DNA from: an uncultured Erysipelotrichaceae bacterium | Lineage (GTDB): Bacteria; Bacillota_I; Bacilli_A; RFN20; CAG-826 | DNA length: 38,831 nt | Assembly: GCA_902803285.1 (NCBI GenBank) | Contig: CADCPC010000041.1 | Coordinates: 1-38,831 of the forward strand | Reading direction: 5' to 3' | Shown here: positions 1 through 38,831 of the stretch, in pieces | How the letters are laid out: the number at the start of each line of letters is the position of its first letter | Position numbering within the stretch: the stretch's first letter is position 1 | Position numbers and translations under genes: made by a program | Notes under the pieces: model-generated | Seen by the model: only the letters and a program-made list of their open reading frames with translations | Told to the model about the DNA's origin: nothing | Database searches by the model: none

Positions 1-1292
1 ACTGTTCTAATGGTATATGGGAATTCTTCTTCACTTGGAATGACGTAAGAAAGAGCTCTTTCACCTAGAGCACCGTGACCGATTTCTCTTCTTCCTGGGG
101 AGCCCATTCTACCAACTTCACCAACAGAATATGGTGGGAAGTTATAATGATGCATCCAGTGTCTGGTTTCTTCATCAGTCAAATTATCAATAATTTGTTC
201 ATCGCTCTTAGCGCCTAATGTTGTCACAGAGATAACTTGTGTTTGTCCTCTAGTGAACATTGCAGAACCATGAGTTCTTGGTAATAAGTCAACTTGAGCG
301 TCTAATGGACGAATTTCATCGACTTTACGACCATCTGGTCTAATCTTTTCATCAGTGATTAATCTTCTGACTTCTTTAGCGACTAATTTCTCTAAAGTTT
401 CTTTGACCATTGATAAGGTCTTTTGATGAGTTTTTTCATCTGGATAACTTCTTGTATCATAGTCATCGATGATTTCGTTTTCAATTGCGTCAATTGCGTC
501 TTGTCTTTCTAATTTATCAAAGATAGAAATTGCTTTGACTAATCTCTTTTCACTTCTTTCAGTGACATCTTTTTCGATAACTGGATCGCAGACATATAAG
601 TCGATATGTCTTTTTGGTTTTCCAATTTCTTTAATGATGCTTTCTTGCCAGACACAGAGCTTTTTAATAGCTTCATGGCCAAACATTAATGCATCAAGCA
701 TATCTTCTTCACTGACTTCAGCAGCACCAGCTTCAACCATGTTGATTGCTTCTTTTGTACCAGCAACTGCTAAGTTAATATCGGATTTTGCTTTTTCTTC
801 AACGGTTGGGTTGATAACGAATTTGCCGTCAACTCTACCAACATAAACTCCAGCGATAGGTCCATCAAATGGAATATCAGAGATGCCGAGAGCGAGGGAT
901 GAACCAAGCATAGCGGTCATTTCTGGAGTACAGTCTAAGTCAACTGACATCACAGTATTAACGATTTGGACTTCATTTCTGAATCCTTCAGAGAACATAG
1001 GTCTAATTGGGCGATCAATCAATCTTGCGGTTAAGGTAGCGTGTTCTCCTGCTCTACCTTCTCTTCTTAAGAATGAACCAGGGATTTTACCAACAGCGTA
1101 TTGTTTTTCTTCATAGCCCACTGTGAGAGGGAAGAAATCGCCTTCTTTTGGTAAGTCACTAGCACATGCTGTGGAAAGAACTACTGTTTCGTTGAGTCTG
1201 ACAAGAACAGCGCCGTCAGCTTGCTTAGCAATTTCGCCTGCTTCAACAACGAACTTCTTTCCTTCGAATTCTAATTCGAACACTTTTTTCAT
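1..1292 (-). CDS. pnp: Polynucleotide phosphorylase, 5' two thirds (partial)
   Basis: Phosphorolytic 3'-5' exoribonuclease of mRNA decay, normally a homotrimer and a degradosome partner. The visible 430 codons begin [14 protein letters not shown] and cover the first RNase PH-like core, the helical linker and the start of the second core. Family landmarks are [11 protein letters not shown] near residue 90, FTRGQTQ, and the run [15 protein letters not shown] followed by [18 protein letters not shown] in the second core. The rest of the catalytic core and the KH and S1 RNA-binding domains lie beyond the left edge. Of two nearby ATGs the second is used, because the first (7 nt upstream) meets a stop after one codon. 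The start is preceded by a purine-rich AGAAAGAAG stretch. It is the first gene after its own promoter (1334-1362). Confidence 0.97.
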
Positions 1293-1333
1293 TTCATTTT
1301 TCTTCTTTCTTAAAATCATAACGTGTTTATCTT

Positions 1334-1362
1334 ATCATAAGTTGTTAGATAATAACCAGCAA
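1334..1362 (-). promoter_or_regulatory. Probable sigma-A promoter of pnp
   Basis: On the minus strand TTGCTG (1357-1362) and TATGAT (1334-1339) are separated by exactly 17 bp and point into pnp, giving a leader of about 35 nt. The -10 matches consensus at 5 of 6 positions and the -35 at 3 of 6. Motif reading only. Confidence 0.55.
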
Positions 1363-1390
1363 AATTATATATAAATATAATATTTGAAAT

Positions 1391-1416
1391 TAAAAAGTCA
1401 GGGGTTTCTCCTGACT
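1391..1416 (-). terminator. Intrinsic terminator of the PTS-ASCH-HAD-flavodoxin operon
   Basis: Seven-base arms AGTCAGG/CCTGACT (1396-1402 and 1410-1416) enclose a 7-nt spacer and are followed on the minus strand by TTTTTAATTT. The stop codon of the flavodoxin-like gene (1415-1417) overlaps the stem, so the terminator begins inside the coding sequence. Confidence 0.8.
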
Positions 1417-1876
1417 ATTTCATTTTTTTAATAATTTCTTTTGCCTCTTCTTGCTTTTTTAGTGGGTAAGATATTACTACTGGAATCTGAGTAAAGCCTA
1501 ATTTTGCAATCTGCTTAAGGCTCTTTTTTGTCTTCTCTCCTGCTGGATACAAAACAAACCTTGTTGTCTCTTTGTTAAATGAGAATTTATCAAGCAAAGT
1601 GTTAATTGGAGTTGATAATCTATCATTCCAAATTGGAGAGCCAATAATTACTTTGTCCTCATCCTTTATATCTAATAACAATTCTTTAATTTCGGCCTTC
1701 TTTTTAAACATTGCTTCGCCACCATAATGGACAATTTTAAAGAAGGACATTTTACCGATTGGCTTAACCATTTCAACCTTTACTGGCTGATATCCAGCTT
1801 CTTTTAGAAGCTCTGCAAGAAAATCTCCGTTTCCTGTCGCACTAAAGTAGATAAAATATTTGTTCATAATATTCAC
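1415..1876 (-). CDS. Flavodoxin-like protein
   Basis: A 153-residue protein whose N-terminus YFIYFSATGNGDFLAELL resembles the FMN phosphate-binding loop (S/T-x-T-G-N-T) that follows beta strand 1 in flavodoxins. A GSPIWNDRLSTPINTLLDKF segment near residue 80 matches the second FMN-contacting loop of the family. It probably carries FMN in a cytoplasmic redox reaction; substrate unknown. The start is a GTG at 1876 with AAGGAG five bases upstream, overlapping the TGA of the HAD gene by 4 nt (GTGA), so translation is probably coupled; an in-frame ATG at 1867 is the alternative. It is the last gene of the operon and ends in the terminator stem. Confidence 0.75.
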   Translation of the reverse strand: MNIMNKYFIYFSATGNGDFLAELLKEAGYQPVKVEMVKPIGKMSFFKIVHYGGEAMFKKKAEIKELLLDIKDEDKVIIGSPIWNDRLSTPINTLLDKFSFNKETTRFVLYPAGEKTKKSLKQIAKLGFTQIPVVISYPLKKQEEAKEIIKKMK

Positions 1877-2538
1877 TTAATCTCCTTGATAATTTCATCA
1901 AAATTAGTAATAAATTTATGGCAGTATTTTTTATTTTCTTCTGGATGGGTTGTCGATTGTTTATCGTACATTGCAATGACATTATAGCCGTTGTTAAAGG
2001 CGGTCATGAGAGGTTGGAGCATATCTTCCACCACTAAAGTGTTAGTTTTATTAATCCCAAATTTATGACAAACTTTGTCGTATATTTCTGGTGAGTTTTT
2101 ACCGTTAACACAGCTATTAACATCGATAATTAAATCAAAATATTTATGGATATCTAATCTTAATAAACAAGGCAAATAAAGCTCTTCACTATTAGCAGTT
2201 GCAAGAGCAATTTTCACATTATGTTTTTTTAATATTTTTAATAATTCTAAAGCGTTTTCTTTAAGAGGAATATGCTTTTCATAAGCTTCTATAGCCAAAT
2301 CATTCCACTGCTTTTTAATCTCATCAGTGGTTAGATGAGGAAGATATTTATCTCTTGTTAATATGGCAGCGCTATTTAGACCAATATGGGCGATTTCTTT
2401 ATTATATAAAGGAGGTATCTTCATGCCATGAGAAGCAAAAAAGTCACGATCGATATCCGCCCATAAAGAGGTGGAATCAATCAATGTGCCATCCAAATCA
2501 AATATCACTAGTTCAATATCTTTTTCTAGTAGTTTCAT
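1873..2538 (-). CDS. HAD-superfamily phosphatase (beta-phosphoglucomutase/PGP-like)
   Basis: A 221-residue haloacid dehalogenase-type hydrolase. Motif I is FDLDGTLIDS (residues 13-22, Asp nucleophile and general acid), followed by a helical cap of about 70 residues of the phosphoglycolate phosphatase/beta-phosphoglucomutase type. Motif II is ALATANSEE, the motif III lysine is in NGKNSPEIYDKV, and motif IV is LVVEDMLQPL. The likely reaction is Mg-dependent removal or transfer of phosphate on a small metabolite. It starts in an ATGA overlap with the ASCH gene and ends in a GTGA overlap with the flavodoxin gene. Next to a PTS EIIC-like membrane protein a sugar-phosphate substrate is plausible, but this is inference. 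Confidence 0.85.
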   Translation of the reverse strand: MKLLEKDIELVIFDLDGTLIDSTSLWADIDRDFFASHGMKIPPLYNKEIAHIGLNSAAILTRDKYLPHLTTDEIKKQWNDLAIEAYEKHIPLKENALELLKILKKHNVKIALATANSEELYLPCLLRLDIHKYFDLIIDVNSCVNGKNSPEIYDKVCHKFGINKTNTLVVEDMLQPLMTAFNNGYNVIAMYDKQSTTHPEENKKYCHKFITNFDEIIKEIK

Positions 2539-2864
2539 ATCGTTTTAATGAATATTGCCATTACTTGGTATTTATCTTGTCTTTCTTTTGGATAATAAGT
2601 AAGCATATCGTTTGGATCTGCTATTTCATCATCACTATATCCAAGTAGGTTTTTGTCGTTATTTGAATATAATTCATCAAAGTTTTCATAAACTTTAACA
2701 TCTGTCACTACGCAGCGAATATTATATTCTTCATGATAAAAAATAATTTCATCATTTATTTTAATCTTTGATTTTTGTTCATCAAATAAACGCATTTCGA
2801 TAGTTTTTTGTCCATTTTTAATTTTATTAAAAGGTTCTACCGCTAAATGCAAAACGTGGGTCAT
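2535..2864 (-). CDS. ASCH-domain protein
   Basis: A 109-residue protein consisting of one ASCH domain, a PUA-like fold predicted to bind RNA. The family core is visible: MTHVLHLAVEPFNKIKNGQK, then TIEMRLFDEQK and KIKINDEIIFYHEE, and a C-terminal YYPKERQDKYQVMAIFI. The chosen ATG at 2864 overlaps the stop of the PTS gene by one base (TAATG), and ASCH relatives begin with this MTH-x-L pattern. A start at 2894 would add ten residues encoded entirely inside the upstream gene. Probably translationally coupled on both sides. Cellular role unknown; ASCH proteins are proposed RNA-binding regulators, and some have nucleoside amidohydrolase activity. Confidence 0.82.
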   Translation of the reverse strand: MTHVLHLAVEPFNKIKNGQKTIEMRLFDEQKSKIKINDEIIFYHEEYNIRCVVTDVKVYENFDELYSNNDKNLLGYSDDEIADPNDMLTYYPKERQDKYQVMAIFIKTI

Positions 2865-4030
2865 TAGACTTTGAGGTCTCCTTCTTTGATCCAACCGAGT
2901 TTTCTAAATAATAAATCAATTCCAAACACTAATGCAGCTGGGGCAATAAATTCTAATAAAACAATGCCTAACACGATTTCCCAAGTTGCACTGCCATAGG
3001 CAAGCATTGAAGATATTGTGCCGATTTGGCCAACAAGTCCAGCAGTTCCCATACCAGCTGCACTACCAACACAAATAACTCTAATTAAACAAGTAGAGAT
3101 AGGGCCAAGTATTGCAGAAGCAATTATTGTAGGAAGCCAGATTACTGGTTTCTTTAATATATTTTTGAACTGTAACATTGAAGTACCAATTCCTATAGAA
3201 ATGACCATGCCGATGTTATTATCTTTACGAGATTGAATAGCAAAACCGACCATTTGAGTACAGCATCCAACTACCGCAGCACCACTAGCAATTAATAAGC
3301 CTTGGTAATCTGCAACATTAGCACCAGCTGGTATTATAAATACCATTGCTGCAATAGCTGCACTACTAATTGGAGCGGTAAGAGCCATGCCCATTAATAC
3401 TGCAACGATAATACCCATTAAGAATGGGACAACAGTTGTTCCACTATTAACGAGCCATTGAATCGCATAAGTGACATAGATTGCTGGATATCTAAATCCT
3501 AATGAACACAAGAATCCAACAGTAATGCTAAATAAAGGAACAATTAAGATATCAACAGGTGTCTTCTTAACTAAGACATATTTCATCGCTAAAGCAGTGG
3601 CAATACACACTAAATAAATAGTTAATGGATCACCGATTTGGAAATTAGCGGCAAATTGTTCTACGCTGGCCATATCTGTAACAAATTTGGTGGAGAAAGA
3701 GAAACATGCTGCGCATTCTCCTACTGCTGCTAAGACAATAGTCTTAAGTGGGTCAAATTTTAACGATAAAGCAATACCAACACCGATTCCTGCACCAGTT
3801 AAATATTGGAGAATAGTTGCTAAACCTAGCCAAGTTTTGGTTTCTGTTTTGTACCCATTTAATAAATGGTTAATAGCAATACAGAAATTACTATTAGTGC
3901 CATAACCAAATAGAGTGCCAATTGTTGCAAATATTGTTCCGACAATTAAAGTAGCAAATAAGCCATAAGCCATGCCATTTAATGTTTTCATGAAGAAGTC
4001 TAAGACAATATTAGGTTTCTTTTCTTCCAT
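2864..4030 (-). CDS. PTS EIIC-like integral membrane protein (PTS_EIIC_2 type)
   Basis: A 388-residue, very hydrophobic protein with roughly ten membrane segments, matching the family annotated as PTS system sugar EIIC or putative membrane regulator (Pfam PTS_EIIC_2). Typical glycine-rich stretches are GAGIGVGIAL, MALTAPISSAAIAAMVF, and GSAAGMGTAGLVGQIGT near the C-terminus. No EIIA or EIIB domain is fused or encoded nearby, so phosphorylation-coupled transport is not demonstrated; it may be a plain transporter. First gene of a four-gene overlapping operon. No Shine-Dalgarno precedes the ATG, but AATAAT lies six bases upstream, suggesting a leaderless mRNA, and an inverted repeat (4052-4069) sits just beyond it. 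Confidence 0.82.
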   Translation of the reverse strand: MEEKKPNIVLDFFMKTLNGMAYGLFATLIVGTIFATIGTLFGYGTNSNFCIAINHLLNGYKTETKTWLGLATILQYLTGAGIGVGIALSLKFDPLKTIVLAAVGECAACFSFSTKFVTDMASVEQFAANFQIGDPLTIYLVCIATALAMKYVLVKKTPVDILIVPLFSITVGFLCSLGFRYPAIYVTYAIQWLVNSGTTVVPFLMGIIVAVLMGMALTAPISSAAIAAMVFIIPAGANVADYQGLLIASGAAVVGCCTQMVGFAIQSRKDNNIGMVISIGIGTSMLQFKNILKKPVIWLPTIIASAILGPISTCLIRVICVGSAAGMGTAGLVGQIGTISSMLAYGSATWEIVLGIVLLEFIAPAALVFGIDLLFRKLGWIKEGDLKV

Positions 4031-4036
4031 ATCGCG

Positions 4037-4069
4037 ATTATTTTATACCATTATTGCAATTATGCAATA
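4037..4069 (-). promoter_or_regulatory. Candidate promoter and operator before the PTS-like operon
   Basis: A perfect 7-bp inverted repeat, TATTGCA-ATTA-TGCAATA (4052-4069), lies 22-39 bp upstream of the PTS-like start. A -10-like AATAAT (4037-4042) lies between it and the ATG, with TATAAA just upstream as an alternative. The repeat covers the expected -35 area, so it could be a repressor or activator site. No regulator gene is visible nearby. Confidence 0.4.
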
Positions 4070-4070
4070 G

Positions 4071-4094
4071 AAAAAGCACCTCCGAAGAAGTGCT
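4071..4094 (-). terminator. Intrinsic terminator of the aquaporin gene
   Basis: Arms AGCAC/GTGCT (4075-4079 and 4090-4094), extended by further pairs after one mismatch, are followed on the minus strand by TTTTTC. The position is 20 bp downstream of the aquaporin stop and upstream of the PTS-like operon. Confidence 0.7.
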
Positions 4095-4114
4095 AATTCT
4101 ATCAACTTTTTTAA

Positions 4115-4861
4115 TTATTCAGCTGCAGGTTCTTCTGCTTTTTTCTTTCCAAAGAATCCATGGTATGCTGACCAAGCAGCAAATGCGCCCATGAATGGAC
4201 CAACGATTGATGGGATTAAAGCTAATGCTTTAGTATCAAGGTTTTGTCCGTCAAACATTGAGAAGACTAATGCTGATAAAGCTCTTGCAGGGTTGACTGA
4301 AGTACCAGTTAGAGGGATACCACAGCAGTGAACACCGAATAAGACAAGACCGATTAATAAACCAGCGATGCCGCTCCATTCCTTTTTGTTTGTAATGCCT
4401 AAAACAGCAAAGACAAATAAGAATGTTAAGCCCATTTCTGCCATTGTTGAGAGCATGTAAACCATAAATGGTTTGTCGCCGATGTTAGCTAAGATAGCTG
4501 CGCTGTTATAAGCGTGGTTAGCACCAGAAACACCAGATTTCCAAGCCCACATAACCATAGCAAGGAGTAAAGAACCGAAGAATGCGCCAACGATTTGACC
4601 GCAAACATAAACTCCAAATTCTTTCCAAGTGATTTCTTTGTTTAAAGCTTTAGCAAAACTAACTGCAGGGTTTGCATGACCACCACTGATAGGACCAACG
4701 GTGTAAGCTAAGATGATGATAGAGACACCAAATGCAGCAGCAATACCAACGGCGGCAGCAGGGCCTTCATATCCAGCAAAGGTAAATGCCATAGCAGTAC
4801 CACAACCAAGCAAAACAAGGACTGCAGTTGCTAAGAATTCAGCAAAAAATTTCTTGAGCAT
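4115..4861 (-). CDS. aqpZ: Aquaporin (MIP family), AqpZ-like
   Basis: A 248-residue six-helix channel with both NPA boxes: GGHANPAV (NPA 64-66) and TGTSVNPARA (NPA 190-192). The aromatic/arginine filter reads Phe44, His178, Thr187, Arg193. The spacings from His178 to Thr187 and Arg193 equal those I recall for E. coli AqpZ (His174, Thr183, Arg189), which favours a water-selective pore over a GlpF-type glycerol facilitator. A short charged tail (KKKAEEPAAE) follows the last helix. The start has AGAAGGAAA upstream and the gene has its own terminator, so it appears monocistronic. A role in osmotic water flux is a reasonable inference in a wall-less cell. Confidence 0.93.
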   Translation of the reverse strand: MLKKFFAEFLATAVLVLLGCGTAMAFTFAGYEGPAAAVGIAAAFGVSIIILAYTVGPISGGHANPAVSFAKALNKEITWKEFGVYVCGQIVGAFFGSLLLAMVMWAWKSGVSGANHAYNSAAILANIGDKPFMVYMLSTMAEMGLTFLFVFAVLGITNKKEWSGIAGLLIGLVLFGVHCCGIPLTGTSVNPARALSALVFSMFDGQNLDTKALALIPSIVGPFMGAFAAWSAYHGFFGKKKAEEPAAE

Positions 4862-4911
4862 AATTTATAATTTCCTTCTTTCCAAGAAAAATAATATTCT
4901 TATTTATAAAA

Positions 4912-6012
4912 TTATTTAAGTTTTATTTTTTCTTTCTTTGAAAGATATTCTTGGAATGTTGTCTTAATTAAGAGAGCAATAAAATCTTTGAGCACTGCTT
5001 TTCTTTCTTTTGATAAAGTGCGATATGCCTCTTTTAGGTGTCTTAAAGCATTTTTCATTAAGACTTTGTTATAATCAATATTTCCAAATTTTGTAATATT
5101 TAATTCGGTAAATAAATCATAGATTGTATCAACAACAATTTTCTTTTCTTCAAAAGAGAAGTCATTATTGCAGCGATTAATGATTTGAGAAACATGCTCA
5201 CTCATTTCCCCTTCTTCGAGGATGAAGTGATTATCTTCTACAATCCAGTTATAGGCGTCATGCTGCAAAATTGAACGACTATTTGCTTTAATGACCATAA
5301 CATTGATATCTTTGTGGAATAATCTTCCTATGATTGATTCGCTAGGTATAATCTTGATGATTTTAGAAGATATTTCTTCATATTTTTCATCATAGAAATC
5401 ATCCTGAAATCCTGGCCCATCAAAAGAATATATCTTAGATATACGTTTATTGTTTTTTGTGTTTTTAGAAGCATATATAGATAATAATCCACCTTTAGAA
5501 TGGCCCGCCACTATAACAGGTTTTAATCTAAAACGTTTTAATGTGGTATTTAGATATGCTAAAGCGCTGATTTCACTTGGAATCTCATTTTGGAATGATA
5601 AATTAAGATCTTCTTTCCATCCCACTACTGAAGCATCAGTGCCAGCAAACCCCACAAAAATCATATCCTTAAAGATGAATGCCACTGCCTGAAACTGCTT
5701 TTCACTTTCACGAGATTTGTCTTTGACAAAATATCCAATTTTGACATCAGAAAATCTTTTACTATGAATAAATTTTGTGATTAAGAAATTATCTTTTATT
5801 TTTCTTTTTGCTAATGAAGATGAATTACGGTCATAAATAAATTTATTGATATCTGCTTTTTTAATAGTTTTCTTTTCTCCAATAATTTTGTTAAAAGGAA
5901 AATAAGCAAGTTCTGCTAAAACAAGAGCGTCGACATCATTAAAAGGAGATTCTTCTAATGAGATATCTCCATATTCATCTAAATAAGTAAGGATATTTTT
6001 AAATTCTTCCAC
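4912..6012 (-). CDS. Mbeg1-like (DUF2974) alpha/beta-hydrolase lipase
   Basis: A 366-residue cytoplasmic alpha/beta-hydrolase of the Mbeg1-like/DUF2974 family. The nucleophile elbow is VAGHSKGG with Ser172, and the preceding FAGTDASVVGWKEDLNLSF (about 122-140) is the family's oxyanion-side signature (F-R-G-T-D-x-x-x-x-G-W-x-E-D). No signal peptide or membrane segment is evident. The likely substrates are acyl esters or lysophospholipids, but specificity cannot be read. The start is GTG at 6012, with no Shine-Dalgarno and a TAAAGT hexamer six bases upstream, fitting a leaderless message. It is divergent from rnhC across 74 bp. Confidence 0.82.
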   Translation of the reverse strand: MEEFKNILTYLDEYGDISLEESPFNDVDALVLAELAYFPFNKIIGEKKTIKKADINKFIYDRNSSSLAKRKIKDNFLITKFIHSKRFSDVKIGYFVKDKSRESEKQFQAVAFIFKDMIFVGFAGTDASVVGWKEDLNLSFQNEIPSEISALAYLNTTLKRFRLKPVIVAGHSKGGLLSIYASKNTKNNKRISKIYSFDGPGFQDDFYDEKYEEISSKIIKIIPSESIIGRLFHKDINVMVIKANSRSILQHDAYNWIVEDNHFILEEGEMSEHVSQIINRCNNDFSFEEKKIVVDTIYDLFTELNITKFGNIDYNKVLMKNALRHLKEAYRTLSKERKAVLKDFIALLIKTTFQEYLSKKEKIKLK

Positions 6013-6086
6013 GAATATACTTTACCATTTATTTTCATCACTAAGTATTCATTTATCAAATTAATTTTGATAGGATAATTAATGTT
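6013..6086. promoter_or_regulatory. Divergent promoter region, Mbeg1-like gene and rnhC
   Basis: The 74-bp gap must hold both promoters. Minus strand: TAAAGT at 6019-6024, six bases before the GTG. Plus strand: GATAAT at 6074-6079, seven bases before the rnhC ATG. Neither gene has a good ribosome-binding site, so both mRNAs may be leaderless. The -35 elements are not convincing. Confidence 0.4.
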
Positions 6087-7004
6087 ATGAAAGAGTCTAC
6101 CGTTTCTCTTAAAGTTGACGAAAAGACATATCAAGAGATTAAAGACCACTACTCTAGTTATGTGATTAAAGAAGGAAAAGACTATATTGATTATGTCGCT
6201 TCTTTTAACGATGTAATTATTACAGGCTATCTCTCTAACAAAGCTAAAAAGACAATTATCTTTAAAGGAGAAAAAGCATTAGAAGAAGCTCGACTTTTCG
6301 ATGCAAACGCTTCCCTTAATGAAGAAATCATCAAAGATGATGAAAAGAAATCTTGGATTGATATTGAAGAACAAATCGGTAGCGACGAAGTAGGAGTTGG
6401 AGATTTCTTCTTGCCAATGATTGTCGTAGCGGCCTATGTTAAACCTTCACAAATCAAAAAGTTAAAAGAATTAGGTGTTACTGATTCTAAAAAAATCAGT
6501 GATAAGAAAATTAGGGAAATCGGCCCTGAACTAATTAAAGGATTTAAGTATTCCAAACTCACTCTTACTAATGATAAATATAACGAGATGATTGCTAAAG
6601 GAGAAAATATTAATAGCCTTAAGGCTAAAATGCATAATCGCGCTCTTTCAAATATCCACAAAGATTATCTAGACATCCAAAGAATTTATGTAGATCAATT
6701 CGTAAATGCAGATAAATTCTATTCTTATCTCACTAGTGACGACGAACCTATAGTTAGAGGCATCGCTTTTAAAACCAAAGGAGAAAGTTGGTTCCCTAGC
6801 GTCGCTTTAGCCAGTGTTATCGCGCGCTACGCATTTTTATTAGAAAAGGATAAGCTGGATGAAAAATATGGAGTAGATTTCCCATTTGGTTCTTCTAGCA
6901 AAGTTGATGCCTTTGCTCAAGAATTAGCAAATAAACTTCCAAAAGAAGAATTTGATTCATTAGTTAAAATCAATTTCAAAAACTATAAAAAAATCGCTTT
7001 CTAG
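6087..7004 (+). CDS. rnhC: Ribonuclease HIII
   Basis: A 305-residue RNase HIII that removes RNA from RNA-DNA hybrids. The N-terminal 85 residues form the substrate-binding (TBP-like, DUF3378) domain typical of HIII. The catalytic motif IGSDEVGVGDFF starts near residue 98, with Asp100 and Glu101 as metal ligands, and VTDSKKISDKKI follows. In B. subtilis rnhC lies next to pheST; here it is on the opposite strand about 9 kb away. Its TAG stop lies in the loop of a bidirectional terminator and overlaps the rluD stop by 3 nt. Confidence 0.95.
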   Translation: MKESTVSLKVDEKTYQEIKDHYSSYVIKEGKDYIDYVASFNDVIITGYLSNKAKKTIIFKGEKALEEARLFDANASLNEEIIKDDEKKSWIDIEEQIGSDEVGVGDFFLPMIVVAAYVKPSQIKKLKELGVTDSKKISDKKIREIGPELIKGFKYSKLTLTNDKYNEMIAKGENINSLKAKMHNRALSNIHKDYLDIQRIYVDQFVNADKFYSYLTSDDEPIVRGIAFKTKGESWFPSVALASVIARYAFLLEKDKLDEKYGVDFPFGSSSKVDAFAQELANKLPKEEFDSLVKINFKNYKKIAF

Positions 7005-7019
7005 AGCGATTCTTTTTTT
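6987..7019. terminator. Bidirectional terminator shared by rnhC and rluD
   Basis: Arms AATCGCT/AGCGATT (6992-6998 and 7005-7011) have a six-base loop TTCTAG, an A-run on the left and a T-run on the right, so each strand reads as hairpin plus U-tract. The loop contains CTAG, whose TAG is the rnhC stop on plus (7002-7004) and the rluD stop on minus (7003-7001). Confidence 0.88.
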
Positions 7020-7912
7020 AATATTTCTTTGAAATATTCTGGTAATTCTATTTTGAAGTGCATTTCCTTTTTAGTTTTTGGTTGGATAAGTTTTAATTCA
7101 GTAGCCACTAATAATTGCCCACCCTGATAAAGCTTATCATATTTTCTGCCACAATATAGTGGATCTCCTTCAACAGGGTAACCAATATATGAGAAGTGAA
7201 CTCTAATTTGATGAGTTCTACCAGTTTTCAAATGACATTCCACTAGTGTGTGTTCATTAAATCTTTGAAGAACTTTGAAATATGTTACTGCTTCTTTGCT
7301 GTTAGTGCGAGATACCGCCATCTTTTGACGGTTATTAGTATCTCTACCAATAGGAAGATTAATTTCACCACTATTTTCAGCAATCACGCCTCTTACTAAG
7401 GCCGTATAAGTTCTAGCCATTGTGTGGTCTTTAAGTTGCTCTGCTAAGAAGTTATGAGCTACATCATTTTTAGCGACACATATTAACCCACTAGTGTCTT
7501 TATCTATTCTATGGACAATACCTGGACGCTTTTCTCCGTTAATGCCGCTAAGATCGTCGCAATGATTAAGTATCGCATTTACCAAAGTATGTTCGTTATG
7601 ACCAAAGGCAGGATGAACTACCATTCCTTGAGGTTTATTGATGATTAAAATATCGTGATCTTCATAAACAATATCTAATGGTATATCTTCTTTTTCAATT
7701 TTTGCTTCTTTCGCTTCAGGAATGAAAACAACTATTTCATCTCCTTCTTTAACTTTTAAAGACGCTTTAGCTTCCTTTTCATTGACTGTGACATGTCCTT
7801 CATCAATTAAAAGAGCAATGCGAGAACGTGAAAAGTTTTCTAGCAAACTAGAAAGGACTTTGTCTAATCTTTGATTAGATTCATTACTCGTGATCTTTAA
7901 TTTCTGAATCAT
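7001..7912 (-). CDS. rluD: Ribosomal large subunit pseudouridine synthase, RluD family
   Basis: A 303-residue RluA/RluD-family pseudouridine synthase. An S4 RNA-binding domain occupies about residues 12-75 (SNQRLDKVLSSLL). The catalytic motif is GIVHRIDKDTSGL with Asp137, and GRTHQIRVHFSYIGYP follows. It probably modifies 23S rRNA helix 69, as E. coli RluD does. The ATG at 7912 lies inside the 3' end of lspA and has GAGGAAAG upstream; a TTG at 7933 would add seven atypical residues. The order ileS-lspA-rluD is the common Firmicutes arrangement. Its stop lies in the shared terminator with rnhC. Confidence 0.93.
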   Translation of the reverse strand: MIQKLKITSNESNQRLDKVLSSLLENFSRSRIALLIDEGHVTVNEKEAKASLKVKEGDEIVVFIPEAKEAKIEKEDIPLDIVYEDHDILIINKPQGMVVHPAFGHNEHTLVNAILNHCDDLSGINGEKRPGIVHRIDKDTSGLICVAKNDVAHNFLAEQLKDHTMARTYTALVRGVIAENSGEINLPIGRDTNNRQKMAVSRTNSKEAVTYFKVLQRFNEHTLVECHLKTGRTHQIRVHFSYIGYPVEGDPLYCGRKYDKLYQGGQLLVATELKLIQPKTKKEMHFKIELPEYFKEILKKESL

Positions 7913-8564
7913 TTGTATTTTTACTTTCCTCAAGGAGTTGTTGTTTTTCTCTTTCGGTTTTGGAAAGGACTTTTTCTTGTTTAACTTCTTTAACTTCTAC
8001 TTCTTTAAGAGCTTTTCTTTTTTTAGAATAGGCAATAGCTTCATCAACAATCATATAAATAATAAGCATGAAAGCACCGACAACAACTGCGCTATCGGCA
8101 ATATTAAAATTAAATTTCCATACGCCGTAGAAATCAATCCAGTCAACAACGCCTGTTGCACCATCAGCATTTAAATAAGCTGCGCTATAGAAAAGTCTAT
8201 CGATAACATTGCCTAATGCCCCAGCAATAATAAGCATTGCGCAGGCCTTATAATATAGATTAATCTTATCCCACTTTTTCACTAAGAATATGATGATGCC
8301 TACTACGATAAGTATTGCAAAAATAGAGAATACAATCTGGGTTACTAAAGGACTTCCTAAGGAAATTCCAAAGGCGATATTTTGGTTAATTACATAGCTA
8401 ATTCTTAAAAATCCAGGAATTAAAATTATGCCACCTTTTGCGACAATTTCACCTCCATGAGCAATGACAAGATTCTTAGACAAAATATCTAAAAATAAAA
8501 TTAGAACTGCTAACCAGATGAAGGAACGGAATATCCAATTAAGAACATTTTTAAACTTAATCAT
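7884..8564 (-). CDS. lspA: Lipoprotein signal peptidase (signal peptidase II)
   Basis: Aspartyl protease of the membrane that cleaves diacylglyceryl-modified prolipoproteins before the lipobox cysteine. It has four membrane segments and both catalytic motifs: LGNVIDRLF (Asp122) and FNFNIADSAVVVG (Asp157). Usual family length is about 150-170 residues; this one is 226, mainly because of a charged C-terminal tail of about 45 residues rich in Lys and Glu (from KKRKALKEVE). The start overlaps the end of ileS by 8 nt, and rluD begins inside its 3' end. It has clear clients in this window: the two probable lipoproteins at 31597-34657. Confidence 0.95.
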   Translation of the reverse strand: MIKFKNVLNWIFRSFIWLAVLILFLDILSKNLVIAHGGEIVAKGGIILIPGFLRISYVINQNIAFGISLGSPLVTQIVFSIFAILIVVGIIIFLVKKWDKINLYYKACAMLIIAGALGNVIDRLFYSAAYLNADGATGVVDWIDFYGVWKFNFNIADSAVVVGAFMLIIYMIVDEAIAYSKKRKALKEVEVKEVKQEKVLSKTEREKQQLLEESKNTNDSEIKDHE

Positions 8565-11256
8565 GTTTATGAACCACTCCTACACAGCGATGACATAGGT
8601 GAGAGCCATCTTCTTCAATTGAGACAACATCAGAATAGTTCCAACATCTATCACATTTTGTGCCTGGATGATGGATAACTTCTAATTTATCGCTCCATTT
8701 AACTTCACTAACAACAAATAAATTGGCGAGTTCATCTAAATCATATTGCTTTGCAATATCATTATTAGAATCTAATTTCACTAAAGCTTCTTGGCTACTA
8801 CCAATAACTTTGTTATTTCTTGCTTCTTCAAGAGCTTTTAAGACTTCGCTTCTAAGAGTCAATAAGTCTTCATAGTCTTTAAGTAATTTATCGTCAACTT
8901 CACGATATTTAGGCATATCTAAGAATTGAACGTTTTTACTTCTTTCTCCTGGCAAATTATTATTGAATTCGTCCATTGTGAAAGGAAGGATTGGATTGAG
9001 AATTCTTAATAAAGTTTCTCCAACTCTATATAAAACTGTTTGAACTTGTTTTCTTCTTAAGGAGTCTTTGTCTTCGCAGTACAAAACATCTTTAGAGATA
9101 TCTAAATAGAATGCGGATAAATCTGTATTAGTGAAGTTCATAATTTCACTTGTAGCACCGATAAAGTCATATTTATCAAAGCTATTTGTGACATTCTTAA
9201 CTAATAAGTTAAGTTTTTCTAAAATATATGTGTCAACTTTTGCGAATTCTTTAACTTCTACTAAATCGAAATCCGCTAAATTCCAAGAGATGAATTTTAA
9301 TGTATTTCTAATCTTACGATATTGATCAGCTACTTGTTTGATAAGGTTTTCGCCAATTCTGACATCTTGTTGATAATCAACACTAGCAACCCAAAGTCTT
9401 AAGATATCAGCACCATATACATTTGCAATTTTTACTGGATCTACACCATTACCTTTGCTCTTATGCATTTGTTCGCCATGTTCATCTAAAACCCAACCAT
9501 GGCTAACAACATTTTGATAAGGTGCAACACCATTGCATGCAAGAGAAACAATTAAGGAAGCATTAAACCAACCACGATATTGGTCACTACCTTCTAAATA
9601 TAAATCACTTGGGTATTTAACTCCCTTACCTACTAAGGTGTAATTCCAAGAAGAACCACTATCAAACCAAACATCCATAATGTCTTTTTCTTTAGTGAAT
9701 TCTCCATTAGGAGAATGTGGATTAGAATATCCTTCTGGTAATAAGTCTTTTACGTCTCTTTCATACCAGACATTACTACCGAATTCTCTAAATAAATCTT
9801 CAACGTGTTTAAAGACCTTTTCATCGATTACAGGTGTGCCGTCTTCACAGTAGAAGATAGGAATTGGAACACCCCATGCTCTTTGACGAGAAATACACCA
9901 GTCACCACGATCTTTAATCATGTTGACCATTCTAGTTTCGCCCCATGCTGGATACCATTTCACATCATGAATTGCTTTGAGTAAATCTTCTCTAATTGGT
10001 TCAATTGAGCAGAACCATTGAGATGTTGCTCTAAAGATTAATGGTTTCTTAGTTCTCCAATCATGTGGATAGCTATGAGTAAATGTTGAGTGCTTTAATA
10101 ACGCACCATTTTCTGTAATGATTTTAAGAACAGCGTCATTTGCTTGTTCATAGAACAAGCCTTCAATGCCTTCACCTGTTCCTGGCATCATATATCCCTT
10201 TTCATCAACAGGACAGTATGGTTCTAATCCATGTCCTGGATAATTGAGGCATACTTGATAATCTTCTACGCCGTGTCCTGGGGCGGTATGAACAAGTCCA
10301 GTACCAGCGTCATCAGTAACATGAGTGCCACATATAATTAAGGAGTCACGATCATAGAATGGGTGTTTACAAACCACAAATTCTAATTCGCTGCCTTTAA
10401 ATTCTTTTAGCAATTTAACGTTTTCTAATTCGAGTTCTTTGACTAAATTTTCTTCAAATTTCTTTAAGAATACTAGCTTACCCTTATTTGTGTCATATAA
10501 ACCATAGACAAAATCAGGATGTACAGAAATTGCTAAGTTAGCAGGAAGAGTCCATGGAGTTGTGGTCCAAATAACCACTCTAGTATCGTTATCTAAAATG
10601 CCTTTTCCATCTTTGACAGGAAAAGCAACATAAATAGAATGCGATAAGACATCTGCGTATTCAATTTCCGCTTCTGCTAAAGCAGATTCACTACTTGGAG
10701 ACCAATAAACAGGTTTTAAGCCTTTGTATATAAGACCTCTAGTAGCCATCTTTGAAAAGATTTCAATTTGATAAGCTTCGTATTCTTTTAATAAAGTGAG
10801 ATAAGGATGATCAAAATCACCGACCAAACCTAGTCTTCTGATTTGTTCTTTTTGTCTAGCAACTTGTTTTAAAGCGTATTCTTCACATTTCTTTCTGAAT
10901 TCAACAACAGGAGTAGTTTTACGGTTAACGCCACTTTTTGTGACCATGTTTTCAATTGGAAGTCCATGTGTATCCCAGCCAAAAACGAAAGGAGTTTTAA
11001 ATCCTTGCATGTTTTTATATCTGATAACCATATCTTTTAAAATACGGTTAAGCATATGTCCACAGTGCATATCCCCATTAGCGTAAGGAGGACCATCGTG
11101 TAAAACAAACTCTTTTGCCTCTTTACGATTTAAGTTCATTTCTTCGTAAAGATTTTCTTTTTGCCATTTTTCAACAAGAACAGGTTCTTTGGCATTCAAA
11201 TTGCCTCTCATCTCGAAGTTGGTCTTATTCATTAATAATGTGTCTTTATAATTCAT
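8557..11256 (-). CDS. ileS: Isoleucyl-tRNA synthetase
   Basis: A class I synthetase of 899 residues, normal for bacteria. The HIGH-type motif is PPYANGDMHCGHML (His64, His67). The CP1 editing domain shows WTTTPWTLPANLAI and TGLVHTAPGHGVEDYQVC. The second signature reads GEQMHKSKGN, so the usual KMSKS is QMHKS here with the second lysine kept. The C-terminus has a zinc ribbon with CDRCWN and CHRC pairs. A leader of roughly 30 nt is expected, with only a weak GAGA-like ribosome site. No T-box leader fits in the 101 bp between ftsZ and ileS, so regulation by uncharged tRNA is not supported. It heads the ileS-lspA-rluD unit. Confidence 0.97.
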   Translation of the reverse strand: MNYKDTLLMNKTNFEMRGNLNAKEPVLVEKWQKENLYEEMNLNRKEAKEFVLHDGPPYANGDMHCGHMLNRILKDMVIRYKNMQGFKTPFVFGWDTHGLPIENMVTKSGVNRKTTPVVEFRKKCEEYALKQVARQKEQIRRLGLVGDFDHPYLTLLKEYEAYQIEIFSKMATRGLIYKGLKPVYWSPSSESALAEAEIEYADVLSHSIYVAFPVKDGKGILDNDTRVVIWTTTPWTLPANLAISVHPDFVYGLYDTNKGKLVFLKKFEENLVKELELENVKLLKEFKGSELEFVVCKHPFYDRDSLIICGTHVTDDAGTGLVHTAPGHGVEDYQVCLNYPGHGLEPYCPVDEKGYMMPGTGEGIEGLFYEQANDAVLKIITENGALLKHSTFTHSYPHDWRTKKPLIFRATSQWFCSIEPIREDLLKAIHDVKWYPAWGETRMVNMIKDRGDWCISRQRAWGVPIPIFYCEDGTPVIDEKVFKHVEDLFREFGSNVWYERDVKDLLPEGYSNPHSPNGEFTKEKDIMDVWFDSGSSWNYTLVGKGVKYPSDLYLEGSDQYRGWFNASLIVSLACNGVAPYQNVVSHGWVLDEHGEQMHKSKGNGVDPVKIANVYGADILRLWVASVDYQQDVRIGENLIKQVADQYRKIRNTLKFISWNLADFDLVEVKEFAKVDTYILEKLNLLVKNVTNSFDKYDFIGATSEIMNFTNTDLSAFYLDISKDVLYCEDKDSLRRKQVQTVLYRVGETLLRILNPILPFTMDEFNNNLPGERSKNVQFLDMPKYREVDDKLLKDYEDLLTLRSEVLKALEEARNNKVIGSSQEALVKLDSNNDIAKQYDLDELANLFVVSEVKWSDKLEVIHHPGTKCDRCWNYSDVVSIEEDGSHLCHRCVGVVHKHD

Positions 11257-11290
11257 ATAACCGTCTCACTTTCTTCAAAGTTGCCCTAAT

Positions 11291-11299
11291 ATTATTACA
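11291..11299 (-). promoter_or_regulatory. Probable extended -10 promoter of ileS
   Basis: Minus strand TGT-AATAAT (11291-11299), 35 bp before the ATG. The surrounding 13 bases, TGTAATAATATTA, are identical to those in the mraZ promoter. The -35 position falls in the T-run of the ftsZ terminator. Confidence 0.45.
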
Positions 11300-11312
11300 T
11301 ACACGCAAAAAT

Positions 11313-11341
11313 AAAAAAAGAGCGAAATTCTCGCTCTTTTT
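11313..11341 (-). terminator. Intrinsic terminator after ftsZ
   Basis: Arms GAGCGA/TCGCTC with a 5-nt loop (11320-11336), flanked by an A-run on the left and a T-run on the right, so the stem can extend to ten pairs and it could work on both strands. It separates ftsA-ftsZ from ileS. Confidence 0.88.
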
Positions 11342-11357
11342 ATGCATTAATTCTTTA

Positions 11358-12467
11358 CTAGCTCTTTAAGAAGTTAGGAATGATGCTATCTTCTTCAAAA
11401 TTACGCTCTTTTTCTCTTTCAGCAGTATCGCTAAGTTTGACTTCAAGAGCTTCAGCTTCAACTGGTTTAACTGGTTGGCTAACAGTTGGGACTGTGAAAT
11501 CGACATCATTTTCAAAATCACTTGCAATCACGCTAACAAACATTTCATCAGTTAAGCGGTCGTTAATTGACATACCAAACTTGATATCTAAATCACCACC
11601 CGCTGCTTCAATGAGTAGGTTAACACACTCCTGTGCTTCAAATAAGCTAACTTGTGGTCCGCAGGTAATGGCAACAACCGCTCTTCTAGCACCTTGAATG
11701 CCATTTTCAATTAGTGAGCAAGTCATTGCACCCATAGCAGCATCTTTTGCTCTATTAGGTCCGCTACCAGAACCATAGCCGATTAATCCAACACCAGATT
11801 TCCATAATGTGTTTTTCACATCAGCAAAATCAAGATTAATAATTGCTGGCAAGCAAATTAAATTAACGACCGTTCTTACGGATTGAGCTAAGATAGCATC
11901 TGCGTTTTGGAATGCAGTTCCAATCAAAGCGTTAGAATCATTGAGTAACAATTTATCATTAGATACAACGATTAATGAATCGACTTCTGCTTTAAGATCA
12001 TTTAATCCTTTAATAGAATTTAAAATTCTATTTTTTCCTTCAAAAGTGAATGGTCTAGTAACAATGGCCACTACTAAGATATCTCTACCTTCGATACTTT
12101 TAGCAATCTTTGCGATTACTGGAGCAGCACCTGTACCTGTGCCTCCACCCATACCTGCAGCAATAAAGACCATGTTTGCATCTTTAACGATATCTCTAAT
12201 TTTATCAGCGCTAGCTTCTGCAGCTTCTTTTCCACATTTAGGATCACCACCAGCGCCTAATCCACCAGTTAGTTCTTCGCCAAGAATAATTCTATTAGGA
12301 GCTTTGGAAGTTCCAAGGGCTTGGATATCAGTATTCGCAACATAGAATTCAACGTTAGGAATTTCTTCATCAATCATACGATTGACTGCATTATTTCCAG
12401 CACCACCAACACCGATAACTACGATTTTTGCTGCTGGTTCAAAATTGTCTGAGTAAAAGTTTTCCAT
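11358..12467 (-). CDS. ftsZ: Cell division GTPase FtsZ
   Basis: A tubulin homologue of 369 residues that polymerises into the division ring. It has GVGGAGNNAVNRM (about 19-31), the tubulin signature GMGGGTGTGAAPVIA with GGGTGTG at 107-113, and the T7 loop INLDFADVKNTL. The C-terminal conserved peptide is intact: the protein ends DSIIPNFLKS, matching the D-x-I-P-x-F-L core that binds FtsA in other bacteria. An acidic linker of about 45 residues precedes it. The start has AAAAGGAGATAAAAC upstream, and it follows ftsA by 13 bp in the same unit. Confidence 0.97.
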   Translation of the reverse strand: MENFYSDNFEPAAKIVVIGVGGAGNNAVNRMIDEEIPNVEFYVANTDIQALGTSKAPNRIILGEELTGGLGAGGDPKCGKEAAEASADKIRDIVKDANMVFIAAGMGGGTGTGAAPVIAKIAKSIEGRDILVVAIVTRPFTFEGKNRILNSIKGLNDLKAEVDSLIVVSNDKLLLNDSNALIGTAFQNADAILAQSVRTVVNLICLPAIINLDFADVKNTLWKSGVGLIGYGSGSGPNRAKDAAMGAMTCSLIENGIQGARRAVVAITCGPQVSLFEAQECVNLLIEAAGGDLDIKFGMSINDRLTDEMFVSVIASDFENDVDFTVPTVSQPVKPVEAEALEVKLSDTAEREKERNFEEDSIIPNFLKS

Positions 12468-12480
12468 GTTTTATCTCCTT

Positions 12481-13671
12481 TTATTCTTCTCTATTAACTG
12501 GGGTTGATGAAGAATTGATATCTTCAACAATGCCTGGGTGCTTTGTGTGCACCGCGATTGCGCCTAATACGGCTAGTAAACTGGTATCTCTTGCACCGAT
12601 GGTTTGAGGAGTGACAAGAGCAATATTTTCGTTTTGATATTTAGATTTTAAGTAATCTAATAATCCGTGTAACTTAGATCCGCCACCAACAAGAATGATT
12701 GGCAAGTCTTTGTAAGTTCCAACTTGGTATAATGAACATAATTGTTCCATTGAAACTTTGGCTAATCCTGCAAATTTATCAATTGCCTCAGCAATAATAC
12801 TATTTAATTCTTTGCCATAATGTTTTTTGCCATCTACTGAATCAATGGCAATTGGATATGCAAATTTCATTTCTCTAGTATCATAACCAAAGATTTTTTT
12901 AATCTTTTCTGCTTCGTTTTCATTGATGTTGAAGCATTCAATGATTCTTTCAGTGATTGTTTCTCCGCCCCACACAAAACTACGTGTTGCTACTAATCCG
13001 TTATCTCCAATAAGAGAAACAGAAGTTGTATTTGCACCGATATCAATTAAGAAATATTTTTTTGGAATATTGTGATATGTAGATAAGATTTCACTAACAG
13101 CATAGCTGGAAACAACTTTATGAGAGATTTTTATTCCTGCTCTTTCAAAGACTTCGCTGAAATCGCTGTTAATCTTCTTAGGAAGAGTAAAGACATTAGC
13201 CTTCACATCAATTGAGCGGGTGATTTTGCCAATTGGAGGAACTGCGTATCTTTCACCATTCTCTAAAGCAAATGATTCGGGAATGATATCAATTAATTCG
13301 TTATTAACAGGAAGCTTCTTGTTAGAAATAATGCTATAGATGTTAACGATATCTTGATATCCGACAATCTTTTCTCTAGAGATGACGCTAGTTAATTGGC
13401 TAGTTGAATAAACTTCTAATCCATAAGGAGGTAGTACTACAACTGCTTCGTCGATGAGTTTATTGATTTGATATGATTCGTCTTCAATAGGGTTTAGTTT
13501 AGTTAAAGCCGCAACTAGTCCATCTTTATCTTTGATGGCACCATTTTCTAATAATCCATTAATTGGAACTTTTTTCACATAAGAAACAGAGACTTTGCCA
13601 TCAAGATAGTCTCCGATTACTAATTTTATGAATTTATGTGATATTTCTATGACATTGACCGAATTTTTCAT
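12481..13671 (-). CDS. ftsA: Cell division protein FtsA
   Basis: An actin-like ATPase of 396 residues that tethers FtsZ filaments to the membrane in other bacteria. Actin-fold phosphate loops are seen at YFLIDIGANTTSVSLIGDNG and ILVGGGSKLHGLLDYLKS, with an SHS2/1C region between the first two blocks. The C-terminus (GAIAVHTKHPGIVEDINSSS followed by TPVNREE) is short and polar and does not show the amphipathic membrane-targeting helix expected at the end of FtsA. The ATG has no Shine-Dalgarno; a TTGTTA-N17-TAAAAT promoter ends six bases before it, so the mRNA is probably leaderless. It is cotranscribed with ftsZ. Confidence 0.93.
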   Translation of the reverse strand: MKNSVNVIEISHKFIKLVIGDYLDGKVSVSYVKKVPINGLLENGAIKDKDGLVAALTKLNPIEDESYQINKLIDEAVVVLPPYGLEVYSTSQLTSVISREKIVGYQDIVNIYSIISNKKLPVNNELIDIIPESFALENGERYAVPPIGKITRSIDVKANVFTLPKKINSDFSEVFERAGIKISHKVVSSYAVSEILSTYHNIPKKYFLIDIGANTTSVSLIGDNGLVATRSFVWGGETITERIIECFNINENEAEKIKKIFGYDTREMKFAYPIAIDSVDGKKHYGKELNSIIAEAIDKFAGLAKVSMEQLCSLYQVGTYKDLPIILVGGGSKLHGLLDYLKSKYQNENIALVTPQTIGARDTSLLAVLGAIAVHTKHPGIVEDINSSSTPVNREE

Positions 13672-13677
13672 GCAAAC

Positions 13678-13706
13678 ATTTTAATATATTATGGTGGTAT
13701 TAACAA
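13678..13706 (-). promoter_or_regulatory. Promoter of ftsA-ftsZ, predicted leaderless start
   Basis: Minus strand TTGTTA (13701-13706), exactly 17 bp, TAAAAT (13678-13683), then six bases and the ftsA ATG (13671). Initiation at the usual distance from the -10 would begin the RNA at or next to the start codon. It lies downstream of the terminator of the mraZ-rsmH unit, so ftsA-ftsZ is driven separately. Confidence 0.6.
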
Positions 13707-13731
13707 TATAATTTGTTAAAAAGGAGATAAG

Positions 13732-13760
13732 AAAAAGAAGCGGGTGACTAGTCCGCTTCT
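13732..13760 (-). terminator. Intrinsic terminator of the mraZ-rsmH-small protein unit
   Basis: An eight-base stem AGAAGCGG/CCGCTTCT (13736-13743 and 13753-13760) encloses a 9-nt loop containing ACTAGT and is followed on the minus strand by TTTTTCTT. Confidence 0.88.
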
Positions 13761-13781
13761 CTATAAAGGGGTTTATTTGCT

Positions 13782-14024
13782 TTATTCAAATGATCTAAGT
13801 TGGTTGTTTTCAGCAGCATCACTAGATTTGACTTCGGTTTTTTCTTCCACTGCTTCTTCGCTTGCTAATGTTGGTACACGCTCACCTTTATTGATTGATA
13901 TGTAGGTTGGAATAGTAACTGCAAGAGCAAAGACGAAAATGCCTAATGAAGTGAACGCTAAATTACGAGCAACCAAAGATAATTTGCTCTTATGATGACA
14001 ATATAATTTGTTTCTCATTTTCAT
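13782..14024 (-). CDS. Small single-pass membrane protein in the ftsL position
   Basis: An 80-residue protein: a basic N-terminal cytoplasmic segment (MKMRNKLYCHHKSKLSLVAR), one membrane helix at about residues 22-43 (LAFTSLGIFVFALAVTIP), and an acidic extracellular tail of about 35 residues. It lies between rsmH and ftsA, where Firmicutes carry ftsL, and has FtsL-like size and orientation, but no leucine-zipper coiled coil can be seen in the tail. I do not recognise the sequence itself. A good AAAGGAGG lies upstream of the ATG, and the gene follows rsmH by 18 bp. A division role is inferred from position only. Confidence 0.75.
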   Translation of the reverse strand: MKMRNKLYCHHKSKLSLVARNLAFTSLGIFVFALAVTIPTYISINKGERVPTLASEEAVEEKTEVKSSDAAENNQLRSFE

Positions 14025-14042
14025 AGCGTTTCCTCCTTTCAG

Positions 14043-14972
14043 CTATTTTCTTTCGATAATTCTGAGTTTGCTACTAGCGCTACGATGGTTGATCTCTAAT
14101 TCTTCTTTAGAAGGGGAGATAGCCTTCGTATTGACTAGGCGATAATCTGTTTCTTGAGTTGTAAGAGGAAGATCATAACGATTTCCTTCCACAACTGCCA
14201 TTTTCTTGAAAAATTGTTTTACAATTTTATCTTCTCCAGAATGGAATGTTATTACCGCTAATCTTCCACCTGGTTTTAAATGATTTACTGTTTTTTCTAA
14301 AGCGACTTTAAGAACGTTTAGTTCATCATTAACAGCAATTCGTAATGCTTGGAATATTTGTTTAGCAGGGTGTCCTACTTTTTTTAATTCTTTAGCAGGT
14401 TTGCTTCTTTTAATGATGTCAACAAGTTCGAATGTTGTTTCAATTCTCTTGTTTTCACGATATTTACAGATATTTTTAGCGATGCTATAGGAATATTTTT
14501 CTTCACCATAGTCTCTAAATATCTCAAATAATTCTTTTTCAGAATATCCATTAACAATATCTGCGGCAGTTAATGAATTTCTTTGATCCATTCTCATATC
14601 TAATGGTGAATCATATCGATATGAGAATCCTCTTTCTGGATTATCGAATTGAGGAGAAGAAACTCCTAAGTCCATCAATATTCCATCGACTTTATCAATG
14701 TTTAATCCTTTTAGGATTTCGTCGATATTTACAAAGTTAGATCTCACTATTTTGAAGTTGTCACTAACTTTAGATAATCTTGCAGTGCTTTCAATAATCG
14801 CGGTTTCATCTTGATCCACCCCGATTAGTAGTCCATTACTAGATAATCTTTTTAATATTTGTTCACTATGGCCACCTCTTCCAATGGTAAGGTCGACATA
14901 GATTCCATCTTTTTTAATGTTTAATCCTTCAATTACTTCGCTAAGAAGTACTGGGATATGTTGCTCAGCCAT
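14043..14972 (-). CDS. rsmH: 16S rRNA (cytosine-1402 N4) methyltransferase
   Basis: A SAM-dependent methyltransferase (MraW/RsmH) of 309 residues modifying C1402 in the ribosomal P site. The N-terminus HIPVLLSEVIEGLNI and the SAM-binding loop YVDLTIGRGGHSEQIL are characteristic. Further family blocks are ILMDLGVSSPQFDNPERGFS and RLAVITFHSGEDKIVKQFF, and it ends RSASSKLRIIERK. The start overlaps mraZ by 8 nt, as in most bacteria. It belongs to the mraZ-rsmH-small protein unit that ends at the terminator near 13745. Confidence 0.96.
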   Translation of the reverse strand: MAEQHIPVLLSEVIEGLNIKKDGIYVDLTIGRGGHSEQILKRLSSNGLLIGVDQDETAIIESTARLSKVSDNFKIVRSNFVNIDEILKGLNIDKVDGILMDLGVSSPQFDNPERGFSYRYDSPLDMRMDQRNSLTAADIVNGYSEKELFEIFRDYGEEKYSYSIAKNICKYRENKRIETTFELVDIIKRSKPAKELKKVGHPAKQIFQALRIAVNDELNVLKVALEKTVNHLKPGGRLAVITFHSGEDKIVKQFFKKMAVVEGNRYDLPLTTQETDYRLVNTKAISPSKEELEINHRSASSKLRIIERK

Positions 14973-15402
14973 TGATTTTCACCAATTTATCAGCGATTTC
15001 TTCAAATGCTGCGCTATTTTTATTTTCGTAATCTAAATATGATTTTTTATCCCAAACTTCGAAATGATTGCCCACTCCAATTACCACTACTTCTCTAGAA
15101 ATTTCATATTTTTCTAAGATAGTGACTGGGATTTGAATTCTTCCTAATTTATCAACGTTGAGTTGAGTAACGCTAGACAAGAGAGCACGGATGTAATTTC
15201 TTGCGTTCTTATCGTTATAGGAATATTCACCTAACTCTTTATAAAGAGTTTGGAAAGCGGTTTCATTATAGATAGCTAAACAACCATCAAATCCTCTGAG
15301 AACATATAAAGGAGATCCGCTTGATAAACCTTCTCTAAGTTTTGAAGGAATCATCAATCTTCCTTTATCGTCTAAATTATGTTCATAGTAACCAAAATAC
15401 AT
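14965..15402 (-). CDS. mraZ: Transcriptional regulator MraZ
   Basis: A DNA-binding regulator of the division cluster, 145 residues, with two SpoVT/AbrB-like half-domains: YYEHNLDDKGRLMIPSKLRE at the N-terminus and VDKLGRIQIPVTILEKYEIS at about 80-100. The ATG at 15402 gives MYFGYYEHNLDD, matching the M-F-x-G-x-Y-x-H-x-(L/I)-D-x-K-G-R start of relatives; the GTG at 15411 falls inside the predicted operator. Repeats resembling the MraZ box lie immediately upstream, so autoregulation is likely. Confidence 0.95.
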   Translation of the reverse strand: MYFGYYEHNLDDKGRLMIPSKLREGLSSGSPLYVLRGFDGCLAIYNETAFQTLYKELGEYSYNDKNARNYIRALLSSVTQLNVDKLGRIQIPVTILEKYEISREVVVIGVGNHFEVWDKKSYLDYENKNSAAFEEIADKLVKING

Positions 15403-15405
15403 ATT

Positions 15406-15435
15406 TACCACTTTTTACCGTATTTCTACCACTTT
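15406..15435 (-). promoter_or_regulatory. Probable MraZ-binding repeats
   Basis: On the minus strand three copies of a G-x-G-G-T-A-type unit follow one another at 10-11 bp: AAAGTGGTAG, AAATACGGTA (degenerate) and AAAAGTGGTA, ending 3 bp before the mraZ ATG. Helical phasing and the AAAGTGG core match what is known of MraZ sites in Mollicutes. The array lies downstream of the predicted -10, which favours repression. Confidence 0.65.
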
Positions 15436-15442
15436 CGTTAAT

Positions 15443-15471
15443 ATTATTACACATGCAATATATACTTGCAA
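15443..15471 (-). promoter_or_regulatory. Promoter of the mraZ unit
   Basis: Minus strand TTGCAA (15466-15471), 17 bp, AATAAT (15443-15448), with a TGT extension directly before the -10. It begins immediately after the yceD terminator T-run. Confidence 0.55.
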
Positions 15472-15502
15472 ACAAAAAAACAAGTTTGTTTCAAAACCTG
15501 TT
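15472..15502 (-). terminator. Intrinsic terminator of the pheS-pheT-yceD unit
   Basis: A nine-base stem AACAGGTTT/AAACTTGTT with one G-U pair (15479-15502), a six-base loop, and a TTTTTTTG run on the minus strand. Confidence 0.78.
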
Positions 15503-15522
15503 CTTTCATTTAATTTTATAAA

Positions 15523-16014
15523 TTATTTATCTAAATCGATTGTATCTAGAATGTCCCAACGAGAATCTTTCTTATTCTGTTGTTCTTTACGATATTCATC
15601 TTCACTGATGACTCGATATCCTTCACCACTCTCTGGTAGTTTTGCTCCTTCTTTAACTAACTTGGTCGGAACGTTACTAACAATAAGGGAGAGGATATAT
15701 GGATCAATATCAAATATCGGATTTTTCTCATAAAATATGACATCATCATCTTCAACTTCATCAGAAATCTCGATGTTTTCTTTAATGTTCAAATCAAGAG
15801 GCACGTCTTCTAATGTGTAAGCACAAACTCCAACAACATGAGCTTTAACTTGGACTTTGAGCATTAATAAATCTTCAAATATTTGACCAGTAATTTTTGC
15901 GTGAACATTAGAAACGCTTCTAATATGATTTTCATCAAAATGCTCATTTGAAAAATCAAAATCAGATTCAAAAACGTAATCTTTATTGTTGAAGAAGAAA
16001 CGATTGATTTTCAT
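15523..16014 (-). CDS. yceD: DUF177 / YceD family protein
   Basis: A 163-residue DUF177 protein. The family is conserved in bacteria and linked to 23S rRNA or L32 ribosome assembly, normally directly upstream of rpmF. The central block ENHIRSVSNVHAKITGQIF then VVGVCAYTLEDVPLDLNIKE is the recognisable core; the usual cysteine after the VxGxC strand is kept. The C-terminal half contains the acidic DEVEDDDVIF segment and the LIVSNVPTKLV block. No rpmF gene follows: the next feature is a terminator and then mraZ. The start lies 3 bp after the pheT stop. Confidence 0.85.
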   Translation of the reverse strand: MKINRFFFNNKDYVFESDFDFSNEHFDENHIRSVSNVHAKITGQIFEDLLMLKVQVKAHVVGVCAYTLEDVPLDLNIKENIEISDEVEDDDVIFYEKNPIFDIDPYILSLIVSNVPTKLVKEGAKLPESGEGYRVISEDEYRKEQQNKKDSRWDILDTIDLDK

Positions 16015-16017
16015 ATC

Positions 16018-18411
16018 CTACATTCTTAATTCAATATCAAACTTTTTATTGAGTTCAAATTTGATCTTATCCATGGTGTCAACAATCTCTTTATCAGTAA
16101 GAGTATGGTCGCTACCTAAGGTGATATTAATAGCGACACTCTTGCGGTTACCGATGATATTAATTCCTTCGTAAACATCAAAGATGTTAACTTCTTTAAC
16201 AATACCTTTGCCAATCATCTTAATTGCTTTGATAATTTCGCTTGCGGCAACTTTTTTATCAACCACAAACGCTAAGTCACGAGAGACGGTTGGGAAACGA
16301 GAAATTGGTTGCATCTTATTTACACTAACTTTAGCTTCTAATAATGAATCCAAATTCATCTCTAAAAGTAAAACTGGGAGCTTACCAAAATCGAATTCTG
16401 CTAATGCATTTGGATGTAATTCTCCAAACACACCAATGCAGTTATTTTGGAAGATGATTTTTGCGCTCTTTCCAGGATGTAGTTCTTCTTTTTCAGAAAC
16501 AAATCTTTCAAATTTATATCTAGAAGATTCAATTCCTAGAATTGTGAAAATACCTTCCACTAATCCCTTTAAGTCAAAGAAATTAACTGGACGTTTTTCC
16601 ATTTGTTCTCTTAAAAGTTTATTTCCCACTAAAACGATAGAAAGATGCTCACTTCTACTAGATTTAGTGACGATATTTGCACATTCAAATAACTGTAAGT
16701 CTTTAACTTGCCTACTAACGTTGAAATTAGCGCTTTCAAGCAACGAATAAGCGATATGACTTCTAAAGATTTCTCTTTCATCAGTTAATGGGTTTAAGAG
16801 TTGATATTTTTCTTCACTGTTCAATAAATTGAATTTATCAGCGTTTTTCTTGCTGACCAATGAATAAGTTAGGCATTCATCAACACCTTGAGATAAGAGA
16901 TATTCCCTAATATTTCTCAAACGTTTTTGTTTAGCTGATAAAGCACCAACTTTGACATTTAATTCAGGCAAGATAGATGGAACAAAATCAAAGCCTAATA
17001 ATCTAATTACTTCTTCGCTTAAATCAGCGTCACAAGTGACATCTAGTCTATATGAAGGAGTAACGCTAACAAAGTTATCATCGTCAACAAATTTAACTTC
17101 AAAATTCAATCTGCTGAGAGCCTTCTTAACTTCTTCTTTAGAGAAAGAAGTGCCTAATCTGTTATTGATTTTGCTAACAGAGCATTTAAGTGTTAAATCT
17201 GGTTTGGCCTCGCTTTGATAAGTAACAATGTTACTTACAGATTTTGCGTCACAATATTCTTTAATCAAATAAGTAGCGAAATTGATCACGTCTTCTGCTT
17301 GGAAATGATTGGTGCCTTTAACAAATCTTTGGCTCGATTCACTACTTAAGCCAAGTCTAGAAGATGTATGTCTAATTGACGCTCCATCAAAAGAAGCAGC
17401 TTCAATATAAATGTTTTTGCTACTAGCATCGACCGCGCACTCTAAAGAACCCATCACACCACCTAAGCACATTGGTTTATGATCGCTACAAATAACAATG
17501 TCGCCTTTAACAATGTCATAAGTTTTTTCATCTAATGCAACAAAGCTACCTTCGTATTCGCTTTCTGCAAATAAATTATGAGCAGGTAATTTATCTTTGT
17601 CATACATATGTAATGGCTGACCAGTAAGTAGCATGACATAGTTACCAATATCAACGATATTATTGATGCTTCTAACACCCATACTTCTCAAAGCGTTTTG
17701 AATGAATTTTGGTGATTCTTTAATAACTATGTTATTAATTTCTCTTCCTGAGAATTGGGTGCATTTATCAGTGAGACTGCCGACTTTTAATTCGGTATTA
17801 AAATCAGCCTTTACAATATATGTAGGGATTTTAACTTCTCTTTCGAAAATCGCTCCTACTTCTCTAGCGACATTATATAAGGAGAGTAAATCTGGCCTAT
17901 TAGCTAAAACCTTAAGGTTTAAGATTTGGTCGTCTAAGCCCAAATATTCTAGAACATTATCAATTCCAATTGGAGCATCTTCAGGAAGCTCTTCAATGCC
18001 TTTAGTTTGTTCAGGTGATAGATATTTGGAATCAACACCAAGTTCTAATAAAGAACAACACATACCATTAGAAGATACGCCTCTAATAGTAGAAGCTTTA
18101 ATTTCTCCACCTGGAAGTTTAGCGCCTACTCTACTAACAATAACTTTTAAGCCTTTTCTAGCATTAGGTGCACCACAGACGATTTGTTCAACTCCGTATT
18201 TGCCTAAATCAACTTGTAAAATGTGGAGATGATCGCTATCTGGATGATTTTCACATTCAAGAATGTGGCCAATAGTCAAATTAGTGCCACTAGCTAATGT
18301 GGTAACTTCTTCAACTTCAATGCCTGCAAAAGTGAGGCCTTCAGCAATTTCTTCAGCGGTTAAGCCTTCAAGATTAACGTATTTTTTAAGTTCTCTTAAA
18401 CTAACTAACAT
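16018..18411 (-). CDS. pheT: Phenylalanyl-tRNA synthetase beta subunit
   Basis: The 797-residue beta subunit of the (alpha-beta)2 class II enzyme, normal length. Domains in order: EMAP-II-like tRNA-binding domain (about 40-155, with CENHPDSDHLHILQVDLG), B3/B4 editing domain (about 210-380), B5 (about 405-470), a catalytic-like core, and the C-terminal FDX-ACB anticodon-binding domain (from ISRFPTVSRDLAFVVDKK). A strong AAGGAGGG lies upstream of the ATG. It follows pheS by 13 bp. Confidence 0.97.
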   Translation of the reverse strand: MLVSLRELKKYVNLEGLTAEEIAEGLTFAGIEVEEVTTLASGTNLTIGHILECENHPDSDHLHILQVDLGKYGVEQIVCGAPNARKGLKVIVSRVGAKLPGGEIKASTIRGVSSNGMCCSLLELGVDSKYLSPEQTKGIEELPEDAPIGIDNVLEYLGLDDQILNLKVLANRPDLLSLYNVAREVGAIFEREVKIPTYIVKADFNTELKVGSLTDKCTQFSGREINNIVIKESPKFIQNALRSMGVRSINNIVDIGNYVMLLTGQPLHMYDKDKLPAHNLFAESEYEGSFVALDEKTYDIVKGDIVICSDHKPMCLGGVMGSLECAVDASSKNIYIEAASFDGASIRHTSSRLGLSSESSQRFVKGTNHFQAEDVINFATYLIKEYCDAKSVSNIVTYQSEAKPDLTLKCSVSKINNRLGTSFSKEEVKKALSRLNFEVKFVDDDNFVSVTPSYRLDVTCDADLSEEVIRLLGFDFVPSILPELNVKVGALSAKQKRLRNIREYLLSQGVDECLTYSLVSKKNADKFNLLNSEEKYQLLNPLTDEREIFRSHIAYSLLESANFNVSRQVKDLQLFECANIVTKSSRSEHLSIVLVGNKLLREQMEKRPVNFFDLKGLVEGIFTILGIESSRYKFERFVSEKEELHPGKSAKIIFQNNCIGVFGELHPNALAEFDFGKLPVLLLEMNLDSLLEAKVSVNKMQPISRFPTVSRDLAFVVDKKVAASEIIKAIKMIGKGIVKEVNIFDVYEGINIIGNRKSVAINITLGSDHTLTDKEIVDTMDKIKFELNKKFDIELRM

Positions 18412-18424
18412 TTTTAGGCCCTCC

Positions 18425-19462
18425 TTATGCTTTCTTTCTATATTGATGTAAGAATCTTACATCATTTTGATAAAATTTACGGATATCATCAATGCCATAT
18501 CTTAATATAGCCACTCTTTCGATACCGATACCGAAAGCAAATCCACTATATTCTTCTGGATCATAGCCATTCATCTTTAAAACATTAGGGTGAACCATTC
18601 CACCACCTAATACTTCAATATAACCAGTACCTTTACACATTGAACAACCTTTGCCATCACAATTAGCACATGTGATATCAACTTCGACACTAGGCTCAGT
18701 GAATGGGAAATAAGATGGTCTTAATCTAATTTCTCTCTTTTCGCCAAACATCTTCTTGGCAAAGAGTTCTAATGTTGCTTTTAAATGTCCAATATTGATG
18801 TTCTTATCAATGACAAGACCTTCAATTTGTCCAAATTGATGTGAGTGAGTTGCGTCATCATCATCTCTTCTATAAGTTTTACCAGGGCAAATAATTCTGA
18901 CTGGCTTTCCTTGTGCCTTCTCCATAGCGTGAGCTTGAACTGGAGAAGTGTGTGTTCTAAGCAATAAAGAATCGGAAATATAGAAAGTATCTTGCATGTC
19001 TCTTGCAGGATGATCATGAGGGATATTTAAAAGTTCAAAGTTATATAAATCTTGTTCAACTTCTGGTCCATCTTCCACTTCAAAACCCATACCTAAGAAA
19101 ATATCAGTCATTTCATCAATGATGACATGGAATGGATTCTTTCCTCCTGGGAGAGTTTGATAACTTGGTAAAGAGATATCAATCTCTTCTTTTGCTAATC
19201 TGGCCGCTAATTCTCTTTTCTTGAGCTCTTCTTGTTTAGCGTTGATAACTTCGCTAATCTTGGCTTTAGCAGCATTTAACTTTTGTCCAAATTCTTTTCT
19301 TTTTTCAATTGATAATTCACCGAGATTACTCATCAAAGACATGAGTTCGCTCTTCTTTGATAAATAACGGTTTCTAATTTCTTGTAGTTGATCACTGTTA
19401 TCAGAACTTTCTGTTTCTGATAATGCAATAGCGACTATTTCTTCAATTTTATTGTCTTCCAT
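18425..19462 (-). CDS. pheS: Phenylalanyl-tRNA synthetase alpha subunit
   Basis: The catalytic alpha subunit, 345 residues. An N-terminal coiled-coil tRNA-binding arm (about 1-85) is followed by class II motif 2 around [19 protein letters not shown] and motif 3 in [20 protein letters not shown]. An insertion [20 protein letters not shown] carries four cysteines arranged like a small zinc knuckle, as in many Firmicutes enzymes. The start has AGAGGTG upstream. It has its own promoter and leads pheS-pheT-yceD; no T-box leader fits in the 147-bp gap. Confidence 0.97.
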
Positions 19463-19492
19463 AGAACACCTCTATATTCCGTATTGTCTAAA

Positions 19493-19501
19493 AGTATATC
19501 A
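19493..19501 (-). promoter_or_regulatory. Probable extended -10 promoter of pheS
   Basis: TGA-TATACT on the minus strand (19493-19501), 31 bp before the ATG. No good -35 is visible, as expected for an extended -10 promoter. Confidence 0.45.
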
Positions 19502-19555
19502 CAAAAAGAAGTCTGAAATATATTATTTCATGCTCATTTTTATTTTATACTTAAA

Positions 19556-19596
19556 TTTAATAATTGATTATTAAAAATTAATGAACAAAGTTCATT
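19556..19596 (-). terminator. Tandem hairpins after the rRNA methyltransferase gene
   Basis: The first hairpin AATGAAC-TTT-GTTCATT (19580-19596) is followed on the minus strand by AATTTTTAATAAT. A second perfect repeat, TTTAATAA-N4-TTATTAAA (19556-19575), lies immediately beyond. The first is a modest intrinsic terminator; the second is A/T-only and may be incidental. Confidence 0.55.
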
Positions 19597-19609
19597 ACTT
19601 TCTTGCTAT

Positions 19610-20323
19610 TTAACGGATTTTATTCATCAAAATTCCACCAGCAACTGCAACATTTAATGAATCGATATTAGCGATTGGAATTTTAACTTGGATATCGCTT
19701 AACTTTAGAGTTTCCTTGCTCACCCCATGAGATTCACTGCCAAGGACCAACACAAATTTATCATCGTGCTTAACTTCATCAAGAGGAATTGATTTATCGC
19801 TAAGAGTAGAAACTATAATTTGGTGACTTCCTTTGAAGTTTTTAAGCTCTTCTTCAAATACTGGAAGAGCAAAGATTGCTCCCTTAGTAGAGTTAATGAC
19901 TTTTTCGTTATAGATAGACACGCTTTCTTTGCTAACAACCACTGCGTCATAAGAAAACGCTAGAGCGGTTCTAATTAGAGTTCCCATATTTCCAGGATCT
20001 TGGATGTGATCTAAAAATAGGACTTTGTCATAATTACCTTGGTATTCATTCATTTTGCAAATGAACACTACGCCTTCTGGATTGACATTGCTAGATAGTT
20101 TTTTAAGGATTTCTTCGCTGACTAAATTAAGTTGAACTTCTTCTGGTAGTTCAAGCCATTCGGTGGCAAATACTTCAACGACTTGATGATTAGCAAGCGC
20201 CATTTCAAGAGATTTGAAAGTTTCCGCTAAGAACATTTTGTTAGCTTTGCGGTATTTATTTTCTTTGAGTGATAAGGCAAATTTAACACGTGAATTATCT
20301 TTGCTGGTTATAGCTTTAATCAT
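19610..20323 (-). CDS. TrmH/SpoU-family RNA 2'-O-methyltransferase (YsgA-like)
   Basis: A 237-residue SPOUT methyltransferase. An N-terminal substrate-binding domain (SKDNSRVKFALSLKENKYR) precedes the knotted SAM domain with its three motifs: DHIQDPGNMGTLIRTALAF, LVLGSESHGVSKETL, and IPIANIDSLNVAVAGGILM. The likely target is 2'-O-ribose methylation of rRNA. B. subtilis ysgA lies beside pheS-pheT, and the same neighbourhood is kept here, which supports a YsgA assignment. The start overlaps the YgjP-like gene by 4 nt (ATGA). Confidence 0.9.
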   Translation of the reverse strand: MIKAITSKDNSRVKFALSLKENKYRKANKMFLAETFKSLEMALANHQVVEVFATEWLELPEEVQLNLVSEEILKKLSSNVNPEGVVFICKMNEYQGNYDKVLFLDHIQDPGNMGTLIRTALAFSYDAVVVSKESVSIYNEKVINSTKGAIFALPVFEEELKNFKGSHQIIVSTLSDKSIPLDEVKHDDKFVLVLGSESHGVSKETLKLSDIQVKIPIANIDSLNVAVAGGILMNKIR

Positions 20324-20955
20324 TGAAATTCTCCTTTCAAAAGTTTCTTGCGATAGGCATCATAATTTGGGCAATATTTATACACTACATCATAGAATTG
20401 CCTTGAATGGTTATAGACCAAGATATGTGCTAATTCATGAATGATTACACTATCAATGATTGGTGTAGAATAATGCATCAATATAGTAGCAAAATGTAAG
20501 CTCTTTGTGTATTTGGAATTGCTGCCAAATCTGCTAGTCATATTTCTAACCGATACTTTGTATAGAGGCACTGACATCATAATTGAATAATGTCTCACTC
20601 TTTCTTGCATAAACTTTAAGAAGAACTTTCTAAGCTTCTTATCAAGGTCTTCCTTAGATTTGTATATAATCTTTTCTCTGCTTGAGAAATTAATTTCTCC
20701 TTGTTCTGATATAGGGATTCTCACCCCTAGAATATAGATAAAGTCTTCTCCTTTAGGAGATGGCTTAATGCTTTTTTTAATTAAAGTAGCCCCAAATTTA
20801 TCTAGTCCACTGATGATTGCTTTTTTAGTAGCAAAATGGTTGCAAGATACTCTAAAAGAGCCATCTATAAATCGATAATGAATGTTTTTCATTCTTTTAT
20901 AGGTGATGATAACTGGATAATCAATATCATTTACTTTGTAAAAAAAGTCATTCAT
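20320..20955 (-). CDS. YgjP-like metal-dependent hydrolase (M48-type, DUF45)
   Basis: A 211-residue protein with the zincin motif VIIHELAHILVYNHSRQFYD near the C-terminus (HELAH plus a downstream His in the H-S-x-x-F-Y position). The preceding TSRFGSNSKYTKSLHFATIL is the usual Y-g-j-P 'R-W-G-S-C' region, here with Asn-Ser rather than Cys after RFGS. It is cytoplasmic, with no membrane segment. Substrate unknown; some relatives are called UTP pyrophosphatase or SprT-like. A perfect TATAAT lies seven bases before the ATG with no Shine-Dalgarno, so the message is probably leaderless. Confidence 0.85.
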   Translation of the reverse strand: MNDFFYKVNDIDYPVIITYKRMKNIHYRFIDGSFRVSCNHFATKKAIISGLDKFGATLIKKSIKPSPKGEDFIYILGVRIPISEQGEINFSSREKIIYKSKEDLDKKLRKFFLKFMQERVRHYSIMMSVPLYKVSVRNMTSRFGSNSKYTKSLHFATILMHYSTPIIDSVIIHELAHILVYNHSRQFYDVVYKYCPNYDAYRKKLLKGEFQ

Positions 20956-20962
20956 GTTCTCA

Positions 20963-21000
20963 ATTATATCTTGATAATTCCCTACTTAAAATAATAAAAT
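20963..21000. promoter_or_regulatory. Divergent promoters, YgjP-like gene and DUF523 gene
   Basis: Minus strand: TATAAT at 20963-20968, seven bases before the YgjP start. Plus strand: TTGATA at 20971-20976 with TAAAAT at 20995-21000 (18 bp), or an alternative TAAAAT at 20987-20992 that lies six bases before the ATG at 20999. Which plus-strand -10 is real decides the DUF523 start. Confidence 0.45.
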
Positions 21001-21445
21001 GACTTATGGTATGGAAAAAATCTTAATTAGCGCTTGCCTAGTTGGTGATAAAACCAGATACGATGGTCATGGAAACTATAACCCTTTAATTAAAGAGCTA
21101 TTAGAAAAATATGAACTCGTTCCATTTTGTAGTGAAGTTGAAGGTGGACTACCAACTCCTAGAAAACCAAGCGAAAGAAAAGGAAGCCGTGTCGTTAATA
21201 ACGCTGGAAAAGATGTCACTAAGAATTATCTTAAAGGGGCAGAAATGGCGTTAAATATCTGCAAATATCTAGATATTAAGGTTGCAATTCTAAAAGAGAA
21301 CTCTCCTGCTTGTGGAGTTCATCAAATTCACGATGGATCTTTCTCAGGCAAACTCATTAAAGGAGAAGGAACCACTACTGAGCTATTAAGAAAAAACGGA
21401 ATCACCGTTTATAGCGAATCCGAGATTTCTGAATTATTGAAATAG
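20999..21445 (+). CDS. DUF523 family protein
   Basis: A 148-residue member of DUF523, a widespread small family of unknown function with conserved cysteines. Its signature is complete: ILISACLVGDKTRYDG near the start, VPFCSEVEGGLPTPRKPSER, and ILKENSPACGVHQIHDGSFS. The three Cys in SACLVG, PFCSE and SPACG are those conserved in the family and could hold a metal or Fe-S cluster (inference). An internal ATG at 21011 gives the more usual family N-terminus (MEKILISACL); the 20999 ATG is kept because a -10-like hexamer lies six bases upstream, as in other genes here. Its TAG lies in a terminator stem shared with the convergent GH13 gene. Confidence 0.88.
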   Translation: MTYGMEKILISACLVGDKTRYDGHGNYNPLIKELLEKYELVPFCSEVEGGLPTPRKPSERKGSRVVNNAGKDVTKNYLKGAEMALNICKYLDIKVAILKENSPACGVHQIHDGSFSGKLIKGEGTTTELLRKNGITVYSESEISELLK

Positions 21446-21461
21446 GCATTGCCTATTTTTT
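21441..21461. terminator. Bidirectional terminator holding both stop codons
   Basis: Arms AATAGGC/GCCTATT (21441-21447 and 21451-21457) enclose a 3-nt loop ATT; a T-run follows on the right. The TAG in the left arm (21443-21445) is the DUF523 stop, and the CTA in the right arm (21453-21455) is the GH13 stop on minus. The A-run on the left is short, so minus-strand termination may be weaker. Confidence 0.75.
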
Positions 21462-23114
21462 TATTTTATACACTCTTGTTTCAAATGGTTTGAGATGGAC
21501 GTAAGAGTTTTCTTCATAATTAGAAAACACTAAGTCATCATAATCCCATTTTTTAAGTTTCTTATATTTTCTTTCCTTGTTTGAGAAGTTAGAAACAATA
21601 ACAAGTTTTTCTTCTTCTCCAATTCTTTCATAGGCAAAGATGTGAGGACTACCTTTACTTAACAAATGGAATTCCCCTTCTTTAACAAGGGGTTCTTCTT
21701 TTCTAAACTTAATAAGTTTTTGATAGAAATGGAAAAGTGAGTTTTCTTCTTTTAAAGATTTCTCGACATTGATTTGATCTTTATTAGGGTTCACTCTAAT
21801 CCATGGTTCAACATCACTAAAACCAGCGTATTCACTATCATCCCAGCACATTGGGGTTCTAGCGTTATCTCTGCTGACATCAAGAGCAACGTTTTTCATT
21901 CCTCTTCTAAAGAAAGGAATCTTTTCTATTACTTTAGAAATATTAGCAAGCTCGACATCTCTAGTTTCTTCAATAGAGGAAAAATGAGCGTTGGTCATGC
22001 CAATTTCCTGGCCTTGATAGATGAATGGAGTTCCTTGAAGTAAGAAATATGTAGTCGCTAAACACTTTGAAGAATTAATATCTTCTTCAACGGTGCCAAA
22101 TCTTCCCACGCTTCTTCTTTGATCATGGTTTTCTATGAAGAGAGAATTCCATCCTCTTTGATATAAACCTTTCTGCCAATGGTTAACACATTTTTTTAAC
22201 CTTCTTAATGAGAATTTGCGGTAGAAGTATTTCACTCCGAAATAGTTATCGATATCAGTGTGATCGAAATTGAAAACCATATCGAGTTCTTCTCTTTCAG
22301 GCTCCACTAATAAACGGGCTTGTTTAAGGGTGGATAAGACTGTTTCCCCGACTGTCATCGTATCGTAATTAACGTAGACATCTTTATAAAGTTCATGGAG
22401 ATATTCATGTAATCTAGGTCCATTAACATAAGCATCTTTACCAGTTAACGCAATTTTTGGGAAGCGAGATTTGAAATCTTGTTTCTTACTAATAAGAGTT
22501 ATGACATCACATCTAAATCCATCAACACCTAAATCTAACCAGAATTTAAGCATGTCTTTAATTTCGCTTCTAAGTTTAGGATTTTCCCAGTTTAAATCTG
22601 GTTGCCCTTTTGCGAATAGATGTAGATAATATTCATCTTCGCTTCCAGGTAACTTTTCCCAGGCTCCTTCACCGAAGAACCCACTCCAGTTATTTGGAGG
22701 TTTCTTGCCGTTATTCTTACCTTTTCTAATAATGTAATAATCTTTATAAGGTGAATTGTTATCTTTGATAACACTTTGGAACCATTTATGTTCGCTAGAA
22801 GTATGATTGACTACTAAATCCATAACGAGTCTAATGCCTCTTTTATGCAATTCGTTAATCAATTGTTTTGCATCTTCTAATGTGCCAAAAGGTTTATAAA
22901 TATCGCGGTAATTAGAAATGTCATAGCCATTATCTTCTTGTGGCGAATCATATATTGGAGATAACCACACACAGTTAATGCCTAACTCTTTTAAATAATC
23001 AAGTTTGGATATAATACCTTGTATATCTCCAAAGCCATCGTGATTACTATCCTTAAAAGAACGAGGATAAATTTGATAAATTACCGCATCTTTAAACCAA
23101 TTAGTTCTCTTCAT
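21453..23114 (-). CDS. malL: GH13 alpha-glucosidase, probable oligo-1,6-glucosidase
   Basis: A 553-residue cytoplasmic alpha-amylase-family glucosidase with a (beta/alpha)8 barrel and a C-terminal beta domain. Conserved regions: MDLVVNHTS (about 98-106), DGFRCDVI with nucleophile Asp203, MTVGET with acid/base Glu257, and FIENHDQ with Asp331. The residue after the nucleophile is Val204; in this family valine there is associated with alpha-1,6 specificity (isomaltase, oligo-1,6-glucosidase), whereas threonine or alanine is usual in alpha-1,4 enzymes. AGGAAAC precedes the start. It is divergent from the GH2 gene and shares its promoter region. Confidence 0.92.
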   Translation of the reverse strand: MKRTNWFKDAVIYQIYPRSFKDSNHDGFGDIQGIISKLDYLKELGINCVWLSPIYDSPQEDNGYDISNYRDIYKPFGTLEDAKQLINELHKRGIRLVMDLVVNHTSSEHKWFQSVIKDNNSPYKDYYIIRKGKNNGKKPPNNWSGFFGEGAWEKLPGSEDEYYLHLFAKGQPDLNWENPKLRSEIKDMLKFWLDLGVDGFRCDVITLISKKQDFKSRFPKIALTGKDAYVNGPRLHEYLHELYKDVYVNYDTMTVGETVLSTLKQARLLVEPEREELDMVFNFDHTDIDNYFGVKYFYRKFSLRRLKKCVNHWQKGLYQRGWNSLFIENHDQRRSVGRFGTVEEDINSSKCLATTYFLLQGTPFIYQGQEIGMTNAHFSSIEETRDVELANISKVIEKIPFFRRGMKNVALDVSRDNARTPMCWDDSEYAGFSDVEPWIRVNPNKDQINVEKSLKEENSLFHFYQKLIKFRKEEPLVKEGEFHLLSKGSPHIFAYERIGEEEKLVIVSNFSNKERKYKKLKKWDYDDLVFSNYEENSYVHLKPFETRVYKIKK

Positions 23115-23120
23115 AATTCT

Positions 23121-23153
23121 TTGTTTCCTGTTTATGAATATATTATAATATAT
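23121..23153. promoter_or_regulatory. Overlapping divergent promoters with a palindromic -10
   Basis: A perfect 16-bp palindrome ATATATTATAATATAT (23138-23153) contains TATAAT on both strands, overlapping by 4 bp (plus 23144-23149, minus 23147-23142). On plus, TTGTTT (23121-23126) is 17 bp upstream. No clear minus -35 is seen. Polymerase could bind in only one direction at a time. Confidence 0.55.
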
Positions 23154-23176
23154 CAGACGACAAGAGGATTATAAAA

Positions 23177-25504
23177 ATGAAACAATCGCTTAATTTCGAC
23201 TGGTCTTTTATCGAAGGTTTTCATGATGATTATCTAAAATCACTAGATAAATCATTAGTCCTAACAGTTAATATTCCACATAATCCAGTGGAAATTCCTT
23301 ATAACTATTTCTCAGAAGAAAGTTATCAAAAGGTTTTTACTTACGAAAAGATTTTTGACGTAAAAGATTTTGATATAAACAATGTTTATGTTCTTCAATT
23401 TGATGGATATATGTTTAAAGCTCGCATCTATTTAAATGGACATGAATTAGGAGAGCATTATTCTGGTTATAATCCTGTTAAACTTGACATCTCTAAATTT
23501 ATCAAGGAAAAAGATAACCGCTTATTAGTGGTTTTAGATTCTAAAGAAGATATTGATTATCCACCTTTTGGTTTTGCATTAGATTATTTAACTTTCTCGG
23601 GCATCTATCGTGAAGTTAGTTTGATTTCTCACTTATCTACTTATTTAGATAACTTCTATGTCCATGCGGATATGAACGGAAATATCCATTTATTATTTGA
23701 TAAAGTAGGTAATGACAGCATTGAGATTTCTCACCAGTTATTCGATGAAGGAAATTCTATTTTAGAATTTAAAGAAGAGAAAGCTCATCTTGATAATCCT
23801 AAATTATGGGATGTTGATCATCCACATTTATATACTTTAGTGACCACGATTAAATTAGGTGATAAAGAAGAGAAACTTATTAATAAATTTGGTTTTAGAA
23901 ACGCTGAATTTAGGAAAGATGGTTTCTATCTTAATAATAAAAAAACCAAACTCGTTGGTTTAAATAGACATCAAGGCTATGCCTATATGGGTTACGCTGC
24001 TAGTAAAACTTTGCAAGAAGATGATGCAGTTTTGCTAAAACAAACTGGTTTAAATATCGTTAGAACTAGCCACTATCCTCAAAGCGAACATTTCTTATCT
24101 AAATGTGATGAAATTGGCTTATTAGTGGTTGATGAAATTCCAGGGTGGCAACATATTGGAGAAAGCGATATTTGGAAAAAGCACTGCGTCAATAACGCTA
24201 AAGAGATGGTTTTAAAAGAAAGAAACCACACATGTGTCATTATATATGGCGTGAGAATCGATGAATCAGTCGATAATCACGAACTATATACCCAAACTAA
24301 TAAAATAGCTCATGAATTAGATCCATACCGTCAAACTATTGGAGTGAGAAACTTTACTAATTCTGAATTATTAGAAGATGTTTATGGATATAATGACTTC
24401 TCTTGCTGGGATGTTAGTAAAGGCAAAGCCTTATTATCTTCTAGAGAAGTGAAACACGGTAAAAACGCTCACTTAGTTACCGAATATATGGGACACATGG
24501 ATCCCGTTAAGGGAACAAGCGATATCGCTAAAAAGATTGAAGTAGCGTTAAAACACGCTCGTATTCTCGATAAGAATATGGGTAGTGATGATATTGCTGG
24601 GGCAATTGGCTGGTGTTTTGTTGATTATCAAAGTCATACCGATTTTGGTAGCGGAGATCATCTTTGCACTCACGGCGTTTACGATTTATATCGTAATCCT
24701 AAATTATCTAGCTATATTTATGCTTCTCAACAAGATGAGATACCAGTTATTGAACCACTTGCAAACTTCAAACCAGGTGATGTTCCTGCTGCAATCTTTA
24801 ATGATTTATATATTGCTACTAACTGTGACTACATTGAACTATATAAAGATAATGAGTTCGTTAAAAAATTCTATCCAAGAAGAGATGTTTATAAATATAT
24901 GAAGCATCCTCCAATCTTAATCGATGATATTGTTGGATATACATTTAACGAAGCAAAATTTCCTAAGAAGATTCATCTTAAAATTGCAGGTATGCTCTCT
25001 TACGCTGCAATATACGGATTTAACTCTCTTCCACTTAAAACTAAATTATATTTAGCGTACTGCATGAAGAGATATAAGATGGATTTTACTGAACTCGTCG
25101 GATATTGGAACAAATATATCGGTGCTTGGGGTGGAAAAGCTAAAACTTACACTATCAAGGGATTTAAAGATGGAAAATGTGTTAAAGAAGCAGAGCTTGG
25201 ACCAAGCAATGTTTTCCATTTTGAATACAAACTAAATAAAGATGAATTAGTTAATGAAGATACTTATGACACATTAGCAATTCATATTCGTCATTTAGAT
25301 GAACATAATGCCTTATTAAATTACTCTCAAAGAGTAGTTAGAGTTGAAGTAGAAGGTCCACTTTCTTTAATTGGGCCAAAAGAACAATCCTTACTTGGCG
25401 GGCAATTAACTCTATACTTTAATTCGCTTAATAAAAAAGGTGAAAGCAAAATCACTCTTAAAATAGATAATGAAGTAAAGGAATTCATTATTCCTGTTAA
25501 ATAA
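23177..25504 (+). CDS. GH2 family beta-galactosidase/beta-glucuronidase-like enzyme
   Basis: A 775-residue retaining glycoside hydrolase of family 2: an N-terminal jelly-roll sugar-binding domain (about 1-155), an Ig-like sandwich, the TIM barrel (from VGLNRHQGYAYMG, about 260-560) and C-terminal beta domains. The probable acid/base is Glu363 in YGVRIDES and the nucleophile Glu436 in VTEYMGHMD. The residue before the acid/base is Asp362, where GH2 enzymes almost always have Asn. No signal peptide, so it acts on imported sugar. AAGAGG lies upstream of the ATG. The sirtuin gene begins one base after its stop codon. Confidence 0.88.
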   Translation: MKQSLNFDWSFIEGFHDDYLKSLDKSLVLTVNIPHNPVEIPYNYFSEESYQKVFTYEKIFDVKDFDINNVYVLQFDGYMFKARIYLNGHELGEHYSGYNPVKLDISKFIKEKDNRLLVVLDSKEDIDYPPFGFALDYLTFSGIYREVSLISHLSTYLDNFYVHADMNGNIHLLFDKVGNDSIEISHQLFDEGNSILEFKEEKAHLDNPKLWDVDHPHLYTLVTTIKLGDKEEKLINKFGFRNAEFRKDGFYLNNKKTKLVGLNRHQGYAYMGYAASKTLQEDDAVLLKQTGLNIVRTSHYPQSEHFLSKCDEIGLLVVDEIPGWQHIGESDIWKKHCVNNAKEMVLKERNHTCVIIYGVRIDESVDNHELYTQTNKIAHELDPYRQTIGVRNFTNSELLEDVYGYNDFSCWDVSKGKALLSSREVKHGKNAHLVTEYMGHMDPVKGTSDIAKKIEVALKHARILDKNMGSDDIAGAIGWCFVDYQSHTDFGSGDHLCTHGVYDLYRNPKLSSYIYASQQDEIPVIEPLANFKPGDVPAAIFNDLYIATNCDYIELYKDNEFVKKFYPRRDVYKYMKHPPILIDDIVGYTFNEAKFPKKIHLKIAGMLSYAAIYGFNSLPLKTKLYLAYCMKRYKMDFTELVGYWNKYIGAWGGKAKTYTIKGFKDGKCVKEAELGPSNVFHFEYKLNKDELVNEDTYDTLAIHIRHLDEHNALLNYSQRVVRVEVEGPLSLIGPKEQSLLGGQLTLYFNSLNKKGESKITLKIDNEVKEFIIPVK

Positions 25505-25505
25505 T

Positions 25506-26228
25506 ATGAACGAAATAGAAGAATTGCAGTCTTTAATTGATAGCGCGCAGAATATCGTCTTTTTCGGTGGCGCAGGAGTTTCCACCGAAAGCGGAATCAA
25601 AGATTTTCGTTCTAAAGATGGACTTTATCAACTTCAAAGCAAATATGGTGTTCCTTATGAGACAATTTTGTCTCATACATATTACAAATTACACACCGAT
25701 ACATTTTTCAAATTCTACCGCGAATTTATGATTGTGCCTTCTGCTAAGCCTAACCCTGCTCATCTATATCTAGCTAAATTAGAAAATAGGAAACATCTTA
25801 CTGTTATCACTCAAAATATTGATGGGTTACATCAAAAAGCGGGAAGTAGAAACGTTATCGAACTACATGGTTCAATTCACCGAAATCACTGTGAGAGATG
25901 CCATGAATTTTATTCATTAGAAGATATATTAATGATGAGTGGCACACCTAAATGTCCACATTGTGGAGGCACAATAAAACCAGATGTTGTTTTATATGAA
26001 GAAGGTTTGGATTATAATGACATTGAAAATGCACTTGACGCTTTAAGCAAAGCAGATCTTCTTATTGTTGCTGGAACTTCATTAGCGGTTTATCCAGCAG
26101 CGAGCTTTATCAATTATTTTAATGGTGACAATATTGTAGTTATCAATAAAACTCACACCCCAATTAACCGCAAAGTCAAATTAGAAATTAATAAACCTGT
26201 TGGAGAAATATTTTCACAATTAAAATAG
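25506..26228 (+). CDS. cobB: NAD-dependent protein deacylase (sirtuin)
   Basis: A 240-residue Sir2-family enzyme that removes acyl groups from lysine using NAD. The Rossmann-type motif is GGAGVSTESGIKDFRSKDGL (21-40); TQNIDGLHQKAG and the catalytic His121 in ELHGS follow. The zinc ribbon is complete: CERC (129 and 132) and CPHC (150 and 153). The adenine-side GTSLAVYPAA motif follows. There is no visible ribosome-binding site: the ATG begins one base after the GH2 stop, so translation may rely on reinitiation. Its operon partners suggest control of sugar or central metabolism, which is inference. Confidence 0.95.
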   Translation: MNEIEELQSLIDSAQNIVFFGGAGVSTESGIKDFRSKDGLYQLQSKYGVPYETILSHTYYKLHTDTFFKFYREFMIVPSAKPNPAHLYLAKLENRKHLTVITQNIDGLHQKAGSRNVIELHGSIHRNHCERCHEFYSLEDILMMSGTPKCPHCGGTIKPDVVLYEEGLDYNDIENALDALSKADLLIVAGTSLAVYPAASFINYFNGDNIVVINKTHTPINRKVKLEINKPVGEIFSQLK

Positions 26229-26238
26229 GAGGAAAAAT

Positions 26239-27324
26239 ATGAAACCAGGAGTTAAAAAAGCCCTTAAGATTACCGGAATTACCATCGGATCCTTATTAGG
26301 CACAGTCGTTTTATTAGCAGGAACCTTCATCCTTGCTTTAACAGCAAGAGAATGGAAGCCAGCTGATGAAGAAATTTTGGAAATTCATAATCCACAAACA
26401 CAAAAAGTCGAATTAGGAAAGGATTACAATATCTTATCTTGGAATATCGGCTATTGTGCATTAGGCAAAGATGAAGACTTCTTTATGGACGGAGGAACTC
26501 GTACAAGAGCCCATAACGCCGAAGAAGTTAATAACAACATTTATGGTATTACTTCTACCACAAGTAATAAGCATCCAGATTTCATCTTCTATCAAGAAAC
26601 CGATTTATGTTCACACCGTTCCATGAAAATTGATGAAGTTAATCAATTCAGAAGTGTTTTTAACACTTTTAATTCCACTTTTGCATTCAATTACAATTGT
26701 GACTACGTTCCTTTCCCAATTCCAACATTAGGAAAAGTTCAAAGTGGATTATTAACATTATCTAGATATGGTATCTCTTCTGCGATGAGAAAATCATTAC
26801 CAGTTCCATTTAAGTGGCCTTTAAGAATCGCTAACTTAAAGAGATGCTTAAACATCTCTAGACTCCCTATTCAAGGTAGTGATAAAGAATTAGTTCTCAT
26901 TAATCTCCACTTAGAAGCTTATGATGATGGCGAAGGTAAAATCGCACAAACAAAATTATTATTAGAAATCTTATCTAAAGAATATGAAGCAGGTAACTAT
27001 GTTATCGCTGGTGGAGACTTCAACCAATGCTTCTCTAACTTAGATCAAAGCAAATATCCAGTTGCAGATGGATTATGGAAACCAGGATTAATTGATATTA
27101 AAGATTTCACATCTATCCATTATCAGCCATGTGTTAGCGATTTAGTTCCTAGCTGCCGTTTATTAAATCATCCATTAGATGTTGATAAGAGCAAAAACAC
27201 ATATTACGTTATTGATGGTTTCTTCTGCAGTGACAATATCATTGTTAACAGCTTTGAAACATTAGATTGTGGATTTGTCAATTCGGATCACAATCCAACT
27301 TTCGCTTCCTTCAAATTAGCGTAA
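26239..27324 (+). CDS. Membrane-anchored endonuclease/exonuclease/phosphatase-fold hydrolase
   Basis: A 361-residue protein with one N-terminal membrane helix (about residues 13-35, GSLLGTVVLLAGTFILAL) and an extracellular EEP (DNase I/sphingomyelinase-like) domain. Catalytic blocks in order: SWNIGY, YQETD, INLHLEAYDDGEGK, IAGGDFNQCF, and SDHNPTFASF. Possible substrates are phosphodiesters: extracellular DNA, nucleotides or phospholipid head groups. A strong AGGAGGAAAAAT lies upstream of the ATG, 10 bp after the sirtuin stop. It is the last gene of the GH2-sirtuin-EEP unit. Confidence 0.87.
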   Translation: MKPGVKKALKITGITIGSLLGTVVLLAGTFILALTAREWKPADEEILEIHNPQTQKVELGKDYNILSWNIGYCALGKDEDFFMDGGTRTRAHNAEEVNNNIYGITSTTSNKHPDFIFYQETDLCSHRSMKIDEVNQFRSVFNTFNSTFAFNYNCDYVPFPIPTLGKVQSGLLTLSRYGISSAMRKSLPVPFKWPLRIANLKRCLNISRLPIQGSDKELVLINLHLEAYDDGEGKIAQTKLLLEILSKEYEAGNYVIAGGDFNQCFSNLDQSKYPVADGLWKPGLIDIKDFTSIHYQPCVSDLVPSCRLLNHPLDVDKSKNTYYVIDGFFCSDNIIVNSFETLDCGFVNSDHNPTFASFKLA

Positions 27325-27336
27325 TCAAATCACAAT

Positions 27337-27368
27337 TAAAAAAGACCACTTAATAAAGTGGTCTTTTG
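27337..27368. terminator. Bidirectional terminator between EEP gene and esterase gene
   Basis: An eleven-base perfect stem AAAGACCACTT/AAGTGGTCTTT (27341-27351 and 27356-27366) has a 4-nt loop and A/T runs on both sides. It serves the convergent GH2-sirtuin-EEP unit and the Lit/TrhP/esterase operon, whose last stop is 4 bp away. Confidence 0.92.
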
Positions 27369-27370
27369 TT

Positions 27371-28240
27371 TTATTTGTTAAGATAATGTAGGAACTTTAA
27401 TGAATCCTTAACGTATTTTCTCCACGCCTGTTCATTATGTTCTTCTTCTTTGTGGTAGATGATTCTAATGTCTTCATCACTAAATCCAAGTGATTTAAAA
27501 TGTTTATACATCTTGAATGTGGTTTTAACAAACGCGCGTTCAAATCCCTTACCTCCTACATATAATTCAATTTGCGGGAGTGTTTTATCATTAGTGATTT
27601 TACTATTCATTAGTTCAAAGAAACCTTTCCATCTATATAAGAAAAACGCTGGGGAATAGCATAAGGAATATCCAACATAGTCTTTATAGAATAATGAAAG
27701 ATAAAAGGCCATCAAACCACCCATAGAAGAACCACCTATACCAGTATGGTTTTTATCTTTTAATGTGTAGAAAGTCTTATCAATTAGAGGTTTTACTTCT
27801 TTAAAGATGAAATCTCCTAGTAAATTTCCATATCCATGTCTTCGAACTTCAGCCGACATCTTGGTAAACTTATGGAAAGTTAGTCCTGGAGGAGTCATTT
27901 CTAAAGTACGATCGATATCTCTATTAGGCGCGTCCACTCCCACGACGATAATACCGTCTGATACCTTTTCTTCGATCAGGGACTCCACTATTTCGTCCAT
28001 CTGCCATTCGCCAACAAAAGAAGTATAGTCATCAAATAGATTCTTGCCATCCGTCATATATAAGACCGGAAATCTTTTATTTGGATTATTAAAATCATAT
28101 GTTGAAGGAAGATAGACTCTTATTTTTCTATTTTTAAATTCATTATTCGTGTTGAACTTTAAATCTTGATGATAAAGTTTACCTCTTTTATCAACTGTAT
28201 TAGGTTCTTTGTCCCATAAAACAAATCCGTTTAAATTCAT
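27371..28240 (-). CDS. Alpha/beta-hydrolase, esterase D / ferri-enterobactin esterase-like family
   Basis: A 289-residue putative esterase of the Pfam Esterase (PF00756) type. The front end has the typical YLPSTYDFNNPNKRFPVLYM block followed by DGKNLFDD, and the nucleophile elbow is GIGGSSMGGLMAFYL (Ser in G-x-S-x-G, about residue 173). The catalytic His is probably in EEEHNEQAWRKY near the C-terminus. It is cytoplasmic, with no signal peptide. Relatives cleave acyl esters of sugars, siderophores or antigen 85-type substrates; specificity cannot be read. Last gene of a four-gene minus-strand operon, 8 bp after trhP2. Confidence 0.85.
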   Translation of the reverse strand: MNLNGFVLWDKEPNTVDKRGKLYHQDLKFNTNNEFKNRKIRVYLPSTYDFNNPNKRFPVLYMTDGKNLFDDYTSFVGEWQMDEIVESLIEEKVSDGIIVVGVDAPNRDIDRTLEMTPPGLTFHKFTKMSAEVRRHGYGNLLGDFIFKEVKPLIDKTFYTLKDKNHTGIGGSSMGGLMAFYLSLFYKDYVGYSLCYSPAFFLYRWKGFFELMNSKITNDKTLPQIELYVGGKGFERAFVKTTFKMYKHFKSLGFSDEDIRIIYHKEEEHNEQAWRKYVKDSLKFLHYLNK

Positions 28241-28248
28241 AGCTCCTC

Positions 28249-29436
28249 CTATTTAATCAAATTAATAATGTCATATTCATGTAATGGTTTATCGCATTTA
28301 ATTTTCAAAATATCGCCTGCTACTGTATATATATCCACTTCCTTATCGTCGAGATACATTTCTAATATAGTTATTTTTTCTAATTCTCCTATAGGAGAAT
28401 ATTTATAATATTGGTTATTTTTGATGATCTTATTTTTAACTTCTAGATAAGCATATTTTTCATCAACTTTTCTCACTATTCCTATGTAGTTTCCAGCGTT
28501 AGTAAAATCATGATCTAAATCATAAAGCATTTCATTAACTGTTACATTGCCATGCATAAATCCGTGAGATGTTAATCTATTCTCCGCGTAGATAAGATTA
28601 TTAAAATATGAATCGAAATCCATCTGATTGTTATTTAGATAATCATCAATACATCTACGATAAGTTGAAACGATAAACGCTAAATAATTTAGCGATTTCA
28701 TTCTTCCTTCAATCTTTAAAGATGTAACCCCACTTTCAATTAATGAAGGAATTTCTTTTAATGTGCATAAGTCCTTGCTAGACATAGAAAAATAATCTTC
28801 GTTGCTAAAGAGTTGTTTCTCATTATCGAAAAGATGATATTTCCAACGGCAACTATGTGCGCATCCCCCTCTATTAGCGTCTCTATCAGTCATGATATTA
28901 GAAAGCATACATTTGCCACTATAAGAGGAGCACATTCCCCCATGGATAAATACTTCTATCTCGACATCACTTCTATCACAGATTTCTTTTATCTCATATA
29001 AATCTAATTCTCTTCCTAATACCACTCTAGTCGCGCCCATCTCTTTATAAGTAGAAACTGCCATGGAATTAAGAGTTGATAGCTGTGTGGATATATGGAT
29101 ATCTAATCCAACTTCCTTATTTAATTTGATGATATACATGGAAGAAGTGATAATCGCATCGACACCAATATCTTTTAATGATTTTAAATATCCTAATACA
29201 TCAATCTGATCTTCTTTATGAAGAACCATATTACATGTTACATATACTTTTTTATTTAAAGAATGAGCAAAATCGACACCTTCTTTAATATCTTCCAAAG
29301 TAAAGTTATTAGCAGCACTTCTCAAGGAGAGGAATTTGCCACCAATGTAAACGGCATCTGCTCCATATATCAAAGCAGCCTTTAATCTATCTAAGTCTCC
29401 AGCAGGAGCTAAAAGTTCAATATATTTCGCTCTCAT
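28249..29436 (-). CDS. Peptidase U32-family tRNA hydroxylation protein, TrhP2-like
   Basis: A 395-residue U32 protein. The N-terminus IELLAPAGDLDRLKAALIYG is characteristic, and the signature EVFIHGGMCSSYSGKCMLSN includes Cys169 and Cys176, with Cys192 and Cys196 following in GGCAHSC, consistent with an Fe-S cluster. In B. subtilis two adjacent U32 genes (yrrN, yrrO; TrhP1, TrhP2) make the tRNA wobble modification 5-hydroxyuridine; the same pair occurs here. Despite the family name it is unlikely to be a protease. Its ATG overlaps the TrhP1-like gene by 4 nt (ATGA). Confidence 0.88.
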   Translation of the reverse strand: MRAKYIELLAPAGDLDRLKAALIYGADAVYIGGKFLSLRSAANNFTLEDIKEGVDFAHSLNKKVYVTCNMVLHKEDQIDVLGYLKSLKDIGVDAIITSSMYIIKLNKEVGLDIHISTQLSTLNSMAVSTYKEMGATRVVLGRELDLYEIKEICDRSDVEIEVFIHGGMCSSYSGKCMLSNIMTDRDANRGGCAHSCRWKYHLFDNEKQLFSNEDYFSMSSKDLCTLKEIPSLIESGVTSLKIEGRMKSLNYLAFIVSTYRRCIDDYLNNNQMDFDSYFNNLIYAENRLTSHGFMHGNVTVNEMLYDLDHDFTNAGNYIGIVRKVDEKYAYLEVKNKIIKNNQYYKYSPIGELEKITILEMYLDDKEVDIYTVAGDILKIKCDKPLHEYDIINLIK

Positions 29437-30266
29437 TTTCTAAGTACCGTTTTGTGGTGTTTAAAACCTTCAGGAGAATCATATCCTAATTCCTTATATT
29501 CTTTTAGAATATATTCTCTATCTATTTCTCCTGATATTACTTTGTTTGATAGTTCCACAACTTTAGTGAACATTTCCTGAGATAAGAATATTGAATCAAC
29601 AAATAAATATTCTGCCTCTTTAATATATTCATAATCTTCAACTAGAGAAGAAGGTGCACTTCTAAAAATAACAGAACCATATTCATTTTCAATGATTGGA
29701 TAATGTTCTCCTCTAGTGTTTTCTTTAAGATATAAATCTTTAGATTCAAATCTGATCTTCTTTTCTATTTCATATAGAGAAAGGACTTTACGATAAGATT
29801 GATAAATTGGAGTGTACCCAAATAAACTAACAACCCCATGTCCTTCTTTTAATGTTTCTTTCATTTCTTCAAGAGTAATTTCATTTGAAATATAGGAAGC
29901 TACACCAAAAGAAAGATAATAAGCTTCTAATTCTTCTTTGTTACAGATTAAGGTATATTGGAAGAATAATACCTTGTCTTTATTAACTAAGGTTAATAAG
30001 TATGTCAATAAGCCAACATCCTGAACAATAAAGTTGACATCCAGCTTAATTAATCTGTCCACTTCTTTTTTGACTGCTTCAATATCTTTTTCATGTATCA
30101 AAGCGTTCAATAAAATGTAGATTGGTTTATTCTTAACTGTTTTTATTTCTTCATATGTAAAACAATGTGAGGCAAAGGAAGTATATTTTTCATATCCTAA
30201 AACATATCCATCACAAGGAAGATTTAAGTCAGATAAATCACGAATAGATATTAAAAGTTTAGGCAT
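29433..30266 (-). CDS. U32-family partner protein, TrhP1-like
   Basis: A 277-residue protein weakly resembling the U32 fold: LLISIRDLSDLNLPCDGYVL at the N-terminus corresponds to the first barrel strands, and VNFIVQDVGLLTYLL to the 'D-G-I-I-V-Q-D-x-G' segment of the family. It lacks the Cys cluster of its neighbour. Size and position match B. subtilis YrrN (TrhP1), which precedes YrrO. It probably contributes to tRNA U34 hydroxylation together with the downstream gene. It overlaps the Lit-PPTase gene by 8 nt upstream and the TrhP2-like gene by 4 nt downstream. Confidence 0.75.
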   Translation of the reverse strand: MPKLLISIRDLSDLNLPCDGYVLGYEKYTSFASHCFTYEEIKTVKNKPIYILLNALIHEKDIEAVKKEVDRLIKLDVNFIVQDVGLLTYLLTLVNKDKVLFFQYTLICNKEELEAYYLSFGVASYISNEITLEEMKETLKEGHGVVSLFGYTPIYQSYRKVLSLYEIEKKIRFESKDLYLKENTRGEHYPIIENEYGSVIFRSAPSSLVEDYEYIKEAEYLFVDSIFLSQEMFTKVVELSNKVISGEIDREYILKEYKELGYDSPEGFKHHKTVLRK

Positions 30267-31536
30267 GTTTGACCTCGCTTGGTAAATTATTATCTTTGCT
30301 AACTACGCTTATAATGTAGTCTCCATAGTTAAATGAAGCAAAGAAATAAGTTTCGTTTTGATATAGAAGTGAGTTTTCACTCTTGATAATCACTACTTCT
30401 TGATTAGGTTTTTTAATTATTCCTGTTCCTACACATTTTAATAATGCTTCTTTTATAGTCCACATCTTAACAGGAGAATAGCCCATTACCTCCATGTTTT
30501 TGATTTCATCTTTGCTAAATGAGAATTCAATAAAGGAGTTATCTAGTTCTTTATTTTTCTCGATGTCCACACCAATAAGAGAAGAAGATAAACCAATCAC
30601 TACATAACGTTCTTTATGCGATAAGTTATATTGGATTGGTCCTTTTAATATTGGCTTGTTTTGTTCGTTATAACCAATCTTATGATTGCCTAAATATTCT
30701 TTTTCTAATAATCTCGCTAATAATGAAAGTTTTTGGTCGTTTTCGTTTTTATACGATAAAACCTTTTCTCTATCTTTCCTTTTTAACTTCTTAATGGATT
30801 TTGGTGTCAATCGATCAATTGAATCAACCATCAAGATGGTACTATAAAAAGATGAAACAAATTCTCTTTCTTTCTTGTTTTTATAATCAACAATTCCAAT
30901 AACAATTGAAAGAACAGATATAAGTATCGATAGTCCAATAATGAATACTGCGCACACTAAGAAATATGTTTCAGGAAGAATACGGATTACTTGATCGACA
31001 TTGGGATCAAACACCCAGTTAGATTTTCCTGGGAAGAAGACTTTGTGGAACAAAACAAATAGTGTATCAAAATCAATAGCGGCAAAAATACCAATGGCCG
31101 CTAAAGAAATAATGGTTAAAAATCCACCAAAACTATATAAAGGTAATCTGAGAAAATACACTCTTTTAACTTTGTTAACTTTAATTAAAATATGATAAAT
31201 CAATAGATAAAGAGTAGAGGAGAGCATGAACCATAGCTGCATCCAAAATAGAGGAATGCAATCTCTAAAATGATCAATACCGCTTTCGCTCATTGGTATG
31301 CCTGGATTAAAATCACTTCTCTTCCAAAGGAAATCTATGATATTTGAATAACCATTAACAATGCGCTCGTAAGTAAAGTGACTAGATTCTGGAATGTTTA
31401 ACCAGTTAATCCAAGGAGTATAAAAGCCTTTAAAAAAGCAAGGGATAAACGCTGAAAAAGATATCGCAAACATCATCACTGCGAATATAGAAATAACTCC
31501 AAATAAAATATCAATTAAACGATACTTCTTTTGCAT
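30259..31536 (-). CDS. Lit-like (DUF1461) membrane domain fused to Sfp-type phosphopantetheinyl transferase
   Basis: A 425-residue two-domain protein. Residues 1-220 have four membrane helices and match DUF1461/TIGR01906, the family of Lit (lipoprotein intramolecular transacylase). ESGIDHFRD (His89) and FHKVFFPGKSNWVFDP (His164) align with the family's two conserved histidines, His85 and His157 in B. cereus Lit as I recall. ILPETYF follows. After a linker (220-295), residues 295-415 form a 4'-phosphopantetheinyl transferase with IGVDIEK (Asp324, Glu326) and WTIKEALLK (Lys362, Glu363), the Mg/CoA-binding residues. The N-terminal domain would act at the outer membrane face and the transferase in the cytoplasm. 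First gene of its operon; TAAAAT lies seven bases before the ATG. I know of no characterised protein with this architecture. Confidence 0.82.
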   Translation of the reverse strand: MQKKYRLIDILFGVISIFAVMMFAISFSAFIPCFFKGFYTPWINWLNIPESSHFTYERIVNGYSNIIDFLWKRSDFNPGIPMSESGIDHFRDCIPLFWMQLWFMLSSTLYLLIYHILIKVNKVKRVYFLRLPLYSFGGFLTIISLAAIGIFAAIDFDTLFVLFHKVFFPGKSNWVFDPNVDQVIRILPETYFLVCAVFIIGLSILISVLSIVIGIVDYKNKKEREFVSSFYSTILMVDSIDRLTPKSIKKLKRKDREKVLSYKNENDQKLSLLARLLEKEYLGNHKIGYNEQNKPILKGPIQYNLSHKERYVVIGLSSSLIGVDIEKNKELDNSFIEFSFSKDEIKNMEVMGYSPVKMWTIKEALLKCVGTGIIKKPNQEVVIIKSENSLLYQNETYFFASFNYGDYIISVVSKDNNLPSEVKHA

Positions 31537-31596
31537 GACTATTATTTTAGCATAAAACTATTATTAGTTTTGATAACTTTCATATATAATTTGGAT
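31537..31596. promoter_or_regulatory. Divergent promoter region, Lit-PPTase and S41 lipoprotein genes
   Basis: Minus: extended TGC-TAAAAT (-10 at 31544-31549), seven bases before the ATG. Plus: TATAAT at 31585-31590, six bases before the ATG at 31597. Neither start has a Shine-Dalgarno; both fit leaderless mRNAs. The -35 elements are weak on both strands. Confidence 0.5.
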
Positions 31597-33344
31597 ATGA
31601 AGAAGTTTTCATTTGGTCTAATCGGCCTTTTAGCCATCCTTTTGTAAGCGGATGCTTTTCTAACGGAAATTCAGATATCAAAGATTTTAGAGATTTCATC
31701 GTCCCTCTATATTCTCTTGCCGATAGCAGTACCACTACTGATATTGAGAATTTAAAGATCAAAGAGGTAGTTTTTAAAATTGCTAATTTCGAGCAGGAAG
31801 TGCCTTATATTACTATTAATGAATATGCTTCTTTATATAACAATCTCCTCGCTGAAGGCTATGAATCTAAAATTAATTATTCAACATGGGGCATCTATAA
31901 AGACAATGTTTTACAATTCTATTTTGATGTCGATGTTAATAAAAAAGAAATTACCGTCGCCGGTGATTTAACTAGTACTTTGAAAGATAGACCTGACTAT
32001 TCAAAAACTACATTAAATTACGCGCTTAAGAACGAAGTATTACCTGTTAAATCGACTAGAGCGAGTTATGTCTATAGTTATAAAGATATGGGATTTAGGA
32101 CAGTTACTATCTTAGGACTATCCTATATTCCACTATCATTATTCAATTTAAGTATCTATTCAGAAGCGAATGTCGGATTCTTCTATAACTTTGACGAATC
32201 AAATCTTGGATTATATCAATATAGCGACTATTCACAGTTATCTAACTCATATATTAGAGATGGAGAAGAATTAAATGCATTCTCTAATATTGACGCTTCT
32301 ATCAATAAAACAGGTATAGTGCCAACTAGTTTAGTAAATGACAAACTATCTTCTGTTTGCTATGTATTCACCAATATGTATGGTTTAAAGAGCAAATATC
32401 ATTTCAAAGAAATGAAAGAATATCTAGAGATGAATCAAGAATTATATGATAAGTTTGTTTCTAATAATCTAGAGACATTCAAATCTTCATTAGGAGAATT
32501 AATCGCCTCTTTTGATGATGGCCATACTTCTGTTAGTTCTTCATCCATCACTCCTCTTGGTCTACCTGGACCAAGTCTTGGAGAAATGTGGATGCATAGA
32601 TTAGAAGTTTATCATCAGCTACTAGACGATAGAAAAGCAGTCTATGACTCTTTAGGTCTAGAAGAGGGAGAAGTCATTTATAGCGAAGACTCAACTCTGG
32701 CCTTCTTCCCATTCAATTCATTCCGTTTTGCCTATGATGCTTACGATGAAGATGGTCACTTAACAGAAAAAGCATATAAAGAAGATACGTTTCTAATGCT
32801 TGTTGATAAATTCAACCAAATCAAAGTAAAAGGCACTGTTAAAGATGTCATTGTTGATTTATCTACTAATACAGGTGGAGTTTTAGGAGCAATGATTAAA
32901 ATCTTAGTCCTCATTTCTAAGCATAATCGCGCGACATCATATTTTAAATATGATAATTTAAACGCTATCTTTGGCTATAGCACTCAAGTTGATACCAACC
33001 AAGATGGTAGTTATGACGAAGAAGATGTCTTTGGAGATGACTTTAATATCTATCTATTAACAAGTGAATTATCATTTAGTTGCGGTAATGCCTTACCTTA
33101 TTTAGCAGATAAGAACAACATTGCCACTATCATTGGTAGAACTTCAGGGGGAGGAGAATGTGTAGTTGGATCTAACGTTCTTTCTACTGGTGAATATTTT
33201 ACCCACTCGTCATTAATGCACATTGGATGGTATAATGATGAAGATGGATTTATCGGTGATGAAGATGGAGTTTCTCCTTCTTCAGAATACAAAATGGATT
33301 TAAATAAATATTTTGATATAGAAAACTGGAGGTCAATTCTATGA
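31597..33344 (+). CDS. S41-family (tail-specific protease-like) lipoprotein, frameshifted at the signal peptide
   Basis: The gene begins with an ATG at 31597 encoding MKKFSFGLIGLLAILL, which then hits TAA (31645). One frame over, without interruption to 33344, the sequence reads VSGCFSNG and then a full S41 protein. Adding one T to the T4 run at 31640-31643 gives LLAILFVSGC, a perfect lipobox with Cys20, and a 582-residue lipoprotein. The S41 core has DLSTNTGGVLGAMIKIL and SELSFSCGNALPYL (probable Ser nucleophile in SFSCGN) and RTSGGGECVVGS. Without the frame correction the first possible start is a GTG at 31800, which loses the export signal. The 3' end overlaps the lipase gene by 4 nt. It could be a real lesion, a switch or an assembly error. 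Confidence 0.8.
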
Positions 33345-34657
33345 AAACAAAACTATTAGTGCTATTAGGAATACCTGCCTTACTTATCGGCTGTTCTCCT
33401 AAAACACCTACACCAGAACCAATTGATGATGGTTCAATTAATGTCAGTTCCACCATTCCTTCTTTGGCCCTTGGCAAAGCTGATTACGAATTAAAATTCT
33501 CTTATAACGACAATCTATTTGATGAACCTTCTACCACAATTAATCCGAAATTGGCTATGCTCTCTTATGGATTATCATGTGCCAGTGGTTCAATTGAAGA
33601 AATCGGTCACTTCTACACTCAACTAGAAGCTAAAGATGTTGTCTTATCTGATGCATATGAAGAAACTACAGAACACTCTATCGGATATAGTTTTGCTCAT
33701 AGAAAAACCGATGAAGCCGAAATCGTTTTCACAACAGTGAGAGGCTTCAGTTATACTGAAGAATGGGTTGATAATCTTACAATCGGTTATCAAGGAAACC
33801 ACGAAGGCTTTGAAGCCTGCGCAACAGAAATTTATCGTAGTTTAGAAAACTATTTAGCAACCTTAAAAACGAAGAACGTTAAATTATTAGTTACTGGTTA
33901 TTCTAGAGCTGGTGCTGTATCTAACGTATTAGCACACCTCATTCTCTCTAATACCGCTCCTATCGTTCCTGCTAAAGATGTTTATGTTTATACATATGAG
34001 GCTCCAGGATGTTTATTAGAAGAAAACGCTCCTAAATATAAAAACGTCTTCAATATGGTTAATAGCGCTGACCTTATCCCAATGATTCCACCAACCAAAT
34101 ATGGATTCACTAGATGCGGTACAGATATTGATATTTGTCCAGAAGATGCAGAAACAGTAATTAGAAGATTTGACTCAGATATCAAAGTTCCTACATTTGC
34201 TCCATCTGCAAAATATGAAACAATTCACGAATATAACGAATATGTTATCGACTTCTTATTAAGAGATAGAGGAAGATATAACCTTTCTGAAAGATCAGGA
34301 TTCGTTGATTACTTAGAAGTGCCATTCGGTGCTCTGACGGGAATGTATTTCTCATTAAAGCTCGAAACACAAAATAAATTAATGGCAGACGTTGGTGAAA
34401 AGTCTTACATTGAAATCATAGATTTATTAAACGATGATAACCTCTATAACTTCATTAAGCCTTATCTTGATGAAGATGGCGTGGAATATGATCCTGATTC
34501 ATTTAAAGAAAATTGTTTCTTAGTTTGTGATTTCGTCACCACTATTATGCCTGAATTACTCTCCGAAACTGGATTGATTGGCAATATCTCTTTACCAATC
34601 TTCATGCACTTCCCAGATGTTAACTATCCTCTAGTAGCTAACTACTTCGCTAATTAA
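33341..34657 (+). CDS. Class 3-like lipase, lipoprotein
   Basis: A 438-residue surface lipase-like protein. A lipoprotein signal (MKTKLLVLLGIPALLIGC, lipid-bearing Cys18) is followed by a Pro-rich spacer and an alpha/beta-hydrolase domain. The nucleophile elbow is LLVTGYSRAGAVSNVLAHL with Ser188; RGFSYTEEWVDN (about 134-145) resembles the oxyanion region of class 3 lipases, and NSADLIPMIPP (about 241-251) the acid residue loop. It is probably anchored by diacylglycerol on the outer face and acts on host or environmental lipids. GGAGGTCAATTCT precedes the ATG, which lies in an ATGA overlap with the S41 gene, so the two lipoproteins are coexpressed. Confidence 0.85.
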   Translation: MKTKLLVLLGIPALLIGCSPKTPTPEPIDDGSINVSSTIPSLALGKADYELKFSYNDNLFDEPSTTINPKLAMLSYGLSCASGSIEEIGHFYTQLEAKDVVLSDAYEETTEHSIGYSFAHRKTDEAEIVFTTVRGFSYTEEWVDNLTIGYQGNHEGFEACATEIYRSLENYLATLKTKNVKLLVTGYSRAGAVSNVLAHLILSNTAPIVPAKDVYVYTYEAPGCLLEENAPKYKNVFNMVNSADLIPMIPPTKYGFTRCGTDIDICPEDAETVIRRFDSDIKVPTFAPSAKYETIHEYNEYVIDFLLRDRGRYNLSERSGFVDYLEVPFGALTGMYFSLKLETQNKLMADVGEKSYIEIIDLLNDDNLYNFIKPYLDEDGVEYDPDSFKENCFLVCDFVTTIMPELLSETGLIGNISLPIFMHFPDVNYPLVANYFAN

Positions 34658-34679
34658 TTTCATTAAACAAAAATAAAAG

Positions 34680-34704
34680 CACTTACTTCATGTAAGTGTT
34701 TTTT
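34680..34704 (+). terminator. Intrinsic terminator after the lipoprotein pair
   Basis: Arms CACTTAC/GTAAGTG (34680-34686 and 34692-34698), loop TTCAT, then TTTTTT. It lies 23 bp after the lipase stop. Confidence 0.88.
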
Positions 34705-34721
34705 ATTACATTCCTTAGTGA

Positions 34722-34727
34722 TATCAT
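34722..34727 (+). promoter_or_regulatory. Extended -10 of the Nudix gene, predicted leaderless
   Basis: TGA-TATCAT (hexamer 34722-34727) is followed by six bases and the ATG at 34734. No Shine-Dalgarno. The expected -35 position falls in the T-run of the preceding terminator. Confidence 0.45.
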
Positions 34728-34733
34728 ATCTAT

Positions 34734-35297
34734 ATGAAATTAAAAGACGTCAAACTTATTTATAAAGGCAAATACCTCTCTTACTATGTAGCAGAGTACA
34801 TCAATAATGATGGGGATATCAAGGAATACGAATTCATATCTCGTAATCCAAATGTTAATGTTGATAATTTTGGTAAGAACACTGCTGCTGGAGTAGGGCT
34901 TGTGCCTTTTAATATGAATAAAGACAAAGTCTTGCTACAATCTGAATTTAGACTCGCAACAAACCGTTATGTTTACAATTTCCCTGCCGGATTAATTGAC
35001 GAAGGAGAGTCAGCTTTTGAGGCCGCTAAAAGGGAATTAAAAGAAGAGACTGGAGTAGATTTAGTGGAAGTTATCGCTATTCTCTCTCCTAGTTACGCTT
35101 CTCAAGGCACTAGCGATGAATTAATGCAAATTGTTATTTGTAAGTGCAAAGGCGAAGTAAGACCATCTTGTTATGTTAACGAAGAGATTAACGCGAAATG
35201 GTACACAAAAGAAGAAATTAAAAAGCTCCTTGATGAGGGAGCTTATATGTCGGTTAGAACCCAAATGTTTTTATGGCAATGGGTCAACACTAAATAA
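34734..35297 (+). CDS. nudF: Nudix hydrolase, ADP-ribose pyrophosphatase-like
   Basis: A 187-residue Nudix enzyme. The full Nudix box (G-x5-E-x7-R-E-U-x-E-E-x-G-U) spans residues 86-108, from GLIDEGESAFEAAKR to ELKEETGV. The upstream EYEFISRNPNV and FRLATNRYVYNFPAG blocks are typical of the ADP-ribose/ADP-sugar pyrophosphatase group. It probably hydrolyses ADP-ribose to AMP and ribose 5-phosphate, which could salvage by-products of NAD-consuming enzymes, but the sirtuin product is O-acetyl-ADP-ribose and a link is only suggestive. Its stop abuts the convergent acyltransferase stop, and its 3' end carries that gene's terminator on the other strand. Confidence 0.9.
   Translation: MKLKDVKLIYKGKYLSYYVAEYINNDGDIKEYEFISRNPNVNVDNFGKNTAAGVGLVPFNMNKDKVLLQSEFRLATNRYVYNFPAGLIDEGESAFEAAKRELKEETGVDLVEVIAILSPSYASQGTSDELMQIVICKCKGEVRPSCYVNEEINAKWYTKEEIKKLLDEGAYMSVRTQMFLWQWVNTK
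35220..35244 (-). terminator. Acyltransferase terminator embedded in the Nudix coding sequence
   Basis: On the minus strand AAGCTCC (35244-35238), an 8-nt loop, GGAGCTT (35229-35223), and a run of five T (35224-35220). It lies 54-78 bp beyond the acyltransferase stop and within Nudix codons; there is no other hairpin in the 0-bp gap between the convergent genes. Confidence 0.7.
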
Positions 35298-36176
35298 TTA
35301 CCACGACTTTTTATAGCCAACACCATAGGTGTCGGTGTAATAATCAATACGTTTAGAATTATTAAATATCTTTGGATAGATGTTTTTTTCTGGGTCAATT
35401 CCTGCTAGTTTACATACTGCATCATGACTTCTTTTTGTGAGTTCTTCTTCTCTTTGATTTTTAGGGAGAGTCATATCTGGATAGATAGGTTCTCCAATAT
35501 TTAATGTGTATAAAGCGATTTGCTTAAAGATTTTTCTTCTTATCCATCCTGGTCTACGATAAGAGAACGCCATAGGAAATATTGGTTTATTAAACTGAAC
35601 GGAGAAGAATGATGCTCCAATTTTAAATGGTCTAATAGGAGCGTAATATTCCCACATACTACCTTCTGGATATAAATGTAACCATCCACCATTATTAAGC
35701 ATATTTCTTAAAGCTCTGAAATATTGGAAGGTTGCGTTGTTATTATTTTCTGGAATAGGGATTCCTCCAACCATTCTAATAAAGAATCCATTTTCTCCGG
35801 AAATATTAGGAGCCCAAGATAAGATATATGGTCTAATTGGAGAAATAGTCGCTACTATTGAAGCATAATCCCACATGTGTACATGATTAGCGATGCTAAT
35901 AACACCTTTACTAATCACATCTTTATATTTCTTTAAATTCTCTTTCCCCTTAACTTTTAAGCCCATTCTGATTTTTAGAAATGGGAAAAAGATTAGATGC
36001 ATAATGACGCGTGACCAATTTTGTTTTCTTCTAAATTCTTTCGAATAATCAATATATGGATATTTTTCATCAAAAACAGTCCCATCATTCTTTTTGACCA
36101 CCAAATAATGCTTATCAGTATCTATTGGATAAGGAAATTTATTTGTTTGAGGATCAAAGTATTCTTGTTTTTTCAT
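35298..36176 (-). CDS. plsC: PlsC-like 1-acyl-glycerol-3-phosphate acyltransferase
   Basis: A 292-residue LPLAT-family acyltransferase, probably adding the second acyl chain to lysophosphatidate at the membrane. The catalytic NH-x4-D motif is IANHVHMWDYAS (His98, Asp103); acyl-acceptor-binding blocks are the GGIPIPENNN region (about 137-147) and LHLYPEGSMWEYY (Glu171-Gly172). A hydrophobic stretch VIMHLIFFPFLKI (about 57-69) precedes the catalytic domain. The start at 36176 (MKKQEYFDP) is preferred to the ATG at 36182, because a TTGATA-N17-TAAAGT promoter ends eight bases before it and only two bases before the other. Family assignment firm; exact substrate inferred. Confidence 0.85.
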   Translation of the reverse strand: MKKQEYFDPQTNKFPYPIDTDKHYLVVKKNDGTVFDEKYPYIDYSKEFRRKQNWSRVIMHLIFFPFLKIRMGLKVKGKENLKKYKDVISKGVISIANHVHMWDYASIVATISPIRPYILSWAPNISGENGFFIRMVGGIPIPENNNNATFQYFRALRNMLNNGGWLHLYPEGSMWEYYAPIRPFKIGASFFSVQFNKPIFPMAFSYRRPGWIRRKIFKQIALYTLNIGEPIYPDMTLPKNQREEELTKRSHDAVCKLAGIDPEKNIYPKIFNNSKRIDYYTDTYGVGYKKSW

Positions 36177-36184
36177 ATACATAA

Positions 36185-36213
36185 ACTTTAATCAAAATTG
36201 ATTAATATATCAA
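36185..36213 (-). promoter_or_regulatory. Promoter of the acyltransferase gene
   Basis: TTGATA (36208-36213), exactly 17 bp, TAAAGT (36185-36190) on the minus strand, eight bases before the ATG at 36176. No Shine-Dalgarno; probably leaderless or nearly so. Confidence 0.55.
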
Positions 36214-36214
36214 T

Positions 36215-36240
36215 AAAAAGCCCTCTTACTGAAGAGAGCT
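36215..36240 (-). terminator. Intrinsic terminator of the first surface-protein gene
   Basis: AGCTCTCTT-CAGT-AAGAGGGCT on the minus strand (36240-36219, one G-U pair) is followed by TTTTTATTG. It lies 7 bp after the stop codon. Confidence 0.88.
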
Positions 36241-36246
36241 CATATT

Positions 36247-37392
36247 TTATTTCTTTTTGAAGATTGCGATTAAATCTGCGAATGATTTCTTTTTGATAAC
36301 AAACCAGAAGATGGAGAATCCACCAACTCCAGCGACTACGACAGAGGCAATAACAATGCCAGCAATTGCACCACCACTTAAACCTTTTTTAACAGGTGCA
36401 GTTGGTTCTACTGGATCAGTTGGATCTGTTGGGTCTGTAGGGGTTTCGGATTCAGTTTTTTTACAAACTGCAATAAATGTCATAGATTCTTGAACATTTT
36501 GAATAACATCTCCTGGATGATAAATTTGTTCATCACATTCCCAGTGAGAGAATTCATATCCTTCTGGAGGATAGATGCCATCTGGTTCAGGAACAACAAA
36601 ATCCTGTCCGATTTCCACTAAGATTTCCGCCATATGACCAGTCATATCGCCATTTTCAAAGTACATGTATGCAGTAGTGAGTTCTTGACCAGCCCAGAAC
36701 AATTCAAATTCACTGCTGATTAAATCATCAATTTCTGTATTATCAATTCTAATTCTATACATTGCACGGAATGTTTCTTCTCTAACCAGTGTTGTGGATA
36801 GCATAGTGAAATCTTCAACACCAGGTAGCGATTTCTCAACTGTCCAATCTTTTTCTCCTTCTTCGCGATATTCAACATAATGAGTTAAACCAGTTGTGTC
36901 ATAGTTTAAACGCCATTCAAGAATGACTTCAATTCCAGCGGTAACCGAATGAGAATCTGGTTCAATTTCAAAAGAAGGAATCACAGGTTCTTCCCACCAA
37001 ACAGTAAAATTTCTGCTATCTAAGCTTTGTATAGAGCCATTAAAGGTTTCAATTGAATAAGTATAGAAACCATATCCCTCTGGATTAGGGCATTCTATCT
37101 CTACTTCAAACACTATTTCTGGTACTTGTGGGTCTTCAAAGGTTACAGGAGTAAGATAAATCCACTCCGATATAGAAGTATCGACATATTTAACAATATA
37201 TTTATCAATAACATAGTTAAGAGAGAAAGTTACTGTTGCTTTTTCTCCACATCCAACTACAACGTCTTCTGGCTCGGTAATAAAAACAGGCCAATCATCA
37301 GCGTGAGTTTCTTTAACTGGATTATTAGCAAAAGTTAATCCACTTCCTACCATTAAAGAGAGTAAACCAAGTACACATAAAGTCTTTTTCAT
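36247..37392 (-). CDS. Secreted, C-terminally membrane-anchored protein with Ig-like modules
   Basis: A 381-residue surface protein. Signal peptide MKKTLCVLGLLSLMVGSGLT is followed by two related Ig-like modules of about 100 residues: compare ITEPEDVVVGCGEK and FEIEPDSHSVTAGIE, each followed by a Leu-Asn-Tyr strand and a Trp. A third module (about 240-310) has the G-Y-x-F-x-x-W pattern of InlB B-repeats. A PTDPTDPTDP linker leads to one membrane helix beginning SGGAIAGIVIASVVVAG and a basic tail KKKSFADLIAIFKKK. AGAGGTG is spaced six bases from the ATG at 37392; a GTG at 37401 overlaps it and is unlikely. Candidate promoter TTGTTA-N16-TATATA upstream. The function is unknown; an adhesin is possible. 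Confidence 0.8.
   Translation of the reverse strand: MKKTLCVLGLLSLMVGSGLTFANNPVKETHADDWPVFITEPEDVVVGCGEKATVTFSLNYVIDKYIVKYVDTSISEWIYLTPVTFEDPQVPEIVFEVEIECPNPEGYGFYTYSIETFNGSIQSLDSRNFTVWWEEPVIPSFEIEPDSHSVTAGIEVILEWRLNYDTTGLTHYVEYREEGEKDWTVEKSLPGVEDFTMLSTTLVREETFRAMYRIRIDNTEIDDLISSEFELFWAGQELTTAYMYFENGDMTGHMAEILVEIGQDFVVPEPDGIYPPEGYEFSHWECDEQIYHPGDVIQNVQESMTFIAVCKKTESETPTDPTDPTDPVEPTAPVKKGLSGGAIAGIVIASVVVAGVGGFSIFWFVIKKKSFADLIAIFKKK
36250..36387 (-). repeat. Anchor-coding repeat, copy 1
   Basis: DNA encoding the last 45 or so residues of the first surface protein; highly similar base for base (my eye estimate about 80%) to 37491-37628. It encodes the SGGAIAGI membrane helix and the WFVIKKKSFADLIA tail. 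Confidence 0.75.
36404..36439 (-). repeat. 9-bp tandem repeats coding for a (Pro-Thr-Asp) linker
   Basis: Four imperfect 9-bp units, with GGATCAGTT, GGATCTGTT and GGGTCTGTA on the plus strand, encode PTDPTDPTDP-like sequence just before the membrane anchor. Copy number could vary without breaking the frame. Confidence 0.7.
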
Positions 37393-37444
37393 AAGAAACA
37401 CCTCTTTATATAGTATAGCCTAAAACATTAACAAAATAGCAACT

Positions 37445-37465
37445 AAAAAGACATCCGAAGATGCC
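37445..37465 (-). terminator. Intrinsic terminator with a UUCG tetraloop after the second surface gene
   Basis: GGCATC-TTCG-GATGTC on the minus strand (37465-37450; one G-U pair, closing C-G around the UUCG tetraloop) is followed by TTTTTAG. It lies 22 bp after the stop. Confidence 0.87.
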
Positions 37466-37487
37466 TTAATAGAATAATTGGTTGTTT

Positions 37488-38831
37488 TCATTTCTTTTTG
37501 AAAACTGCAATTAAGTCTGCAAATGATTTCTTTTTTATAACAAACCAAACAAGAGCAAATCCACCAATACCAGCTACTAAAATAGAAGCGATAATGATAC
37601 CGGCGATTGCTCCACCACTGAGTCCGTTATTAGTTGGTGTAACTGGTGGTTCAGGTGGAACGATCTTCTCACTAACATTAATTTTATATGTTGCAGTTTT
37701 TGTTACTTCGTTTTCTGTATAAGTAACTGTTATGGTCTTTTCTCCTGGTGTAGACATATCTGGAACAGAAACTACATAACCAGTAACAACTTTGTCAGCT
37801 CCACCGTTTGTGTAATGAGCGGTAACGACCAAGCCATCGTAAGAGAAGGTATCTCCAACTTCGAATTCGGTCTTGTATGTACCAGATAAAGTAATTGAAT
37901 CTAGCTCAGGGGCTGAAATAAGTTTATATGTTGCTGTAACAGTAACATTGCCTTCTATCATAGTAAATGTTGTAGTTTCACTATTAGCATCAGCAAATGT
38001 AATTCCGCTACTGGATACCCATTTATCAAAGACATAGCCATCTTCAGCAGGATCAGCGGTAATAGTAATAACTGTTCCTGCAACTGCGGTAACTGGATTA
38101 GCAGTACCTTTATTAACAGTTACGGAATATAGAACTGGAGCGTTATATTCATTAACCACTACATTAGCGATTTCACCAGCGTTACGAGTGCTTGTTTCTT
38201 TAATACGAACATTATATGTTCCTGGGGCTAATCCAGTAATATCACTACCAGTGCCATCAATCCAATCTGATGCTGAACTTAATTTATATTCCATATCAGT
38301 GGTAACACCTTTAAGTCCACCATCGTTATTGTCTTCAGTTGTACATGCTGTTGCGGTAATTCCTGTTGGAGCATCTGGTCCATCAGCTTTAGAAATAGAA
38401 TCGCTAGCAGTACCAACAATAGAGCCAGTTTCAACTGAACTAGTAACTACTACACTTAATGTATATCCAATATCGTTTTCTGTAACTAAGTAAGTGCTAC
38501 TAGTAGCGCCACTAATAGGTTCACCATTTCTTCTCCATTGATATGAGAGTGAACCGGTATTATTTGTATCTGTAACACTAGCGGTTAAGGTCTCATGATA
38601 TTTTAATGATCCAGTGATACTTACTGTTCCAGTAAGAGCAACAGGGGCATCTTCCCAAATAGCATCAAATGTTTGGAAGTCACGATTATGAATGATTTCA
38701 AAGTCATCACCAGGTTGACATTTTATTGAATATCCTTGCAATTGCCAACATTTAAATCGTTTACCAGCAGGAGGTGTAAAAGTGCAAGTTGGTAGTTGTA
38801 TTGTACATATTCTTCCACCATAAAAATGCAT
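37488..38831 (-). CDS. Surface protein with InlB-like and Ig-like modules, C-terminal part (partial)
   Basis: The last 447 residues of a larger protein open at the right edge; the Met at the very end is unlikely to be the true start, as no signal peptide follows. Modules in order: an InlB-type repeat (about 10-57, ending FDAIWED), an Ig-like domain (60-148, with LSYQWRRNGEPISGATSSTY), a further beta domain (150-232, with ITGLAPGTYNVRIKE), a second InlB-type repeat (235-305, YVFDKW), a bacterial Ig-like Big_3-type domain (308-392), then a short Pro-rich linker and the same membrane anchor as the neighbouring gene (SGGAIAGI, then WFVIKKKSFADLIAVFKKK). Probably an adhesin-like surface protein; function unknown. 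Confidence 0.82.
   Translation of the reverse strand: MHFYGGRICTIQLPTCTFTPPAGKRFKCWQLQGYSIKCQPGDDFEIIHNRDFQTFDAIWEDAPVALTGTVSITGSLKYHETLTASVTDTNNTGSLSYQWRRNGEPISGATSSTYLVTENDIGYTLSVVVTSSVETGSIVGTASDSISKADGPDAPTGITATACTTEDNNDGGLKGVTTDMEYKLSSASDWIDGTGSDITGLAPGTYNVRIKETSTRNAGEIANVVVNEYNAPVLYSVTVNKGTANPVTAVAGTVITITADPAEDGYVFDKWVSSSGITFADANSETTTFTMIEGNVTVTATYKLISAPELDSITLSGTYKTEFEVGDTFSYDGLVVTAHYTNGGADKVVTGYVVSVPDMSTPGEKTITVTYTENEVTKTATYKINVSEKIVPPEPPVTPTNNGLSGGAIAGIIIASILVAGIGGFALVWFVIKKKSFADLIAVFKKK
37491..37628 (-). repeat. Anchor-coding repeat, copy 2
   Basis: Copy of the anchor-coding segment at 36250-36387, in the same orientation, at the 3' end of the second surface gene. A direct repeat 1,241 bp apart, so homologous recombination could swap ectodomains or delete one gene. 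Confidence 0.75.

Follow-up and report, generated by a model that had tools for sequence, protein, structure and literature searches.

The stretch of DNA analysed here, which we call the window, comprises 38,831 nucleotides from an uncultured Erysipelotrichaceae bacterium of animal-gut type, and it belongs to one draft genome only, which is 91% complete and divided over 73 contigs. The gene of interest lies on the minus strand (30259..31536), begins with ATG and encodes 425 amino acids, in which a Lit-like lipoprotein transacylase domain is followed by an Sfp-type phosphopantetheinyl transferase (PPTase). An earlier note on this DNA had described one continuous frame without a stop, and indeed all 425 codons are read in a single uninterrupted frame with zero internal stops. 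The 3′ end of the gene overlaps by 8 bases the start of the next, a U32 peptidase-like gene (29433..30266, minus strand; a weak match to Peptidase_U32), which probably shares its operon and which itself overlaps a TrhP-like U32 peptidase gene (28249..29436, minus strand). Only one other congener (G211) carries this U32 pair, and there neither lit nor a PPTase gene stands in front of it. Beside the fusion gene, on the plus strand, is an S41 peptidase gene with, around 31595-31800, its signal peptide in one frame and its lipobox and mature protein in another; the break, which lies about 110 bp from the start of the fusion gene, may represent a pseudogene, phase variation or an assembly indel.

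The N-terminal half was proposed in the earlier note to be a DUF1461/TIGR01906 membrane domain with both conserved histidines, and this has stood up well. Residues 15-192 (30961..31494, minus strand) match PF07314 with E=1.7e-32 and 113.3 bits against a Pfam cut-off of 24, the protein also exceeds the cut-off of TIGR01906 (100.6 bits, cut-off 74.8), and the Lit fold extends further, to approximately residue 225-230. The narrow Lit equivalog NF051877, on the other hand, is not reached (69.6 bits, cut-off 400), and we have therefore filed the domain under the Lit superfamily (PF07314/TIGR01906) rather than as a proven Lit equivalog, such that its chemistry is suggested by family, fold and histidine dyad only. 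In Bacillus cereus Lit, mutation has shown His85 and His153 to be the catalytic pair (PMC8275575), and these align with His89 (codon 31270..31272, minus strand) and His164 (codon 31045..31047, minus strand) of the fusion protein. His89, Phe163, His164 and Phe168 are invariant in an alignment of 32 Lit rows, and the counterparts of B. cereus Phe157 and Trp162, namely Phe168 and Trp174, have both been kept.

The C-terminal half (residues 234-425; 30262..30837, minus strand) contains a PF01648 match at residues 321-411, with E=3.6e-9 and 37.1 bits against a Pfam cut-off of 25 (40.7 bits in a genome-wide search). The N-terminal pseudo-repeat subdomain typified by AASDHPPT_N scores 24.6 bits, just below its cut-off of 27, and is placed as in Sfp by both AlphaFold2 and Foldseek. 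Alignment identifies the metal-site motif GVDIE, with Asp324 and Glu326 (30559..30567, minus strand), and the motif KEALLK, with Lys362, Glu363 and Lys367 (30436..30453, minus strand); four of these residues had been put forward previously as a complete Sfp-type set, to which Lys367 can now be added. In the numbering of the fusion protein, seven positions do not vary across 32 PPTase rows (K294, H307, D324, W359, K362, E363 and K367), and E326 is nearly invariant. Two profile matches this strong within one frame are far beyond chance, and, judged by their residues, both active sites appear intact. The two halves are also alike in base composition, with a G+C content of 32% versus 30% and a GC3 of 28% each.

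Structure prediction, which the earlier note had suggested as a check, yielded two folded halves. We built the AlphaFold2 model from a 13-row alignment, leaving out alignments that mixed both halves since these put PPTases onto Lit, and the full-length model has a mean pLDDT of 85.9 and a pTM of 0.57. Confidence is mostly above 90 in the Lit half, ranges from 53 to 93 by block in the PPTase half and falls below 50 in a hinge at residues 226-232; there is no confident packing between the halves, whose relative placing is not predicted. The leading Foldseek matches are the Sfp-CoA-PCP structure 4mrt (E=1.1e-10, TMt 0.69) and the Lit structure 7b0p (E=4.3e-10, TMt 0.83), and the four-TM fold and dome of the model superimpose on 7b0p with an rmsd of 2.6-2.9. 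Which side of the protein lies outside is suggested by the homologue: in B. cereus Lit the conserved dome faces the cell exterior (PMC8275575), so that the C terminus of the fusion protein, and hence the PPTase, should be cytoplasmic.

Is this truly one protein? The join (residues 226-233; 30838..30861, minus strand) falls in the low-confidence hinge, approximately where standalone Lit relatives end and standalone PPTases begin. The start methionine of the PPTase relatives aligns with Val227, whose codon GTT is not a start, and the nearest start-like codons in frame, TTG234 and ATG235, come after residues that the relatives keep and lack an evident ribosome site. We found no convincing internal start for the PPTase half, and the coincidence of the join with the standalone boundaries, taken with these codons, fits a precise fusion. 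It is nevertheless conceivable that an assembly or sequencing indel has merged a lit gene with a PPTase gene adjoining it. Our scan of single-base indels indicates that assembly error could in principle create such a join: across much of the junction a one-base indel would end the Lit frame at about residues 216-242 and set the PPTase apart in a frame of its own that partly overlaps it. The assembly is a single draft, and the broken frame of the adjacent S41 gene tells us that base-level errors or gene decay do occur in the vicinity. However, most of the deletion cases would start the PPTase at TTG234/ATG235, depriving it of residues that relatives have and of an evident ribosome site, while most of the insertion cases would put its first start deep within lit. 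The homopolymers of the junction are short (≤5), and an adjacent lit–PPTase pair was seen in no relative examined. The fusion is thus probably real, and we regard an artefact as unlikely.

How widespread is the arrangement? Our survey took in 279 genomes from the order, 395 from the class and 392 from the phylum, sets that overlap and amount to about 745 distinct genomes as judged by their handle numbers, and in none of these did we find Lit and PPTase in one frame, although the separate halves are frequent. Nor was a fusion present in the named genomes or viral contigs that we searched, and none of 36 named Lit loci had a PPTase in the flanks read, which reached about 4 kb unless the contig ended sooner. 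A search of the available literature likewise returned no described Lit-PPTase fusion protein, in keeping with the earlier note, which knew of none. Relatives do possess two separate genes, which is one half of a result that the earlier note would have counted against its reading, the other half being an artefactual frame; rather than showing an artefact, the survey points to a private fusion, confined so far to one lineage and to one genome. The nearest relatives of the Lit half are standalone proteins (G078 at 46% identity and G220, of the same genus, at 38%; tree support 98), and the nearest PPTase by identity (32-40%) is also standalone and comes from another family of the order (G022). 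Both halves sit on long branches (1.17 for Lit; 1.94 for the PPTase, the longest of 32). We had considered that the fused PPTase might be the usual copy of the genus, moved beside lit, but the tree lends this idea no support, placing the domain, on its long branch, outside both of the genus groups.

The genome seems able to provide substrates for both domains. As previously pointed out, the window contains lspA, the gene for signal peptidase II (7884..8564, minus strand), together with at least one convincing lipoprotein that might serve as a Lit client, a lipase-like protein with the lipobox LIGC (33341..34657, plus strand). The genome has two copies of Lgt, and with LspA also present the Lit substrate can be made. 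One of these two (L098:988-2565) is an Lgt-like protein of 525 amino acids with an extra N-terminal membrane part, the other being of normal size. For the PPTase, searches with single families, from which our account of genome content derives, revealed six carrier domains. One ACP lies next to plsX and has a DegV/FakB-like neighbour, a second lies next to thioesterase-like and AMP-ligase-like genes, and a third stands alone; the remaining carriers belong to a ligase-carrier protein, a carrier-reductase and a large NRPS (the names of the neighbours having been read from translations, not profiles). The fused PPTase thus has plausible carrier clients. It may also be redundant, since the only other PF01648 protein of the genome overlaps the start of the NRPS gene; this pairing of a standalone PPTase gene with the beginning of a large NRPS gene is kept, with overlap, in seven examined genomes of the genus (L073:8880-15307, L061, L063, L065, L067, L071 and L075). 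No ketoacyl synthase was detected in the genome, at an assembly completeness of 91%.

Taking these findings together, we consider it probable that the gene encodes a real, end-to-end fusion of Lit/TIGR01906 and Sfp-type PPTase domains, which work independently and of which the second is tethered to the membrane; both activities, their independence and the tethering are what we infer from the evidence above. The Lit half would be a membrane protein, in whose extracellular dome His89 and His164 would act on a lipoprotein bearing a diacylglyceryl-cysteine, moving its sn-2 acyl chain onto the N-terminal amine and so producing the lyso form. The PPTase, on the cytoplasmic C terminus, would transfer phosphopantetheine from CoA to apo carrier proteins, and each activity would run without regard to the other. 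Fusion would give the two a shared expression, along with the U32 gene pair behind them, and would hold the PPTase at the membrane, where some of the carriers (the ACP by plsX, with the FakB/DegV-like gene beside it) may feed phospholipid synthesis; any benefit from such tethering is speculative. A bolder formulation would have an active lipoprotein transacylase serving as the anchor of the PPTase, such that a single protein would take part in acyl metabolism on either side of the membrane and would draw holo-ACP formation to it, in an organism where no ketoacyl synthase was detected, and this we hold to be distinctly unlikely.

Two other readings also accept the fusion. One of the domains might be non-functional and merely carried by the other, as a product of decay or neutral drift, and the long branches of both halves could reflect relaxed constraint of this kind, as the second PPTase in the genome might allow; but no catalytic residue has been lost, both halves have an intact predicted fold, and the open reading frame is without a stop or frame break, which makes decay very unlikely. 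At the other extreme, the membrane-bound PPTase and Lit might serve one pathway, with, for example, acyl supply and acyl remodelling of lipoproteins being tuned together. The attraction is plain, as two enzymes that touch acyl metabolism are here physically fused, and the failure to detect a ketoacyl synthase means that the carriers probably serve exogenous-acyl handling and the NRPS. Against this, Lit shifts an acyl chain within one molecule and has no need of a carrier protein (PMC8275575), the two genes were neither fused nor neighbours in any relative examined, the AlphaFold2 model offers no confident packing of the domains, and in these lineages each family is also joined to partners of unrelated kinds. 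We therefore judge functional coupling to be highly improbable, and of the original proposal that one polypeptide links lipoprotein remodelling with carrier activation, both domains have held up while the functional link has only the fusion itself to speak for it.

Those unrelated partners deserve a closer look, since they make fusion alone weak evidence for joint action. Lit is followed by a HAD hydrolase (PF08282) in a protein of 501 amino acids (L027:664-2169), and by the membrane protein TraX in proteins of 469 amino acids from two species (L083:1682-3091 and L084:1976-3385). TraX acetylates pilin in F plasmids, and a possible role for Lit-TraX is the N-acetylation of lipoproteins. These proteins, from other Bacilli, resemble ours in bearing an extra domain behind Lit and differ in the identity of that domain, and the cytoplasmic C terminus of Lit would seem to be a recurrent landing place for additions. 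Sfp-type PPTases, for their part, form the C-terminal domain of a GNAT-PPTase fusion from the same genus as our host (L076) and of a YjbR-PPTase fusion (L078, in which the Pfam match to YjbR is under its cut-off), the N-terminal partner being soluble in both. In two species (L077:835-2001 and L079:1204-2370) a PPTase is instead extended by a C-terminal domain of about 180 amino acids, which has no Pfam match and looks kinase-like by eye.

Set beside the known enzymes, the novelty is one of domain combination, both enzymes having been described already; when the sequence is compared with proteins of solved structure, B. cereus Lit and B. subtilis Sfp are recovered. With B. cereus Lit (7b0o/7b0p) the fusion protein shares its fold, histidine dyad and the Phe and Trp residues of the pocket at only 26-27% identity, and where the known Lit stops after TM4, here the PPTase follows. 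The C-terminal half has the fold and motif set of Bacillus subtilis Sfp (1qr0/4mrt), yet Sfp is soluble and standalone, whereas the fused domain resides on a membrane protein and has no start codon of its own. The standalone PPTases of the genus that are coupled to an NRPS, including that of the host's own genome (contig C39, L073), are of the same family at 27% identity, and are encoded by a separate gene overlapping the NRPS start. If confirmed, the protein would represent a new combination of two known enzymes and, should the tether matter, an unusual membrane-anchored activator of carrier proteins, and it raises the question of whether a membrane-tethered PPTase favours those carriers that feed phospholipid synthesis. 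As a single private fusion, its general importance is limited.

Among the Lit loci that we surveyed, another arrangement recurs. In about 19 distinct loci from MAGs of Bacilli and Clostridia, one of them of the same genus, a gene of the YhhN family (PF07947, which has lysoplasmalogenase members) lies directly upstream of lit and usually overlaps it (L005:1507-2992, L040:1486-2950, L041:732-2169, L118:3268-4843, L124:3289-4618 and L125:3237-4606, among others). The host of the fusion has four YhhN-family genes in its 1.04 Mb genome (G000 C43:3359, C64:2107, C72:9902 and C52:18594; L137-L140), none of which is beside its Lit gene, and our literature search uncovered no evident link between YhhN and Lit. 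The conservation of the pair suggests a shared pathway, acting perhaps on the lyso-glycerolipid parts of lipoproteins, and this recurrent neighbourhood may prove a better lead than the fusion.

Follow-up and report, generated by a model that had tools for sequence, protein, structure and literature searches.

A putative exchangeable C-terminal membrane anchor with a conserved cytoplasmic tail on surface proteins of almost uniformly sortase-less Firmicutes

Two adjacent genes and their common C-terminal module

The window analysed in this study, 38,831 nucleotides long, is the whole of contig C41 in the 1.04-Mb, 73-contig genome of an uncultured Erysipelotrichaceae bacterium, and the last two genes on its minus strand, which are adjacent, end in the same C-terminal module (Table 1). 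The ectodomain of protein 1 has no Pfam match, the protein has no PDB match by sequence at E <= 1, and its single-sequence AlphaFold model is poor (pLDDT 39.8) and unusable beyond the C-terminal helices. Protein 2 matches Flg_new_2 (3.9e-13) and Big_3 (5.7e-07) in Pfam, and since the window is all of contig C41, its 5' end lies beyond the contig.

Table 1. Positions of the two genes, their protein parts and the associated DNA features in the window
Feature	Positions	Strand	Description	Basis
Protein 1	36247..37401	minus	384 aa, complete, exported, orphan beta-rich ectodomain, ends in anchor module	ORF
Protein 2	37488..38831	minus	at least 447 aa, Flg_new_2 (InlB B-repeat-like) and Big_3, ends in anchor module	ORF, Pfam
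Signal-peptide-like hydrophobic N-terminus, protein 1	37327..37392	minus	from internal ATG	sequence reading; helix 3-23 in model
Linker, protein 1	36385..36456	minus	Pro/Thr/Asp-rich	sequence
Linker, protein 2	37626..37673	minus	Pro-rich	sequence
Anchor module, protein 1	36250..36384	minus	GLSGGAIAGIVIASVVVAGVGGFSIFWFVIKKKSFADLIAIFKKK	sequence, profile, tail alignment
Anchor module, protein 2	37491..37625	minus	GLSGGAIAGIIIASILVAGIGGFALVWFVIKKKSFADLIAVFKKK	sequence, profile, tail alignment
Predicted membrane helix, protein 1	36289..36375	minus	residues 343-371	AlphaFold, local pLDDT about 58-72 (blocks of ten)
Conserved cytoplasmic tail, protein 1	36250..36294	minus	KKKSFADLIAIFKKK; second short helix, residues 374-382	conservation, dN, model
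Conserved cytoplasmic tail, protein 2	37491..37535	minus	KKKSFADLIAVFKKK	conservation, dN
Direct repeat, copy 1	36245..36406	minus	162 nt, 76%	DNA comparison
Direct repeat, copy 2	37486..37647	minus		DNA comparison
Terminator hairpin, gene 1	36218..36241	minus	sequence unlike conserved C7/C17 terminator	fold prediction
Terminator hairpin, gene 2	37448..37467	minus		fold prediction

The module comprises 45 residues, with a Gly/Ala-rich membrane helix followed by WFVIKKK and by [ST][FW]AD[LF]xAxFKKK at the exact C-terminus (consensus GL-x-x-GAI-x-GI...GGF-x-x-x-WFVIKKK-[ST]-[FW]-A-D-[LF]-x-A-x-F-KKK, then the stop codon). A profile of nine tails scored 87.2 and 91 bits on the two window modules (E 7e-25 and 5e-26, one genome), scores that are not independent because the profile includes both window sequences. 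Independent evidence was provided by two further copies in the genome, found with the first tail alone at E 1e-14 and 2e-14, giving a genome total of four. Together with 82% protein identity between the two window copies, these hits confirm the original prediction that two neighbouring proteins share a C-terminal module; the linker that it described is Pro/Thr/Asp-rich, and inspection revealed no LPXTG in either window protein, also as it stated. Among 65 distinct tails of length 45, taken from 92 distinct tails after omission of 27 of other lengths, G5, I10, W27, F28 and K32 are invariant, D37 is found in 60, F42 in 59 and K43 in 62, and the N-terminal motif positions L2, A6 and G9 are kept in 63, 63 and 58, respectively.

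The direct repeat that accompanies the module is real. The module DNA of the window pair is 77.8% identical, with 24 of 45 third codon positions alike and with 21 of 37 amino-acid-identical codons matching against 16.2 expected from codon usage alone, and the repeat therefore reflects little more than protein conservation. Recent tandem duplication of a single gene within this genome would account for the adjacency of the two genes and for the 162-nt repeat that they have in common, but their ectodomains are unrelated, the third positions have diverged as just given, and many relatives exist elsewhere; with four copies in the genome and with order-wide and named-genome relatives, this explanation is refuted, and we regard it as exceedingly improbable.

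Distribution, ectodomains and exchange of the module

A genome-wide search for further proteins with this tail, of which an empty result had been named in advance as refutation, returned relatives in the same genome, in its order and in named genomes. Full-length tails were found in 19 of 279 genomes of the window's order: 17 genomes of the window's family and a single genome from each of two others. The remaining 260 genomes had none, making the distribution patchy. Six of 19 genomes of the window's genus carry a full tail, its own genome included, and more than one full tail within the order was found only in G000 (four) and G198 (two). The class and phylum surveys missed the Clostridia-type genomes, which hold most copies, and these prevalence figures refer to the order only. 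A scan of named genomes with two sequence patterns, one for the membrane part and one for the tail, confirmed 105 relatives, and 79 loci were kept, of which by title 64 belong to Clostridia, Clostridiales or Oscillospiraceae (gut MAGs), 12 to Bacilli, Bacillales or Erysipelotrichaceae, 2 to unnamed bacteria and 1 to a Methanosphaera label that is probably mis-binned. The 45 genomes behind these loci gave 102 matches, some of them to the membrane part only, with 1-8 per genome and at least two in 27 genomes, and tail genes often stand in tandem runs (e.g. four on one contig; L046, L069/L114).

Because the scan itself used these two patterns, conservation inside them is partly selected. In a bias control on the 92 distinct tails of the named loci, with 22 ORFs below 40 bits omitted beforehand (117 of 139 kept), a loose pattern detected the cytoplasmic motif in 32 of 36 tails that only the membrane pattern had retrieved, and the membrane part was present in 13 of 14 that only the tail pattern had retrieved. 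Some related anchors, such as L059 and L030-L041, keep the membrane helix without the tail motif.

Pfam domains were recorded in 48 proteins, namely both window proteins plus 46 of the 53 ORFs that were eligible: Flg_new in 21, Flg_new_2 in 21, Big_3 in 8, Cthe_2159 in 3 and Big_2 in 2; LRR, PKD and putative Ig domains occurred in one protein each. Clustering at 1e-5 placed 103 of 111 ectodomains in one component, so the ectodomains vary less than a first look at the tail family would suggest. The description of the proteins as otherwise different holds for protein 1, whose ectodomain has no Pfam match; InlB-type repeat ectodomains are common to many relatives. A genuine anchor family on surface proteins with varied ectodomains is borne out by the four in-genome copies and the relatives elsewhere.

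Exchange of the 3' end was analysed from codons changed at identical residues, tail against ectodomain, in 17 pairs. The tail was closer than the ectodomain in C7-G171 (3/41 vs 52/117, p 7e-6) and C7-G001 (4/41 vs 32/72, p 1.2e-4) and more distant than the ectodomain in G010-L174 (21/38 vs 58/223, p 5e-4) and P2-G013 (18/36 vs 43/186, p 0.0019); p values are uncorrected, and five of the 17 pairs pass the Bonferroni limit of 0.003. Eight pairs were not significant at 0.05, namely P2-G010, P2-G017, G013-L174, C7-G073, C7-G128 and G073-G128 at 0.12-0.29 and the near-threshold pairs G010-G013 (0.053) and G198-C17 (0.052). Discordance of tail and ectodomain in both directions is what is expected under module exchange. 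At the DNA level, the tail genes C17 and C7 of the window's own genome are 84.9% identical over 225 nt and C7 and G001 88.7% over 230 nt, the likeness being limited in both pairs to the tail, a short linker before it and some 50 nt beyond. L009 and L014 have an 80%-identical ectodomain (400 residues) on different anchors, and L008 equals L022 over 1,935 nt, with near-identical copies across genera.

One hairpin, close to CGCTC-NN-ATAGAAATATGTGGGCG-TTTT, follows eight tail genes of the family (C7, C17, G001, G013, G017, G073, G171 and G198; G151 is identical to G001), and is predicted to fold stably, with z from -3.9 to -5.4 in the five tested. The hairpin is 92-96% identical over 48 nt in G013-G171 and G017-G171, while the third positions of the tail agree at 0.42-0.53. 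This conserved terminator was found nowhere else in 1.03 Mb of collected loci, in 310 kb of the window's own genome it stands only at two tail genes, and its exact pattern had no match in viral contigs. Judging from these sequence comparisons, tail and terminator evidently travel together as a 3' cassette outside the window pair. The original prediction that a DNA repeat allows ectodomain exchange is thus upheld as regards the repeat and exchange among relatives, but not as regards the window's repeat as evidence for it.

Both window genes have terminators other than the conserved hairpin of the family.

Spread by phage or plasmid was rejected, as neither 72,556 plasmid records nor 50,697 phage records contained a match to the tail. 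An IMG/VR contig, L174, carries a tail gene, and because its 10 kb shows an IS-like transposase, surface proteins and no recognised phage gene, it was not counted as viral.

Constraint on the cytoplasmic tail, sorting machinery and a proposed role

The last 15 residues have dN of 0.00-0.20 against an ectodomain dN of 0.09-0.92 (15 pairs from six proteins aligned over the ectodomain), tail values that derive from 15 codons with small counts, dS being large or saturated in most pairs. The cytoplasmic 15-mer of P2 shares only 67-73% identity with its relatives' 15-mers (SFADLI type vs TWADF type, 27-33% differing), and its tail dN lies slightly above ectodomain dN in P2-G010 (0.18 vs 0.11), P2-G013 (0.16 vs 0.12) and P2-L174 (0.18 vs 0.13); its tail dN/dS ranges from 0.15 to 0.35 with three relatives, exceeds 1 with G160, where dS is only 0.14, and is undefined with L174. 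Overall, the cytoplasmic tail is evidently under purifying selection. As a control, 310 kb of the window's genome was filtered for C-terminal hydrophobic stretches, which 14 ORFs passed: besides the four tail proteins, three ORFs have a different anchor in common, SLTAIGGYFFLRKRKE-like and with a basic end that is short and variable, and further anchors have plain KKKK or RRKR ends. Because these other anchors end in short basic stretches, a long conserved tail is not needed for anchoring in this cell, and the suggestion that the tail is conserved beyond the needs of stop-transfer was supported by its being more conserved than other anchors in these 310 kb. The AlphaFold model of protein 1 places the membrane helix at 343-371 and, with low confidence, the second short helix at 374-382. 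Amphipathicity of the tail was not significant, shuffled sequences reaching the hydrophobic moment in 48-54% of cases for three of four 15-mers and in 9.5% for the fourth, and in 13% for the family-mean columns.

A plain stop-transfer anchor, alike in its copies through descent, duplication and horizontal transfer and bearing a tail without a partner, would be consistent with the patchy distribution, with the near-identical cross-genus copies (L008/L022) and with the sharing of tail and terminator at the DNA level. However, many pairs preserve the tail protein while their synonymous sites have diverged or reached saturation, Clostridia and Bacilli have the motif in common, and the other anchors of the same genome tolerate variable short basic tails; we thus consider a plain anchor unlikely.

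Sortase (PF04203) was detected in 2 of 60 genomes, both reached via named loci, and not in the window's own genome (controls 3/14 positive), and 49 of 51 tail-bearing genomes lack it. Rhomboid (PF01694) exceeded the cut-off in 2 of 56 genomes, again not in the window's own (controls 14/14 positive), and is absent from 40 of 42 tail-bearing genomes. Exosortase (PF09721) was found in none of 78 genomes, 64 of them tail-bearing, with a model that finds 1 of 14 controls (M. jannaschii) and may miss distant archaeosortases. All 20 genomes tested in the window's family lack PBP transpeptidase; the enzyme is present in 22 of 23 Clostridia-type genomes and in both of the genomes tested from the order's other families. 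The tail is therefore common to wall-less and walled, almost uniformly sortase-less hosts. The original prediction had taken the absence of LPXTG to be expected without a wall; since carriers include both walled and wall-less hosts, the lack of a wall fails as an explanation, and sortase absence correlates better, given how common the tail is in Clostridia-type genomes that have PBP transpeptidases.

No partner for the tail was found among the neighbours, and clustering of neighbouring genes revealed no sorting enzyme recurring beside tail genes. Upstream of the tail gene, 8 Clostridia-type loci encode a 7TM sensor in fusion with a LuxR-type HTH, and 6 have an orphan protein of about 150 aa near the tail gene. 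In Bacilli, the tail gene of L100 neighbours genes for a 7TM sensor and for a response regulator of the LuxR type, with relatives at L096 and L112. That the neighbours are mostly regulators suggests regulated expression of the tail genes, not a sorting enzyme.

The module might instead be a new tripartite signal of the CTERM type, in which a membrane enzyme would cut near GLxxGAIxGI and transfer the ectodomain to lipid, wall or matrix, the helix and tail serving only for recognition. According to the passages of PMC3237569 on these signals, LPXTG, PEP-CTERM and GlyGly-CTERM share an architecture of motif, helix and basic end, as seen here; several members per genome with unlike ectodomains, the suffix behaviour of L009/L014 and the strongly kept N-terminal motif (G5 and I10 in 65/65) also favour such a signal. 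On the other hand, hardly any of the genomes has a member of the sortase, rhomboid or exosortase families, an adjacent enzyme does not recur, and the cytoplasmic end is kept residue by residue, whereas the same passages describe that of CTERM signals only as a cluster of basic residues, so that a cleaved signal is doubtful, though less so than a plain anchor.

We lean, with restrained confidence, towards a type-I membrane anchor that is exchangeable and probably uncleaved, has an inner tail most likely held or bound, and serves the large adhesin-like proteins of Firmicutes without sortase. The architecture implies anchor function, and non-cleavage is suggested by the missing processing enzymes and the conserved inner tail. 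For an uncleaved anchor of this kind, the signal peptide would export the protein, and the Gly/Ala-rich helix would stop in the membrane, in the predicted topology, and hold the extracellular repeats, which would have no attachment to the wall. The cytoplasmic end of 12-15 residues (KKK-[ST]-[FW]-A-D-[LF]-x-A-x-F-KKK) would form a short second helix past a putative kink and would most likely be held at the inner membrane face, or be bound by a common cytoplasmic or membrane partner; we hypothesize that this helix has a binding partner, which would retain or position the tail proteins. Since any ectodomain can precede the anchor, surface-protein genes may swap their 3' ends, each comprising linker, anchor and stop and, in some lineages, also the specific terminator hairpin. 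More tentatively, we propose that walled and wall-less sortase-less gut Firmicutes possess an undescribed sorting or retention system, in which a dedicated partner would read the cytoplasmic helix instead of an extracellular cut and the substrates would diversify by ectodomain swaps before a mobile anchor-terminator cassette.

In the genomes that have it, including those of many ruminant-gut Clostridia, large adhesin-like proteins sit on this shared anchor, which can help to detect surface proteins there and sets a concrete hunt for a partner, namely a protein co-distributed with the tail or binding it. It also reveals ectodomain-anchor reshuffling in uncultured gut bacteria.

Comparison with known anchoring systems

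Comparison of 44 tails with NCBIfam and Pfam gave no convincing match, and no model covers the module; the best recurring matches among these tails were MyrrCad (0.0016) and Giardia VSP (2.8e-05), with cut-offs not reached where printed. MyrrCad (NF033158) was rejected, as none of 29 genomes exceeded its curated 33-bit cut-off (best 25.9 bits). Like LPXTG/sortase substrates, the module combines a C-terminal motif, a hydrophobic helix and a basic end on exported multi-domain proteins with exchangeable ectodomains, but it lacks LPXTG, occurs in sortase-less hosts, including hosts without PBPs, and has a conserved cytoplasmic tail; membership was rejected because no motif was seen by inspection, LPXTG_anchor matched 1 of 44 tails at E 0.81, and sortase is nearly absent. 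GlyGly-CTERM/rhombosortase proteins resemble it in the Gly-rich helix start and in having several members per genome alike only at the C-terminus, while here rhomboid is mostly absent, the phylum is different and the conserved cytoplasmic tail is longer; TIGR03501 was not among the NCBIfam matches at E <= 1 for the 44 tails, and membership was likewise rejected. With PEP-CTERM/exosortase and archaeosortase systems the module shares the tripartite architecture and sporadic distribution but not the Pro-Glu-Pro motif, and PEP-CTERM was rejected by motif, one of 44 tails scoring weakly with PEP_CTERM (E 0.24).

In Giardia VSPs, too, one conserved C-terminal helix with its cytoplasmic tail carries a variety of ectodomains, and this terminus weakly matched 38 of 44 tails at E <= 1. 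However, Giardia is a eukaryote, and its VSP ends in CRGKA, as given in the part of PMC6115752 on this terminus, whereas the module ends in KKK-[ST][FW]ADLxAxFKKK; VSP (PF03302), for which a CXXC-rich ectodomain and the CRGKA tail would be expected alongside a score above the Pfam cut-off, was rejected for protein 1 at 24.1 bits against a cut-off of 31.4, only the C-terminal helix part aligning, and the likeness is likely one of convergent helix composition, an analogy and not a relationship. A full-text literature search for the motif strings of the module returned no paper, and the papers listed for conserved tails or sortase-independent anchoring included nothing on this anchor. Given the lack of a convincing family match and of a paper, the module appears to be an uncatalogued variant of the C-terminal anchoring domains.

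Terminator hairpin and near-identical DNA

In several genera, tail genes, which end in the 45-residue anchor module, are followed by a 28-nt terminator hairpin. Synonymous sites in the adjoining tail are less conserved than this hairpin, and in the sequence examined (1.03 Mb of loci and 310 kb of the window's own genome) this hairpin was restricted to positions behind tail genes. A stretch of 1,935 nt is identical in loci L008 and L022, from genomes of two genera (G001 and G151), reflecting either very recent transfer or mis-binning. A tail gene adjoins an IS-like transposase in the IMG/VR contig L174, which is probably bacterial DNA.

Locations of the features discussed
Feature	Location	Context
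28-nt terminator hairpin	L003, L007, L008, L011, L018, L020, L021, L022, L023	3' of tail genes
Second C-terminal anchor class	L194:12355-15507, L195:2798-6757, L195:7674-8348	large surface proteins, own genome
Presumed division cluster mraZ-mraW-ftsA-ftsZ	window 11358-15411	
HisKA_7TM-like sensor fused to LuxR-type HTH	L048, L049, L057, L062, L069, L073, L075, L115	upstream of tail genes

Other anchors and the division cluster

Tail variants in L059, L060 and L062 keep the same helix, GGFALYWFVLRKK, with an acidic, Glu/Ala-rich cytoplasmic end replacing the FADL motif. Large surface proteins of the own genome carry another anchor class, SLTAIGGYFFLRKRKE-like with a short basic tail, for which the two proteins scanned gave no NCBIfam match over cut-off. 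The division cluster, whose genes we take from sequence to be mraZ, mraW, ftsA and ftsZ, contains no mur genes, which fits the lack of PBPs.

Genes neighbouring the tail genes

An uncharacterised protein of ~150 aa (cluster c4) is encoded between the sensor-regulator fusion and the tail gene in L048, L049, L057 and L069, and occurs further in L063 and L085.
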